64,000 bases of DNA. It comes from Glaciecola sp. Lineage in GTDB: Bacteria; Pseudomonadota; Gammaproteobacteria; Enterobacterales; Alteromonadaceae. The stretch covers positions 47,366 through 111,365 of the forward strand of contig JAQWNF010000006.1 of NCBI GenBank assembly GCA_029246415.1, given 5' to 3'. Under the pieces are notes generated by a model. It was not told where the DNA came from. It saw only the letters and a list, made by a program, of their open reading frames with translations, and ran no database searches. A program made the translations under genes and the position numbers. Within the stretch, counting starts at the first letter, position 1, and the number at the start of each line of letters is the position of its first letter. This document shows positions 1-64,000 of the stretch, one piece after another.

Positions 1-2
1 GG

Positions 3-821
3 GATGTATATAATGCGGGTGTTTACCTCAAACGTACATGTCCTTCTATCAATGTGCAGCTTGCCTCTCAAGTCGGTTCCGACACGTTAAGTGAACAAAT
101 GTTAGCGGCGTTCGCAGATGAAGATATAGACAGTAGTTTGGTCTTACAAGATCCACAACGTATGCCAGGTTTGTATTGGGTTAACACCGATGCATCAGGC
201 GAACGTTCATTTTTGTACTGGCGCGAAAGTGCGGCAGCGAGGTGGCAAGTCGAAAATTATGACGCGGCATACATTGAAAAGTTAAAAGAAGCTGATATTT
301 TCTTCTTTTCTGGGATCAGCATTGCGATTATTCAACCTGAGCATCGCGAGCGTTTTTGGGAAGTAGTACGTGAGCTTAAAGAAAGTGGGGTAAAGATTGC
401 GTTTGATCCTAACTACCGTCCAAAACTGTGGAAAAGCGTAGAAGACACAAAAGCACAATATGATATTGCGTTTTCTCTTTCTGATATCGCTTTACCAGGA
501 GTTGAAGATTTTGACATGCTGTATGGTTTGTCTGATTTTGCAGCTGTTGAAACATTTTTAGCTCCTTACAATATCAATGAACAAATCATCAAAGATGGCC
601 CTAATGGCGTGGTAGTGATTGAAGATTCGACGCGCACATTTATAACAATTACACCGGTTGAAAATGTCGTCGATACAACCTCAGCAGGTGACTCATTTAA
701 TGGTGCATACTTAGGTTCTCGAATGACCGGTGGCACGATTGAAGCAGCAGTGGCAAGTGCTGCCAAGATGGCGGGGACGGTAATTCAGTACCCCGGCGCT
801 ATAATTCCAAAATCGGTTTAA
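3..821 (+). CDS. kdgK: 2-keto-3-deoxygluconate kinase, 5' partial
   Basis: PfkB-family sugar kinase that phosphorylates 2-keto-3-deoxygluconate (KDG) to KDPG in the cytoplasm. The frame is open to the left edge (DVYNAGVYLKR precedes the GTG listed in the ORF track), so the listed start is internal and the true start lies outside the window. The C-terminal half carries DTTSAGDSFNGAY, the PfkB signature with the catalytic Asp of the anion hole, and FDPNYRPKLW, typical of KDG kinases. It is followed after about 124 bp by eda, whose product uses KDPG, which supports the substrate assignment. Ribokinase-type kinases for other sugars are the alternative, but the neighbour makes KDG kinase much more likely. 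Confidence 0.9.
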   Translation, partial: DVYNAGVYLKRTCPSINVQLASQVGSDTLSEQMLAAFADEDIDSSLVLQDPQRMPGLYWVNTDASGERSFLYWRESAAARWQVENYDAAYIEKLKEADIFFFSGISIAIIQPEHRERFWEVVRELKESGVKIAFDPNYRPKLWKSVEDTKAQYDIAFSLSDIALPGVEDFDMLYGLSDFAAVETFLAPYNINEQIIKDGPNGVVVIEDSTRTFITITPVENVVDTTSAGDSFNGAYLGSRMTGGTIEAAVASAAKMAGTVIQYPGAIIPKSV

Positions 822-871
822 ATCGGTATAACACCCTACGTCAGACACAATTAAACACACACAAACATATA

Positions 872-928
872 CACTGTGCTATTGCCAAAATTATATGCAA
901 TAGGCTATTGGCTTTAAATAGTACAGTG
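872..928. repeat. Inverted repeat between kdgK and eda
   Basis: Outer arms CACTGT/ACAGTG enclose an inner CTATTGC/GCAATAG stem. It lies in the kdgK-eda gap, immediately upstream of the eda ribosome-binding site (AAGGGGG). It could be an mRNA processing or stability element or a regulator site; no T-tract follows, so a terminator is unlikely. Confidence 0.35.
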
Positions 929-945
929 CTTTACAAGGGGGTCAT

Positions 946-1563
946 ATGCCTACTTTTTCAGAATTAATGAACACGCAAACGTTACTACCGATTATCCAAG
1001 CTGATACGGTTGAAGATGGCGTTAAAGTCGCAACTACTATGCTTGAAGCTGGTTTAAATTTGGTTGAAGTAGTACTTCGTACACCTGCATCTATTGAAAT
1101 GGTTGCAGCAATCAAAGCAGCTTGTCCTGAAATGATTGTTGGTGCAGGTACAGTTACCAACGCAGACATTTTAAAAGAAGCATTAGATGCGGGTGCAGAC
1201 TTTATTATCACCCCAACTATTACACCTTCGCTATTAGCTGCTCTAGCTGATAGTCCAGTACCGGTTGTACCAGGTGTTTCTACGATGAGCGATATTTTAT
1301 TAGCGATTGAACACGGCTATACAGAACTTAAATTGTTCCCAGCTTCATTGTCTGGTGGTGCGCCATTCTTACAAGCGGTTAATGCAGTGTTCCCACAATT
1401 ACGTTTCTGCCCAACGGGTGGTATTTCTCCGAGCAATAAAGCTGATTATTTAGCACTACCAAATGTAGTCGCTGTCGGTGGTACTTGGGTCGCTAAAAAG
1501 GAATGGGTTACAGCTAAAAATTGGCAAGCTATCTTTGATGCATGCCAAGAAGCAAGCGTGTAA
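946..1563 (+). CDS. eda: KDPG/KHG aldolase
   Basis: Class I aldolase that splits 2-keto-3-deoxy-6-phosphogluconate into pyruvate and glyceraldehyde-3-phosphate, the last step of Entner-Doudoroff and uronate/alginate catabolism. The 205-residue length is typical. The Schiff-base lysine is K129 in ELKLFPASLSGG and the catalytic acid/base is E41 in VEVVLRTP. GAGTV and the phosphate-binding CPTGGI loop are also present. The start is an ATG preceded by AAGGGGGTCAT. It sits between kdgK and fba on the same strand, which makes a KDG-to-triose unit. Confidence is high because catalytic residues, length and context agree. Confidence 0.96.
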   Translation: MPTFSELMNTQTLLPIIQADTVEDGVKVATTMLEAGLNLVEVVLRTPASIEMVAAIKAACPEMIVGAGTVTNADILKEALDAGADFIITPTITPSLLAALADSPVPVVPGVSTMSDILLAIEHGYTELKLFPASLSGGAPFLQAVNAVFPQLRFCPTGGISPSNKADYLALPNVVAVGGTWVAKKEWVTAKNWQAIFDACQEASV

Positions 1564-1581
1564 CGTCATAAATTACAAGGA

Positions 1582-2658
1582 ATGAAACAAATGAATATTA
1601 TGCGTCCAGGCGTGTTGGATGGCAATGAAGCTATGGCTGTGTTTGCGCATGCTCGTCAACATAAATATGCGCTCCCAGCAGTCAATGTTATTGGCACTCA
1701 ATCTATCAATGCTGTGTTAGAAACTGCAAAAGCGGTGAACTCACCCGTTATTATTCAGTTATCTTACGGCGGTGCGGCGTTTTTTGCCGGTAAAGGTCTA
1801 GATAAATCAGCCATCGATAATGCCGTAGCAGGTGCCGTTGCAGCAGCTCATTACGTTCATTTTATGGCAGTGCAATATAACGTGACTGTTATTTTACATA
1901 CTGACCATGCTGCATTAAAACAATTGCCGTGGATTGATGGTTTACTAGCAGCAGGTGAAGCATATTTTGCTGCTCATCAAGCGCCATTGTTTTCATCACA
2001 TATGTTAGATTTATCAGAAGAGCCTTTAGCGGATAATATCCGTATTAGCGCTGAGTATCTGGCAAAAATGGCAAAGCTCAATATGGCCATCGAAATCGAA
2101 TTGGGCTGTACTGGTGGCGAAGAAGATGGGGTTGATAATACCCACTTAGATTCTTCTCTCTTATATACTCAGCCTAGTGAAGTAGCGGCGGCGTATGAAG
2201 CATTAAGTGCAGTTAGTCCTAATTTTAGTATTGCAGCGTCTTTTGGTAATGTACATGGGGTGTATAAGCCCGGTAATGTGGTTCTGACCCCATTAATTTT
2301 ACGTGACTCTCAAACGTTAGTATCGCAACAGTTTAATTTACCTGAAAACAGCCTGAACTTTGTGTTTCATGGTGGTTCTGGTTCAGAAGAAGCCAAAATT
2401 CAAGAGTCTTTGGGTTATGGCGTAGTCAAAATGAACATAGACACCGATACCCAGTGGGCGACATGGCAGGGCGTTTTGGATTACTACACTGATAAATCTG
2501 AGTATTTGCAAGGTCAAATCGGCAACCCTGATGGTGAAGATAAGCCGAACAAAAAGTACTACGATCCGCGTGTTTGGTTACGTCATGCTGAAGTAAGCAT
2601 GTCAGCTCGCTTAACGCGTTGTTTTGCTGATTTAAACTGTATAAATAGGATTGCATAA
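1582..2658 (+). CDS. fba: Class II fructose-bisphosphate aldolase
   Basis: Zinc-dependent (class IIA, FbaA type) aldolase that reversibly joins dihydroxyacetone phosphate and glyceraldehyde-3-phosphate to fructose-1,6-bisphosphate. The 358 residues include the metal-binding LHTDHA motif, GCTGGEEDGVDN, NVHGVYKPGN and FHGGSGS, all in the family order. It follows eda by 18 bp with an AAGGA site, and its stop overlaps the fbp start (TAATG). The ORF opens MKQMNIM, so one of the internal ATGs could be used instead. Placed next to fbp in a KDG operon, it most likely runs in the gluconeogenic direction on triose from Eda. A second housekeeping copy may exist elsewhere in the genome, which this window cannot show. 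Confidence 0.95.
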   Translation: MKQMNIMRPGVLDGNEAMAVFAHARQHKYALPAVNVIGTQSINAVLETAKAVNSPVIIQLSYGGAAFFAGKGLDKSAIDNAVAGAVAAAHYVHFMAVQYNVTVILHTDHAALKQLPWIDGLLAAGEAYFAAHQAPLFSSHMLDLSEEPLADNIRISAEYLAKMAKLNMAIEIELGCTGGEEDGVDNTHLDSSLLYTQPSEVAAAYEALSAVSPNFSIAASFGNVHGVYKPGNVVLTPLILRDSQTLVSQQFNLPENSLNFVFHGGSGSEEAKIQESLGYGVVKMNIDTDTQWATWQGVLDYYTDKSEYLQGQIGNPDGEDKPNKKYYDPRVWLRHAEVSMSARLTRCFADLNCINRIA

Positions 2659-3620
2659 TGCAAAGACTGATTTCAGTACTCAAACAAGATAACGTCGACT
2701 TAGAGTTGATTATGTTGATCCGCTCTATTTTAGCGGCATCCAAAGAAATTGCATTTCGTGTCAGTCAAGGTGCTCTTGGCGATGTATTAGGTTCAACCTT
2801 AATGCAAAATGTTCAAGGTGAAACGCAAAAACAACTTGATGTTATTTCAAATGATTTGCTCAAAGACTTGCTCCTTAGTGATGACTGTGTGCGTGCAATT
2901 GCTTCTGAAGAAGAAGACGATGTAGTGGCGGGTAATCCAAATGGTCGTTTCAATGTCGCGTTTGATCCTTTAGATGGCTCATCTAACATTGATATCAACG
3001 GTCAGATTGGTACTATTTTTACCATTTATGCCACGCGTCCAGAGTTTCCTGCTGATAGCCCTGAGCAATTTTTGCAAAAAGGCCGTGAGCAGCTGGTAGC
3101 AGGTTATGTCTTATATGGCCCTTCAACTATGTTAGTTATGTCGACAGGCGGCCCTACACGTGGCTATACCTTAGATTTAACTCATGGTGGATACCTATTA
3201 ACCACACCGACTATGTCTATTCCAACCCACAGTAATGAATTTGCGATTAATATGGCAAACTATCAATTCTGGGCACCTGATATTCAAGCGTATTTCAAAG
3301 AAAAGTTTTTAGTACAGACCGAAGAAGCGGCTGGCACTATGCGCTGGAATGCTGCAATGGTGGGTGATGTGCATCGTGTATTGACACGAGGTGGTGTTTT
3401 TTATTATCCACAGGATGTGCGCCCAGGTCATGAGAATGGCAAAATCAGATTGTTGTATGAAGCAAATCCAATGGCAATGTTAGTTGAAAATGCTAATGGA
3501 AGTGCTGTTGTAAATAAAGCTTCTGTATTAGATTTAACGCCGACAGAGCTGCATCAACGCGTGCCGATTTTACTTGGGTCTTCTGATCTTGTTACGGCAG
3601 TGTGTGCCGCGCAGCAATAA
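2658..3620 (+). CDS. fbp: Fructose-1,6-bisphosphatase class I
   Basis: Mg-dependent phosphatase that converts fructose-1,6-bisphosphate to fructose-6-phosphate, the irreversible gluconeogenic step. The 320-residue protein has the metal/phosphate site DPLDGSSNID near residue 95, the acidic cluster SEEEDDVV and YGPSTMLVMSTG further on. The ATG overlaps the fba stop by one base, so translation is probably coupled. A Rho-independent terminator follows, which closes the kdgK-eda-fba-fbp unit. Length and motifs match the Fbp family closely. Confidence 0.96.
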   Translation: MQRLISVLKQDNVDLELIMLIRSILAASKEIAFRVSQGALGDVLGSTLMQNVQGETQKQLDVISNDLLKDLLLSDDCVRAIASEEEDDVVAGNPNGRFNVAFDPLDGSSNIDINGQIGTIFTIYATRPEFPADSPEQFLQKGREQLVAGYVLYGPSTMLVMSTGGPTRGYTLDLTHGGYLLTTPTMSIPTHSNEFAINMANYQFWAPDIQAYFKEKFLVQTEEAAGTMRWNAAMVGDVHRVLTRGGVFYYPQDVRPGHENGKIRLLYEANPMAMLVENANGSAVVNKASVLDLTPTELHQRVPILLGSSDLVTAVCAAQQ

Positions 3621-3656
3621 AATAGATTTTTCGTTCAACGGATTTATTATATGATT

Positions 3657-3684
3657 AAAAGGTCAACGCATGTTGGCCTTTTTT
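3657..3684 (+). terminator. Rho-independent terminator after fbp
   Basis: AAAAGGTCAAC-GCAT-GTTGGCCTTTTTT forms a short stem with one G-U pair, a 4-nt loop and a T-tract. It ends the kdgK-eda-fba-fbp unit. It also overlaps the upstream ATG offered for the next ORF, which argues against that start. Confidence 0.8.
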
Positions 3685-3720
3685 ATTGGCCTTGTTATAA
3701 GTATTTTACAGGAGTTACAC

Positions 3721-3996
3721 ATGCAGTTAGTTGTTGAGATATCACTTTATCCCCTTGCAGAGCAATATATTACCCCGATACAAACCTTTATTGACCGTCT
3801 TAACGATTACCCACAATTAAGTGTTAGAACCTGTGCGACTAGCACACTAGTAAAAGGTGACTATGCTGAAGTTATGGCAGTCTTAGGGGACGAAATGCAG
3901 CAAACACATGCCGAAGTGGGTCAGGCTATATTTGTATGTAAGTTTCTCAATGGCGACAACATCGATATTGCGTATCAAGGTCACCATCAGCAATAA
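3721..3996 (+). CDS. Thiamine-binding protein, MTH1187/YkoF-like (DUF77)
   Basis: Small (91-residue) protein beginning MQLVVEISLYPL and resembling the MTH1187/YqgV family of cytoplasmic proteins thought to bind thiamine or its pyrimidine moiety. Visible support is the N-terminal EISLYPL strand, the CATSTLVKGDY segment and a short alpha/beta fold length. I chose the ATG at 3721 because AGGAG lies just upstream, while the ORF-track start at 3670 lies inside the fbp terminator and would add a spurious hydrophobic leader. It ends 8 bp from the convergent methyltransferase gene. The ligand is inferred from the family only. Confidence 0.75.
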   Translation: MQLVVEISLYPLAEQYITPIQTFIDRLNDYPQLSVRTCATSTLVKGDYAEVMAVLGDEMQQTHAEVGQAIFVCKFLNGDNIDIAYQGHHQQ

Positions 3997-4004
3997 GATA
4001 GTTG

Positions 4005-4892
4005 TTAGCCTAACGTGTCACTCAGCACTTTAATGTGCGCCGGTCCAATCTCACAGCAACCGCCAATAATTGTCGCGCCTTGTTGCGCCCATAATTGAGC
4101 GTGCTCGGCGTATTCTTGCGGGTCAAGGTCTTTGCGGGTAGTGAGGCTTTTTACCGTTGTGCCTGGGTAGAGGCTTGTAATCGAAGTAAAGCCGTTAGCA
4201 TACACGCCAATCTGTCCGACCTTATCGGTTAAATAGGGCAGGGCTTGTTCAATGGCTTCAGGGCGGCTGCAATTTAGCAATACGGTATTGGTAAACTCAG
4301 GAACCAACTGTGCAATGGCATCGACCAGTGCATCTCCACCACGTAATTGTGCTGGATTATCATCACACACAGAAAATGCTAACCATACAGGTTTACCGGA
4401 TTCTTTGGCGGCGGTGCAAGCTGCTTTTGCCTCATTAATAGAAGACATCGTTTCGCAAATAAACAAATCACTAAATGGGTTTTGCAACTGCACGAGCTGT
4501 CTATAGGTTTGCAAAGACGCTTCAAACTCAGGCGAACGGTCAGGGTGATAGCTGGCGACAAGCGGTGGTAGGCATCCTGCTATTTTAATATCACAGCCTG
4601 AACCTGAACCACAGCTTACGGCCGCTCGAGAAATCGCATCTTGTGCAGCCTTTCCCGCTAGGGCATGCAGTAGCTCGAGTTGCTCGCTGGCGTGGTTGAG
4701 TGCTAATCGTTGCGGTGTCGCGGTGTAGGTGTTTAAGGTAATAATTTGCGCACCAGCTTGAATAAAATCATAGTGCAGCTGAGTCACCAAATCCGGCTCA
4801 TGAAGCATAATATCAGCCGACCACATGGTGGTAACTTCGCGTTTGGAACGAGCTAAAAGTTCTTGGCCCATTCCGCCATCGAGTATGATCAT
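4005..4892 (-). CDS. Homocysteine S-methyltransferase family protein
   Basis: Zinc-dependent methyltransferase that transfers a methyl group from a donor such as S-methylmethionine to homocysteine (or selenohomocysteine). The N-terminal MIILDGGMGQEL, VLLNCSRPEA and IIGGCCEIGPAHI supply the expected Cys ligands, with the GGCC pair at the C-terminus. The start at 4892 is chosen over the longer ORF (4982) because GGAG lies 9 nt upstream and because the longer form would overlap rlmF by about 90 bp. With this start it begins 1 bp after the rlmF stop, so the two are probably co-transcribed. The methyl donor cannot be read from sequence. Confidence 0.85.
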   Translation of the reverse strand: MIILDGGMGQELLARSKREVTTMWSADIMLHEPDLVTQLHYDFIQAGAQIITLNTYTATPQRLALNHASEQLELLHALAGKAAQDAISRAAVSCGSGSGCDIKIAGCLPPLVASYHPDRSPEFEASLQTYRQLVQLQNPFSDLFICETMSSINEAKAACTAAKESGKPVWLAFSVCDDNPAQLRGGDALVDAIAQLVPEFTNTVLLNCSRPEAIEQALPYLTDKVGQIGVYANGFTSITSLYPGTTVKSLTTRKDLDPQEYAEHAQLWAQQGATIIGGCCEIGPAHIKVLSDTLG

Positions 4893-4893
4893 C

Positions 4894-5817
4894 TTAAAAT
4901 CTCCATGCAATAAAGCGACTTGCTTTAGCGCCTTGAGCCATATTGATCGTTTTACATTCTGATACGCCGAGTGATTTGGCAAGGCCAGTTAATGGTGTGA
5001 CGTTTTCTTTTTTGGATAATAACGACGTAAACCAAGTAACCTGATCTTTAAAATCTATACTTTCGCGGATCATGTTAGAAACAAAGCTCAATTCACCGCC
5101 CTCACACCACAATTCATTGTGTTGTCCGCCAAAGTTCAAGGATGATTGATGCTTAGCTGTGGAATCTTTACCGCGCCGTTTTTGACTATGTTTGGCTAAG
5201 TTACGGTTTTTCTTGCGACTACCGCTCATCGCTGCTTCAGCTGAGACATGAAATGGCGGATTACACATAGTAAAATCGAACGTTTCACCTGGTTTGATAA
5301 TACCTGCAAATATTGCGTTGCGGTTCTTTTGTAAACGCACGTCGACTAATTTTCGAAGATTGGGATTGGATTCAGCAATTAAGGAGGCATTGTTATAGGA
5401 CGCTTGCTCAATATCACTGCCGACCATTTTCCAACCGTAATGCTGTGAGGCAACAATCGGATAAATCAAATTCGCACCTGTGCCTATATCTAAGCCTTTT
5501 GCGCAACTGCCTGATTCTAGCTGAAGTAAGTCCGCAATATAATGCACATAGTCGGCACGACCAGGCACTGCAGGACATAAAAATCCATCAGGGATATCCC
5601 AATTCACGACTTGATAATATTGCTTTAATAATGCGCTGTTTAAGGCTTTAACGGCACTCGGCTGAGAAAAATCAATGGTTAATTTGCCAACAGGATTAGG
5701 CGCTAAACATGCTTGCAGAGGCGTATGTAATTGCGCAAGTTGAGTAAAGTCATACCCTTTATTATGCGGGTTACGCGGATGCATTTCTGATTTAGTTTGG
5801 GGTTGATTTGATTTCAT
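4894..5817 (-). CDS. rlmF: 23S rRNA (adenine-1618-N6)-methyltransferase
   Basis: SAM-dependent methyltransferase of the RlmF (YbiN) family, which modifies A1618 of 23S rRNA. The 307-residue protein shows the motif I region GLDIGTGANLIYP, the N6-adenine catalytic motif CNPPFHVS, and the RlmF-specific N-terminal HPRNPHNKGYDF and GGQHNELWCEGGEL segments. A basic stretch (GSRKKNRNLAKHSQKRRGK) follows the NPPF motif and is likely for RNA contact. It is the first gene of a two-gene unit with the methyltransferase downstream. Motifs and length fit the family well. Confidence 0.92.
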   Translation of the reverse strand: MKSNQPQTKSEMHPRNPHNKGYDFTQLAQLHTPLQACLAPNPVGKLTIDFSQPSAVKALNSALLKQYYQVVNWDIPDGFLCPAVPGRADYVHYIADLLQLESGSCAKGLDIGTGANLIYPIVASQHYGWKMVGSDIEQASYNNASLIAESNPNLRKLVDVRLQKNRNAIFAGIIKPGETFDFTMCNPPFHVSAEAAMSGSRKKNRNLAKHSQKRRGKDSTAKHQSSLNFGGQHNELWCEGGELSFVSNMIRESIDFKDQVTWFTSLLSKKENVTPLTGLAKSLGVSECKTINMAQGAKASRFIAWRF

Positions 5818-5993
5818 TGACTATCACTGCGTACTTTTATTAGCGCTATTGTATCTTATGTGTCTAGGCAAAGCAGGGATAAATGGATGTTTTACTAAAT
5901 TTTCATAAGAAAATGGCTTATGTATTGAAAATTAATTATACGGTAAATTAAGACGAGTCAATATAAGGACAAAGCATTTTAAAGGACGTCACT

Positions 5994-7595
5994 TTGCCAG
6001 TTGAAAAAGAGTTAAACCTTTCACAATTTATAACGTACTCAGTCATCATTTTGGTTGGGTGTCTCGCTGCTGAATTTTTCTTATTTGCACTATCCTTACG
6101 CTATGAAGTATATGAGAACATGGTGTGTTGGTATTTCCCTATTGGTTTTAGGTTATTGTTATTGTTGTATTTACCTATTCGTTATTGGGGCGTTGTTTGG
6201 TTTGGCGGTAGTCTTGGGTTGTTCTTATATTGGTCAAATTATGTCGAGCCTAATACGGTGTTTATTGACAATTTTAGCTACAATTTCTATTTATTATTAT
6301 CGTTACCTGTTATTTATTTTGTCAAGGTTCGTTACGTTACCGAATCTTTAATGACTGTTAAAGCGTTGCTTGCGATATTAGGTGCGTTTATTGCTATTAG
6401 ATTAATAGATACTTTCATTAATTTAGCCTCAGATGGACCTTTGTATTTAGGTGTGCCAGAAGCGTTACTGTTAGATGTATTTATTGCACATCAACTTGCT
6501 GCATTGTTACCATTTTTGTTCATGTTGACCTGTTACTACTTTGTTCAATGGCTAGTGAGTGGTGCTACCAAGTTGAATAATGTTCAGTTAGTTAAATTAT
6601 TTATAGTTAATCTTATTATAGGGTTGTCATTATTGTTAGTGCACGTCATCCAGCCGAGTTTAGATAACTTGTTAGTCGTCTTGGTGTTCATTGGCATTGT
6701 ATGGCTAGGGGCGAGTTATGGCTTTACGGCGTTGATGACATTTACGGTGACTATTAACACATTTTTATTGTTGTATTTGTTTGATACCAATAATGGTGAG
6801 TTACTACTCCGGTACATGCCTTTTATGTCTAGCTATTGCCTAGTGGCGTTATTTGTTGGCGGGTATTTAATTGAAACGGAGCGGGTGAATCTCAATTTAC
6901 GTATAAATAACTCCACGTTAGCCGAGAACAACATGAAGTTGAAGGAGTTGTCTAACCGAACGATTAGCATCCAAGAACAAGAGCGCAAAGAGCTTTCTCA
7001 AGAGTTGCATGATGAAATCGGTCAAAACATCACTGCATTAAAAACAGAACTAATAATGATCGAACGCACAGGTCTACAACACTCAGATAAATTCAGTACT
7101 GAAGGGATCAGGCACGCGGCTGATATGATTTATGATAGTGTGTACAACATGATGAATTGGCTAAGACCGTCAGAGTTGGACGAGATTGGATTAACTGACA
7201 TTTTGACGGGGGCGTTTTTTGCTAGTCGTTTATCTGCCGCAAACATTCATTATGTACATGATATAACAGCTAACTTGCAACAATTGACGGCGGCACAAGA
7301 GATTGCGATATTTAGAATTGTGCAAGAATCCGTGACCAATACGATAAAATACTCAACCGGAGATTTGTACAGCGTGAGTATCCATCAAGTCGCGGATATT
7401 TTGATCTTGAGTATGTCTGATAATGGTTTTGTTAAACAAGGGACATCCAAATCTGGTGGGTTTGGATTATCTGGTATCGAAGACCGGGTTACGTCGCTTG
7501 ACGGCGATTTTTATATCGACTCTACAGATGGGTTTAACATTTATGTTAAGTTGCCATTAGCGCGTTGTACTCAGGAGAGTAATGCACTAGCATAA
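5994..7595 (+). CDS. MASE1 sensor histidine kinase (NarL-type, orphan)
   Basis: Membrane sensor kinase of 533 residues. Residues 1-300 hold about eight hydrophobic segments resembling a MASE1 sensory domain. A short coiled linker leads to a HisKA_3 dimerisation domain with the phospho-accepting His339 in QERKELSQELHDEIGQ. The C-terminal HATPase has SDNGF and GGFGLSGIEDR. The start is TTG, supported by AAGGA seven bases upstream and by the lack of a better in-frame codon. No response regulator lies next to it; it sits between rlmF and a symporter gene. The signal and partner regulator are unknown. The closest candidate in the window is the LuxR-type regulator at 23.1 kb, but that already has its own kinase. 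Confidence 0.85.
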   Translation: MPVEKELNLSQFITYSVIILVGCLAAEFFLFALSLRYEVYENMVCWYFPIGFRLLLLLYLPIRYWGVVWFGGSLGLFLYWSNYVEPNTVFIDNFSYNFYLLLSLPVIYFVKVRYVTESLMTVKALLAILGAFIAIRLIDTFINLASDGPLYLGVPEALLLDVFIAHQLAALLPFLFMLTCYYFVQWLVSGATKLNNVQLVKLFIVNLIIGLSLLLVHVIQPSLDNLLVVLVFIGIVWLGASYGFTALMTFTVTINTFLLLYLFDTNNGELLLRYMPFMSSYCLVALFVGGYLIETERVNLNLRINNSTLAENNMKLKELSNRTISIQEQERKELSQELHDEIGQNITALKTELIMIERTGLQHSDKFSTEGIRHAADMIYDSVYNMMNWLRPSELDEIGLTDILTGAFFASRLSAANIHYVHDITANLQQLTAAQEIAIFRIVQESVTNTIKYSTGDLYSVSIHQVADILILSMSDNGFVKQGTSKSGGFGLSGIEDRVTSLDGDFYIDSTDGFNIYVKLPLARCTQESNALA

Positions 7596-7711
7596 AGCGG
7601 TTTGTGATGTTTACAATCTGGTCTAACAATCGCATGGTTTATGATTAAATATTCGATGAAATTGTATTATAGTGGCGAAACATTGGCTATAACAATACTA
7701 TAGGGCTATAC

Positions 7712-8848
7712 ATGTCGAATGTGACACCTCATCAATCTACATCCCTTAAAGCGTCTAATATAAACAAACTATTTGGATGGGGAGCCTTATTATTAGCGGC
7801 TGTCAGCGCACTCTTAATTACGCTATCGTATTGGGCAGTATCAGGTCCTTTTGTGATCGGCTTTTTTGTTAGTTTGGTGTTGTATTTATATACCCATGCC
7901 AAATATTCAGGGTTTGCATTTACCTTTATGATCCTTACGGCCGTAGCTGCCGCATTATATTATCCTAGTGTTTTTCAAAGTGTTGGCGGGGTCGAGCTCA
8001 AATCATTCATTGTGCCTTTATTGATGATCATTATGTTTGGTATGGGAACCTCGATGAGTGTGCAAGATTTTGTGCGCGTTGGTAAAATGCCTAAGGGGAT
8101 CTTAATTGGCTTGATTTGCCAGTTTTCGATTATGCCTATTGTTGGTTTTGGTTTAGCGCTTGTTTCTGGTTTACCACCTGAAATAGCGGCTGGCATTATC
8201 TTAGTCGGCTGTTCTCCAAGTGGTCTAGCTTCAAATGTCATGGCGTATATATCAGGGGCTAATTTGGCCTTATCACTGACCTTGACAGCGGTATCAACTT
8301 TATTAGCACCGTTTATCACACCATTTTATATGTCATTACTGGCGGATGAGTTTGTGCCTATCGATGCGCTTGCGATGTTTTTGAGTATTAGTAAAATTGT
8401 GATTTTGCCATTAGTGGCTGGGTTGATTTTTAATCACATTGTACATGGTCGTTTTCCGTTAATAGACAAGGCGATGCCAAAAGTATCTATGGTCTCTATA
8501 GGGATCATTATTACGGTTATTACGGCAGCGGGACGAGATAGCCTACTGACTATCGGTGGAGTATTAATTATAGTGGTGATTATTCATAACGCGTTGGGAT
8601 ATTTAATGGGTTATGGTGGTGCCAAGTTATTTGGTATGGATGAAGCCTCATCACGCACCATTGCTTTTGAGGTTGGAATGCAAAACTCAGGTTTAGCATC
8701 TGGCATTGCTTTAGAAATGGGGAAAGTCGCAACTATGGGCTTAGCGCCAGCGGTCTTTGGACCCGTTATGAACATTTCAGGTTCTTCATTAGCTAGTTGG
8801 TGGCGAGATCGAAAACCCCAAACAGAAAGCTCAAAACAGAAAATTTAG
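7712..8848 (+). CDS. Bile acid:sodium symporter family transporter
   Basis: Integral inner-membrane transporter of the BASS/SBF superfamily, 378 residues with about ten hydrophobic helices. The crossover region LVGCSPSGLASNVMAYISGA and the paired AFEVGMQNSGLA segment are the conserved sodium/substrate-binding motifs. An N-terminal extension of about 25 polar residues precedes the first helix. Family members carry bile acids, pantoate, pyruvate or other organic anions with Na+. The true substrate is unknown; its location just before a PL6 alginate lyase suggests a uronate- or keto-acid-type anion, which is inference from position only. Confidence 0.87.
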   Translation: MSNVTPHQSTSLKASNINKLFGWGALLLAAVSALLITLSYWAVSGPFVIGFFVSLVLYLYTHAKYSGFAFTFMILTAVAAALYYPSVFQSVGGVELKSFIVPLLMIIMFGMGTSMSVQDFVRVGKMPKGILIGLICQFSIMPIVGFGLALVSGLPPEIAAGIILVGCSPSGLASNVMAYISGANLALSLTLTAVSTLLAPFITPFYMSLLADEFVPIDALAMFLSISKIVILPLVAGLIFNHIVHGRFPLIDKAMPKVSMVSIGIIITVITAAGRDSLLTIGGVLIIVVIIHNALGYLMGYGGAKLFGMDEASSRTIAFEVGMQNSGLASGIALEMGKVATMGLAPAVFGPVMNISGSSLASWWRDRKPQTESSKQKI

Positions 8849-8977
8849 TAAAATAATTGTATAACCAATATGTTATTTTTTTTTGTAAAACCTGTTAAAT
8901 TTTATTTACAACAAATCAAGCCTTGATTGTTAAAATTGGTTGACCAATATCAAAGTTTAAGCATGCAGGTACGTATT

Positions 8978-11896
8978 ATGAAAAATCATCGTTTTTCGGC
9001 TCTTAACCCTATTTCATTGGTTATTCTCTTAAGTTGTCTATCCGCTTGCGGCGGAGGGGGAGGAGGGACTCCTCCATCAACTGGGCCTGTAGGTGGTAAT
9101 ACCAATACTGCAGCAGTTATCTCTGGGGAAATGTCAGGCTCAGCTGTTGAAGATGATGTTTTAGTTACAAGTGGAACACTAAGTATTGTTGATCCTGATT
9201 CTGGTGAAGCGACCTTTACCGCCCAAACACTCATCCAAGGTAATTATGGTACTTTTACTGTCAATGCCACCGGGCAATGGAATTACACACTTTCTAACGA
9301 GTTATCAACCGTCCAAGACCTAAACGCCTCACAAAGCCTTACTGATAGCTTTACGGTTAGAAGTGCCGATAATACCTCCGCACAAATTATCGTAACGATT
9401 ACTGGTACTAATGAAGCGCCGGTTATTGTGGACGCCTTAGCAAAAGGGCAAATTGGTGACAATGATACCGTACCAACGGTTAATTGTGATGTCGTGCATG
9501 CAAGTGTTTTGGCAATCCAAAATGCCGTAGATGGTAATTTTGCAATGAACCCAGGAGAAACCGTTTGCTTGGCTTCTGGAACATATTCAGGGTTAGAGCT
9601 GAGCTTTGGAGGAGTCGGAACCGAAAGCTTGCCTATCACTGTTGCTGCACAAGTACCTGGAACAGTGACTATTTCTGGAGAAGTATCCATTGCCATGACA
9701 GGGGAATATGTTGTGTTGCAAGGCTTTATCTTTAAAGATGGCAGTCAAGACAATCAAGTTATTCAAACTCGTGCTAATAGTAATACCCCATGTAATCACT
9801 GCCGTATCACTGAAAATTCATTAATTAATATGGATGCGGGTATGACTGACACGACCAAATGGGTGTACATTTATGGTAGTGATAACAGGATAGATCATAA
9901 CTGGTTTTCTGGTAAAACTACTCGGGGTGCATTGTTAGTTATCGATCGATATCTAGCTGATGGTGTCGCCTTAGATGAGACTTTCGAAGTTGACCGAGCT
10001 CAAATTGATCATAATTACTTTGGTGATCGTCCGCCGGTAAATGGTAAACCCTATGCCGACAGCAGCGATAATGAGTATGAAGCTATTCGGATTGGTACCA
10101 GTGACTCGCATACTCTGAATTCTTACTCTGTCGTTGAACACAATTATTTTGAACGGATCCAAGCAGAGGCTGAAGTTATTTCCAATAAATCCGGCCACAA
10201 TACTATTCGACATAATACGATCAGAGATAGTTATGGCTCAATTGTGACGCGCCATGGTGAATTTGCGACTATCGAAAATAACTTTATTTTTGGTGATGAT
10301 CATCCTTTCTCTGGAGGGATCAGAATTATCGATGGCAATCATACTGTCGTTAATAACTACATCGAAGGTGCAAGATACCAAGATTCAAATTGGAATGGTG
10401 GTATCGTGTTAACCGGTGGCAATGGCTCAACCAGTAATGGATATCAAAATGTTGAAAATGTATTAGTTGCTAACAATACCATTGTCGATAGCGTAAATAG
10501 CCTGAATTTTCTTGGTGGGAACAATAGCAAAAAGCCTGATTCGGTTTGGCTGGTTAATAATATCATCGCTAATGCCGTTGGGCCGGTAATCAAAAATGCT
10601 GGCTCATTGCCAACAAACTCAACGTTCTCTGGCAATATTGTCTTTGGTCAACGTTTTGCTGATGATAGTAATACTAACGCTGCAGGATTAAGTGGGATGA
10701 GTTTTGTCACGCCCGTCTTAGAAAAATCAAGTTCAGGGGTTTATCGTCCCAGTACACAATCTCCTAATTTAGCAGCAGATCAAACGGTTGATATTAGTCC
10801 ATTTAGCTATCCAACACATGATATGGATGGTCAGGTGAGAAGTAATAACACGACGATTGGTGCTGATGAGGCATTGCAAGACTCAGTGACGCGAGGGCCG
10901 TTAACACCATCGTTAGTGGGACCATTGAGTTATACACCTCCAGCTACAGTAGGGCATGTTGTATCAGTACCTATTACTAATCATGATTTTGATAGTGCAG
11001 ATTTGATCGGATGGGTGAATACTGGCGCGGAAGTTATAGTCAATAATGATGAAGTCTTTTCTAGAGGAAGTAGCGTCAAAGTGGATAGCGCAAGTGATGC
11101 GATTGAACAAACTGTTACCGTTACACCCAACACTAATTATACTTTTTCGGCTTTTGTAAAAGGCGTAGGGGCCATATCAGTGATGGTCGGTGACACGGTA
11201 TACAGCGCGAATCAAATCAATGATGATTATCGCTTTACGACAGTGAGTTTTAATTCAGGTACGGCGACTGAGGTGACTATAAAAGCTAGTCTACCTGAAG
11301 AAGTCAGCAACAAAGCAACAATACTGAATGCTAAATTTGATAATGCTCAAGTGGATTGGGGGATCTATGAAGGAACGGGAGTAGGGCAAGTGCAAGATTC
11401 AAGTAATTCATCTGATAGCACAGATGGCTCAATTAAGTTTAAGTACAATGCGGATGATTTTGGTACACCTTTTGATCCGTATATTGCACAGTCAATCACA
11501 GTCGTCCCTAATACGGATTATACATTAACCTCTTACTCACTGCTTAAAAGCAGCCAAAGTGGCAGTACAGTGCGATTTGGTGCATTTGCTGGAGGGGATG
11601 ATTCATTATTGGCTAGTGCAAGCCCGAGTGCTGTTATGCTTGCTACTAAAGAGTCTGTTTATAGCGAGCTAGAAGCATCTGGAGCGATGAGTGGGGATGA
11701 TAGCTTCTTACGGGATTCGGTTAGCTTTAATAGCGGCGATAATTCCACAATCACGATATTCTCTCAATTTAACACCACCACGGGTGATGAGATCCGTGTT
11801 GATGAGTTTGAACTTACTTATCAGGGGGCGCCAGCAGCTGGCTCTGTTGCTTACTTTGATAGTTTCCGCTTGGTATCACATGCTGCTTTGAATTAG
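8978..11896 (+). CDS. PL6 alginate lyase lipoprotein with VCBS-like and carbohydrate-binding domains
   Basis: Secreted polysaccharide lyase related to chondroitinase B and poly(mannuronate) lyases (PL6). From the ATG at 8978, residues 1-24 form a lipoprotein signal ending LSAC, followed by a Gly-rich linker. A VCBS-like repeat lies at about 45-140 and the right-handed beta-helix catalytic region at about 155-600. K404 in SNKSGHN and R425 in TRHGEF are 21 residues apart, matching the chondroitinase B Lys250/Arg271 pair. The last 300 residues hold two jelly-roll-like modules, apparently one inside the other. The upstream TTG in the ORF track (8927) would spoil the signal peptide. It probably cleaves alginate at the outer membrane and feeds KDG metabolism. 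A clear terminator follows. Confidence 0.88.
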   Translation: MKNHRFSALNPISLVILLSCLSACGGGGGGTPPSTGPVGGNTNTAAVISGEMSGSAVEDDVLVTSGTLSIVDPDSGEATFTAQTLIQGNYGTFTVNATGQWNYTLSNELSTVQDLNASQSLTDSFTVRSADNTSAQIIVTITGTNEAPVIVDALAKGQIGDNDTVPTVNCDVVHASVLAIQNAVDGNFAMNPGETVCLASGTYSGLELSFGGVGTESLPITVAAQVPGTVTISGEVSIAMTGEYVVLQGFIFKDGSQDNQVIQTRANSNTPCNHCRITENSLINMDAGMTDTTKWVYIYGSDNRIDHNWFSGKTTRGALLVIDRYLADGVALDETFEVDRAQIDHNYFGDRPPVNGKPYADSSDNEYEAIRIGTSDSHTLNSYSVVEHNYFERIQAEAEVISNKSGHNTIRHNTIRDSYGSIVTRHGEFATIENNFIFGDDHPFSGGIRIIDGNHTVVNNYIEGARYQDSNWNGGIVLTGGNGSTSNGYQNVENVLVANNTIVDSVNSLNFLGGNNSKKPDSVWLVNNIIANAVGPVIKNAGSLPTNSTFSGNIVFGQRFADDSNTNAAGLSGMSFVTPVLEKSSSGVYRPSTQSPNLAADQTVDISPFSYPTHDMDGQVRSNNTTIGADEALQDSVTRGPLTPSLVGPLSYTPPATVGHVVSVPITNHDFDSADLIGWVNTGAEVIVNNDEVFSRGSSVKVDSASDAIEQTVTVTPNTNYTFSAFVKGVGAISVMVGDTVYSANQINDDYRFTTVSFNSGTATEVTIKASLPEEVSNKATILNAKFDNAQVDWGIYEGTGVGQVQDSSNSSDSTDGSIKFKYNADDFGTPFDPYIAQSITVVPNTDYTLTSYSLLKSSQSGSTVRFGAFAGGDDSLLASASPSAVMLATKESVYSELEASGAMSGDDSFLRDSVSFNSGDNSTITIFSQFNTTTGDEIRVDEFELTYQGAPAAGSVAYFDSFRLVSHAALN

Positions 11897-11925
11897 CTTT
11901 AAGGTGTGTGGAGTTGAGTAAAAGC

Positions 11926-11975
11926 AAAAGCCACTTATTGATGAGATAAACAGACATCTAATAAGTGGCTTTTTT
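11926..11975 (+). terminator. Rho-independent terminator after the PL6 lyase
   Basis: A 14-bp perfect stem AAAAGCCACTTATT/AATAAGTGGCTTTT encloses a 20-nt loop and is followed by a T-run. It ends the lyase transcript. Because the 5' side is A-rich it may also act on the convergent gene. Confidence 0.88.
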
Positions 11976-12013
11976 ATTTGTAAGTGAGTCTTGTGGGCTA
12001 GGCGCAAATCAAA

Positions 12014-12415
12014 CTATTTAGTTTCATAGGTGTAATTCGCGTTTGCCATATTCGCATTTCGCATGTGTACTTTCCCAGAAAAAGTTTTTGAAATATCGTG
12101 AATTTCGACATTTCCTGTGCGAAAACGATCTAGATGCGAAGCGACTTCGTCATTAGCATTCATAAGTGCAAAATTTACTACGTTTTCACCATTGCAATGT
12201 AACTTATTGGCAATCAATTTGTAGCTTCTAAGTTTCATAGTTGTTGGTCTAAACTCTTGAATTTTAACCTTCATTTGTTGCTTAGAACCCGTTGCTGCCA
12301 CCACACATAATTTACTTGCAAATGAATCATCGGCAGCTGTTATTTGCGATTTTGCAACAGCAGCTGATGATAATGTGGTTAATACAACTAATGCACTGAC
12401 TTTAACGATACTCAT
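12014..12415 (-). CDS. Small exported DUF3718-type protein
   Basis: A 133-residue protein with an N-terminal signal peptide (SALVVLTTLSSAAVA, cleavage near AKS). The mature part carries the pattern SFASKLCVVAATG ... LHCNGENVVNFA, two cysteines in the spacing seen in DUF3718 proteins of Shewanella and Alteromonas relatives. It probably forms one disulfide in the periplasm. No enzymatic motif is visible and the function is unknown. The gene at 13446 encodes a longer relative with two such units, so this stretch holds a small paralogous family. The ATG has a GGAG site upstream. Confidence 0.75.
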   Translation of the reverse strand: MSIVKVSALVVLTTLSSAAVAKSQITAADDSFASKLCVVAATGSKQQMKVKIQEFRPTTMKLRSYKLIANKLHCNGENVVNFALMNANDEVASHLDRFRTGNVEIHDISKTFSGKVHMRNANMANANYTYETK

Positions 12416-12464
12416 GATGTTTCTCCATTTTGTTAATTTAATTACTACGGTTTGGCCCTGTTAT

Positions 12465-12845
12465 TTATTTAAATATGTCTGTTGTTACATTTAAAATTTT
12501 CTCTTCTATCGTTTTTTTATCTTTGGCATTAAAAATCCAACCTAGTCTCATAATCCCACCGTATTTGTGAAATTCACACTGTGTATGATATTCAGATGTT
12601 GCTTCAACCCCGATCTTGAACTTTAATCTGACGCTTACATGTAAACCATTCCAACGGGCATCACATCCGATAATTGCATTGGGAAATAAACGTTTTTCGC
12701 CTAACGTAAAGTGCTTAATGGTAAAGTCCAATGTATCTATGATTTCCAATATTTCGTTATTTTCATGCTTAGCATTAATTTGGTTATAGAATTCATTTTG
12801 CAACGAAAGGTCTTTTATTTTAGGTGTTTTTATACTGTTGAACAT
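12465..12845 (-). CDS. Hypothetical protein, 126 aa
   Basis: I do not recognise this protein. It is 126 residues, lacks a signal peptide or membrane segment, has a mixed alpha/beta composition and ends in a Lys-rich helix (NAKDKKTIEEKILN). It lies on the same strand as, and 49 bp upstream of, the DUF3718 gene at 12014. It has AT-rich codon use like the surrounding accessory stretch. It could be a real cytoplasmic protein of unknown role; the isolated AT-rich position leaves some doubt. Confidence 0.55.
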   Translation of the reverse strand: MFNSIKTPKIKDLSLQNEFYNQINAKHENNEILEIIDTLDFTIKHFTLGEKRLFPNAIIGCDARWNGLHVSVRLKFKIGVEATSEYHTQCEFHKYGGIMRLGWIFNAKDKKTIEEKILNVTTDIFK

Positions 12846-13445
12846 GTGCGGTAAGCCCTCCGTTTACTATGAGTTTCTAGAAAGTACGTATATATTTTAG
12901 TTAGGTATTTGGAGGCTTGTATATAGGAGTTTCTCTTAATGCTGAGTGATTATTTTTGGACTGAGTTTTGCTTATAAATCTATATCGATTAAGTTAGTTT
13001 TAAGTTATTTCTTATTTTATTTTGTTATATTGATAGTTAATGGATGTTTTTTACAATAAAATTAATGATATAGCGGTGTTTTAATGTTTTTTCATACAAA
13101 CTAAAGTTTTATTTATAGTTTTTTTTGTAAGTATTAATGTGTTAAATCAATATTAGTCGAATTTTTTTGTACGAAATAGCTCACAACTAAAGAATGTAAA
13201 AAAATGTAAAATTAATAAAAAACTTGCTAAATTGGCGCGTTAACTAGTAAGAGGTTTGACCAGCTAAGTGCTGAAAATAATGGAATCTGCAATGATTTTA
13301 GGGATATCAAAAAGTGAAGGGGGATTTGTTGAGCTTGAATGAAACCGTAAATGGCTCGTTGTAATGATAATACATGAGAGTAGAAACACGACAACGAGCT
13401 ATTTAGGAGAATGATGTCACTATGCTAATTACGTTTTAGTTGTAA
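12846..13445. other. 600-nt AT-rich intergenic stretch
   Basis: No ORF longer than a few codons has a convincing ribosome-binding site here, and there is no tRNA or recognisable repeat family. It holds the inverted repeat listed separately at 13349-13404. It probably carries the promoter of the leftward gene ending at 12465. Homopolymer-rich AT sequence dominates, which is typical of accessory DNA. Confidence 0.5.
13349..13404. repeat. 14-bp inverted repeat with 28-nt loop
   Basis: AAATGGCTCGTTGT and ACAACGAGCTATTT pair over 14 positions with one G-U pair, 41 nt beyond the 3' end of the leftward DUF3718 gene. No T-tract follows on either strand. It may be a weak terminator, an mRNA 3' structure or a mobile-element end. 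Confidence 0.5.
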
Positions 13446-13925
13446 TTAGTCTTCAGATGAACGCAGTTCAACTTCTTGATCTTTAAATTTACGAACAAAT
13501 ACACTTAGGCTTTGGCTGTTACATAGTACTTTGTTGTACATGTTAAATTTAGCGCGTGCTGCTTGCTCACCATTCACAACTGCATCAAGGCATAATTGAG
13601 ATTCAAGGTTAGCATCCTTAGCGACCAATGCTATTTTTTCTACTTTGCTGACTTGTGTGCTTGTAGTTCTGTATGTTTTTGCAAATTTTCTAATGCTAAG
13701 ACCATTACAAGTCACTGACTCTGCGTAGGCTGAGAAGTTAATGTCGTTTTCTTTTACTAATGTTTTTGCTGAATCATAGCCCTGCGTTGCTGCTGTGAAA
13801 CAAACTTGAGTTGCAAAATCATTGTTGACTGTTTTGAATACGACTTTTTTGGCAAATGCACTAGTTGATGATAATGCAATTGTTGCTGCGATTGCTAATG
13901 TTGATAATTTCATAATATTCTCCAA
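13446..13925 (-). CDS. Exported protein with two DUF3718-like units
   Basis: A 159-residue protein with a signal peptide (STLAIAATIALSSTSAFA, cleavage before KKV). Two tandem units are visible in the mature part: DFATQVCFTAATQGY ... SVTCNGLSIRKFA, then NLESQLCLDAVVNGE ... VLCNSQSLSVFV. Each has a Cys pair, which suggests an internal duplication of the DUF3718 fold. ORF-track residue 1 is an ATG, but MKLSTLAIA four codons in is the better signal-peptide start, since GGAG overlaps the first codons. The function is unknown. The upstream region holds a set of dyad repeats that may control it. Confidence 0.75.
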   Translation of the reverse strand: MENIMKLSTLAIAATIALSSTSAFAKKVVFKTVNNDFATQVCFTAATQGYDSAKTLVKENDINFSAYAESVTCNGLSIRKFAKTYRTTSTQVSKVEKIALVAKDANLESQLCLDAVVNGEQAARAKFNMYNKVLCNSQSLSVFVRKFKDQEVELRSSED

Positions 13926-14239
13926 AATGTAATAAAACTAGATAACGCTGCTGCGTTGATCATATCATGCCCATATATTGAGAGAAATACAGGTGTTTCT
14001 GTAATTAAATTACATTTATTTGTAATAATTACGATATTTTACTTTTATTTTGTAATTAAATTACAATTTGTTGTTTTTTGTTCGAGAGTTTGTTCCTTTC
14101 TATTAACAATGTATTTGTTTTCGTAACATTGTCTGTTTCTTTTACACTTTGGCAGCTTTGAAAATACAGATGTTGTTAACTACCTAATTGTATAGATGAA
14201 TTTTTTTGGGAACGTTTATTGCTAAGTGTTTATTGCTAA
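13926..14239. other. Intergenic regulatory region with dyad repeats
   Basis: This 314-nt stretch separates the leftward two-unit DUF3718 gene from the rightward PEP-CTERM fragment. It contains three related palindromes (listed separately) and a 14-bp tandem duplication at its right end. No RNA gene is recognisable. Confidence 0.5.
14000..14065. promoter_or_regulatory. Three TGTAATT-A-AATTACA-type palindromes
   Basis: Identical 15-mers TGTAATTAAATTACA occur at 14000-14014 and 14051-14065, and a degenerate copy TGTAATAATTACG at 14021-14033. The start-to-start spacing is 21 and 30 bp, close to two and three helical turns. They lie 75-140 bp upstream of the leftward DUF3718 start, as expected for a regulator-binding array. 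The regulator is unknown. Confidence 0.55.
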
Positions 14240-14249
14240 GTGTTTATTG
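14214..14249. repeat. 14-bp tandem repeat, about 2.6 copies
   Basis: GTTTATTGCTAAGT occurs twice in tandem, followed by GTTTATTG. The third partial copy overlaps the GTG of the following short ORF and supplies the in-frame TAA just upstream of it. It looks like slippage at the broken end of an old gene. Confidence 0.7.
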
Positions 14250-14422
14250 AAAGTTATTTGAAATCTTATGAATATGTAGCGCGACCAAGTACTGCAGCTA
14301 TCACGGGTCACTTCGTCTATACCGAAGTAAACGCACCTAACGCTATTGCCTTGATGTTACTGGGTTTATTTGTACTTGCGTTCGCACGCAACAACACACG
14401 ATTAAAATTAAGAAAGAAATGA
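14240..14422 (+). pseudogene. Orphan PEP-CTERM-type C-terminal tail
   Basis: A 60-codon ORF whose second half looks like an exosortase sorting signal: a VNAPNAIAL motif region, a hydrophobic helix (LMLLGLFVLAFA) and a basic end (RNNTRLKLRKK). The preceding TGHFVYTEV resembles the last beta strand of a PEP-CTERM surface protein. There is no signal peptide or secreted domain, and an in-frame TAA lies one codon upstream of the GTG. I read it as the 3' remnant of a decayed PEP-CTERM gene. A functional small membrane peptide is possible but less likely. Confidence 0.55.
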
Positions 14423-14482
14423 AAATAGTGATAAGATAGCTTTCAGTTCATCTATACAGCATGCAATGTGGAAGCGGGCAAT

Positions 14483-15403
14483 ATGGTTAATTCGGTACAT
14501 GTATTATCAACAAAATTAAATCTAAAGCTAACTTTAACGCTAAGCCCAAAGTTAAATGCGGAGCTAGTCTTAGTCTTGTTATTGGCCTTTCATTTCCCTA
14601 GTCACAGTGAGACGGTAGACCCGTGGCTCAAGATCAATGACTTTGAGTCAGCTGCGGCATTGCAAGATTGGACCATCATCGACACGCAAAATGAGACACA
14701 ACCACGTATTGAAAATCCTCAAGTAACCGAAGTCCGAAAAGAGCCGTTACAGCCTAATCATTCTCAGCATTATTTGATAAAAAAGCCAGCAGCAGAAGGC
14801 GTTGTTGGTAATCGCAAGGCATTGAGTTTTGCACCCTTACCTGTCCCTATAGAAGTAGGGGATACGTACACGTTCTATTTACGTATTAACGTCGAATACT
14901 TTCCTAACAACCATGTGTTCGGTTTAAGTGATATGCGACCCGATGATATTATTAAAAACGCATACAATGCGATAGAGCCCAGTTTACGCGTCACTGACAG
15001 ATATGATCCAAATATTGATTACAAAAATGATGGCACCTTGCTAGTGCGCAAAAATAATTGGTATAGCAAGATCCATCATCCACAATCCGGTACTCCTGCC
15101 AAGCCGATGGAGACAGATACTTGGTATGAAATATGGTTGGTCGTAAATAACCAAAAGAAATCTGAAGGCGGGCAGGGATATGATGTCTATATTCGCGGCG
15201 GCAGTGAATTTCCAACTCAGCAAAAAGTATTTACCCATGCTGATTTTCGCATGCAGCGAGAAAACCCTATTTTATATTTTTTAGCAACCTGTAATACTGG
15301 TCCAATAAAAGACCCATATGGTAACGGCGGTTTGCGCTATGACGATTTGTACATGGTAAAAGGTGAGGTATTAAGCTCACCTATTACTAATATTACTTTC
15401 TAG
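14483..15403 (+). CDS. Secreted hypothetical protein with jelly-roll-like fold
   Basis: A protein of about 306 residues that I cannot assign to a named family. A Leu-rich N-terminal signal segment (AELVLVLLLAFHFPSHS) is followed by WLKINDFES, a start typical of secreted beta-sandwich or LamG-like carbohydrate-binding modules. It ends with GGLRYDDLYMVKGE, the usual last strand of such folds. DTWYEIWLVVNN fits the same fold. The ATG at 14483 is preferred to the GTG at 14468 because GGAAG lies at a usable distance. Its last 11 bp overlap the convergent gene. The position near the lyase suggests polysaccharide binding, but that is inference. Confidence 0.7.
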   Translation: MVNSVHVLSTKLNLKLTLTLSPKLNAELVLVLLLAFHFPSHSETVDPWLKINDFESAAALQDWTIIDTQNETQPRIENPQVTEVRKEPLQPNHSQHYLIKKPAAEGVVGNRKALSFAPLPVPIEVGDTYTFYLRINVEYFPNNHVFGLSDMRPDDIIKNAYNAIEPSLRVTDRYDPNIDYKNDGTLLVRKNNWYSKIHHPQSGTPAKPMETDTWYEIWLVVNNQKKSEGGQGYDVYIRGGSEFPTQQKVFTHADFRMQRENPILYFLATCNTGPIKDPYGNGGLRYDDLYMVKGEVLSSPITNITF

Positions 15404-15992
15404 AATCATCCAGTTCAGCAATCGGGAACGACTTAGCAAATGCTACTAAAGCGTCCTCGGATAACTGGCTAGATTCGAACGTTAATATCCCACCGCTTTT
15501 TAAGGTGACGAGTAATTGAGGCGAGTCGCTTTGGTTGTTAAGTGTGGCGGTGCGTCGTTGAATACGGATTTTTTTCCCTGGTGTTGCGTTAACTCCAAAC
15601 GATGCAAATGCCTCGAGCGCACTTGCCGCTATATTCGAAACGCCACCAGACAATGAGACTTGAACACTGTCATTGCCTTTGGTGTATCGGCGTTCGATCA
15701 TAGACATGCCCATTGCCTGTTGCACGTCGAGTTTGCCACCTTTATAGCCATCTATTTCATCTTTGAAGTAAGATGAGGTTTGGCCTTGTTTGAGCTGCTC
15801 TAATTGAGTCACGCACCAACGCGCTTCTTCGAGTGCACCATCAATATCACCGTCATTAAAGAGTGCAACTACATTTGAGCAAGATTCTTTTATTTCATTA
15901 TTTTGGGCATGCACGGATGAGACAAATAAAGTTGATGCAATAAGTAGGGTCGAGACTAAGGTATAAACGCGGTTTAGTTTAAAATTAACCAT
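15393..15992 (-). CDS. Exported hypothetical protein
   Basis: A 199-residue protein with a signal peptide (VSTLLIASTLFVSSVHAQ, cleavage after HAQ). The mature N-terminus has a helical CSNVVALFNDGDIDGALEEARWC segment resembling one TPR-like hairpin with two cysteines. A beta-rich part follows, containing GGKLDVQQAMGMSMIERRY. The start at 15992 (MVNFKLNR) is chosen over the ORF-track start at 16052 because AAGGAAG is well placed and the signal peptide is then N-terminal. I do not recognise the family. It overlaps the convergent gene by 11 bp at the 3' ends. Confidence 0.7.
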   Translation of the reverse strand: MVNFKLNRVYTLVSTLLIASTLFVSSVHAQNNEIKESCSNVVALFNDGDIDGALEEARWCVTQLEQLKQGQTSSYFKDEIDGYKGGKLDVQQAMGMSMIERRYTKGNDSVQVSLSGGVSNIAASALEAFASFGVNATPGKKIRIQRRTATLNNQSDSPQLLVTLKSGGILTFESSQLSEDALVAFAKSFPIAELDDSRK

Positions 15993-16125
15993 GATAAGGG
16001 ACTTCCTTGTGAGTAAGAGGTTATATAAGATACTCAATATAGTGTTAGCCATTTGTACGTATTTTTCTAGTATGCAAAAAAGAAAAAGCTATAATTAGCA
16101 TGTATATCAATATAAGGAATTTTTT

Positions 16126-16680
16126 TTGAAAAATATCACTGCCATATTATCTATATTATGCACTTGCATGATGTTCATGCTATCAGCCTCTACTAATGCC
16201 CAAACCGTTGAGTTTAAAGACGGACCTGTGATTATGGGGTTTGGTAAAAATGCCCCTGTATCGACTCACACAGTGCCAAATGATACTGTATTTAAAGTGG
16301 CTTTTGATGTGGGAAGTACTAGCGATAACAAAGATGAAGTTAATCGTAAATTTAATAGTCTTGCACGTTTTATTAATATGCATGTTGCTGCAGGTGTGAA
16401 AAAAGAAAACATTCAACTTGCGTTGGTTGTGCATGGCAAGGCGACATTAGATTTATTGGATCATACACACTATAAACAAAAATTTGCATACGATAACCCC
16501 AATAAGCCCTTACTGTTGGCTTTGATGGCTAACAATGTCAGAGTTATTTTGTGCGGTCAAAGCGCAGTTGCCTATAATGTTGAGGCGAGTCAGATAGTTG
16601 CTGGAGCGGAGGTGGAGTTATCGGCAATGACAGCTCATGCTCTATTGCAGCAACAGGGTTACACGATTAACCCATTTTAG
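16126..16680 (+). CDS. Exported DsrE-family protein
   Basis: A 184-residue protein of the DsrE/DsrF-like alpha/beta superfamily with a signal peptide (MMFMLSASTNAQ). Family features include KVAFDVGSTSDNKDEVNRKF, the central strand NIQLALVVHGKAT and VRVILCGQSAVAYNV, whose cysteine sits where the reactive Cys of DsrE-like proteins lies. Exported members are common near small stress or sulfur-related genes and their role is unsettled. The start is TTG, preceded by AAGGA, and there is no nearby ATG. It is divergent from the exported protein gene at 15393, with 133 bp between. Confidence 0.82.
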   Translation: MKNITAILSILCTCMMFMLSASTNAQTVEFKDGPVIMGFGKNAPVSTHTVPNDTVFKVAFDVGSTSDNKDEVNRKFNSLARFINMHVAAGVKKENIQLALVVHGKATLDLLDHTHYKQKFAYDNPNKPLLLALMANNVRVILCGQSAVAYNVEASQIVAGAEVELSAMTAHALLQQQGYTINPF

Positions 16681-16731
16681 GGTAAGTGTGATGTATTCAT
16701 CGGATCTCTCGATAAATTGATATTTTTTTGA

Positions 16732-16962
16732 TCACTTGTTACAAGCACAGGCTTTTTGGCCATTTGCTTGATACCACTCGTGATAATCACCCTTTGAGCA
16801 GGCACGTTTGACATTAGGGCAGGTTGAACCATCGTAACTAACCTTTGTGTTAGTGGCTTTTTCGAACGCCTCCTCAATGACAAACTCTGATAGTTGCTGG
16901 CTTAAAGGCTGTGATGAACAACCGGATATAAGGACTATAAATAGTAAAGCTAAATACTTCAT
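16732..16962 (-). CDS. Small Cys-rich lipoprotein
   Basis: A 76-residue lipoprotein: MKYLALLFIVLISGC ends in a lipobox, so the mature protein is about 60 residues. It contains four further cysteines (STCPN, RACSKG and the terminal ACACNK), probably disulfide-bonded in the periplasm. The start at 16962 is set by GGAG upstream and by the signal peptide; the longer ORF would bury the signal 21 residues in. It lies 53 bp downstream of the TonB-C protein gene on the same strand. No family was recognised. Confidence 0.7.
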   Translation of the reverse strand: MKYLALLFIVLISGCSSQPLSQQLSEFVIEEAFEKATNTKVSYDGSTCPNVKRACSKGDYHEWYQANGQKACACNK

Positions 16963-17015
16963 ACGTTCTCCATTTGTATATAAAGCCTCATTAAGAGGAG
17001 TGTTTGTTATGCGAA

Positions 17016-17459
17016 TTAGCCACATGCTAATTTTGCTTGTTGCTTACAAGACTTTTCTGCTAACTCTATTGATTCGCCGCCCATACAATAATCAAACCTC
17101 AGAGTTCTTTTTTCTGGAGCCGAAGTGGCAGTATTGGAGGTATGAGTCCACTCCCAATTTTTGAGCATCTTACGCGATTGTTTGCCGAGGCTTTTTTTAG
17201 GTATTGAGTTGATGATCTGTATATTTTCAGTTTCTCCTGAGGCGGAAATATTGAAAGATAATATAGCACAACCACTTAAGCCTGAACGGGCAAGTGCTAA
17301 TGGATATTTTGGTGTGTTTTTATTTGAACGTTCCCAAACAAAGTCATTAGATGGTGTTAAATTGGTTACCTGTACATCAGCGTACGTAATATTAACTTTA
17401 CCTAGCACATTTGTTGAGGCAACGATAAGAAGAAATGGGATTAATGTTAAAACTTTAAT
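17016..17459 (-). CDS. Exported TonB C-terminal-domain protein, non-canonical start
   Basis: The protein carries a TonB_C-like domain: KYPLALARSGLSGCAILSFN followed by SGETENIQIINSIPKKSLGK and a KNWEW segment. Energy-transducer relatives use this fold to contact TonB-dependent receptors or envelope partners. The first canonical codon is GTG at 17408, which gives no signal peptide. In the same open frame upstream lies KVLTLIPFLLIVASTNVLG, a good signal peptide, and AAGGA is six bases before an ATT at 17459 (an ATA lies two codons further up). I therefore extend the gene to 17459. If non-ATG initiation is not used, the gene is 17016-17408 and cytoplasmic. The lipoprotein gene follows. Confidence 0.65.
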   Translation of the reverse strand: MKVLTLIPFLLIVASTNVLGKVNITYADVQVTNLTPSNDFVWERSNKNTPKYPLALARSGLSGCAILSFNISASGETENIQIINSIPKKSLGKQSRKMLKNWEWTHTSNTATSAPEKRTLRFDYCMGGESIELAEKSCKQQAKLACG

Positions 17460-17496
17460 AAATATTCCTTGTTATTTGGCACTTACTTCACACTTG

Positions 17497-17521
17497 AATT
17501 TAAAGGGCAACCCTTTAAATT
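17497..17521. repeat. Perfect 11-bp hairpin between the toxin-antitoxin pair and the TonB-C gene
   Basis: AATTTAAAGGG-CAA-CCCTTTAAATT is a perfect stem with a 3-nt loop. Flanking ACTTGA and TCAAGT extend it with a small bulge. It lies 47 bp beyond the leftward antitoxin stop and 38 bp upstream of the proposed TonB-C start. It could terminate the toxin-antitoxin mRNA or bind a regulator. Confidence 0.55.
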
Positions 17522-17567
17522 TATCAAGTAAACACGAATTATATGCATAGTGCAGTGCATCTATACT

Positions 17568-17840
17568 CTATTCAAAAAGACTTCCAGCAGCATATTTGTG
17601 CAAAATACTTGAAACTAAAGTTTGATAAGGAAGGCCCTCTTTTGCCGCTCGACGTTGCAGAGCAAGCAGGTCTCGACTAGAAATACGGATATTAATTCTT
17701 TTATCTTTCTTAAGCGTCTCATCTGCCGCAGACTGAGCTGATTTTACAAGGGCAGGAGTAATGACTGATTCGAATTTACCGTCTTCGAAATCATCGATTA
17801 TTTCCTGCTCCTCAGGATCCAATTTGATATCACTCATCAT
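17568..17840 (-). CDS. CopG-type antitoxin (BrnA-like)
   Basis: A 90-residue protein with an acidic N-terminus and a C-terminal ribbon-helix-helix region (RINIRISSRDLLALQRRAA followed by LPYQTLVSSILHKY), typical of CopG/BrnA-type antitoxins that bind operator DNA and neutralise the partner toxin. Its ATG overlaps the stop of the upstream toxin gene by 4 bp (ATGA), with GGAGG as ribosome-binding site. Toxin-first order and coupling are usual for BrnT/BrnA systems. Autoregulation is expected from the family but no operator was proved. Confidence 0.8.
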   Translation of the reverse strand: MMSDIKLDPEEQEIIDDFEDGKFESVITPALVKSAQSAADETLKKDKRINIRISSRDLLALQRRAAKEGLPYQTLVSSILHKYAAGSLFE

Positions 17841-18112
17841 TTGCCTCCTAAATACAATTTTGTAGCTTTGCGGCTCGGTATGATTGTCTTAAGAAAAATT
17901 TCTTTCTCAGTTTCAACATATGGAACCAAATATGCGTAATTCTCTAGATCGATTATAAACATTCGTTGATTCTGATATTTTTCTTTGTTCGGATGCTCAA
18001 CAATATCGAGCAGAACACCTTGCTGGATGCACACAACGACATCTTCGAATGAGATGCCTCGTTCACTCAGTAACAGTTGGTTCTTCTCCGCATTCCAATT
18101 TATCAATTTCAT
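17837..18112 (-). CDS. BrnT-family toxin
   Basis: A protein of about 91 residues starting MKLINWNAEKNQLLLSERGISFEDV, which is the BrnT signature (a W-x-x-x-K-N element followed by a RGISFEDV segment). BrnT toxins are RelE-fold ribonucleases. The tail ETEKEIFLKTIIPSRKATKLY matches the usual end with Ser-Arg-Lys. The ORF track extends to 18151; the ATG at 18148 is also possible, but family length favours 18112. It overlaps the antitoxin by 4 bp. Toxicity is inferred from family and gene order. Confidence 0.78.
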   Translation of the reverse strand: MKLINWNAEKNQLLLSERGISFEDVVVCIQQGVLLDIVEHPNKEKYQNQRMFIIDLENYAYLVPYVETEKEIFLKTIIPSRKATKLYLGGK

Positions 18113-18190
18113 ATGACTGACAATAGCACTACGTGTGCCTAATGTCATCAAAACTCTTTAAGGGGATAGCTAATAACTTATTCTTTCTAA

Positions 18191-19018
18191 TCACAAATCA
18201 AACCTTTCTATTAAAAACTTAGCAACACCATCATCATAATTATGTCCGATAACCTTAGTCGCTTTGTCTTTGATAAAGGCCTTTGCGTTATCCGGCGCAT
18301 AACACTCATCTGCTATTTCAAACATACTTAAATCATTATCACTATCGCCAAAACAGATGACATTTTTGGCACCTAATTTATCTCGTAATTTTTGTACCGC
18401 CGCGCCTTTATTGGCAAAGCAATGATGTACATCCATCCAACTATATTCTTTGCCCTCATTTGCCGGGCCCGAATAGGCTATGATGCGTGGATGCTGATTG
18501 AGCTGTGTCCACATTGCCTTAATATGAGTATTTTCACCAATCATACTAATGTTCGTTACCGCTCTATCATGCGCTAATGCGTCTAATGGCATCAATGTGG
18601 CCTGTGAACGCGCAAAATATTTAGTAATAAGCTCTTTCTCAATATTATGCTGAGGCGGGCTGTGATAAATCACATGATGATGATTTTCTACGGTATTTAC
18701 AAAGGGCGTAATATTATGTTCTAGCGCCATGGCCAAGATCAAATCAGTCTCATTTTCAGTGAGTAAATTCTCAAACTCAATGCTTTGTTGTTGCGGATCC
18801 CAAAGGGTTACCCCATTGTTATAAATATGCGGTAGCGATAAAAACTGTCCTTTCAAAATCGGACTAGCAGATAACATTGTTCGTCCTGTGGCGACGGTAT
18901 AGGCGATACCTTGCGAATCCATTTTACTGAGGGTGTCTATAGTGAATTGAGACAGTGTGGAGGAGCCATTTAATAAGGTCCCGTCTAAATCAAAAAAAAC
19001 TAAATCCATAAATGTCAT
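18191..19018 (-). CDS. Cof-type HAD phosphatase
   Basis: HAD superfamily subclass IIB phosphatase, about 270 residues. Motif I is FFDLDGTLLNG near the N-terminus and motif II is TVATGRT. The motif III lysine is near NKGAAVQKL and motif IV is CFGDSDNDLSMFEIA. The cap domain lies between motifs II and III. Relatives dephosphorylate sugar phosphates, pyridoxal phosphate or FMN, and the substrate here is unknown. The start may be the ATG at 19009 (MDLVFFDLDGT) rather than 19018; neither has a strong ribosome-binding site. Confidence 0.88.
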   Translation of the reverse strand: MTFMDLVFFDLDGTLLNGSSTLSQFTIDTLSKMDSQGIAYTVATGRTMLSASPILKGQFLSLPHIYNNGVTLWDPQQQSIEFENLLTENETDLILAMALEHNITPFVNTVENHHHVIYHSPPQHNIEKELITKYFARSQATLMPLDALAHDRAVTNISMIGENTHIKAMWTQLNQHPRIIAYSGPANEGKEYSWMDVHHCFANKGAAVQKLRDKLGAKNVICFGDSDNDLSMFEIADECYAPDNAKAFIKDKATKVIGHNYDDGVAKFLIERFDL

Positions 19019-19331
19019 TCTAATTGTTGTGGTGAATAAGTATCTATACGCTCAATATCTAATTAAGCGCGAATAAAACAGCTCTTGCTTCAGAATTAAC
19101 TGTTAAGTAATTGATAATGTAACATAAATCATCATGCAAAAATATTATCGATCAATGCTAAATTATACCCCTTACGTGTGAACACCTCTGAATTTGATGT
19201 TAACAGTTTGGGAATTTTTCCTATATCTATCTAATTCAGACCTCTGCTACATTAGGTTTTAAATACCGTTTAATTATTTAATTGAATACTAACAAAAATA
19301 CTTTTTACCTATTGAAACTAGGAACACACAC
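19019..19331. other. Intergenic region upstream of the TonB receptor
   Basis: This 313-nt AT-rich gap lies between the leftward HAD gene and the rightward TonB-dependent receptor. It must carry both promoters. I see no RNA gene and no convincing Fur box. The stretch GATAATGTAACATAAATCAT is only a weak half-match. Confidence 0.45.
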
Positions 19332-21581
19332 ATGAAAATTAATAAACTGCACCTATCCATGCTCATCGCATTAGGGGGCCAACTTCCAGCAATCGCAGAA
19401 ACTAACGAAGACAGCAAGATTGAGCGCATTAGCGTGACGCAATCAGTCCCTGAAAATACTAACTTTGTACCGGGAACCGTTCAGGTATTAACTCGCGAAG
19501 ATCTTGACCAACAGCGCGTATTTTCAGTTAAAGAAGCACTAGAAAACATAGCCGGTATTAATGTTATCAGCGAAGACGTTTTTTCTGCACGTTTGAACAT
19601 AGGTATTCGTGGACTAAACCCACGTCGTAGTTCACGTGTTTTGTTAATGGAAGATGGCATGCCGTTATTCCTTTCACCTTACGGCGATCCATCAGCCAGC
19701 TATTCAACGCCCATGGATAATGTAGACCGCATTGAGGTTACTAAAGGTTCTGGACAAATTATACATGGCCCACAAACTATCGCTGGTATCATCAACTTCG
19801 TAACCAATCCTGTTCCTCGTGATGGCGTTGAAGGGCAAGTCAATGTTGAGCTAGGTAACAACAACTTCCAAAGCTTATACGGTCGTGTAGGTGTCGGAAA
19901 TCAACAAGGCGGTGTGATGATCAGCGTCATGGATAAAGAGGGTGACGGTTCTCGTGAAAATCACACTTTAGGCATCCAAGACTATTCAATCAAAGGTCTA
20001 CTTCAACTCAATGAACAACATTCTATTATTGCCAAAATTTCACAATTTGAAGAATTATCACGTCAATCAGAAACTGGCCTAAGCGCAGCAGAATACGCTG
20101 AAAACCCTTTCCAAGCCCCTACTGGATTAATCGACCGCTTCCAACAGCAGCGCGATACTTTCCAACTTGTTCATGATTTTGAAATTAGTCCAACTGCGCA
20201 ACTTTCGACTCAAGCTTACCGTGTTGAACAAACGCGTGCCTCGTTTAGACAAATCAATGGTCCAGGCGAAAATATTGAGTTTTGTCCTGGTGAAAACGGT
20301 GCCACTGGCGATATAGCGGGTGAAGAAGAAGCGCTTGCTCCTACATTAGAAAACTCACTGGTTTGTGGTGGTAGATGGCGTCCACGTGAGTTTGAATATT
20401 TCGGTATTGAACCGCGCCTATCCATTGTTCACGATTACTTTGGTGACAAAAGCGAAGCGGTTATTGGCTTTAGATATCACGAAGAAGATATCTTGCGTAA
20501 CCAATTCCGAGGTTTTGACTCGCGCTTCCACAATTTAGGCTTTGCTCAGCAATATGCTGGTGTTGATGAAAATGATGGCCGTGCGGGCTGGCACAATGAA
20601 CAAATCGAAACACAGGTTGAAGCTATGTCATTCTACTTACAAAATAGCGTATTCATGGGAGACTGGACATTGACTCCGGGTTTCCGTTTAGAAGATGTGA
20701 CTCAAACCACTGATTATGTCCGTACTGAAGGTGCTGCTCCAACCAATCCTGAGAAAAAGTACACGCATGATTTTACTGTATTTTTACCGGGTTTAGGTGC
20801 GACTTATAAAGTGGATGAGAATACGACGTGGTTTGCGGGTATTCATAAAGGTTTTGCGCCAGCACGTCCAAGTCGTGAAGTGGATTCGGATGAGCCAGAT
20901 GCGTCTTTCTTAGCTACTGACCCAGAAGAGAGCTGGAACTACGAAATCGGTCTTCGTTCATCAGTGATTAAAGGTGTCCAAGCTGAAGCGACTCTTTTCT
21001 TTACTAATTTTAACCAGATTGTTATCCAAACTGAAGCTGGTCGTTTCATTAATGCGGGTGAGTCACGTCAGTCGGGTATCGAGATTGCAGGTCAATTCGA
21101 TTCGGCAGAGCGATTTGGTACTAAACACAACATCTATATTCAAGGTAATTTATCTAATTTGTTCTTAGCTGAATTTACTAATTCTCAAACAGTATGGGAT
21201 GAAGAAGGTGAAGAAATCTTAGAAACGGCGAGCTTTGAGTCGGGTAACCGTTTACCTTATGCACCAAAATTATCAGCTACAGTTGCTGTTGGCTATCAAA
21301 GCCCTGACCGCAAGTTAGATGCACGTCTTGCCTTGAATCATACTGGTGAGCAGTTTGTTGATGCTGCCAATACTTCAGTGGAATCAGATGACGGCATGGA
21401 GGGTAAGATCCCTGCGTATACGCTTATCAATATGAGTGTGAACTACGAGTTTAACGACAATTTAACTGTGTTTTTGAGTGGTCATAATCTTACGGATAAA
21501 GAATACCTTGCAAGCCGAAAAGACGGTATGGTCGTGGGCCGTACTCGTCAATTGAATGCGGGCTTTAACTACCGTTTTTAA
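19332..21581 (+). CDS. TonB-dependent receptor, FecA-like
   Basis: Outer-membrane active-transport receptor of 749 residues with a signal peptide (MLIALGGQLPAIAE). ERISVTQSVPE probably serves as TonB box region. The plug domain (VLTREDLDQQRVFSVKEALE, NIGIRGLNPRRSSRVLLMEDG, IEVTKGSGQIIHGPQTIAGIINF) most resembles FecA-type ferric citrate receptors. The 22-strand barrel ends in LNAGFNYRF with the terminal Phe typical of outer-membrane proteins. It is a single gene ended by a terminator. It stands next to a two-component system and the PQQ cluster, so a substrate other than ferric citrate is possible. Confidence 0.9.
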   Translation: MKINKLHLSMLIALGGQLPAIAETNEDSKIERISVTQSVPENTNFVPGTVQVLTREDLDQQRVFSVKEALENIAGINVISEDVFSARLNIGIRGLNPRRSSRVLLMEDGMPLFLSPYGDPSASYSTPMDNVDRIEVTKGSGQIIHGPQTIAGIINFVTNPVPRDGVEGQVNVELGNNNFQSLYGRVGVGNQQGGVMISVMDKEGDGSRENHTLGIQDYSIKGLLQLNEQHSIIAKISQFEELSRQSETGLSAAEYAENPFQAPTGLIDRFQQQRDTFQLVHDFEISPTAQLSTQAYRVEQTRASFRQINGPGENIEFCPGENGATGDIAGEEEALAPTLENSLVCGGRWRPREFEYFGIEPRLSIVHDYFGDKSEAVIGFRYHEEDILRNQFRGFDSRFHNLGFAQQYAGVDENDGRAGWHNEQIETQVEAMSFYLQNSVFMGDWTLTPGFRLEDVTQTTDYVRTEGAAPTNPEKKYTHDFTVFLPGLGATYKVDENTTWFAGIHKGFAPARPSREVDSDEPDASFLATDPEESWNYEIGLRSSVIKGVQAEATLFFTNFNQIVIQTEAGRFINAGESRQSGIEIAGQFDSAERFGTKHNIYIQGNLSNLFLAEFTNSQTVWDEEGEEILETASFESGNRLPYAPKLSATVAVGYQSPDRKLDARLALNHTGEQFVDAANTSVESDDGMEGKIPAYTLINMSVNYEFNDNLTVFLSGHNLTDKEYLASRKDGMVVGRTRQLNAGFNYRF

Positions 21582-21605
21582 ACCGTCCGTGACGTAAACT
21601 ATTGA

Positions 21606-21637
21606 GGCGCTAACTTCACTCTTAGCGCCTTTTTATT
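21606..21637 (+). terminator. Rho-independent terminator after the TonB receptor
   Basis: GGCGCTAA-CTTCACTC-TTAGCGCC followed by TTTTTATTT: an 8-bp perfect GC-rich stem, an 8-nt loop and a T-tract, 24 bp beyond the receptor stop. Confidence 0.9.
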
Positions 21638-21677
21638 TGTATTACCTGTATTAACATTCAATTACCTTACTATCTGC

Positions 21678-21713
21678 AAAAGTAGGGTGAAAAGTAGGGT
21701 GAAAAGTAGGGTA
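21678..21713. repeat. 12-bp direct repeat, three copies
   Basis: AAAAGTAGGGTG occurs three times in tandem (the last copy ends in A), about 110 bp upstream of the histidine kinase start. The phasing is slightly more than one helical turn. It may be a regulator-binding array for the two-component genes, or recent replication slippage. Confidence 0.7.
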
Positions 21714-21825
21714 AATACCATCCCAAAGTATAGTACCTATCATAATCATCATGTTTATCATCAACTTCAAAGCACCTTTTATTCTTAAGTGCTAAAAACG
21801 AAGTTTTCTCAAAGGATGGTTAAAT

Positions 21826-23136
21826 GTGAGTATTCGTGCACTTATTAATCTTAGAATTATCGCGTCACTGATATTAATTTTAGTTTTCAGTGGGATTGTT
21901 GCTATTTGGCAAGCAAGAAACTCTGTTGAAAAAGAAGTCCGTTCCTCGATAAATTTAGCCGTTCAAATGATAGAGTTTGGTTTAAATCAAGACTCTTTAG
22001 ATAGCAACGACATAGCCTTGTGGATAGATAATATTAACAATATGCAACCGGTCAGACATTTAGATGTTCATGTTGGGAAAAATGAAAAGACAGAAAAAAA
22101 TTCAACGTTAAGCAACGCAAACGAGCAAGAACAATCGGCACCTCAATGGTTTGTGAAAGCGGTAATGGTAGACTTTTTAACACACAATCATAATATCACG
22201 ATTGCAGACGGTTCGATTAAACCCATTGTAATAAACGCTAATCCAATGGATGAGATAAACGAAGCGTGGGGTGAAACGAAAATATTTTTTTGGACCATTG
22301 TGTTTATGAGTGCAATTATATTTTTGACGATTAATTTTGTTTTTAATTCAATGTTACGGGCTGTCAACACTATTTTGTATGTGCTTCGTCAAGTTGAAGG
22401 CGGATATTTCGACCAAGTGCTGCCGCCTTTTAAAATAAGTGAATTTAATGCCATTGCGGTAGAGATTAACGGTATGTCTAACGCCCTAAACACAGCGCGA
22501 AAAAATAACCAAGCATTGGCACTGCGTACTATGCAAATCCAAGAAACAGAAAGAAAAGACATGTCTCGTGAATTGCATGATGAAATGGGGCAATCATTAA
22601 CGGCAATCAAGGCAATGGCTGTTACTTGTCAACAACCGAGTAGTGATGTTAGCGCCATAACGTCTTCTATTATTAATATTTGTGATCACTTGTCTGTGGT
22701 AGTGCATTCGATGATGAAAACATTGCATCCGCTGAGCTTGAGTGAACTTGGTTTAGGAGCCAGCTTGTCAGAACTGGTAAGAGAATGGCAGCGCTGTAGT
22801 GAATCCTTGCATTTTGATTTAAATTACGATGCTAGTCTAGAAAGCTTGAATTCTGATATTGCAATTCACGTGTATCGGATTGTGCAAGAATGTTTAACTA
22901 ATGTCGTGAAACATGCAAATGCGAGTAAGGTCAATATTGTGGTAATAAAACTTAACAATGAGGTTAAAATTTCAATATCAGATAATGGCCAAGGAAAGCA
23001 ATCAAACTCACCTGGTTTTGGTTTGTTAGGTATGCGTGAACGCGCCGAAAATTTAGGCGGAACGTTTTCGTTAGAAACACCAGAAAACAGTGGAGTAAAC
23101 GTAGTGGTTCAGCTACCGTTTAGAGGTAATAAGTAA
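21826..23136 (+). CDS. MoxY-like sensor histidine kinase
   Basis: Membrane histidine kinase of 436 residues, GTG start. An N-terminal helix (LIILVFSGIVAIWQ region), a periplasmic domain of about 130 residues with the SINLAVQMIEFGL segment typical of LapD/MoxY N-termini, and a second helix near 155-175 are followed by a HAMP-like linker. His251 in ERKDMSRELHDEMGQ is the phosphorylation site of the HisKA_3 domain. SDNGQG and GFGLLGMRERA belong to the ATPase. Its stop overlaps the start of the response regulator (TAATG). MoxYX-type systems control methanol/PQQ functions in other bacteria, and the PQQ cluster lies 0.7 kb away, which suggests a regulatory link. Confidence 0.87.
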   Translation: MSIRALINLRIIASLILILVFSGIVAIWQARNSVEKEVRSSINLAVQMIEFGLNQDSLDSNDIALWIDNINNMQPVRHLDVHVGKNEKTEKNSTLSNANEQEQSAPQWFVKAVMVDFLTHNHNITIADGSIKPIVINANPMDEINEAWGETKIFFWTIVFMSAIIFLTINFVFNSMLRAVNTILYVLRQVEGGYFDQVLPPFKISEFNAIAVEINGMSNALNTARKNNQALALRTMQIQETERKDMSRELHDEMGQSLTAIKAMAVTCQQPSSDVSAITSSIINICDHLSVVVHSMMKTLHPLSLSELGLGASLSELVREWQRCSESLHFDLNYDASLESLNSDIAIHVYRIVQECLTNVVKHANASKVNIVVIKLNNEVKISISDNGQGKQSNSPGFGLLGMRERAENLGGTFSLETPENSGVNVVVQLPFRGNK

Positions 23137-23783
23137 TGGATAAAGCAAAGATAAAAGTATTGTTAGTCGATGATCATATTGTTGTAAGAGCAGGCTTTAG
23201 AATGTTACTTGCTTCACAAAACTACATTGGTGAAATTGTTGATATTGACCGCGGGGAGCTCGCAGTCACGGAATACAAACGCTTTGCTCCAGATGTTGTG
23301 GTTATGGATTTATCGATGCACGGTATTGGAGGCTTAGAAGCGATTCGCCGACTCTGTAAACACGATCCTCAAGTACTTATTCTGGTTTATAGTATTCACG
23401 ATGAAAACGTTTACGTTGAGCGAGCTTTACAAGCTGGTGCAAAAGGTTATATCTGTAAAAACAGTGCTGCTGTGGTTTTAGCAGAAGCGGTATCTCTAAT
23501 TGCGAGTGGTAAACGTTATATTGAACCTGGTTTGTTACCTGAACACAGTAAGTCTTGTGAACAAGAACAAAAAAAATTTCGTCATGAGATCTACACCTTA
23601 TCACCACGCGAGTTTGACGTATTTAGGCTCATTTCAAAAGGCTTTAACGCACATAACGTCGCGAAAGAGCTTTGCCTAAGTTACAAAACAATTTGTAACT
23701 ATAACACTCAAATTAAAAATAAACTTAATGCGAATACATCTGCTGATTTAGCTAATATTGCTAGAGAGTGTAAAGTGATTTAG
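23136..23783 (+). CDS. LuxR/NarL-family response regulator
   Basis: A 215-residue two-domain regulator. The receiver domain has the acidic pocket VDDH near the start, phospho-acceptor D58 in VVVMDLSMHG and the conserved Lys in KGYICKN. A LuxR-type HTH follows (LSPREFDVFRLISKGFNAHNVAKELCLSYKTICNYNTQIKNKL). It starts within the kinase stop codon, so the pair is translationally coupled. It probably binds DNA as a phosphorylated dimer. Candidate targets are the PQQ operon and the TonB receptor that flank it; the 12-bp repeats upstream of the pair are a possible site. Confidence 0.92.
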   Translation: MDKAKIKVLLVDDHIVVRAGFRMLLASQNYIGEIVDIDRGELAVTEYKRFAPDVVVMDLSMHGIGGLEAIRRLCKHDPQVLILVYSIHDENVYVERALQAGAKGYICKNSAAVVLAEAVSLIASGKRYIEPGLLPEHSKSCEQEQKKFRHEIYTLSPREFDVFRLISKGFNAHNVAKELCLSYKTICNYNTQIKNKLNANTSADLANIARECKVI

Positions 23784-23851
23784 GTCATTACAATTGCATC
23801 GCGAGTAGAAGGGGGCAGATAAGTTTAGATGTCGAAGTCGGTAAGTGTCGG

Positions 23852-25333
23852 TTAATGACGGTTAGACCGAATTAACCCCAGCATATAAGCCATGTTATCT
23901 GCTGGATTATTATCCCCAACCCCCCATATATAAAAAAGTCCGCCTTTCTCAAAGACACCCATAGTGTACAGCTGTCCTTGGACTCGCGGTGCCCAAAACG
24001 CAGCGGATTGGCATATTGCTGTCATTGTTTCAGGGGGGATATCTGATTCTTTTATGACCCACATATCTTTTTTGATATAAAACGCATCATCTCCCATATC
24101 TTCTAATAATAGCGCAATTGTGCGGGGTTGATACGATCCAAGGATACAATTAACAGTGTCAGTAAAACGTTTGATGATAGTGGGGGATTCAAAATGTGTC
24201 GCCGTTGGCAATTTGGGTGAATCAATGGGCGCTGTTTTTAAGACCATATGATCGGGTAATTTAGCCAAATAGCTAATATTTGGCTCACCGATTAATTGGC
24301 TGATAGACGAAGTGATAATATTGGCGAGATCTTGATGGTCGAGTTGATGTGAGTTTGGCGCAGCTGATTGCAAAGCTCCATACACAGCTATATCGTTATT
24401 TAATAATTCATGGGCTAATAATGTTTGTATACACTCAGGAAATTGCTCAATAGTTGTTAATTGCGGTTCAGCCGTCACAACTTGCTGACGCACCCATGTG
24501 GTAAATGATTGGATACTCGCCTCACACAAATATCGAATGGCAAACATGCCTCGATGATTCAGTTCTTCTTCAATATACAACTCGGGCCATTGGGTTTGCC
24601 ATATGGGGAGTTGGGCTTGCACTGATTTTTGATACTGAGCAGGAAGCCACCAAGAAAATATTTTAGATGTTGTTGTTTCGTTTTCAACAATATTCACGGA
24701 TTTTATTTGATAAATAATAGGCCGCTTAATACTTTTTAGTACCTGTTCATTTTGAACGCTTAATTTATTACGCACTCTTCTAGAGACGTGATAAATGTCA
24801 GCTTCGGTTATGCCACTGGCAATTATAGTTAGAGCACTATCTTGGTAATATTGTGATTTGTAAGTATACACATCATGTGCAGTGATTTGCGCAAGCATAT
24901 CGGGGAAACCACCCCAATGTTGATAGGCATCAGGATGTTGATCCCCTCGCCATATTTGAGACTGCCTTTGATAAGCGGGATGTTTAGCATAAAACGCCAG
25001 TTCGTGTTGGATCACTGATTTTTCTTGTTCGATATCACATGCTGCATAGGTATGGGTCATCAAACCTGCATATAAGTATTCAATCAATAAGAGTAAGTCT
25101 TCGGCAGTATTCGCTTGGACAAAATAATAGCTCTTATCCCCAGTCGTGCTAGCGTTCATTTTACAGCGAGTAATACTCGTCAGCGCAAATAGATTATGAC
25201 GCTCTGGAAATAGGGTGGATGTTCGAAACACTAAATGTTCGACTAAGTGACCGATACCTGAATGATCCATTGCCGGTGAGGGAAGGGTGAAGACAGCTGC
25301 GAACTCAGGTTGTTTAACAATATGGATATTCAT
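23852..25333 (-). CDS. M16 metallopeptidase of the PQQ cluster (PqqF-like)
   Basis: A zinc peptidase-like protein of 493 residues, last gene of the leftward PQQ cluster. HLVEHLVF is the inverted zinc motif HxxEH and the downstream EQEKSVIQHE supplies the third ligand. The sequence around it (AMDHSGIGHLVEHLVF) is closer to PreP-type M16C peptidases than to classical PqqF. It is roughly half the length of Klebsiella PqqF. It presumably helps cut the PqqA peptide after PqqE acts. The start at 25333 has GGGAGG upstream. It follows pqqE by 32 bp. Confidence 0.78.
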   Translation of the reverse strand: MNIHIVKQPEFAAVFTLPSPAMDHSGIGHLVEHLVFRTSTLFPERHNLFALTSITRCKMNASTTGDKSYYFVQANTAEDLLLLIEYLYAGLMTHTYAACDIEQEKSVIQHELAFYAKHPAYQRQSQIWRGDQHPDAYQHWGGFPDMLAQITAHDVYTYKSQYYQDSALTIIASGITEADIYHVSRRVRNKLSVQNEQVLKSIKRPIIYQIKSVNIVENETTTSKIFSWWLPAQYQKSVQAQLPIWQTQWPELYIEEELNHRGMFAIRYLCEASIQSFTTWVRQQVVTAEPQLTTIEQFPECIQTLLAHELLNNDIAVYGALQSAAPNSHQLDHQDLANIITSSISQLIGEPNISYLAKLPDHMVLKTAPIDSPKLPTATHFESPTIIKRFTDTVNCILGSYQPRTIALLLEDMGDDAFYIKKDMWVIKESDIPPETMTAICQSAAFWAPRVQGQLYTMGVFEKGGLFYIWGVGDNNPADNMAYMLGLIRSNRH

Positions 25334-25365
25334 TAGCCTCCCTCAGCATGTTGCAGCATAGGCGA

Positions 25366-26526
25366 TTATTCTTGGATCAAATGGACTGGAATATCAGTTT
25401 TGGGATCGCGGTAAAATAAGTTTTCTCTTGGCTGCTTGGACTTTGCGATAGCCGCCTGGATCAAATAATGATCAGGTGATTTATCACAGACTGGGTCGGT
25501 TTTATGCATATCACCGGTGAGCATAAATGCCTGACAACGACATCCACCAAAGTCCTTTTCTTTTTCATCACAATCGCGACAAGGTGAAGGGAGCCAATCT
25601 AGTCCACGAAACTTATTAAATGAAAAGTCTTCGTGCCATATTTTCTCTAATGACGACTCTTTCACATTAGGGAAAGTCAGAGGTAATATTTTCGCACTAT
25701 GACACGGTAGGGCAGAGCCATCGGGTGTGACGGTTAAAAAGGTTGTTGCCCAGCCATTCATACAAGCCTTAGGGCGCGTTTCATAATAGTCTGGCGTGAC
25801 AAATATAAACTTAGGCTCATCATCACCTTGAGTATCTCTAAATCTATTCACTGTTGCTTCAGCTGCCACAAGCTGTTCTTTCGTGGGCAGTAGATGGTCA
25901 CGATTTAAATATGCCCAGCCATAATATTGTACGGTTGCCAACTCGACAAAGTCGCCTCCCAACTCACAACTCAGCGCGAGTACATCAGCGATTTTATCTA
26001 TGTTTTGGCGCGTTAAACAAAAATTAAGCACCATCGGATAATCGTATTGCTTAACTAATTTAGCAACCGCTAACTTTTGTTCAAAAGAATGACGTTTGTT
26101 ACCAATAAGATCATTTTCATCGGCATTGGCTGCTTGGAAACTTAGTTGAATATGGTCAAGTCCAGCCTCTTTTAACCCTTTTATACGTTTTTCAGTCAAG
26201 CCAATGCCTGAAGTGATTAAGTTAGTATAAAAACCCAATTCACTGGCATGTGCAACTAATGCTTCTAAATCTTTGCGTAGTAAAGGCTCACCACCGGAGA
26301 AGCCAAGTTGCACTGCGCCCATTTCACGAGCTTCGCTTAAGACCTTTTTCCACGTTTCTGTATCACACTCATCTTTGCGTTCACTCATTTGCACTGGATT
26401 AGAACAATATGGACAATGCAGAGGACAATCATAAGTGAGCTCCGCAAGGAGCCATAATGGATTTTTCACATCTGTTTTTAAGACAGGTTTACTCGACATA
26501 CTTGATCCACTTTTTTTCATGGGCAT
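25366..26526 (-). CDS. pqqE: PQQ biosynthesis radical SAM enzyme PqqE
   Basis: Radical SAM enzyme that forms the Glu-Tyr carbon-carbon crosslink in PqqA with PqqD as chaperone. The 386-residue protein has the cluster motif CPLHCPYCSN near residue 40, GFSGGEPLLRKDL for SAM binding, and C-terminal SPASM cysteines (LPCHSAK, CRDCDEKEKDFGGCRCQAF, DPVCDKSPDHY). Its 5' end overlaps pqqD by about 38 bp; the exact start may be the internal ATG (MSSKPVLK). It is in the canonical order B-C-D-E. Confidence 0.97.
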   Translation of the reverse strand: MPMKKSGSSMSSKPVLKTDVKNPLWLLAELTYDCPLHCPYCSNPVQMSERKDECDTETWKKVLSEAREMGAVQLGFSGGEPLLRKDLEALVAHASELGFYTNLITSGIGLTEKRIKGLKEAGLDHIQLSFQAANADENDLIGNKRHSFEQKLAVAKLVKQYDYPMVLNFCLTRQNIDKIADVLALSCELGGDFVELATVQYYGWAYLNRDHLLPTKEQLVAAEATVNRFRDTQGDDEPKFIFVTPDYYETRPKACMNGWATTFLTVTPDGSALPCHSAKILPLTFPNVKESSLEKIWHEDFSFNKFRGLDWLPSPCRDCDEKEKDFGGCRCQAFMLTGDMHKTDPVCDKSPDHYLIQAAIAKSKQPRENLFYRDPKTDIPVHLIQE

Positions 26527-26752
26527 GATCTAAGAACTCGTGAATATCCTTATCAATGCCTTCGACATCTGGAAATTTAGCTACTAGTTCACTGATGATA
26601 GTATCAACGTCACGTTGCCCATTGACCATTTGTATGATTTCACCGGCACTGCCATTGAGTGTGATCATCCCTTCAGGGTATAACAGCACAAAAGCATCTT
26701 GGGCTTTTTCAAATTGAAATTTATATAATGGATTAAGTTTGGGAGTTGCCAT
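26489..26752 (-). CDS. pqqD: PQQ biosynthesis peptide chaperone PqqD
   Basis: An 87-residue RiPP recognition element that binds PqqA and presents it to PqqE. KLNPLYKFQFEKAQDAFVLLYPEGM and LNGSAGEIIQMVNGQRDVDTII are the diagnostic PqqD segments. Its start overlaps the pqqC stop by one base and its end overlaps pqqE, so the three are translationally coupled. Confidence 0.96.
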   Translation of the reverse strand: MATPKLNPLYKFQFEKAQDAFVLLYPEGMITLNGSAGEIIQMVNGQRDVDTIISELVAKFPDVEGIDKDIHEFLDHAHEKKWIKYVE

Positions 26753-27510
26753 TACATGAAGCCTTTGTGAGAAATATTTTCGTCAGTCACCGCGCCAAAA
26801 GGTTTGCGGTTAAATTCATATGCTAAGCTGATACTATCTGCCATACTCCATAAGACATCAAGTTTGAATTGCAAAATGTTTAATGCACGCTCTTGTTGTT
26901 TACGAGTTTCAAAATGATCTAAGGTGATTTCTAAACCATGCTGTACATCTCGACGCGCTTGATTTAAGCGCATTTGAAAATAGGAGAATCCTTCTGGATC
27001 AATCCATTTATAATGTGTCGGCCATGTATCGAGGCGACTTTGATGGATTTCAGGGGCAAACATTTCTGTTAGTGACGAACAGGCTGCTTCTTCCCAGCTC
27101 GCTTTACGCGTGAAGTTAATATATGCCCCGACCGCAAACTTCACACCAGGCAATAAAAAGCGTTCGTTGAGCATATCTTCACGATTTAAACCCACCGCTT
27201 CACCTAGACGTAACCAAGCCTCAATACCGCCTAAAGTGGTATCTTCAGGATCGCCATCATGATCTAAAATGCGCTGGATCCATTTACGTCGAGTTTGCAG
27301 ATCCCAGCAATTGGCCATGATCCCAGCATCTTTTACCGGGATAGCTAATTGATAAAATAAGCGATTGGCGACCCATCCTTGAATTTGTTCTTGGGTACAT
27401 TCGCCTTTATTCATTGCTACATGAAAGGGATGATAAATATGATAGTACTCGCCTTTACCACGGAGCTTAGCTTCAAATTCGTCGCGAGACCAAGGTGCTT
27501 GCTTTGTCAT
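26752..27510 (-). CDS. pqqC: Pyrroloquinoline-quinone synthase PqqC
   Basis: Cofactorless oxidase that performs the final ring closure and eight-electron oxidation to PQQ. The 252-residue all-helical protein has [34 protein letters not shown] and the [12 protein letters not shown] segment that place the conserved His, Lys and Arg of the active site. It is next after pqqB, with 9 bp between. Length and motifs are standard. Confidence 0.97.
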
Positions 27511-27519
27511 AAGATATCC

Positions 27520-28440
27520 TTAAATCGTAATTTGCATGCCATCATAGGCTAATTCAATACCATTATCGCGCAGATAGGCATTAGCAGTTGAAGACTCATC
27601 GAGTATTGGGTTTGTATTATTAATGTGGATCAATATTTTCCGTTCGATATCGTACTGTTGTAACAATGCTACGGTGCCATCAGGACCATTTACTGGCATG
27701 TGACCCATTTGTGAGCCGAGTCGGTTACTGAAGCCTTTTTGGATCATCTCATCATCCAGCCATAAAGTACCGTCAAATAGAGCGCAGCTAGATTGTTCGA
27801 GCATATTTTTCACTAAATCACTGGCTTGTACACATCCTGGCGCATAAAACACACTTTTGCCGGTGGCATCATCCACAATCTGCAAACCAATGTTGTTCCC
27901 ATCCACTATATTATCGCGATACTTCGAATAAGGTGGAGCATTAGATTCTAATACAATTGGGTGAAACGTTAAACCAGAGACCCCTTCAACTTGAAATCCT
28001 GGCTCATGAGTAGTACCAATCGCGTGGCGTTGCAATCCCCCATGCCAGTGTTTCAGCATGGGAAATACAGGAAAAGCGGTACTTAAATCTTCATAGACCA
28101 CATCGGTGCAGTAAACGGGTAATGGTAAACCTTCACGCAACGTCAGTAGACCTGTGGTATGGTCGATTTGACTATCAGTTAAAATAATCGATTTAATCGC
28201 GGTACCACGCTGCTGTCCATCGGCGGGCCATAATAAGGGAGATTGATTAATTTGTTGGCGAATATCGGGTGAGGCATTAATTAAGACCCAATCTTTTCGG
28301 TTGCTCGATACAGCTATACTCGACTGTGTGCGCTCGCGTACCGCTAAGGTATTATTTCGGCAACCCGCACAATTATCACAATGACAGTTCCACTGTGGTA
28401 CGCCGCCACCAGCACCTGAGCCTAAAATTAATATATACAT
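27520..28440 (-). CDS. pqqB: PQQ biosynthesis metallo-beta-lactamase-fold protein PqqB
   Basis: A metallo-beta-lactamase-fold protein of 306 residues, proposed hydroxylase of the Tyr moiety in PQQ formation. GSGAGGGVPQWNCHCDNCAGC carries the structural zinc Cys set, and TDSQIDHTTGLLTLREG is the metal-site His/Asp region, modified from HxHxDH as usual in PqqB. It lies 65 bp after pqqA across an attenuating hairpin, so it is probably expressed below pqqA. Confidence 0.96.
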   Translation of the reverse strand: MYILILGSGAGGGVPQWNCHCDNCAGCRNNTLAVRERTQSSIAVSSNRKDWVLINASPDIRQQINQSPLLWPADGQQRGTAIKSIILTDSQIDHTTGLLTLREGLPLPVYCTDVVYEDLSTAFPVFPMLKHWHGGLQRHAIGTTHEPGFQVEGVSGLTFHPIVLESNAPPYSKYRDNIVDGNNIGLQIVDDATGKSVFYAPGCVQASDLVKNMLEQSSCALFDGTLWLDDEMIQKGFSNRLGSQMGHMPVNGPDGTVALLQQYDIERKILIHINNTNPILDESSTANAYLRDNGIELAYDGMQITI

Positions 28441-28457
28441 AGTCCTTCCCTAAGAAC

Positions 28458-28485
28458 AAAAAAGGCTGCCAGTTGGCAACCTTTT
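28458..28485 (-). terminator. Attenuating terminator between pqqA and pqqB
   Basis: On the minus strand AAAAGGTTGCC-AACT-GGCAGCCTTTTTT forms a stem with one G-U pair and a T-tract, in the pqqA-pqqB gap. Partial read-through here would give high pqqA and low pqqB-E mRNA, as known in other PQQ operons. Confidence 0.85.
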
Positions 28486-28505
28486 GACAAAAAATTAATG
28501 AGTGC

Positions 28506-28577
28506 TTAGCGATTGCTAATATATAGCGTTACTTCAAAGCCAAGACGCATTTCATTGTACTGAGGTTTAGTCCACAT
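28506..28577 (-). CDS. pqqA: PQQ precursor peptide PqqA
   Basis: A 23-residue peptide, too short for the ORF track, that reads [19 protein letters not shown] and ends ISNR. E15 and Y19 are the residues crosslinked by PqqE to build PQQ, in the conserved E-x-x-x-Y spacing. GGAG lies 8 bp upstream of the ATG. It opens the leftward pqqABCDE order. The match to known PqqA peptides is essentially diagnostic. Confidence 0.96.
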
Positions 28578-28649
28578 AGTATTTCTCCGTTGTTTACATT
28601 GTTACTTTATTTACGTTGTATTAACAAAGAATATATTACAGATTTGAAC

Positions 28650-28679
28650 CTAAAAAAATATCCTCCTTTAGGAGGGATC
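28650..28679 (-). terminator. Rho-independent terminator of the aminopeptidase gene
   Basis: On the minus strand ATCCCTCC-TAAA-GGAGGATA followed by TTTTTTT lies 9 bp after the M17 gene stop and about 75 bp before pqqA. It separates the aminopeptidase transcript from the PQQ operon, whose promoter must lie between here and 28577. Confidence 0.82.
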
Positions 28680-28687
28680 ATCTCATT

Positions 28688-30157
28688 CTAAGTTCCCAGT
28701 TTACTACTCATTTTTAAATATTGTAACAATAAGGGTAAAGGCCTACCTGTTGCTGAATTACCCGTTCCATGCATAAATGCTGTACCAGCTACATCCAAGT
28801 GTATCCAAGGTACATCATTAGTATAGCGTGATAAAAAACAGCCAGCACTGATTGCACCAGGGGAGTTAACACCAGCATTCATCATATCGGCAAACGGACT
28901 ATCAATCGCTTCTTGGTATTCATCCCATAATGGCATTTGCCAAGTGCGATCAAAAGACACTTCACTAGCATTTAATAATTGCTGTGCTAAATCATCATGG
29001 TTACTGACCATGAAACTGCCCACATGCCCAAGGCTTTGAATGGCGGCGCCGGTCAACGTGGCAATATCAATAATAGCCCTTGGAGTAAAACGCTGAGCAA
29101 ACGTCATAACATCAGCGATAACAAGGCGACCTTCGGCATCAGTACTCATGATCTCAACCGTTTGCCCTGATAGGGTAGTGAGAATATCACCCGGTCGATA
29201 GGCATCCCCATCGGGTAGGTTCTCTACTGCTGCGACAACACCAATAATATTAATATTTAACTGTAATTGGGCAATAATTTGGATGATCCCCACGATAGTC
29301 GCGGCCCCGCACATATCATAGGTCATATGACCCATCCCAAGTGCTTTTTTCAATGTGATCCCACCAGCATCAAAAGTTACCCCTTTACCAATGAGTACAA
29401 TCGGTTTACCACCCCCTCCTTGGTAATGAATGACTGACATATGAGCAGGATTATTGCTACCGCGACCTACTGCTGTATATGCCCCCATTCCCAGAGCTTC
29501 AATAGCCTCGGCGTTAAATATATCCGTCGTAATAGTATCAAATTTTTCAGAAAGTAAACGTGAGTGCTCAGCAAGGTAAGCGGGTGTACAAATATTTGCC
29601 GGTAAATTAGCGAGGTCTTTGGTGAGCCACATGCCATGATTTAACGCGTTAAGTTCATCCAAACATACCATAGTTTCATTCGCTGAATAGAACTCGATTT
29701 GAGGCACACTAAAGTCAGGCTTGGCAGTTTTAAACACATCAAATTCATAAAAAGATTGGATAAAATGGGTCAATAAGCAAAACGTGATAGATGTGTCATG
29801 CTTGACCATATCTGCCAGTCTAACTGTGCTGGAAGCTTGAATATTGAGCCCTTTAGTAACACCTTTTATTAAATTGAAGAGCCGCTCTTCCGGCAACACT
29901 TCGGGCAAACACAAGAGTGTCAAAGATAATAATTCGGTACCTATTGGGCAATAAATGGATATGAGTTCGCCCTTATTGAAAGACGCTGAAAAGGTGTCTA
30001 TGACCTTTTGAATGTGCATCCGAGTCGGACTCTCAAATACAGACAAGGCATGTTTTAATGACGTTTCAGACACTAGCATGATTAAATGCGTGTTCGATGT
30101 CAATAATTCACTAGAATCAATAACTGGTTGATAACATTGGTGGGGAAGTATTTTCAT
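28688..30157 (-). CDS. M17 leucyl aminopeptidase
   Basis: Two-metal cytosolic aminopeptidase of 489 residues in the PepA/M17 family. The C-terminal catalytic domain has GKGVTFDAGGITLKK (metal-binding Lys/Asp) and STDAEGRLVIAD (the family NTDAEGRL motif with Ser in place of Asn). TYDMCGAATIVG is also conserved. The N-terminal half is more divergent. It lies just upstream of pqqA on the same strand but is separated by a terminator. It might trim PqqA-derived peptides, or be a general peptidase unrelated to PQQ. Confidence 0.88.
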   Translation of the reverse strand: MKILPHQCYQPVIDSSELLTSNTHLIMLVSETSLKHALSVFESPTRMHIQKVIDTFSASFNKGELISIYCPIGTELLSLTLLCLPEVLPEERLFNLIKGVTKGLNIQASSTVRLADMVKHDTSITFCLLTHFIQSFYEFDVFKTAKPDFSVPQIEFYSANETMVCLDELNALNHGMWLTKDLANLPANICTPAYLAEHSRLLSEKFDTITTDIFNAEAIEALGMGAYTAVGRGSNNPAHMSVIHYQGGGGKPIVLIGKGVTFDAGGITLKKALGMGHMTYDMCGAATIVGIIQIIAQLQLNINIIGVVAAVENLPDGDAYRPGDILTTLSGQTVEIMSTDAEGRLVIADVMTFAQRFTPRAIIDIATLTGAAIQSLGHVGSFMVSNHDDLAQQLLNASEVSFDRTWQMPLWDEYQEAIDSPFADMMNAGVNSPGAISAGCFLSRYTNDVPWIHLDVAGTAFMHGTGNSATGRPLPLLLQYLKMSSKLGT

Positions 30158-30359
30158 GCGTTCATGCTACTGAAAATATGAGTGGGAGACAAACTTTTTA
30201 CACACAAAAGAAATTCATATTCAGATAGCATGGCATTTCTTGTCAAAGAAATAATAGTGAATCACTTGAGCTGATTATCTTTACTGTCGCTGAGCTAGCT
30301 TACTAGCACCTTAGGGTTATCCCTCATAAGTGGCCCCAACTTTTTATTATATCCTGATA

Positions 30360-30896
30360 CTACCAAAGACTAGGATCATTTAATGCCTCGACACACTGAG
30401 TATTTCCCGACATCGGCTGAATCTTTTGACCATTAAGAGATTGTGCAAGCCAACCCTCAGGCATACTCAAAGGACAAGGTGCTTTCACAATACTTTCATT
30501 GATTTGCTCAAAGCCTATTTTAGAGTAGTAACTGGGGTCGCCATATGTAAAGGCCAAACTTACATTTTTTGACCTTAGATGATCTAGTCCATATTGTATT
30601 AGCTTTTGACCAATGCCTTGACCTTGATAATGAGATGCAATTGCAACAGGGGATAAGATGAATGCAACCTGCTTACCGGGAACAGTAAAGCGACTAAAGC
30701 ACAAACTTCCAATTACGTTATCTTGCTCTTCTGCGGTCAAGATAATTAAATCTTGTGGTTGAGTCGTCTTAATTAAATTTGTAACAAAATCGGATATTAT
30801 TTGTCCTTCGTTCTCTCCCTCTGATGCGGTGAATACATCTTTAAAAAGCGTAATCACTTTTTGAGGGTTAGAGTCATTAAATATCCAATATTTCAT
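30360..30896 (-). CDS. GNAT-family N-acetyltransferase
   Basis: A 178-residue acetyltransferase. The acetyl-CoA-binding motif A is LSPVAIASHYQGQGIGQKLI (Q-x-x-G-x-G) and FTYGDPSYYSKIGFEQI supplies the usual motif B. The acceptor cannot be read; relatives acetylate amines, amino acids or antibiotics. AGGA lies eight bases upstream of the ATG. It is a lone gene between the PQQ region and the tRNA-scar island. Confidence 0.82.
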   Translation of the reverse strand: MKYWIFNDSNPQKVITLFKDVFTASEGENEGQIISDFVTNLIKTTQPQDLIILTAEEQDNVIGSLCFSRFTVPGKQVAFILSPVAIASHYQGQGIGQKLIQYGLDHLRSKNVSLAFTYGDPSYYSKIGFEQINESIVKAPCPLSMPEGWLAQSLNGQKIQPMSGNTQCVEALNDPSLW

Positions 30897-30958
30897 ATTA
30901 TTTATCCTGTGTCACCTGATTAGATACTAGAGGTTGGGGTATTTATTGCATAAGGAAG

Positions 30959-30997
30959 TGGTGGCCCGACCCGACATGAACAGGAGACCTGCCGATT
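30959..30997 (-). repeat. Duplicated 3' part of the CAT tRNA
   Basis: TGGTGGCCCGACCCGACATGAACAGGAGACCTGCCGATT matches the 3' half of the tRNA at 31512-31551 over 39 nt with one deletion and two substitutions. It covers the CCA end, T arm and variable region and stops at the anticodon arm. It cannot fold as a tRNA. It ends 2 bp from the stop of the cyclotransferase gene and is in the same orientation as the intact tRNA. This is the pattern left when an element integrates at a tRNA 3' end. Confidence 0.8.
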
Positions 30998-30998
30998 G

Positions 30999-31331
30999 TT
31001 AGTTTGAGTGGTTAAGTGCATAGACAAAGGCTTTAACTTTATTACCATTTTCGAGTTTAACTTCCACTAGTACTCTACTATAACCACTACCCTCATAATC
31101 ATCTAACATCGCCCAATTCTTTGATAAATCCTTGGAGGTGAGTACATAGCCTTTCACTTTTTCGCCTTCATTAGATGGAATAATTCCCGGACACCCTAAT
31201 TCAGCTCCCCAGCCTTCATTAAATAATTTACCTCGTAAGGTTGCCATTTCCCAAGTGCCAATAATATCTTTCAATACACTATGATTTTCTTTTCCGGGTG
31301 CCAGTGTGCCATAAACAAAAAGCTTTTCCAT
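30999..31331 (-). CDS. Gamma-glutamylcyclotransferase-like protein
   Basis: A 110-residue protein of the GGCT-like (AIG2) fold. FVYGTLAPGKENH is the substrate-binding loop and E80 in DDYEGSGYSRVLV is the catalytic acid. Relatives release 5-oxoproline from gamma-glutamyl compounds; the exact substrate is unknown. It is the only gene between the intact tRNA and its duplicated 3' part, so it is probably cargo of a small inserted element. It is leftward, like the tRNA, with the stop 2 bp from the scar. Confidence 0.85.
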   Translation of the reverse strand: MEKLFVYGTLAPGKENHSVLKDIIGTWEMATLRGKLFNEGWGAELGCPGIIPSNEGEKVKGYVLTSKDLSKNWAMLDDYEGSGYSRVLVEVKLENGNKVKAFVYALNHSN

Positions 31332-31511
31332 ATTATCTTCTTTTATGAATTTAATTCAAAAATTTAAACATGTTTTAATGTGAGTGGCAACGTCGTCGTG
31401 CGTTTATTTAAAAATATTGGAGCACTTATTTTTTTAGATCCAATTTGATAGTTGTATAGCAAAAACCTAAGCATTATAAGGTAGAGTATTGCAGGTGATA
31501 ATTGAAAAAAA

Positions 31512-31588
31512 TGGTGGCCCGACCCTGACTTGAACAGGGGACCTGCCGATTATGAGTCGGATGCTCTAACCAACTGAGCTATCGGGCC
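31512..31588 (-). tRNA. tRNA with CAT anticodon (probably Ile2, otherwise Met)
   Basis: A full 77-nt cloverleaf with encoded CCA is read on the minus strand. It has acceptor GGCCCGA/TCGGGCC, D arm GCTC...GAGC, anticodon loop CTCATAA and T arm CCCTG-TTCAAGT-CAGGG. The anticodon is CAT. The GGCCC acceptor and TTCAAGT loop resemble tRNA-Ile2, whose C34 is modified to lysidine, more than elongator Met. A T-run follows the 3' end and may terminate it. Part of its 3' half is duplicated at 30959. Confidence 0.95.
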
Positions 31589-31795
31589 TTTCTATCTTAC
31601 TTGCAGTTTGTGTTGCCGCGGAGGCAAAGCATCAGAACAATGCGGAGCGCAGTATAAGCACTTTTTTGGTAAATGTCATCTATACTTTTATCTCGAAATA
31701 AAAAAACTTCAGTAAATATGTAAAAAGTCGATAACATATTACTAGTATTAAATCTTTTTTGCCATTAGGATGTCGGCAAAAAACAGGAGAGTTCC

Positions 31796-32125
31796 ATGTT
31801 TGAACGGCCTTACCTATTAAGTGGACGTAACACCATTATTCATAAAGCGCGTAAGTACGACTTGTTAATTATTAATGGATTAGAGCATCCGCCTTTGTTA
31901 GTCACGCATCGCGGGATAACTGAATACCAAGGTGAGATCCCTGAAACTAAGCGAGACGCTAAAATGCGCGATATGGAGTTGATAGATATCAGCGCTGTTG
32001 AAGTATTCGGCGATGAAAAAACACTCTTGTTTGTGCAAACGGTCAATTCAAAAGAATACAAGATTGATTATACAAAAGTTGGCAGCCCATTATTTATTAA
32101 AATGCATCAAGCGAGTATCTTTTAA
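31796..32125 (+). CDS. Hypothetical protein, 109 aa
   Basis: I do not recognise this protein. It has no signal peptide or membrane segment and is rich in charged residues (IPETKRDAKMRDMELIDIS). The beta-strand-like ends suggest a small cytoplasmic domain. AGGAG precedes the ATG. A hairpin with T-tract overlaps its stop codon, so it is a single-gene transcript. It lies 107 bp upstream of the chemotaxis-type response regulator but is probably not part of that operon. Confidence 0.65.
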   Translation: MFERPYLLSGRNTIIHKARKYDLLIINGLEHPPLLVTHRGITEYQGEIPETKRDAKMRDMELIDISAVEVFGDEKTLLFVQTVNSKEYKIDYTKVGSPLFIKMHQASIF

Positions 32126-32135
32126 CTCGCTTTTC
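32109..32135 (+). terminator. Terminator overlapping the stop of the 109-aa gene
   Basis: AAGCGAGT ... ACTCGCTT is followed by TTC with a short T-run. The stem contains the TAA stop codon. A weak to moderate terminator. Confidence 0.65.
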
Positions 32136-32231
32136 TCCCAACTCTTTTCCGACTTTTTCTCGACTGTTTCTCGCTTAAGAAATCCCCACAAAAGCCGATA
32201 TATTTATACCTATTATTAATAGATTTGTTTT

Positions 32232-33224
32232 ATGGCTTTATCTGTATTGATTTGTGACGACTCGCTCGTTGCGCGAAAACAAGTTGCCAAATGCTTACCG
32301 CAAGACTGGGATGTCAGTGTTCATTTTGCCAAACACGGTGAAGATGCCATTGGTCAATTATGCGATGGTAAAGGCCAATTATTACTCCTTGATCTAAATA
32401 TGCCCGTGATGGATGGTTATCAAACCCTAGAAACTATTCGCACAAAGCATATTGATACCAATGTAGTGGTCATTTCTGGTGATATTCAACCCGAAGCTCA
32501 CGCACGTGTAAAAGCCCTCGGCGCAATTGACTTTATCCAAAAACCAGTCGACGCAGCCATGTTACAGGCTGTATTGCACAAGCATCAGGTTTTGCAAAAA
32601 ACAGAAGTTGTTGACACCAATTTGCCCTATGCAATTCGTGATTGTTATCAAGAAATTACCAATATAGCAATGGGGCAGGCGGGGGATCACCTTGCGCGGA
32701 TCATGAATGTGTTTGTGAAACTTCCCATACCCAATGTCAATCTAATCGAAGTGTCCGAGCTGCACATGATGCTCAACGATATTGAAGCGCATGATCGTGT
32801 CAGTGCTGTATGCCAAGGATTTATCGGTGGTGGTGTCAGTGGCGAAGCGCTATGTATGCTGTCTGACTCATCGTTTGGTGATGTTGCCAAAATACTTAAT
32901 ATCACAGCAGATGTCGACGACCAAATGCAATTAGAAGTGTTGATGGATGCAGCCAGTATTTTGATAGGTACATGCTTGACGGGGATTGGACAGCAACTTG
33001 ATTTATCACTGCGTCAAGGTCAACCTGTTGTTTTGGGGCAACACCGCAACGTTAGTGAGTTGATCACCGCTAATCTGAACAAATGGCGTCGAACATTGGC
33101 TATTGAGCTTAGTTATGGGATCGAAGGCTACGATGTTCAGTGCGATTTGATTTTGTTATTTACTGAAGACTCGATGGTGACGATGAATAAAAAATTAGCC
33201 CATCTATTGGAGGATGAAGCATGA
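32232..33224 (+). CDS. Response regulator with CheC-like domain
   Basis: A 330-residue protein. The receiver domain (residues 1-120) has LICDDS at the start, phospho-acceptor D54 in LLLLDLNMPVMDG and QKPVDAAML. Residues about 140-330 resemble a CheC/CheX-type phosphatase domain with the pattern of repeated helices seen in chemotaxis proteins. Such fusions probably act on CheY-P or on their own receiver. Its stop overlaps the PAS gene by 4 bp (ATGA). The pair is likely a signalling module for motility or taxis, but the partner kinase is not in the window. Confidence 0.83.
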   Translation: MALSVLICDDSLVARKQVAKCLPQDWDVSVHFAKHGEDAIGQLCDGKGQLLLLDLNMPVMDGYQTLETIRTKHIDTNVVVISGDIQPEAHARVKALGAIDFIQKPVDAAMLQAVLHKHQVLQKTEVVDTNLPYAIRDCYQEITNIAMGQAGDHLARIMNVFVKLPIPNVNLIEVSELHMMLNDIEAHDRVSAVCQGFIGGGVSGEALCMLSDSSFGDVAKILNITADVDDQMQLEVLMDAASILIGTCLTGIGQQLDLSLRQGQPVVLGQHRNVSELITANLNKWRRTLAIELSYGIEGYDVQCDLILLFTEDSMVTMNKKLAHLLEDEA

Positions 33225-33727
33225 GTCAAACATCAGCAGTCACCCCAATCAAACACGCACTTGATGATGTACTTGAATTTCATTGGATGATGGATATGTT
33301 ACAAACGGTTGATGTGGGGATCGTGGTAATGGATCGTGATTTTACCATTCACATATGGAACGACTTTATGGAGTCCCACAGTGGTTTAAAAGCTGCCGAT
33401 GCAAAAGGCCTATCATTATTCAAAGTTAACCCAAGTATCGAGCCAGCCTGGTTTGAACAAAAAACAAAATCCGTCTTTGATTTAAAAATTCGAAGCTTTA
33501 TGACGTGGGAACAACGCCCTTATTTGTTTAAATTTGCTAATTATCGACCCATTACCGGTACGGAGGATTTTATGTATCAAAATGTGGCGATTTCCCCATT
33601 GACCTCCGCCAACGGTAAAGTCGATTTTATTTCGATGATGATTTATGACACCACTGACAAAGCAGCTGCAAAAAAACAACTTGAAGCGTTGCAGGTTCAG
33701 ATTGACGAAGCTAGCGAATTATCCTAA
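33221..33727 (+). CDS. PAS domain protein
   Basis: A 168-residue cytoplasmic protein with one PAS fold at about residues 25-140 (TVDVGIVVMDRDFTIHIWNDFMESHSG start, then YQNVAISPLTSANGKVDFISMMIYDTTD). A short C-terminal coiled coil (KKQLEALQVQIDEASELS) follows. There is no output domain, so it must act by binding a partner, most likely the response regulator it overlaps by 4 bp. The ligand is unknown. Confidence 0.85.
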   Translation: MSQTSAVTPIKHALDDVLEFHWMMDMLQTVDVGIVVMDRDFTIHIWNDFMESHSGLKAADAKGLSLFKVNPSIEPAWFEQKTKSVFDLKIRSFMTWEQRPYLFKFANYRPITGTEDFMYQNVAISPLTSANGKVDFISMMIYDTTDKAAAKKQLEALQVQIDEASELS

Positions 33728-33755
33728 CAAGTCCAATTGAAAATTAAATGAGCGC

Positions 33756-34865
33756 TTACCAATCGGTCAGCGCTGCCATTTTAAACTTCGTACCACGAAA
33801 TGATAACACCACGTATTGCGGCTCGATGCGCTCGATACTGACGTTGTTATCGACTCTACCACCTTCTTGTAGTCTGCGGTTATTTACCCGCACCCAACGA
33901 TCTTCATCCGTCGAACTGTACATATGAGCAGAAAACACCATAGCAGGCAATTGTACCAATATATGCTCAGGTAATTGCGCTACGCCTTGCACTTGATCCA
34001 CCACCTCAACGCTAGTCGTGCGTTCAGTCGATGTTGCAGGACGTAAATTGTCTTGGTTAGTTGCCGCGGCAGTTAAATTATCCAAGCCACCCAATGATTC
34101 TAAGGCTTTATTGACACGCGCAGCCATGGCAGCAGAAACCGGCGCTTCCTGTGGTGCTTGAGTAAGAAGTGTGCCTTGTTCTTCTTCCGTTGAAGTTTCT
34201 TCTGGGGCTATTGCTTCAGCTAATACGTCTTCTGCTTGCGCTATGTTAGATTGAGCTATTTCAGATTGGACTAACTCAGATTGAGCAACTTCAGGAGAAA
34301 TGACTTCAACTGAGACAGCTTCAGGTAGTATTATTAAAGAAGTGGCTTCTTTAACAACGGGTGCATTTGCTTTGCTAGTAGCTGGTTCGGTTTTTACAGC
34401 CACTTCCGCCTCATGCTTAGCCGGTAATAATTTAGCAGCCCCATAACCGATTCCTAAACCAAGTATAAGAATGCCACAATATTGAGCGCCATATTTACCG
34501 ATCACCGAAAACTGCGACGGTAGCGCCTGTAAGCTAGGTAAAAATAAACTACGATTGAATTGATCAGACATCGCGTTATTAACCCGACTGGTTTGTTCAT
34601 CATTAAACAATTGGCGTGTCGTCATCGGGCTGTTACTTGAATCCTCAGTGAGTGGCGGCGTGTCGTCGATTTCAATTGAGTTCTCCCAATCAATATTGAG
34701 ACTCAACACACCCATTTCCTTTAGACCACTGACCATATCTTGGCTTTTGACTAAACCGGATTTACGAATTTTGACTGGACCGTTTTGGGCTTCGATAGCA
34801 ATAATTGCCATGCCGGGTTTAAGATCATCAATAGCTAATGGATTAGTGCGTTTAGAAAAACTCAT
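33756..34865 (-). CDS. gspB: GspB-type protein with DUF3391-like N-terminus
   Basis: A protein of about 369 residues. N-terminal residues 1-60 (AIDDLKPGMAIIAI...LKEMGVLSLNID) resemble the DUF3391 domain usually found in front of HD-GYP domains. A membrane segment (GAQYCGILILGLGIGYGAA) and a long acidic, repeat-rich linker (SEVAQSELVQSEIAQSNIA-type) follow. The C-terminal domain (LPEHILVQLPAMVFSAHMYSS ... VSIERIEPQYVVLSFRG) is the GspB/ExeB fold. With GspA it helps assemble the type II secretin through peptidoglycan. The start at 34865 has GGAGG; 34883 is less likely. It overlaps gspA by 14 bp. Confidence 0.82.
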   Translation of the reverse strand: MSFSKRTNPLAIDDLKPGMAIIAIEAQNGPVKIRKSGLVKSQDMVSGLKEMGVLSLNIDWENSIEIDDTPPLTEDSSNSPMTTRQLFNDEQTSRVNNAMSDQFNRSLFLPSLQALPSQFSVIGKYGAQYCGILILGLGIGYGAAKLLPAKHEAEVAVKTEPATSKANAPVVKEATSLIILPEAVSVEVISPEVAQSELVQSEIAQSNIAQAEDVLAEAIAPEETSTEEEQGTLLTQAPQEAPVSAAMAARVNKALESLGGLDNLTAAATNQDNLRPATSTERTTSVEVVDQVQGVAQLPEHILVQLPAMVFSAHMYSSTDEDRWVRVNNRRLQEGGRVDNNVSIERIEPQYVVLSFRGTKFKMAALTDW

Positions 34866-35769
34866 AGCCACCTCCAATACCAAAGCCCATACCGATTGCT
34901 ACGATTAAGAAGCCAATTTGTAGCCATTTGTGTGGCAGTTGTATGCGTTGCGCAACCACATCCTCGCCCAGTATTTGATTGGCTGCTGCGATAAACAAAT
35001 GTTTTGGTACGACTGCGGATTGTTTGGTGAAACTCAATGTCAATGCTCGGTCACACAATAAGTTAATCACACGAGGAATACCTGCTGTAATGGTAAATAC
35101 CGTTTTGATAGTCGCTGGAGCAAACATACTAATATCTCCATCGGCGATGGATAAACGATGCGCGATGTATTGTTTCACTTCATCTTCGTTTAACGGCAAC
35201 AGGTGGTATCGTGCGGTAATGCGTTGGGCTAATTGGCGTAGCTCATTGCGTTTTAATAAGGCTTGTAACTCGGGTTGTCCAATCAGCACGACTTTGAGCA
35301 GTTTTTCACGATTGGTCTCAAGGTTGGTCAGTAAACGCAATTGCTCAAGGACTTCAGGCAGCAAATGCTGAGCTTCATCAATGATCAACACGGTATTAAT
35401 ATTTTTGCTGTGATTGAATGCTAAGTGTCCCAAAATCAAATCGGTAAAATATTTTAAGCTGGCGCGTTGATAATCATATGCAATCGATAGTTCGTCACAT
35501 ACGGTCGCTAATAGTTCAAGCGCCGATAGTGTTGGGTTTAGGATCATTGCCACTTGTGTATTATCAGGGAGTTGTTGTAACAGCTTTCGTGAGACTGTTG
35601 TCTTACCTGTACCCACTTCACCTGTTAACATGACAAAGCCGCCGCTTTCACGCAGGCCAAAGTTTAAGTGCGCTAGGGCTTCTTTATGCCGAGCACTCAT
35701 ATATAAGTAGGCAGGGTTAGGTGCTATCGAAAACGGATTATCTGATAATCCAAAGTAAGACAGATACAT
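34852..35769 (-). CDS. gspA: ExeA/GspA-type AAA ATPase
   Basis: A 305-residue ATPase that works with GspB to assemble the type II secretion secretin. Walker A is GEVGTGKTT (about residues 50-58), Walker B is TVLIIDEAQHLLP, and the arginine-finger region QRITARYHLLPL is present. The N-terminal MYLSYFGLSDNPFSIAPNP is characteristic of ExeA. A single C-terminal helix (LQIGFLIVAIGMGFGIGG) anchors it. It lacks the long periplasmic peptidoglycan-binding part of Aeromonas ExeA, so it is a short form. It is coupled to gspB. Confidence 0.88.
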   Translation of the reverse strand: MYLSYFGLSDNPFSIAPNPAYLYMSARHKEALAHLNFGLRESGGFVMLTGEVGTGKTTVSRKLLQQLPDNTQVAMILNPTLSALELLATVCDELSIAYDYQRASLKYFTDLILGHLAFNHSKNINTVLIIDEAQHLLPEVLEQLRLLTNLETNREKLLKVVLIGQPELQALLKRNELRQLAQRITARYHLLPLNEDEVKQYIAHRLSIADGDISMFAPATIKTVFTITAGIPRVINLLCDRALTLSFTKQSAVVPKHLFIAAANQILGEDVVAQRIQLPHKWLQIGFLIVAIGMGFGIGGGYEFF

Positions 35770-35929
35770 GTGCAGCCGTCACTCCAATCGTGGTGTTATG
35801 ATTGGCTATAAGCTAAACAGCTTTGGACTATAAGTCAAAGACTTAACTAATAAATATCTGTCAATCATTGGATATACAGGTCAAGCCCGTGCATAATAAG
35901 TTCATAAACTCAATTACCATGTTCTTATA

Positions 35930-37084
35930 ATGATGCAAACCTATCTTGTTGGTGGCGCAGTCCGCGATAAATTATTGCAACGACCGATCAAAGACCGAGA
36001 CTATGTTGTTGTCGGTGGCAGTGCTGAGGAGTTAGCGGCACTGGGTTATATTCCTGTCGGTAAGGATTTTCCGGTATTTTTACATCCTGATACTCGGGAT
36101 GAATACGCGCTAGCACGCGTAGAGCGCAAGATTGCCAAAGGGTATGGTGGCTTTAGTTTTTGTACCGATAGGACTGTTACATTAGAAGAAGACCTCTCCC
36201 GACGAGATCTCACCATCAATGCGATGGCCATGGATGAACAGGGTAATATTATCGACCCGTATCATGGGCAAGATGATTTAGCGCAGCGGATCTTTCGTCA
36301 TGTGTCTGATGCGTTTGTTGAAGATCCATTGCGAGTCATCCGCATAGCTCGATTTATGGCGAGATACAAAGAGTATGGATTCAGTATTGCGCCTGAGACG
36401 TTAGCGTTAATGCAGCGGATTGGTCAATCTGATGAGCTTGCTGCGTTAGCCGCTCCGCGAGTTTGGCAAGAAACAGCCCGTGCATTATTAGAAACCCAAC
36501 CAACTGAGTATTTTAAAGTATTGGTACAAGCTGATGCTATCGCGCCTTGGTTTTCGGATTTAGCCCCATCTATGCAACAGATCCAGACGCTGGCGCCTGC
36601 TTTTACTTATTTACAAGAAATGGCGCGTGCAACTGACCTAGACGAGTCACAACAACTCGCTATCGCCAGTGCGCTGCTTACCTTGGATTGTTCTCCTGAA
36701 GCCTCAGCCAAATGGTGCCAACTGCTACCTTTACCTAATCACGTCAGTGATTGTATTGCGTTAACGCAAACACACCTTCAGTCTTTATTAGATCTTGAAC
36801 AGCTTGATGCACAACAAATCTTACTTTTACTCCTCCAATGTGATGTGCAACGCCGTCCGCAACGACTGCGTTTAACGCTGCAAGCGATACGCTGTTACGC
36901 GCACGCTCGGTTACCACAACTCAACCTTGAGAGCCGTTTTGTTTTACTTGAAAACATGATCGCCGCGATGGTCAACGTTAATGTCAAAGACATCATTGCT
37001 CAGGGCTATACAGGTATAGAAATCAAAACTCAGCTACAAGCAGCACAATTAGCACAAATTAACGCTTTGCTTCACGCAAAATAA
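35930..37084 (+). CDS. cca: CCA-adding tRNA nucleotidyltransferase
   Basis: Adds or repairs the 3' CCA of tRNAs using CTP and ATP without a template. The 384-residue class II enzyme has [12 protein letters not shown], the catalytic DRDYVVVGG (DxD), [12 protein letters not shown] and the nucleotide-selecting [16 protein letters not shown] motif. The C-terminal region is helical and shorter than in Escherichia coli Cca, so the HD phosphohydrolase domain may be divergent. The gene starts MMQTY; either ATG could be used. Confidence 0.96.
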
Positions 37085-37131
37085 GGATGATGTGGTAAAC
37101 TTAATAAGTATTTTATCCATCTGAAGATTTT

Positions 37132-38394
37132 ATGTTTGAACAGTTAGAACTGCACTCTGATTTAACCCGCGCCCTCACTGATATGGGCTTTACGACGCCA
37201 ACGAGTATCCAATCGACCGTTATTCCTGTCGCTATGGAAGGGCGTGATATTTTAGCCTCAGCACCGACAGGTACCGGTAAGACCGCTGCCTTCTTGCTAC
37301 CGGCTGCTCAATTTTTACTCGATTTTCCTCGAGAATATCATGGCGCTACGCGAATTTTGATTTTATCACCGACTCGAGAGTTGGCGATCCAAACCTATGA
37401 GCATGCCTTGGAAATCACCCAACACACCAATATTGTGTGTGGCGTTATTACCGGTGGGATCAATTATGGGACTGACCGTGATACGTTGGCCAAAAACTTA
37501 GACATCTTGGTGGCTACGCCAGGCCGGTTGTTTGAACATATCGAAAAAGAATCGTTTGATTGTCGCGACATTGAATTGCTGATTTTGGATGAAGCTGATC
37601 GTATGTTGGATATGGGCTTTCGTAGTATTGTGAATCAAATTGCCAGTGAAGCACGCTGGCGTAAGCAGTCGATGTTGTTTTCTGCGACATTAGAAGGGCC
37701 TGGGATCGCACAGTTTTCAAAAGATATTTTGGTCAACCCTGAATCGTTAACGGTTGATCCATCGCGCAAAGAAAAAGCCAAGATCCATCAGTGGTATCAC
37801 CTTGCCGATGATAGTCAGCACAAATATCAAATTTTAAAGCATTTGTTGACTGAACAAGCCGAGTCGGCAATCGTCTTCATCAAGACCCGCGAGCGTTTAC
37901 AACAGCTTAAAGACCGTTTAGCCAGCGATCAAATTAATGTTGTCTGGCTACAAGGTGAAATGCCACAAGATAAACGCAACGAAGCGATGAGTCGCTTTAA
38001 AAGTGGTGAAATTAAGATTTTATTGGCGACCGATGTTGCTGCACGTGGTATCGATGTTGAAGATATTTCGCATGTCATTAACTACGATATGCCGCGCACC
38101 AGTGATGTGTATTTACATCGTATTGGTCGCACCGGACGAGCTGGCGCAAAAGGCACTGCAATATCAATCGTCGAAGCACATGACTTTGCGATGTTAAGCC
38201 GTATCGCGCGCTACATTAAAGAAGTGATTAAGCCTCGTGTGATTGATGAATTACGTCCTAAGCACAAAGCGCCGAGTATTAAAAAACCGAAAAAGAGCCG
38301 CATAGCGAAAGCCAAAAAAGCAGCGAAAAAGTCGGGTAAGCCTAAGAAAAAAGGTCGCGGTAAAAATATTACTTCGCGTAAACAAGATGGATAA
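37132..38394 (+). CDS. srmB: DEAD-box RNA helicase SrmB
   Basis: ATP-dependent RNA helicase of 420 residues that assists early large-subunit ribosome assembly. Visible motifs are Q-motif FTTPTSIQSTVIP, Walker A APTGTGKT, DEAD, SAT, and HRIGRTGRAG with RGIDVEDI in the second RecA domain. The tail is strongly basic (KKPKKSRIAKAKKAAKKSGK region), as in SrmB. It lies 47 bp after cca, and its stop overlaps rdgB by 8 bp. Confidence 0.95.
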   Translation: MFEQLELHSDLTRALTDMGFTTPTSIQSTVIPVAMEGRDILASAPTGTGKTAAFLLPAAQFLLDFPREYHGATRILILSPTRELAIQTYEHALEITQHTNIVCGVITGGINYGTDRDTLAKNLDILVATPGRLFEHIEKESFDCRDIELLILDEADRMLDMGFRSIVNQIASEARWRKQSMLFSATLEGPGIAQFSKDILVNPESLTVDPSRKEKAKIHQWYHLADDSQHKYQILKHLLTEQAESAIVFIKTRERLQQLKDRLASDQINVVWLQGEMPQDKRNEAMSRFKSGEIKILLATDVAARGIDVEDISHVINYDMPRTSDVYLHRIGRTGRAGAKGTAISIVEAHDFAMLSRIARYIKEVIKPRVIDELRPKHKAPSIKKPKKSRIAKAKKAAKKSGKPKKKGRGKNITSRKQDG

Positions 38395-39004
38395 AATTGT
38401 ATTAGCCAGTGGTAATCAAGGCAAGCTCAATGAGTTTGCCCATTTGTTTGAACAATATCAGATCCAAATTGTGGCACAAGGTGAGTTAGGCGTACAAGAC
38501 GTCCCAGAAACGGGTACTACGTTTGTGGAAAACGCCATCATCAAAGCCCGTCATGCTGCCAAAATCACAGGGCTTCCGGCATTATCCGATGATTCTGGTT
38601 TAGTGGTTGATGCATTAGGCGGCGCGCCTGGCATTTATTCTTCGCGTTACAGCGAAACTAGCTCTGGTGCTGATGATGCGACGGATTCTGGCAACATTGA
38701 TACCTTGCTTGAGGCATTATGTGATGTTGCCCCAGCCCAGCGTACTGCGCATTTTATGTGTGTGCTGGTGTTTATGCGCCATCATGCTGATCCCACACCG
38801 ATTATTTGTCAAGGGCAATGGCATGGGCAAATTGCTCTGGAGCGTGCAGGGGAGCAGGGGTTTGGTTATGATCCTGTATTCTATTGCCCGACCTTAGGTA
38901 AACATGCCGCTGAATGTGAAAAAGTAGAAAAATCGTCGGTTAGCCATCGCGCGAAAGCATTAACATTATTGATCAACGAAATGGAGTCATTACTTGGTCG
39001 ATAA
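38387..39004 (+). CDS. rdgB: dITP/XTP pyrophosphatase
   Basis: Hydrolyses non-canonical purine nucleoside triphosphates (dITP, XTP) to monophosphates, keeping them out of DNA. The 205-residue Ham1/RdgB protein has ASGNQGKLNEF for nucleotide binding, LPALSDDSGLVVDALGGAPGIYS and GFGYDPVFY. The start overlaps srmB, and its end overlaps hemW by 11 bp. The rdgB-hemW adjacency is common in gammaproteobacteria. Confidence 0.96.
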   Translation: MDKIVLASGNQGKLNEFAHLFEQYQIQIVAQGELGVQDVPETGTTFVENAIIKARHAAKITGLPALSDDSGLVVDALGGAPGIYSSRYSETSSGADDATDSGNIDTLLEALCDVAPAQRTAHFMCVLVFMRHHADPTPIICQGQWHGQIALERAGEQGFGYDPVFYCPTLGKHAAECEKVEKSSVSHRAKALTLLINEMESLLGR

Positions 39005-40142
39005 CATTCAAGCGATCCCACTATCGCTCTATATCCACATTCCTTGGTGCGTGCAAAAATGCCCCTATTGTGATTTTAACTCACATACCCTCAAAGGCGG
39101 CATTCCAGAAAAAGAATACGTCGCGCATTTATTGGATGATCTGCGTGCCGATGCACATCTTGCCCAAGGTCGTGATATTCAGACCATATTTATCGGCGGC
39201 GGTACACCTAGTTTATTATCTAGCGATGCCTTGGCACGTTTATTACAAGGCGTCCGTCAAATATTACCGTTAGCACAAAATGCTGAAGTCACTTTGGAAG
39301 CCAACCCTGGCACCGTTGAAACGGGTAAGTTTGCTGGCTTTGTTGCCGGTGGTGTGAATCGAATTTCAATTGGGGTACAAAGTTTCAATGAGCCTCAGTT
39401 AGCTGCCTTAGGTAGGATCCATGATGCCGACCAAGCACGCTATGCGATCGCTGAAGCACATGAGGTTAACTTAAACAGCTTTAACGTCGATATTATGCAT
39501 GGACTACCCGAACAGTCCTTAGCGCAAGGCTTAGACGACTTGTCGCAAGCGATAGCGCTAAATCCCAAGCATTTGTCCTGGTATCAGTTGACGATAGAAC
39601 CTAATACGTCATTTCACTCCCGTCCTCCGAGGTTACCTGACGATGATACGCTTTGGGCTATCCAAGAACAGGGCGAGGTATTATTACGCGAATCGGGTTA
39701 TGAACAATATGAAATATCAGGCTATGCCCAAGCCGGCCAGCAGTGTCAGCATAATCTTAACTATTGGCGTTTTGGGGATTATCTCGGCATAGGCTGTGGT
39801 GCACATGGCAAAATCACCACTGATAAAGGTATATTGCGCACAGAAAAGATAAAACACCCCAAAGGCTATATGCAAATTGGCCGCGATTACCAGCTTAAAC
39901 AATGGTTGGTTGAAAAGGATGATTACCCGTTTGAGTTTTTTATGAATCGTCTGCGTTTAGTTGAAGCTTGCCCGCACGATGAATATCACATTAAGACGGG
40001 ACAAAAGTTGCCTGATGCAATCAAGACAATGATGAATAAAGCCCAAGATAAAGGGTTAATGACACTTGCCAATGATCATTGGCAAGTAACCCCACTTGGG
40101 CGGAGGTATTTAAATACCTTATTGGAGCAGTTAGTCGATTAA
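38994..40142 (+). CDS. hemW: Radical SAM heme chaperone HemW
   Basis: HemN-like radical SAM protein that binds heme and delivers it to apoproteins rather than oxidising coproporphyrinogen. It has the cluster motif CVQKCPYCDFNSH, IGGGTPSLL and GVQSFNEPQL, and the 382-residue length of HemW. The start is TTG at 38994, with GGAG eight bases upstream inside rdgB; no closer ATG fits. A hairpin spans its stop codon (listed separately). Confidence 0.94.
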   Translation: MVDNIQAIPLSLYIHIPWCVQKCPYCDFNSHTLKGGIPEKEYVAHLLDDLRADAHLAQGRDIQTIFIGGGTPSLLSSDALARLLQGVRQILPLAQNAEVTLEANPGTVETGKFAGFVAGGVNRISIGVQSFNEPQLAALGRIHDADQARYAIAEAHEVNLNSFNVDIMHGLPEQSLAQGLDDLSQAIALNPKHLSWYQLTIEPNTSFHSRPPRLPDDDTLWAIQEQGEVLLRESGYEQYEISGYAQAGQQCQHNLNYWRFGDYLGIGCGAHGKITTDKGILRTEKIKHPKGYMQIGRDYQLKQWLVEKDDYPFEFFMNRLRLVEACPHDEYHIKTGQKLPDAIKTMMNKAQDKGLMTLANDHWQVTPLGRRYLNTLLEQLVD

Positions 40143-40151
40143 CTAACTGCT
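40126..40151. repeat. 10-bp hairpin over the hemW stop codon
   Basis: AGCAGTTAGT-CGATTA-ACTAACTGCT is a perfect stem between the convergent hemW and leuD genes. No T-tract follows rightward, so it may act as a 3' stability structure or weak bidirectional terminator. Confidence 0.6.
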
Positions 40152-40163
40152 TAGATTAAGGGG

Positions 40164-40763
40164 CTATTTCCAACTTGCTAATTGCTGCTCATATGCTGCT
40201 ATTTTGTCACCGTGCTCTAGGGTCTGACCAATCGCATCCAACCCTTTAATGAGATTATTCTTGTGATGAGGGGCAATCTCAAAACTAAACTCAAGTCCAC
40301 CACACACCACAGTTTGCAAGCTTAAATCAATCGTGACTAATGCGCTGCTGTTCTGCGCTACTTCAGCAAACAACTGATCCATTTCATTTGATGCTAAGCG
40401 GATTGGTAACATGCTGTTATTGATTGCATTGCCATAAAAAATATCGGCAAAGCTTGTCGCAATAATCACTTGAATACCAAAATCCATTAACGCCCAAGGC
40501 GCATGTTCACGAGATGAGCCGCAGCCAAAATTTTCACGTGTGATCAAGACACTCGCGCCAGCATATTCTGGTTTGTTGAGGTTAAACTCAGGGTTTAACA
40601 CTTGCTCATGTTGATCCAAGTAACGCCAATCATGAAACAAATGTTTGCCATAACCTTGACGTGTTACACCGGTCAAAAACTGTTTAGGAATGATTTGATC
40701 GGTATCGATATTAGCAGTATCTAATGGCACCATTGTGCCTGTATGAACGGTAATTGGTTGCAT
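40164..40763 (-). CDS. leuD: 3-isopropylmalate dehydratase small subunit
   Basis: The small subunit (199 residues) of isopropylmalate isomerase, which together with LeuC converts 2- to 3-isopropylmalate in leucine synthesis. [13 protein letters not shown] and [15 protein letters not shown] are the conserved swivel-domain motifs. Last gene of the leuABCD operon; its ATG overlaps the leuC stop by one base. Confidence 0.97.
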
Positions 40764-42166
40764 TATTGTTCCTCGAATTGACGGACATCGGTAAATTTAC
40801 CGTTGATAGCAGCAGCTGCAGCCATAGCTGGGCTGACTAGGTGAGTGCGCGCCCCACGGCCTTGACGACCTTCAAAGTTACGGTTAGATGTCGACGCACA
40901 GCGATCGCCTTCTTTGAGCAAATCATCATTCATGCCTAAGCACATTGAACAACCGGGTAAACGCCATTCAAAACCTGCATCCAAAAAGATTTGGTCCAGG
41001 CCTTCTTGTTCTGCTTGTTGTTTTACTGCAGCAGAGCCTGGCACAATAATCGCCATCACATGGTTGGCAACATGACCGCGTTTTGCCACACTGGCAGCAG
41101 CACGTAAATCTTCAATACGAGAGTTAGTACACGAGCCAATAAAGACATGTGATACTTCAAGATCAGAGAGTTTTTGACCTGGCGCTAAATCCATATATTT
41201 AAGGGCTTTGGTCGCAGACTCACGCGTCACTGGATCGGCAAAATCAGTTGGCGCAGGGATCAAATCATCCACACCAATAACCTGGCCTGGGTTAGTTCCC
41301 CACGTTACTTGTGGCTTAATATCTTTTGCTTGTAGTGTGACAGTACGATCAAAATGAGCATCAGAATCAGAAAACAAGGTATCCCAATACGCAACGGCTT
41401 CATCCCAATCTGCTGCTTGTGGCGCTTTTTCACGACCTTTGATGTAGTCATAAGTCGTTTGGTCTGGAGCGACTAACCCAGCTTTAGCACCACCTTCAAT
41501 CGACATGTTACAGATTGTCATGCGCTCTTCCATTGATAAGGCCGCAATCGTATCGCCACAATATTCAATGACATAACCCGTTGCGCCTGCATGACCGAGC
41601 TCACCAATGATAGCTAAGATAATATCTTTAGCAGTGACACCTAGTGGTAGCTTACCAGTCACTTCAACTTTTAGGTTTTTGGCTTTAGATTGACGCAGTG
41701 TTTGAGTGGCAAATACATGCTCAACTTCGGATGTACCAATACCAAATGCTAATGCGCCGAACGCACCGTGAGTAGCAGTATGTGAATCACCACATACAAC
41801 TGTATGACCAGGTTGAATCGCGCCTAGCTCCGGCGCCATAACATGGATAATACCTTGTTTTTGATGGCCAACAGGGTAGAGGGTAATACCGTGATCTTCA
41901 CAGTTTTGTAATAACGTTTGTAGTTGTAATTGATTAGCTGGACCACAGGCATCAAGCGCTAAAGAGCGTGTCGAGATTGAGTGATCCATCGTTGCTACCG
42001 TTTTTTCTGGGCAACGTACTTTGCGTCCTTTGTCATTCAGTCCTGCAAACGCTTGTGGGGTGGTGACTTCGTGAATAAGATGACGGTCAATATACAACAA
42101 GGTATCAGCGCCTACTTGTGAGACGATATGCGCATCCCAAATTTTATCATAGAGTGTTTTAGCCAT
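40763..42166 (-). CDS. leuC: 3-isopropylmalate dehydratase large subunit
   Basis: The catalytic large subunit (467 residues) of isopropylmalate isomerase, carrying a [4Fe-4S] cluster. [13 protein letters not shown] supplies one cluster Cys and [10 protein letters not shown] the other two. [19 protein letters not shown] is the aconitase-family substrate motif. It lies 11 bp after leuB in the leucine operon and is translated with leuD. Confidence 0.97.
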
Positions 42167-42177
42167 GAGGTGTGTCC

Positions 42178-43272
<1,095 letters not shown>

Positions 43273-44826
43273 TTATACTCCTGAGGATATGTGTTGCTTT
43301 TGCTCATCAATTTGATCAGCAAGGTGCATATTATTTAAAACGAAAATGAGTGCCTTGACGCCTGATTCGACAATGTCGGTAGCGAGGCCTATTCCATGAA
43401 AACGACGGTCTTTATATTTTGCGACTATGCTGACTTGTGCCAATGCATTCGCGCCTTCGCCTTTTGAATCCAATTTAAAATCTACAATCTTGATTTCATC
43501 TTGATTGATAATTTGCATAATTGCATTGTAGGCAGCATCAACCGGACCGTTGCCGATTGCACTATGTGTAACGGTTTCTGCACCAATATTCAATGAGACA
43601 GTAGCACTAGGGATCACTTCCTTGCCAGAGCTAGCTTGTAAATATTCAAGAGAATAATATGCATGTTCATGTTTTTGTTGATTAAAAAACAATAACGCTT
43701 CTAAATCATAATCAAACACTTGACCTTTTTTGTCGGCAAGGCGTAAGAAGGAGGCATACACTTCGTCTAGATCATAATCACTTTCACTGTAACCTAACTC
43801 ACCTAAGCGATGTTTAATCACATGGCGGCCTGAACGGGAAGTCAGGTTTAATTGGTTTTTGTTTAAACCAACAGACTCTGGCGTCATGATTTCGTAGGTG
43901 TTTTGACCTTTCAATACGCCATCTTGGTGAATACCAGATGAGTGGGCAAATGCATTCGCACCAACGATTGCTTTGTTAGCTTGTACAGGCATATTGCATA
44001 ATTGACTGACAAGTTTAGAGGTGCGAGATATTTCTTGACTGCGAATATTGGTATTCAAGCCATAGCGTTCGTTACGCGTCTGTAAGATCATGGCGATCTC
44101 TTCTAGTGAACAGTTACCCGCACGCTCACCAATACCATTGATTGTACATTCTACTTGGCGCGCACCTTGTTCTACTGCAGCCAAAGAATTGGCAACCGCA
44201 AGGCCTAAATCGTTGTGACAATGGACCGAAATAATTGCTTGGTCTATGTTGGGTACACGGTTAAATAGTTGTTGGATAATACCGCCAAATTCAGTGGGGG
44301 TGGTGTAGCCTACCGTATCTGGAATATTGACTGTTGTAGCACCTGCTTTGATGGCAGATTCAACCATACGGCACAGATAATCAATGTGTGTGCGACCGGC
44401 ATCTTCACATGAAAACTCAACATCATCGGTATATTTACGTGCATGTTTAACTGCCGCTACTGCCATCTCTACAATGTCATCTTGGGATTTACGTAGCTTG
44501 GTAGACACATGAATATCAGAGGTAGCAATAAAGGTATGAATCCGAAATTGCTCTGCCACACCTAAGGCTTGACCACATGCATCGATGTCTTTTTCAAGCG
44601 CGCGAGATAAACCACAAACCATCGCATTTTTCACTTCGCGTGCGATTGTTTGTACAGATTTAAAATCACCAGGAGAGGAGACTGGGAAACCGGCTTCAAT
44701 AACATCGACACCGAGCTTTTCTAATGCCAGTGCGATTTGTAATTTTTCTTTAACTGTCAAACTTGCAGGTAGTGCTTGTTCGCCATCTCTTAAAGTCGTA
44801 TCGAAAATTTTCACATGGTTCGTCAT
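43273..44826 (-). CDS. leuA: 2-isopropylmalate synthase
   Basis: Condenses acetyl-CoA and 2-ketoisovalerate, the committed step of leucine synthesis. The 517-residue protein has the catalytic [15 protein letters not shown], the metal-binding [16 protein letters not shown] and a C-terminal regulatory domain (about residues 390-510) for leucine feedback. It is the first structural gene after the attenuator, with GAGGAG near the ATG. Leucine therefore acts on both the enzyme and transcription. Confidence 0.97.
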
Positions 44827-44856
44827 GTGCTGCTCCTCTTTGCTTACGCTATATAT

Positions 44857-44883
44857 AAAAAAACCCGTGGATTACACGGGTTT
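44857..44883 (-). terminator. leu operon attenuator terminator
   Basis: On the minus strand AAACCCGTG-TAATC-CACGGGTTT plus T-tract forms a 9-bp stem, 31 bp upstream of leuA. The leader upstream carries a second CACGGGT (44906-44912) that can pair with the 5' arm to make the antiterminator. Confidence 0.93.
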
Positions 44884-44903
44884 GATTATTGTGAAAGTAC
44901 AAC

Positions 44904-44972
44904 CTACCCGTGCAGTCTGGCTACCAGTAACAGGAGTAAAGTTGATAAATATGTCTGAATAATAATTTTCAT
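44904..44972 (-). CDS. leuL: leu operon leader peptide
   Basis: A 22-residue leader, too short for the ORF track: MKIIIQTYLSTLLLLLVARL, then HG and TAG. Five consecutive Leu codons (TTA CTC CTG TTA CTG) are the sensor. The stop codon lies in the CACGGGT segment that competes for the terminator arm, so a ribosome reaching the stop frees the terminator and a ribosome stalled at the Leu codons allows the antiterminator. The upstream TTGACC-N17-TACAGT may be the promoter, though it is close to the ATG. The ribosome-binding site is weak. Confidence 0.88.
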   Translation of the reverse strand: MKIIIQTYLSTLLLLLVARLHG

Positions 44973-45133
44973 ATTGCTACTGTACGATTATGTGTCCAGA
45001 TGGTCAAGTTAAACTTGCTTCATATTAGAGATAATGAGTGTTTATATACTAAAAATCGTTTGTTAACAGCATGTAATTACGTCGATTATCCTTAATTACT
45101 GCTTATATTAGGATGTATATTCCAAATAATGAT

Positions 45134-45778
45134 TTATCGTAGTCCTTTCCATTTAATACTAAATGATAAACGTAATTCGCGCATGGTGAGGACGCGTGGT
45201 GATATTTTTCCAGTATGTGACCAACGGTGACCACAACATGCACTCGTGAAGACAGATTTAGTCGGTTTAAGCAAAGTGAGAGGTTGTATTGCATGGGTTT
45301 GGTCAATGCGAATACCGTCAGGAGTGACAGGTTGACCGGAATAATTAAACCAACCAAATTTGTTTACATGAATTAATGCTAACTCATTATTCACTTTGTC
45401 GAGTGAATCAATTTCTAAATGCGTCATGCCTAACTCATTTACCGCAACAACCAAAATCGAACCAACATGATGATGCGTATTAAAATAAGATTGGATAGTG
45501 GTATGTGTTTGTTTGCTACTGGGGCATTTAGGAGATTGTTTGGCTTGATAGCTCGCATTGTGCTGATCGACGCTGAGCGGTGAATTATTGTTGAGAAGTC
45601 GTTCTGCGGATTGAGTCACATGAGTATGTAGATGCTTGAGTTTGCGTTTGAGTAAACTCGCCTGAGTTGGCCCATGTTCAGCCAAAAATGCACATTCTCG
45701 TTGATATAAAGCGTTACACAACTCAGCATAGGCCACTGAATTGGGATCTTGAAAAAAGATATCGCTTTGCTCAACCAT
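45134..45778 (-). CDS. Conserved hypothetical protein, 214 aa
   Basis: I do not recognise a characterised family. The protein is His-rich and lacks a signal peptide. The N-terminal 60 residues look helical (NALYQRECAFLAEHG ... LLKRKLKHLHTHVTQSAERLL). The C-terminal SACCGHRWSHTGKISPRVLTMRELRLSFSIKW has an adjacent Cys pair and His residues that could bind metal. It lies between the leucine leader and enolase as a single leftward gene. A larger reading frame on the same strand (45103-45357) is only a shadow. Confidence 0.65.
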   Translation of the reverse strand: MVEQSDIFFQDPNSVAYAELCNALYQRECAFLAEHGPTQASLLKRKLKHLHTHVTQSAERLLNNNSPLSVDQHNASYQAKQSPKCPSSKQTHTTIQSYFNTHHHVGSILVVAVNELGMTHLEIDSLDKVNNELALIHVNKFGWFNYSGQPVTPDGIRIDQTHAIQPLTLLKPTKSVFTSACCGHRWSHTGKISPRVLTMRELRLSFSIKWKGLR

Positions 45779-45870
45779 TAAAATGTAAACCCTATCAAAA
45801 AGAGACTTATATGATACTGAGTTTCAATACATAAATCATCAAAACTGAGTAAAAGGACGAAAAAAAGATA

Positions 45871-45926
45871 AAAAAAAGCCAGTTGTTGAATCAATGTGAT
45901 TTAGCACATTAATTTCCGCAACTGGC
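45871..45926 (-). terminator. Terminator of eno with nested hairpin
   Basis: On the minus strand GCCAGTTG ... CAACTGGC plus TTTTTTT forms the outer stem, and AATGTG-CTAAAT-CACATT forms a second hairpin in its loop. It lies 27 bp after the enolase stop. Confidence 0.85.
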
Positions 45927-45953
45927 AGTTAGGTTGTGATTATTAATTAAGGC

Positions 45954-48898
<2,945 letters not shown>

Positions 48899-49066
48899 TT
48901 ACCTAAAGGCGTAAATGTAATGGATACGGGTATTTTGCTGAATCAATGGTTGTTTTTTCATCATGGATTTACTCGATAAATAAACAGTCATTCACTCGAA
49001 CTGGATGGAGCGATATTATACGCAATTTTGTTTTTGATCTCAATCTGTAGTTATATATTTACGTAT

Positions 49067-51697
49067 TTATCGCATTGATTTGAGTACATAAATGAGGTCA
49101 AGTGCCTGCTTGGGTGATAACTCATCCGCAGATATTTGATCGAGGGTATCCAACAACGCTTGTTGGGAGCTGTCTAATGATAACTGCACAGGTGTTATTT
49201 CAGCTTTTGGCTGGGTCTTAGATATGTTCACTGTATTATCTGTGCTCGGTGAAGTAACTACTGTAGGCGTACTTTCTAAGGCGAGTAACTTTTGCTTAGC
49301 AACTTGAATTACGTGATCGGGTACACCCGCTAATTGTGCGACTTGCAAACCATAGCTTTTACTTGCTGCACCTTGTTGGACATTATGCATAAACTTAATT
49401 GTATCGTTATGTTCAATCGCATTAAGGTGCACGTTAGTCATGGTATCAGTATCTTTGGCTAACTGGGTTAGCTCAAAATAATGTGTGGCAAACAGCGTGT
49501 ACGCCTGAATCGTATGGCTAATGTATTCAGCGCAAGCCCAAGCTAAAGATAAGCCATCATAAGTACTGGTTCCACGACCAATTTCATCCATTAACACCAA
49601 GCTATTAGCTGTGGCATTATGTAAAATATTCGCTGTTTCGGTCATCTCAACCATAAATGTTGAGCGGCCTGAAGCAAGATCATCTGACGCTCCGATACGT
49701 GTAAAAATACGGTCAATAGGGCCTAAGTGACATGCTTGCGCGGGAACAAAACAACCAATATATCCAAGCAACACAATAAGTGCCGTTTGACGCATATAAG
49801 TTGATTTACCACCCATGTTAGGGCCGGTGATCATTAACATTTTTTGTTTTTCATCAAGATGCAATGGGTTGGCAATAAAAGGTTGTTGCGACACATGTTC
49901 AACGACGATGTGACGCCCATCTTGATAATTAATGCCCGGTGTTGGCGTTAAAATGGGTCGGGATAAGTTTAAAGCTATCGACTGCGCGGCAAAACAGACT
50001 AATACGTCAAGCTCCGCCAATGCGTTAGCTGTCATGGTTAATTCATTTAGATGAGGGAGTAATTGATCGAATAACGCCTCATATAATTGCTTTTCTAGAC
50101 TAAGCGCTAGGCTTTGTGAATTAAGCACTTTTTCTTCGTGCGCTTTTAGCTCTTCAATAATATAACGTTCGTTGTTTTTTAGAGTTTGGCGACGAATATA
50201 GTGACCAGGCACCAGATGCGCTTGTCCTTTCGACACTTCAATAAAAAATCCATGTACACGGTTATATCCGACTTTTAAAGTATTGATGCCAGTAGCATCT
50301 TTTTCACGTTCTTCTAAAACGCTTAAAAAATCAGTCGCCCCTTGTGATAATGCTCGCAACTCATCAAGCTGGGCATCATAGCCTGGGGCGATAACGCCAC
50401 CATCTCGCAATACCACAGGAGGGTTATCAATCACTGCTCGGTGTAATAGCTCCGCCATTTCAGGGTAAGTACTAATGGTGTGCGCCAATGCTTGAATTTT
50501 GGGATCTGTATGTACCGCCAAACAAGTTTGTAAATCAGGTAATAAGCCAAGTGCATCACGGATCCGAGCAAAATCACGCGGTCGAGCAGAGCGCAGTGCT
50601 AAACGGGCTAATACCCGTTGTACATCCCCTATTTTTTTCAAAATTTGCGCAGGCGCGGTGCTGTCTTCTGCAACTAAACTATCAATCACATTATAGCGTT
50701 GCTCTAATAACGCATGTTGAGTGATAGGGCGATGGATCCATTGTTGTAATAGTCGAGCGCCCATAGGCGTTTGGGTGTCATTGAGTACTGCAAACACAGT
50801 ATTGTCGATGCCGCCGGCTAAATTTTGCGTCAATTCTAAGTTTTTACGCGTAGCAAAATCCATTTGTACCGTGTCGCTGTGAGTTTGCAAACTGATACTT
50901 TTTATATGTGGCAAAGCGCGTTTTTGGGTATCTTTGACATATTGCAACAAACAGCCCGCAGCACCTAAAGCTAAAGGCGCATCGGCAACACCAAAGCCCG
51001 TTAATTCTTGTGTGCCAAACTGCATGTTGAGATGGTTAATCGCTGTATCTACATCAAACTCCCACTGAGCTCGACGAGTACTTTTGGGGTAATTAACTAA
51101 TACTTGCGGAGCAATCAGGCTCTCATCGTACAATAACTCCGCAGGATTAAAGCGTTGCAAATCGGCCAGTAATGCTTGTTCATTTGCCGGCTGGGTAATC
51201 ACAAACTGTCCGGTGCTTAAAGCAAGCGCGGCTAAACCATAACTAAGCTGAGGCGAGTTTGCAGAGCCAGAGCCGCGCTTAGATTGAGCGCTGGTAATGG
51301 CAACAATTAATGTATCTTGGTTATCTTGCAGTAGTGCTTCATCAGTTACTGTACCCGGTGTTAGTACTTGTTTGACTTCACGAGCCACAGGCCCTTTGCT
51401 GGTAGCAGGATCACCCACTTGTTCACAGATGGCAACAGATACACCCATCTGCACTAATTTTGCTAAGTACCCTTCAACCGCATGGTAGGGGACACCAGCC
51501 ATTGGAATGGGTTCTCCGCCAGCCTTTCCGCGGGCAGTTAAGGTAATGTCGATTAATTGGGCGGCACGTTTGGCATCATCAAAAAATAACTCATAAAAAT
51601 CACCCATGCGATAAAACAGGAGTTCATTAGGATGGTTTGCTTTGATGCCTAAATATTGTTGCATCATTGGGGTGTGTTGCGTTTGTGCTTGGCTCAA
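49067..51697 (-). CDS. mutS: DNA mismatch repair protein MutS
   Basis: Recognises mismatches and starts repair with MutL. At 876 residues it is full length: mismatch-binding [11 protein letters not shown] near residue 35, a connector and lever region, and the ATPase with Walker [28 protein letters not shown] and FATHYFELT. The C-terminus has an extended linker and tetramerisation tail. The start is TTG at 51697, because HTPMMQQYL lies at the usual distance from the N-terminus; the nearest ATG would remove nine residues. No clear ribosome-binding site is seen. Confidence 0.97.
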
Positions 51698-51747
51698 TTT
51701 ATTTTTATACTTAACTAAATATTCAATAGTATAAGCATAACAATATT

Positions 51748-52248
51748 TTGATTAGCTATCTAAAAGAAAATACACAAATTGCCCTGCATCGCTTAGCACA
51801 GGAGTTAGTCGCTCGAGGGTTGACTATTTCTTGTGCAGAATCTTGCACGGGGGGCGGATTAGCCTATGCATTTACCGCACTACCTGGCAGTTCCGCATGG
51901 TTTGAGCGCAGTGCTGTCACCTATGCCAATGATGCCAAAACGCAGATGGTAGGTGTACCGAAAAGCACACTCATGCAGTTTGGCGCAGTATCAGAGCAAA
52001 CGGTTATTGCGATGGCTCAAGGTGTAGTAGAACATCTACATGCTGATATTGGTATAAGCATTAGTGGTGTTGCTGGACCCGATGGTGGTAGTCCTGAAAA
52101 ACCCGTGGGTACTGTCTGGTTTGGTTTTGCGTATGCGGGTGACATATACACTTCGCAACAGTGTTTTTCGGGAGAGCGCGAAGCGGTGCGCAAACAAGCG
52201 ATTGAATTTGCAATTGAAAAAGTCGTGCAATTAATTACGCAAAACTGA
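51748..52248 (+). CDS. pncC: Nicotinamide-nucleotide amidase (CinA C-terminal)
   Basis: Stand-alone CinA C-terminal domain that deamidates nicotinamide mononucleotide in NAD recycling. The 166-residue protein has [34 protein letters not shown] and [20 protein letters not shown], the active-site motifs. The start is TTG without a strong ribosome-binding site; no ATG fits the family N-terminus. Its position before recA and divergent from mutS is the common gammaproteobacterial order. Confidence 0.94.
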
Positions 52249-52334
52249 TCAAAAGCACAGCTGTCAAACGTACTCAAATACCTTATAGTAGAATCACATT
52301 AAGACGTGGACTTGAAAAAAATTAATCTTTTTTG

Positions 52335-52364
52335 TTGCACTGTATAATTATACAGTATTATAAT
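52335..52364 (+). promoter_or_regulatory. recA promoter with LexA box
   Basis: CTGTATAATTATACAG (52340-52355) fits the LexA consensus CTG-N10-CAG. It lies between a -35 element TTGCAC (52335-52340) and -10 TATAAT (52359-52364), with an 18-bp spacer. LexA binding would block RNA polymerase until SOS induction. Confidence 0.93.
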
Positions 52365-52413
52365 CCACAACATAGCAAGTACATCCTAACTCACATTTAA
52401 GGTTGAGGCACAC

Positions 52414-53457
52414 ATGGCAGAAGATAATAAATCACGCGCACTCTCGGCAGCACTAGGTCAAATTGAAAAGCAATTTGGTAAAGGGTCGATTATGCGTCTA
52501 GGCGATAATCAAGGTATGGATATTGAATCGATTTCTACAGGTTCTCTCACCATTGATATTGCATTAGGTATAGGCGGTTTGCCATGTGGACGTGTTGTTG
52601 AGATATATGGTCCTGAATCATCAGGTAAAACGACACTAACCTTGCAAGTTATCGCTGAAGCACAAAAGGTCGGAAAGACCTGTGCGTTCGTTGACGCCGA
52701 GCACGCATTGGATCCAGTTTATGCGCAAGCATTAGGTGTTAATATTGACGAGCTTTTAGTATCACAACCAGATACTGGCGAACAAGCACTAGAGATTTGT
52801 GACATGTTAGTCCGTTCTGCTGCTGTTGACGTAGTAATTATCGATTCCGTTGCAGCATTGACGCCGAAAGCCGAAATTGAAGGCGATATGGGAGATTCAC
52901 ATGTCGGCTTACAAGCGCGATTGATGTCTCAAGCTCTAAGAAAATTAACGGGTAATATTAAGCGTTCAAACACTTTGGTTATCTTTATTAACCAGATTCG
53001 TATGAAAATTGGCGTGATGTTCGGTAATCCAGAAACTACGTCTGGTGGTAATGCACTTAAATTTTATTCTTCAGTCCGTTTAGATATCCGTCGCATTGGC
53101 GCGATTAAGGAAGGCGATGAAATTGTCGGTAACGAAACCCGAGTCAAAGTTGTCAAAAATAAAGTTGCACCACCGTTTAAACAGGCTGAATTCCAAATCA
53201 TGTATGGTAAGGGAATTTCTAAGCAAGCCGAGTTAATCGATTTAGGTGTGAAACTTAAAATGGTTGAAAAAGCAGGTGCTTGGTACAGCTATAAAGGCGA
53301 GCGTATCGGACAAGGTAAAGCTAACGTAGTGAAGTATCTTAAAGAACATACAGCGATGGCGGATGATATCGAACAACGTATCCGTGCTGAATTATTGTGT
53401 AAAGCAAAACCTACTGATGAAAAAGCAGAAGAATTAGAAGGTAACGAAGAAGCATAA
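52414..53457 (+). CDS. recA: Recombinase RecA
   Basis: Strand-exchange ATPase and co-protease for LexA. The 347-residue protein has Walker [33 protein letters not shown], the L2 loop region [18 protein letters not shown] and the acidic C-terminus ([12 protein letters not shown]). The start is the ATG after GTTGAGG. Expression is under the LexA box listed above. No recX lies immediately downstream, unlike many relatives. Confidence 0.98.
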
Positions 53458-53474
53458 ACACTTCTCACTCATTT

Positions 53475-53513
53475 AAAACCGTAATCATGTTTGTCGCAGA
53501 TTGCGGTTTTTTT
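53475..53513 (+). terminator. Rho-independent terminator after recA
   Basis: AAAACCGTAATC ... GATTGCGGTTTT followed by TTT: a 12-bp stem with one G-U pair and a 12-nt loop, 18 bp beyond the stop. It also faces the convergent LuxR-type gene. Confidence 0.88.
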
Positions 53514-53531
53514 ATGCCTATTAAAATAGTA

Positions 53532-54023
53532 TTAATTTAAAAAATCCTCTAAAAACCATGCTGAAAATTCATGGCGTCCTTCTAAATTACTCTTAGAGTA
53601 AACACTTGAGGCTTGCTGACGAACCGTCGCTTCTTTGGTATCTCGAACTGCGGCAATTTCTTTCAAACTACACCCTTTCAATATCAGTAACGCCACTTGT
53701 TGTTCGGTATTCGTTAATGACCATTCCTCAAATTGGGTTTTAATGACACCCGAATAATGTGTTCGCTCTTGAGCCATTTTACTAGTTAATGATGTTATTT
53801 GTTGATTGGCAGTAGATAAATCCTTGACTAGATTTTTTAACTTTTGCGACTTATTCCTGATATGCATGATGAGAAGTACCGCGCCAAGACCAGATAAAAG
53901 TACTAACGTCGCTTCTTGTACAATATGCCAAAAGGGCACTTGTAGACCTATATCAACAAACACATCGATACCATTGAGTATCATGATGATGATTAAGATT
54001 GCAGTGATCAATCCTTCGCGCAT
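53532..54023 (-). CDS. Membrane-anchored LuxR-type regulator
   Basis: A 163-residue protein with two N-terminal helices (LITAILIIIMILNGIDVFV and ATLVLLSGLGAVLLIMHI). A basic linker and coiled coil lead to a C-terminal LuxR-type HTH (LTNTEQQVALLILKGCSLKEIAAVRDTKEATVRQQASSVYSKSNL). There is no receiver domain, so the signal probably reaches it through the membrane part. It is divergent from the heavy-metal efflux operon with 141 bp between, which makes it a candidate regulator of that operon. This design is unusual for metal efflux control, where CusRS or MerR types are typical. Confidence 0.8.
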   Translation of the reverse strand: MREGLITAILIIIMILNGIDVFVDIGLQVPFWHIVQEATLVLLSGLGAVLLIMHIRNKSQKLKNLVKDLSTANQQITSLTSKMAQERTHYSGVIKTQFEEWSLTNTEQQVALLILKGCSLKEIAAVRDTKEATVRQQASSVYSKSNLEGRHEFSAWFLEDFLN

Positions 54024-54164
54024 TATATGGTTGCCTTATTTGGAAGTGGATTTTAATAAACACTTTTAAAAACATGTCGTTATGTGCATACCATACACAT
54101 GTATATAGATAATATAATTCCTATGAAATAGGATTAGCTCAAATCATTAATGAATGAGGTTTTA

Positions 54165-55499
54165 GTGAAAACGTTTAGTTCATCAACACAAACCATCTTT
54201 ACTACAGTATTTATTGGAATATTTAGTGTATTGGTATCGGGTCACGTGAGTGCCAAGGATAGCACTAATAATAGTGATACTACCCATATTGACCGTACTA
54301 ATAGTAACAATGCAGCACAAACATTCAATCAAAAATTATCTCTACAAGATGTATTAGCAGCAACAATGGCGACACAAGGTCGGGTTGATTTATTGAATCG
54401 CCAACAAGAGAATGACAATGATAGATCGCTTGTTTGGCTTGATTCGAATCCAACACTATCGTTGTTATACATGCATAATCAAACCCAGGATGCTGATAAA
54501 GAAGCGCAATTGAGTGTTGTTTTACCGATTAAATCCAAACTTAAGCGTGACTTAGATGGCCTTAGCACTAAATCTAAATTAAGTTTGCAAGGGCTGGCAC
54601 AGCAGCAACAAGCTTTATATTACTCCGGACTCATTCGCACCTTGATTTGGGACAATCAAGAAACAAGCGTGTTAGTCAATGCAGAGCAACGTAAAGTAGC
54701 AGTATTAAAAGAGTTACTAGCGCAGTATAGCCAGATGGCAGAACTGAATGCATTGCCACAATATGCCTTGTTTTTACTGCAAAAAGAGGTCAATGATAGT
54801 CAAATAGCTAACTTGGAATATACCCAAAAATTAGCGTTTACACAGAAGCAATATAAACAATTAACTGGGTTGCAGACATTTCCAGAACAGATACTTGAGC
54901 ACTCCACAGTTTTCAATATCCACGCATCGTTTGTTGACCATGCAGTTGATAATACAGTTCTAAATAATAATATTGCTAAGCACCCAGCTATACAATTACT
55001 CGATCTTGAGTGGCTGGTAATCAACCAAGGTATGCAAGGGCAAAGTCAGTCAGCGAAATCCTGGCAGCTACAACTTGCAGCCAAACGCATTGAAGGTGTC
55101 AATTTTAGCGATAATCAAATTGGTGTTGGGGTGGATATTCCGATCACTATCGGACATGAGTTGTCCACTTCACAGCGCAATGAATTAAGCCAAGCAAAAC
55201 TCAATTATGAAGTGTCGCGTAGTCAACTACTGACAAACATACGAACAGATCTACACACCCAGATAGCGGAATACGATTTTTTACTTAAAAAGCAACATTT
55301 GCTAGATAAGAATCGTGAAACATTGGGCAAATTAGAGCAGTCAATTACTACAATGCTTGCTGCTAATACTCAAAACCAAGTTGTACATATTCGTAACCTT
55401 ATCGAATTATTTACGGCTCAAACCAGCATTTCCTTAAATCAACTCGCGATTAACCGACAAATAGCGATAATTAATCAAGCCCAAGGACTCTCATTATGA
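54165..55499 (+). CDS. Outer-membrane efflux protein (CusC/CzcC-like)
   Basis: TolC-family outer-membrane channel protein of about 444 residues with a signal peptide ending VSGHVSA. Two tandem helical repeats (WLDSNPTLSLLYMHNQ and VGVDIPITIGHELSTSQRNELSQAKLNYEVSRSQL) are the TolC-type halves. I prefer the GTG at 54165 to the ATG at 54150, because GAGG lies five bases upstream and the signal peptide then starts properly. Its stop overlaps the adaptor start by 4 bp. It is a divergent member of the metal efflux family. Confidence 0.83.
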   Translation: MKTFSSSTQTIFTTVFIGIFSVLVSGHVSAKDSTNNSDTTHIDRTNSNNAAQTFNQKLSLQDVLAATMATQGRVDLLNRQQENDNDRSLVWLDSNPTLSLLYMHNQTQDADKEAQLSVVLPIKSKLKRDLDGLSTKSKLSLQGLAQQQQALYYSGLIRTLIWDNQETSVLVNAEQRKVAVLKELLAQYSQMAELNALPQYALFLLQKEVNDSQIANLEYTQKLAFTQKQYKQLTGLQTFPEQILEHSTVFNIHASFVDHAVDNTVLNNNIAKHPAIQLLDLEWLVINQGMQGQSQSAKSWQLQLAAKRIEGVNFSDNQIGVGVDIPITIGHELSTSQRNELSQAKLNYEVSRSQLLTNIRTDLHTQIAEYDFLLKKQHLLDKNRETLGKLEQSITTMLAANTQNQVVHIRNLIELFTAQTSISLNQLAINRQIAIINQAQGLSL

Positions 55500-56584
55500 A
55501 GCGATTAGTATCAACTACAGTGCGCAGTTTACATTTATATGCGTCAGTGATGTTAATTAGCATAACACTTGCGATACCGCTGTATGCTAAATCTGCAGAA
55601 AGCTTAAGAGTGAGTGTGCAACAACTAGGGGCATTACAGCAACAAATACATACCGCCAGCGAAATATCTCAATACGCAGGAAGCCCATTATTAGGCACGG
55701 TTACTGAATTACCCGGTCAGGCGTATATTCTAAAAGCCCCAATGAATATCCAGCAAGCGTTATATCTTCAACCCTCAGGTACAATAATTAAAGCGGGAGA
55801 AGATGTTGTTAAATTAGTTGGCCCAGAAGTGCATCACTATTATGCCCAATATAAAATCTATCAACAGCTGCACGCTCAAAGTGAAACCTTGTATGCAAAT
55901 AACCAGCGTTTATTTAAGAATAAGTCGATTAGTGAGAGTGAATGGCTCTCAGTTAGCGAGCAATATTATAAAATTAAACTCGCTTATGACGAATACGAAC
56001 ATTTCTTTGCTTATGTAACACAGGTTGATGAAGAAAACGACACGATAACGCTAGGAGCACCGATAGGTGGTCACGTATTGTATGACCCATCTGTAGCGAT
56101 GAATATTGATGATGTCATTGGCCGTTTTGTGCCTAAAAGCGCGGTTAGAGTGCATATTCAAGTACATGTTGCCAATCGGCTCAGTGAAGTGGGGCAGAGT
56201 TCGCCACCAATACAATCCATACAATTACCATATTGTTTATTAGGCATCAGTCACACCGATCAACGTATAGAGCAATTCTACCAAAGCGCCTGGTCTGCGC
56301 CGATTACTACAAACTGTCACCTGCAATTAGGTGAACAAGTATCATTGATCCCACATTATTCTACGCAAGCATATCAAATCAGCAAAGACAGTGTGTTTAC
56401 CTGGGAGGGAGCGAGTTATGTGTGGGTTAAAGATAGGGACAGCTACATAGCAGTTGAAGTCGATTTACTGGCCAGTGAAGCGCAGACCTATATCGTGACA
56501 GCCGAACAAACGCTCGCGAACAAATCAATATTAACGACATCGGTTAGTGCTGCACAAGGAATTTTGTTAGGGTTGGGGGAATAA
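55496..56584 (+). CDS. Periplasmic adaptor of RND efflux (CusB/CzcB-like)
   Basis: Membrane-fusion protein of 362 residues linking the inner-membrane pump to the outer-membrane channel. A signal segment (LISITLAIPLYAKSAES) is followed by a lipoyl-like start, a helical hairpin (HHYYAQYKIYQQLHAQSETLYANNQ ... SVSEQYYKIKLAYDEYEHF) and a beta-barrel part. It is shorter and more divergent than CusB and lacks its Met-rich N-terminus. The assignment rests on position between the TolC-type and RND genes as much as on sequence. Confidence 0.8.
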   Translation: MKRLVSTTVRSLHLYASVMLISITLAIPLYAKSAESLRVSVQQLGALQQQIHTASEISQYAGSPLLGTVTELPGQAYILKAPMNIQQALYLQPSGTIIKAGEDVVKLVGPEVHHYYAQYKIYQQLHAQSETLYANNQRLFKNKSISESEWLSVSEQYYKIKLAYDEYEHFFAYVTQVDEENDTITLGAPIGGHVLYDPSVAMNIDDVIGRFVPKSAVRVHIQVHVANRLSEVGQSSPPIQSIQLPYCLLGISHTDQRIEQFYQSAWSAPITTNCHLQLGEQVSLIPHYSTQAYQISKDSVFTWEGASYVWVKDRDSYIAVEVDLLASEAQTYIVTAEQTLANKSILTTSVSAAQGILLGLGE

Positions 56585-56585
56585 T

Positions 56586-59500
56586 ATGCTAGCAGGCATT
56601 ATCCGATTTTCATTAATCCAACGTGTATTTGTCGTTATTATTTCGTTATTTATTTTACTAGCAGGGGCTTCAGCATGGTTTGCATTACCGATTGATGCGT
56701 TTCCGGACATCGCACCGACTCAAGTCAAAGTGATACTAAAAGCGCCCGGTATGACGGCGGAAGAAATTGAAGCACAAGTTACACTGCCCATAGAAACTGA
56801 ATTGTTAGGGATCCCCAAACAACAAATTTTACGCTCCACCACTAAATATGCCATCACTGATATAACCTTAGACTTTATAGAAGGGACGGATATTTATTGG
56901 GCTAGGCAACAGGTAGCTGAGCGTTTGGCTAATATTATGCCGAACTTACCAGCTGGACTTGAAGGTGGTGTTGCACCAATGAGTACACCATTGAGTGAAA
57001 TGTTTATGTTTTCACTGGAAAACCCGAATCTGTCATTGGTTGAACGTCGGCAAATTTTAGAATGGGAAATTCGTCCATTACTGCGCACTATAGATGGTGT
57101 TGCGGATGTAAATATTTTGGGTGGTTTTGCTAAAACCTATCAAATTAGCCCTGACCCCATTAAATTAGCACGCATAAAAATGTCGTTAGATGAATTGGCG
57201 ATTGTGGTTAATAACAGCAACCAAAATGGTAATGTTGGGCGTATTAATATTGGCAATGATACCTTGATAGTGCGCAGTGAAGGGCGCGTCAACGATCTTA
57301 CACAGCTAAATGATATGGTGATCGCCGTTCAATCTGGGACGGTAATTCGTCTCCGCGATATTGCTGCGGTATCCGAAGGTCATTTAACGCGATATGGTTC
57401 TGTTACGCGCAATGGGCAAGAGACAACTGAAGCGATAGTCATCGCTCTGAAAGATTCAAACACCGCACAAGTCATTGAGTTAGTGACACAAAAGCTGCAA
57501 CAAATCGAAGCGACCTTACCTAAAGACTCAAGTATCAATATATTCTATAACCGAAAAAACTTAATCGACAAAGCGATAGGCACAATTGAAGAGGCGTTGC
57601 TAATTGCAATCTTGCTGGTAGTTGTCGTGCTTTCCTTATTTTTAGGAGATGTGCGAGCAGCTGTTGCGGTGTCATTAGTGTTGCCTTTTTCAGCTGCTTG
57701 TACTTTTTTATTAATGGAGCAATTTGGTTTTACTGCCAATCTCATGAGTTTGGGAGGGTTAGTTATTGCCATCGGTATGCTGGTAGATGCTTCAGTCGTA
57801 GTGGTAGAAAATACCGTCAATTCAATGCAAAAAAATGCGTCCTTACCTAAGTTACATTTGGTCTATCGTGCTTGCAAAGAGGTCGCAACCCCCGTGGTTT
57901 CAGGCACAATTATTGTGATAATCGTGTTTTCTCCTCTGCTCACATTAACTGGATTAGAAGGGAAATTATTTACTCCGGTAGCCGTCACTATTGTCTTTGC
58001 GATGCTTTCTTCTTTGCTCCTATCATTAACCGTCATTCCAGCATTTACTTCATTCTTATTAAGCCGTGATGCGGGGAGTGAGCCTAAGTTTGTACAAGCA
58101 TTACAAATTCGCTATCAAGCGTTATTGCGCCGTACCTTAGTTGCTCCAAAGCTAATGATAGTCGTCGCGTTGTTGTTATTGTTAGCTAGTGGTGTGCTGT
58201 TTACCTCTTTAGGTAAAACCTTTATGCCAGTATTGGATGAAGGCGATATTATTGTTCAATTAGAAAAATCCCCGAGTATTTCGCTACAAGCGTCAACACA
58301 ATTAGATATTCAAATCGAACAAGCTCTGTTGGCTCAGATCCCCGAAATAAAGCAAATTGTTGCAAGAGTCGGATCTGATGAAATAGGTCTCGATCCAATG
58401 AGCCTAAACGAAACTGATGTCTTTATGGAACTTCAGCCGATGGAGCAGTGGAGGTTTGCATCAAAAGAGGAATTAATCGACACCATTCGAGATGTACTGG
58501 CAGAATTTCCGGGGATCAACGTGGGCTTTACGCAACCGATTCAAATGCGTGTATCTGAAATGTTGACTGGTAGCACTGGCGCTGTGACCATCAAAATTTT
58601 TGGTGATGATATTCCTAGTTTGGCAAAACTCGCACATGATATTAGTGCGTTAACCAAAAATATCGCAGGTAGTGTCGATGTGAATGCTGCTGTGATTGAA
58701 GGGGGCGATTTTTTAAATATCTCGCTCAAACCAGAAATTGCTCAACAGTACAAAATGACCACTGCACAGCTAGCTAGGATAATTAAAAGTCAACTTGAAA
58801 CGGTCACCATCTCCACGCTGATCCAAGGCAAAAAGAAAACTCCCATTGTCTTTGGTTTGAGTGATGGACATGAGATCAAACCAAGTAATATTTCTCAAAT
58901 CAAACGCATGAACATTTTATTGCCGGATGCGTCTATTCTGCCTTTAGCGCTCATAGCGGATGTATCGTTTAAGCAAGGTCCGATTTTAATTGAACGGGAA
59001 AATAGTAATCGCTTTGCTGTTGTAACGTCGAATGTTAAAGAACGTGATATTGTTAGTTTTGTCGATGAATTACAGCTCAATGTAAATCAACATATTGCGT
59101 TACCAGTAGGTTACAGCATTACCTTTGGAGGTGAATTTGAAAACCAACAACGCGCAACGAACAACTTATTATTGGTCGTGCCAATGGCATTAGGGTTGAT
59201 TTTAATTATTCTGTTCACCACATTTGGTTCGCTAGCTAAAGCGACGTTGATTTTGGCCAATATTCCCTTTGCTATTATGGGGGGCATCATCGCGCTGTAC
59301 CTTAGTGGTGAGTTTTTGTCGGTCCCTGCGTCGGTTGGGTTTATCGCCTTGTTAGGTGTTGCAGTGTTAAATGGCGTTGTCATGCTCAGTTACTTTGAGC
59401 AGACCAAAGCACAAGTGCACGATTTGTCATTACGAGTCGTTAATGGCGCTAAACAGCGATTGCGTCCGGTATTAATGACCGCATTAACCGCGATGTTTGG

Positions 59501-59654
59501 TTTGATGCCATTAGTGATTGCAACGGGGCCAGGTGCGGAGATCCAAAAGCCATTAGCGATAGTCGTTATTGGAGGCCTTTTTACCTCTACTTTCACCACG
59601 CTTTTTTTAATTCCTGTGTTTTATATTTGGTTGGAGAAACGTAATGCAAACTGA
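56586..59654 (+). CDS. RND heavy-metal efflux permease (CusA/CzcA type)
   Basis: Inner-membrane proton-driven pump of 1022 residues with the usual 12 helices and two large periplasmic loops. The proton relay in TM4 reads VIAIGMLVDASVVVVEN: D401 and E408 are conserved and the position six before D401 is Ala, as in CusA rather than CzcA (Asp). This points to Cu/Ag-type rather than Co/Zn/Cd-type energetics, although specificity is not proved. It starts 1 bp after the adaptor, and the DUF3240 gene overlaps its end. Confidence 0.92.
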   Translation: MLAGIIRFSLIQRVFVVIISLFILLAGASAWFALPIDAFPDIAPTQVKVILKAPGMTAEEIEAQVTLPIETELLGIPKQQILRSTTKYAITDITLDFIEGTDIYWARQQVAERLANIMPNLPAGLEGGVAPMSTPLSEMFMFSLENPNLSLVERRQILEWEIRPLLRTIDGVADVNILGGFAKTYQISPDPIKLARIKMSLDELAIVVNNSNQNGNVGRINIGNDTLIVRSEGRVNDLTQLNDMVIAVQSGTVIRLRDIAAVSEGHLTRYGSVTRNGQETTEAIVIALKDSNTAQVIELVTQKLQQIEATLPKDSSINIFYNRKNLIDKAIGTIEEALLIAILLVVVVLSLFLGDVRAAVAVSLVLPFSAACTFLLMEQFGFTANLMSLGGLVIAIGMLVDASVVVVENTVNSMQKNASLPKLHLVYRACKEVATPVVSGTIIVIIVFSPLLTLTGLEGKLFTPVAVTIVFAMLSSLLLSLTVIPAFTSFLLSRDAGSEPKFVQALQIRYQALLRRTLVAPKLMIVVALLLLLASGVLFTSLGKTFMPVLDEGDIIVQLEKSPSISLQASTQLDIQIEQALLAQIPEIKQIVARVGSDEIGLDPMSLNETDVFMELQPMEQWRFASKEELIDTIRDVLAEFPGINVGFTQPIQMRVSEMLTGSTGAVTIKIFGDDIPSLAKLAHDISALTKNIAGSVDVNAAVIEGGDFLNISLKPEIAQQYKMTTAQLARIIKSQLETVTISTLIQGKKKTPIVFGLSDGHEIKPSNISQIKRMNILLPDASILPLALIADVSFKQGPILIERENSNRFAVVTSNVKERDIVSFVDELQLNVNQHIALPVGYSITFGGEFENQQRATNNLLLVVPMALGLILIILFTTFGSLAKATLILANIPFAIMGGIIALYLSGEFLSVPASVGFIALLGVAVLNGVVMLSYFEQTKAQVHDLSLRVVNGAKQRLRPVLMTALTAMFGLMPLVIATGPGAEIQKPLAIVVIGGLFTSTFTTLFLIPVFYIWLEKRNAN

Positions 59655-59952
59655 GCAGCATGACTTGATCTTAATGGCCGTGGTACCTGAATTACTCAAA
59701 GATGATGTGGTCGACACTTTAATGGAGCTTGCGCTTATTAGCGGGTTTAGTTTATTTAACATTCAAGGGTTTAGTAAAGACCATAATCATTATAGTCTTA
59801 GAGAACAGGTCGAAGGCTATAAAGGGTTTTACCGTTTTGAAATTATGCATTCAGCACAACATACCACCGCCGTGTTACAACAGTTAAAACACGTGTCTCA
59901 AGGACAGATCCGTTATTGGCTAGTGCCAATAATTGAGCAAGGAATTATCTGA
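59644..59952 (+). CDS. DUF3240 protein of the metal efflux operon
   Basis: A 102-residue PII-like ferredoxin-fold protein of the DUF3240 family, which commonly follows CusA/CzcA-type pumps. It has ILMAVVPELLKDDVVDTLMEL and YRFEIMHSAQHTTAVLQQL. The ATG overlaps the pump gene by 11 bp. Probably a cytoplasmic partner or regulator of the pump; no metal-binding motif is clear. Confidence 0.88.
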   Translation: MQTEQHDLILMAVVPELLKDDVVDTLMELALISGFSLFNIQGFSKDHNHYSLREQVEGYKGFYRFEIMHSAQHTTAVLQQLKHVSQGQIRYWLVPIIEQGII

Positions 59953-59974
59953 TTGTAATGCGTTAATTAATGAG

Positions 59975-60307
59975 TTATGCCTCGGTATTAATTGGCTGAA
60001 TACCTTGCCAGTTTGCAGGGTACTTTCCTTGTAACACATAAGAAAACGCAATAATTTCAGCCACGATAACAAAAATTTCTTGGGGTACTTCTTGTCCGAT
60101 ATCTAATGTGTTAAGAATTTCGGCTAAATGAGGATCTTCATGAATTAACACCCCATGTGCATGTGCTAATGCGATCATCTCTTCTGCTAGCGCATTATCA
60201 CCTTTCGCTAGGACGATTGGAGCGGCGTTATCTTGTGCTGAATATTTAAGTGCTGCTGCCTGTTTTTTTGGGGCTTTGGTTTGGCTCTTTGAAGCTTGAT
60301 ATTTCAT
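59975..60307 (-). CDS. FlhB C-terminal-domain homologue
   Basis: A 110-residue stand-alone homologue of the cytoplasmic C-terminal domain of the flagellar export switch FlhB (EscU/YscU/HrcU family). AAALKYSAQDNAAPIVLAKG resembles the FlhB region after the autocleavage site, and the NPTH cleavage motif itself is absent. DPHLAEILNTLDIGQEVPQEIFVIVAEIIAF matches the rest. It follows fliK with 4 bp overlap, suggesting a role in hook-length control or export switching. Confidence 0.87.
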   Translation of the reverse strand: MKYQASKSQTKAPKKQAAALKYSAQDNAAPIVLAKGDNALAEEMIALAHAHGVLIHEDPHLAEILNTLDIGQEVPQEIFVIVAEIIAFSYVLQGKYPANWQGIQPINTEA

Positions 60308-62481
60308 ACCGATACCTCTTTTTCAAGGCCAAAAGATTTAGGCCAATCGACTAAACTATCGTTAATCACACCCTGATAAGCCGGTTGTGTGTCTACAGTA
60401 AATCCTAACTGGCGTAATCGTTGCTCTAATGCATGTTTGTGCTGGTTGATATTATCTAATAATGTTTCGGTCGAACCATATAATGCAATGTTGACAGTTT
60501 GTGCCTGTAAGGTGGCTTTAACTAACAGCGTTCCTTGTGACGAGGTTTCGGTATTATTTGTCGGTACATTGCTGTTGTTCGGGATATCAAACTGTAACGA
60601 GATATGCCATTTATTACCCTGGTGTTCCACTCGATCTTGATGCTCAGAGCCAGTCTGTTGTTCTTGCTTAATCAACAATTGTATCGGTTGTTTTGACCCC
60701 GATAAAAAATTCGGCAAGGTAAAATATTGACTATCAGGATGCTGTGTTTGCCATTCAAGACTCACCGCTTGTTGTAATCTATGACCGGTCAATAAACGAG
60801 TGATCCCTTGCAGTAACTCACTTGCAGGGTCGTGATTGCTATCTTGAGTTTTGCTATTAGATTGCTGTAAGTTACGTGATGCAATATGGGGAGCAATTAA
60901 GGTATTGAGGTGTTGTTCTAATGCAATGTGCTTAGCGCTCGCGCTACCCATGCCAGATAACTGTTGTTGTAACTTACTCGCTAAACTGATTTGCACCATA
61001 GTCGCTAGACCGCTTAACACAGTTGATTGTGGTGAATTACTTTGTGGTTGTCGTTGTGTCATTTTATGCAGCACCAATGACGCGATATCCGTTTGCGTTA
61101 ATTCTTGTACTTCCGCTAACAATTGTTCGCTGTTGGGCGCACCTGTTGTAGGTGATTGCCCTGCAGGCAATAATCCCTGCAAGGATTGAGTGCTTAGTGC
61201 TTGTGTGTTTAGCAGAGGAGCACCTGCCAGTGGAGCTGGTGTCATTGAAGCCTGTACAAGTGCAGCTTGTGCAAGTGAAGGGCGCGACAAAGGCTGCAGC
61301 ATATTGCCTGAATCTGGTCTTGATGTTTGGTTGAGCGATTGACTTTGCGTAATCATTTGACTTAATGGCTTGATGAGGGCACTAGGTAATGCAATGTCAG
61401 TCGCTATATTTGCACTTGCCAAGCGTAACACGTTTGCGCTTGCGGTCTGTTGTGCCGAACTATGTATAACGCCAGAACTTATAACGCTAGGGCGATCCAG
61501 TGATTCCGGCGCAATCGATAATTTATCAAGTTGTGGTGTCAGTAACAGCGATGATTTCTGGGGTGATAATGCTTGCATGAAGGGTTTAGCTTCTTGGCTA
61601 TTGATGCGTTGAACGATGCTAGACAACTCGTTTGTCGGTAGAGTTATTTTTCCGCCGTGAAGTTGGTTAACCGCTTTCAAAAAAGTTTGTGTTGCAACAT
61701 GCTGAGTATTGAGAGCGCCGGCAATAATCTGCTTGTTTAATGCTAATTGGATATCTACCATTTTTGCTCCATTGACGACTGATGCGGCGCTAGCCAGATG
61801 TTGCTTAGGTTTAGCATCAATCGTCAACATCGCTTCAGACGAAGTCGATGTAGTACTTTTATTCAGATTATTGACCAACGTTTGTAAGGCATTCGGTAGA
61901 CGTTGCAATGGGACATTTACCACTTTGTCTAAAGGCGCGACAAACAGTGATAGTAAATTGGCTAAAGGTTTATTGGTACCTTGTATTTGTCCGGATAGTA
62001 TTAGTTGATTGGCTTGCACTAACAACGCTAATGCAATCTGCGTTCGTTGCTGTGCTGGGATCTTGATACTAGAATGTGCTAGCGCTTGAGGATTGCTCAG
62101 CGCTTCAATGGACACGGTTAAGGAAGGTGTCTGTTGTGAATCTGAACGCGCATTGGCCTGTTGTGCCAGTAAGCTTTTTACGAGTTTGATTTGGTCGTCA
62201 GTTAACGGGATTGATACTTTTGCTTGCTGTGAGGATGTTTGCGCTTGATTCGACATGCCTTCGTGTAAACGAATAATGAGTTGTTTACCTTGCACTGCCA
62301 AGACTAAATTTTCAGCATGGGTAATGTGGGTACTAGTGCTTAATTGCTGGTGTAACTTAGTTTGGGCTTGTTGCGTCAGACCGTCATGCACAGTGGGTTG
62401 TGGCGCTCGCATATTTGCGGGCACCGCTGCTGCCACTTTGTTGATCAACTGATTAAGGCCACGCAACATATCTTGAGTCAT
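60304..62481 (-). CDS. fliK: Flagellar hook-length control protein FliK
   Basis: A 725-residue protein, much of it low-complexity Gln/Ser/Ala/Thr-rich ruler sequence. The C-terminal about 130 residues form the FliK C-domain: LLVKATLQAQTVNIALYGST then LRQLGFTVDTQPAYQG, which interacts with FlhB to switch export specificity. It is longer than Escherichia coli FliK (375 residues). The stand-alone FlhB-tail gene overlaps its end, which supports the assignment. Confidence 0.82.
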   Translation of the reverse strand: MTQDMLRGLNQLINKVAAAVPANMRAPQPTVHDGLTQQAQTKLHQQLSTSTHITHAENLVLAVQGKQLIIRLHEGMSNQAQTSSQQAKVSIPLTDDQIKLVKSLLAQQANARSDSQQTPSLTVSIEALSNPQALAHSSIKIPAQQRTQIALALLVQANQLILSGQIQGTNKPLANLLSLFVAPLDKVVNVPLQRLPNALQTLVNNLNKSTTSTSSEAMLTIDAKPKQHLASAASVVNGAKMVDIQLALNKQIIAGALNTQHVATQTFLKAVNQLHGGKITLPTNELSSIVQRINSQEAKPFMQALSPQKSSLLLTPQLDKLSIAPESLDRPSVISSGVIHSSAQQTASANVLRLASANIATDIALPSALIKPLSQMITQSQSLNQTSRPDSGNMLQPLSRPSLAQAALVQASMTPAPLAGAPLLNTQALSTQSLQGLLPAGQSPTTGAPNSEQLLAEVQELTQTDIASLVLHKMTQRQPQSNSPQSTVLSGLATMVQISLASKLQQQLSGMGSASAKHIALEQHLNTLIAPHIASRNLQQSNSKTQDSNHDPASELLQGITRLLTGHRLQQAVSLEWQTQHPDSQYFTLPNFLSGSKQPIQLLIKQEQQTGSEHQDRVEHQGNKWHISLQFDIPNNSNVPTNNTETSSQGTLLVKATLQAQTVNIALYGSTETLLDNINQHKHALEQRLRQLGFTVDTQPAYQGVINDSLVDWPKSFGLEKEVSV

Positions 62482-62660
62482 AGCAGGTTATCGGCGGATC
62501 TTTACGACACTGTATAAGTTTTAATTATTTAAAGTAACTAGCTAAATCATTTGTCTAGGCCAATAGCAGCACAAAACTACTACTAAATGCTAGGGAAAAA
62601 ATACTGCTTAAGTCGTTGATTATGGTATGATAAACGGGTTTAAATTAGTGGGTAAAAACA

Positions 62661-63356
62661 GTGAATGGCAAGACTAGTATAACTAGTAATTACACGGATA
62701 TATTGCGCCTAAATGCTCAAGGGCTTTCGTGCATCAAGCAAGACCGCATTTTATTTGAAGATTTTTCAATACAAGTTCATGCCGGAGAGCTAATTCACTT
62801 AGTCGGTCCTAATGGTGCCGGTAAAACGAGTTTATTACGAATATTAGTGGGGCTTTCTGAGCCTGAAACTGGTGGTGTGATCGTGACCGATGCCGCACGT
62901 TCGGAAACCGCAAGTTTCTCAGGTACCGAGACGCCTTCCGAAAATAAAATTGATTATCCACTGTTATATTTAGGGCATAAATTAGGCTTAAATCAATACC
63001 TTTCAAGTGTAGAAAACCTTGCTTATTGGGCTAATATGCATGGCATAGCAACTGATCAACACGAGTTATATGCATTACTCGCACGCTTTAATTTGGTGGG
63101 ACTGGAAGACGTACCTAGTGGACAACTATCTGCAGGTCAACAACGTCGGGTATCATTAGCGAGAACACAATTATTACATACTCATGTGTGGATTTTAGAT
63201 GAGCCGTTTACCTCTTTGGACGTTTCGGGCGTGGCATTTATCCAAGATTTAGTGGATGACTTTGTGGCTCAAGGCGGGGCAGTATTGATGACATCACATC
63301 AAGCATTACAAAGCCGCTTACCGGTAAAAACCGTGACTTTAGAGTATCGCTTATGA
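62661..63356 (+). CDS. ccmA: Heme exporter ATP-binding protein CcmA
   Basis: ABC ATPase that works with CcmBCD in cytochrome c maturation. It has Walker A LVGPNGAGKTSLLR, signature LSAGQQRRVSLAR and Walker B WILDEPFTSLD. Residues 74-95 (SETASFSGTETPSENK region) form an insertion relative to the usual 205-residue CcmA. The start is GTG at 62661; a TTG at 62703 with GGA upstream would give 217 residues and a more typical N-terminus. It overlaps ccmB by 4 bp (ATGA). Confidence 0.92.
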   Translation: MNGKTSITSNYTDILRLNAQGLSCIKQDRILFEDFSIQVHAGELIHLVGPNGAGKTSLLRILVGLSEPETGGVIVTDAARSETASFSGTETPSENKIDYPLLYLGHKLGLNQYLSSVENLAYWANMHGIATDQHELYALLARFNLVGLEDVPSGQLSAGQQRRVSLARTQLLHTHVWILDEPFTSLDVSGVAFIQDLVDDFVAQGGAVLMTSHQALQSRLPVKTVTLEYRL

Positions 63357-64000
63357 AATCAGTCAACCCATTAACGAGTATCATCAAGCGTGATTTAGTC
63401 CTTGCTTACCGACAAAAAGCCGAACTATTACAACCATTGTTGTTTTTTGTCATGGTCATCACGTTATTTCCTTTAGGGATAGGTCCAGGTCCTGAGACAT
63501 TACAAAAAGTCGGTCCAGGGGTGATCTGGGTGGCAGCGATACTATCTGCATTATTGGGAATGGATAAACTGTTTCGCGATGATTTTAATGATGGCAGCTT
63601 AGAACAACTACAATTAGCTCATGTGTCATTATCATGGGCGATGTTTGCTAAAGTGTTTGTGCATTGGTGCGGCTCGTTTTTACCTTTGTTACTGATTTCA
63701 CCGCTCTTAGCGTTGTTTTTAAATTTAACGCCGGCCATGTATTGGGCGTTAATTCAGACCTTAGCGCTAGGCACTCCTTTGTTGTCATTAATTGGCGCAA
63801 TTGCGGTGGCATTGACGGTCGGATTACAACGCGGTGGGGTACTATTATCCTTACTTTTAATACCTGTATTTATTCCTTTACTGATATTTGCAACATCTGC
63901 TGTTGATAGCGCAGCGATGGGATTAAACTATGCCCCACAACTTGCTATTATCGGTGCCATGTTATGTTTTGCAGTGGCTATTACCCCTTTTGCAATTAGT
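63353..64000 (+). CDS. ccmB: Heme exporter permease CcmB, 3' partial
   Basis: Membrane subunit of the CcmABC heme-handling transporter, at least 216 residues, running off the right edge, hence missing from the ORF track. It starts MKSVNPLTSIIKRDLVLAYR and shows WVAAILSALLGMDKLFRDDFNDGSLEQ, the conserved CcmB segment, plus about six hydrophobic helices. The ATG overlaps the ccmA stop. Confidence 0.94.
   Translation, partial: MKSVNPLTSIIKRDLVLAYRQKAELLQPLLFFVMVITLFPLGIGPGPETLQKVGPGVIWVAAILSALLGMDKLFRDDFNDGSLEQLQLAHVSLSWAMFAKVFVHWCGSFLPLLLISPLLALFLNLTPAMYWALIQTLALGTPLLSLIGAIAVALTVGLQRGGVLLSLLLIPVFIPLLIFATSAVDSAAMGLNYAPQLAIIGAMLCFAVAITPFAIS

Follow-up and report, generated by a model that had tools for sequence, protein, structure and literature searches.

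A small gene of the GGCT/AIG2-like family lies between the elongator tRNA-Met gene of a Glaciecola sp. genome and a decayed duplicate of this tRNA's 3' part, and we consider it likely that this arrangement is an immobile relic of two stacked and decayed islands at an integration hotspot. The tRNA-proximal relic would have left the GGCT gene as its cargo, and the second one a GNAT acetyltransferase gene. The window, that is, the whole stretch of DNA analysed, is 64,000 nt long, and the features concerned are collected in Table 1.

Table 1. Features of the tRNA-Met locus (positions in the window)
Feature	Position	Strand	Remarks
HAD hydrolase gene	18191-19018	minus	directly after the tRNA in G004; bounds the whole variable region
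24-nt sequence AGTTGGGGCCACTTATGAGGGATA, cargo/module junction sequence of sibling islands	30318-30341	minus	exact match; module behind it missing
GNAT acetyltransferase gene, 178 aa, probable cargo of the second relic	30360-30896	minus	
Decayed att copy, corresponding to tRNA nt 33-77 from the anticodon loop through CCA	30959-31002	minus	40/45 identical, anticodon loop 5/7
GGCT/AIG2-like (PF06094) gene, 110 aa, probable cargo of the tRNA-proximal relic	30999-31331	minus	Pfam E 1.6e-18
Intact elongator tRNA-Met (CAT), putative integration target	31512-31588	minus	ARAGORN; same 77-nt gene, identical, in G005, G006 and G008
Anticodon loop of tRNA-Met, putative overlap	31550-31556	minus	

A GGCT gene between tRNA-Met and a decayed copy of its 3' part

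The single tRNA gene detected in the window by ARAGORN is tRNA-Met(CAT), and downstream of it, in the same orientation, lies a fragment of its 3' part. This fragment gave a local alignment score of 83 compared to a maximum of 38 among 300 shuffles, and BLAST within the window aligned it with 88% identity across 49 columns (E 7e-10), in agreement with an earlier note on this DNA that had described a CAT tRNA with a same-orientation 3' copy. The note had given the copy 39 nt (30959-30997); the copy itself is real, but its extent has to be revised, as it reaches 31002 when placed on the 45-nt repeat of the congeners. This repeat corresponds to tRNA nt 33-77 (CTCATAATCGG...CCACCA), from which the window copy departs by four substitutions and one deletion. 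Its anticodon loop reads CTAACAA, versus CTCATAA in tRNA-Met (two of the seven positions differ), and the T-stem of the copy is disrupted. A search of the window from 18 to 32 kb for further att copies returned none besides these two.

The interval between the tRNA and the copy spans 508-509 bp and has 34% G+C, compared to a window mean of 41.2% (SD 3.6). GGCT is its sole ORF, with an intact frame. The earlier note had proposed one GGCT-like gene between the repeats, which we could assign from its sequence to PF06094 (67.8 bits for a gathering cut-off of 22.8), GGCT activity being predicted; the stop codon had been placed 2 bp away from the copy, but the TAA falls within it. No tyrosine integrase lies between the repeats, and zero PF00589 matches were obtained on the contig of the window, as expected from the note's statement that the integrase is gone.

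Relatives of GGCT were detected in five of ten genomes of the genus, including that of the window, the nearest one being in G006 (62% identity). At the tRNA-Met position, GGCT was found in no congener among the ten genomes searched. The earlier note had held that finding GGCT and the copy at this place in all distant relatives, with empty sites in none, would refute its reading; GGCT is absent from there in the congeners.

Other origins of GGCT were considered and rejected. A phage origin is weakly documented: a single large Acinetobacter phage, present as two records, has a GGCT with 43% identity, and the viral contigs scanned contained no relative. For a plasmid origin, the best plasmid DNA matches span only the tRNA-like stretch (query 600-695). 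Finally, the stop region of GGCT reads CTAACAA, resembling an attC core site, and the GGCT relative in L025 also has an attC-like sequence behind the gene; by inspection, the 3' sequence of the window gene is tRNA-derived and lacks the matching second core site of an integron cassette. The same inspection revealed no paired core sites behind GGCT and no attC behind GNAT.

Integrase-bearing islands at the tRNA-Met gene of congeners

Copies of tRNA nt 33-77 were looked for in the ten genomes of the genus. They were found in G003, G004, G005, G006 (twice), and G008 (twice), mostly with 96-100% identity. In G003, 8.2 kb separate the copy (96%) from the tRNA, with the origin lying between them; in G006, the copies (96% and 100%) are found 30.6 and 43.5 kb downstream. 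All three share the orientation of the tRNA. The copies in G004 and G005 and the two in G008 lie on contigs other than that of the tRNA. In G012, which belongs to another genus, three copies follow tRNA-Met at intervals of 8.3, 22.9, and 4.1 kb.

The islands of G003, G004, and G006 share a module of five genes. The first three encode proteins of 505, 100, and 124 aa, the fourth encodes a serine recombinase (PF00239), and the last one a tyrosine integrase (PF00589). At intact right ends (G003 and G006), about 0.2 kb separate the end of the integrase gene from an att copy, whose core is directly adjoined by the conserved arm CATTCAGCTTAG. Judged from ORF translations, the cargo varies between islands and comprises heavy-metal-type genes, cysteine synthase, cytochrome b561, and others. 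Since congener islands with integrases, 45-nt direct repeats, and differing cargo sit at the same tRNA, the tRNA-Met gene is, as judged from these comparisons, a genus-wide hotspot for tRNA-3' integration. This supports the earlier note in seeing here the geometry of integration at a tRNA 3' end. G006 also carries a relic island, made of the junction sequence, the C-terminus of the 505-aa protein fused to the C-terminus of the integrase, and then an att copy (att765). It represents an intermediate stage of a decay similar to that at the window locus.

The module itself showed some peculiarities. The 505-aa protein (L129 3678-5195) matches phrog_4756, an uncharacterised family, and its DYSG and HDSFIV motifs may recall motifs A and C of family-A polymerases; no solved structure convincingly matched a 505-aa module protein. 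In one G003 copy (L130 50-1945), the serine-recombinase and tyrosine-integrase frames are joined as one 631-aa ORF, and in the second (L131) they form two overlapping frames.

A module-edge sequence behind the GNAT gene

The 24-nt sequence AGTTGGGGCCACTTATGAGGGATA, present once in the window, was found elsewhere in the genus, exact or with two changes, only in G006 (three times) and G004 (once), and each time it marks the passage from the end of the cargo to the start of the integration module or its remnant. The reversed pattern, used as a control in the genus, gave zero matches. Both islands of G003 carry a slightly different version at the same junction. The DNA upstream of the 24-mer is unrelated between islands, and the DNA downstream aligns among sibling modules. 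Behind the GNAT gene of the window, nothing of the module survives past about 25 bp.

Because this exact cargo/module junction sits behind GNAT, two relics appear to be stacked at the locus. From its sequence, the order att copy, GNAT, junction is probably the left part of an island deprived of its module, and the att copy looks like the left att of this second, older relic. The whole layout would appear as tRNA-GGCT-(lost)-att-GNAT-junction-(lost). The earlier note had treated a single 0.5-kb mini-island with one gene as the unit, which is probably wrong given the survival of the junction at 30318-30341. A simpler account, in which a single GGCT element at tRNA-Met shrank to 0.5 kb while GNAT and the 24-mer result from unrelated earlier events, is the most direct reading of the tRNA-gene-copy geometry, and the flanks fetched for GNAT relatives elsewhere in the family place them away from tRNAs; we regard it as rather improbable, as it leaves unexplained the exact module-junction sequence right behind GNAT.

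At every island seen, a 21-24-nt edge sequence (AAGTTGGGGCCACTTATGAGG...) was present (window 30318-30341; L128 977-1000; L129 3571-3594; L136 13212-13235; L130 4749-4769; L131 6014-6036), and from G003 to G006 its conservation exceeds that of the adjoining DNA. This sequence may have a function, such as serving as the site of the serine recombinase or of cargo exchange. A GNAT 69% identical to that of the window was also found in L161 (G305) with an attC-like sequence behind the gene, so that integron cassettes may be another vehicle for this GNAT family.

Occupancy of the locus in relatives

The tRNA and the HAD gene are 166 bp apart in G004, versus 12.5 kb between the tRNA and the HAD orthologue of the window, and roughly 93 bp at the start of the stretch upstream of HAD are 80% alike in both. 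On the other side of tRNA-Met, the DNA is conserved in G001, G002, G004, and G005. Relatives carry other cargo or none at the same tRNA. No congener showed a precise empty site lacking GGCT alone, in which GNAT would come immediately after the tRNA. The same variable region contains a PQQ-like cluster with an M17 peptidase (window 23852-30157); close relatives of this peptidase occur in only two of nine congeners (G006 and G008), that of G006 being on the same contig as its tRNA-Met.

Proposed history of the locus

A tyrosine integrase would recombine islands into the anticodon loop of tRNA-Met, each incoming island rebuilding the tRNA with its own 3' half and displacing the old 45-nt 3' half as a direct repeat, so that successive islands would stack at this gene. 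A first island, A, would have extended between the att copy and a distal att now lost; its recombinases would be gone, leaving the GNAT cargo and the 24-nt start of the integration module. Island B would have inserted later between the tRNA and A, with GGCT as its surviving cargo. Its module and right arm would then have been lost in a deletion that began immediately after GGCT and ended where the core starts, the present 0.5 kb being the remainder of this younger island. The tRNA, the copy, the hotspot with its sibling modules, the junction sequence, and the lack of a close integrase homologue are observations. The order of events and the deletions are inferred, as is a crossover in the anticodon loop, which is suggested by the repeat beginning precisely at this loop. 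Three points count against the two-island account: the junction between GGCT and att is very clean for a random deletion, no precise tRNA-GNAT empty site was seen in the congeners, and the module behind GNAT is gone but for about 25 bp.

In G006, minor-pilin-like genes flank a two-gene unit made of relatives of GGCT and GNAT (the latter about 70% identical over the longer sequenced part, its middle being masked). The two genes are separated by 5 bp, with neither a tRNA beside them nor a scar. The pair may either be often assembled or have arrived together and then been split. Arrival of both genes as an operon, with a tRNA-3' copy placed between them later, for instance by secondary-site integration followed by loss of the element, would fit this adjacency. 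Moreover, altered or off-target junctions do occur, as element right ends are joined to a coreless CTCAACTTT instead of the tRNA core in G006 (L128 5590-5840) and, near-identically, in G005, a junction that is either a secondary site or the product of a deletion. Nevertheless, this scenario requires a chance landing 0.2 kb behind the very tRNA that islands target, joint descent of GGCT and GNAT is not shown by their trees, and GNAT relatives outside the genus have no neighbouring GGCT; we therefore hold it to be unlikely. The pairing in G006 nevertheless counts against the two-island account, which needs no joint arrival.

Under the two-island account, both cargo genes have become an ordinary part of the chromosome, and excision of the segment is not to be expected. 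The earlier note had left the choice between a relic and a satellite mobilised in trans. The relic is favoured. For the 0.55-kb tRNA-GGCT-att segment to be an active minimal single-gene cassette moved by an integrase encoded elsewhere, along with the tRNA-Met islands of the genus, both repeats are correctly oriented, the GGCT frame is intact, and the genome does contain other tyrosine recombinases. But the anticodon loop, the likely overlap, is changed, this genome, 99% complete, has nothing closer to the hotspot integrase than a match of 24% identity over part of the protein (E 3.7e-6), and no element arm accompanies the att copy, the right end being missing; for these reasons, a cut-and-paste satellite appears very improbable, and the viral contigs scanned offer no relative of GGCT either.

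The proposed history is one of ordinary genome evolution, in which genes brought in by mobile islands at a tRNA hotspot would become fixed in the chromosome. Deletions would strip the stacked islands of their recombination modules, and single cargo genes, a worn tRNA fragment, and a module-edge sequence would remain.

Comparison with known islands

The locus resembles the tDNA islands of Islander in its tRNA and displaced same-orientation 3' fragment (PMC4383910). In this set, about half of the islands (2083 of 3919) use an anticodon-centred site, and tandem arrays are known (PMC4383910); tyrosine recombinases that target tRNAs commonly use the anticodon loop as a 7-bp overlap (PMC8371274). 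Having no integrase, a length below 2 kb, and a decayed copy, the window locus does not pass the integrase and length filters (PMC4383910). It is thus a degenerate member of the tDNA-island kind and not an island by Islander's criteria, and such genes would escape scanners that demand an integrase or a minimum length of 2 kb.

Like cis-mobilizable elements (CIMEs), which are discussed along with accretion in PMC3146451, the locus holds cargo between att sites and has no recombinase, and related elements use the same site. A CIME keeps functional attL and attR; here, the anticodon loop of one site is changed (5/7 identical), and no helper was found, the best match in the genome being the distant one described above.

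The ssrA islands of Dehalococcoides are inserted in tandem at one RNA gene, some of them without integration modules (PMC3146451). They share with the window hotspot this tandem arrangement, a conserved module at one edge, several module-less members, and cargo between direct repeats, but they rely on a serine recombinase and tmRNA (PMC3146451), whereas the window hotspot involves a tyrosine integrase, tRNA-Met, and a degenerate repeat.
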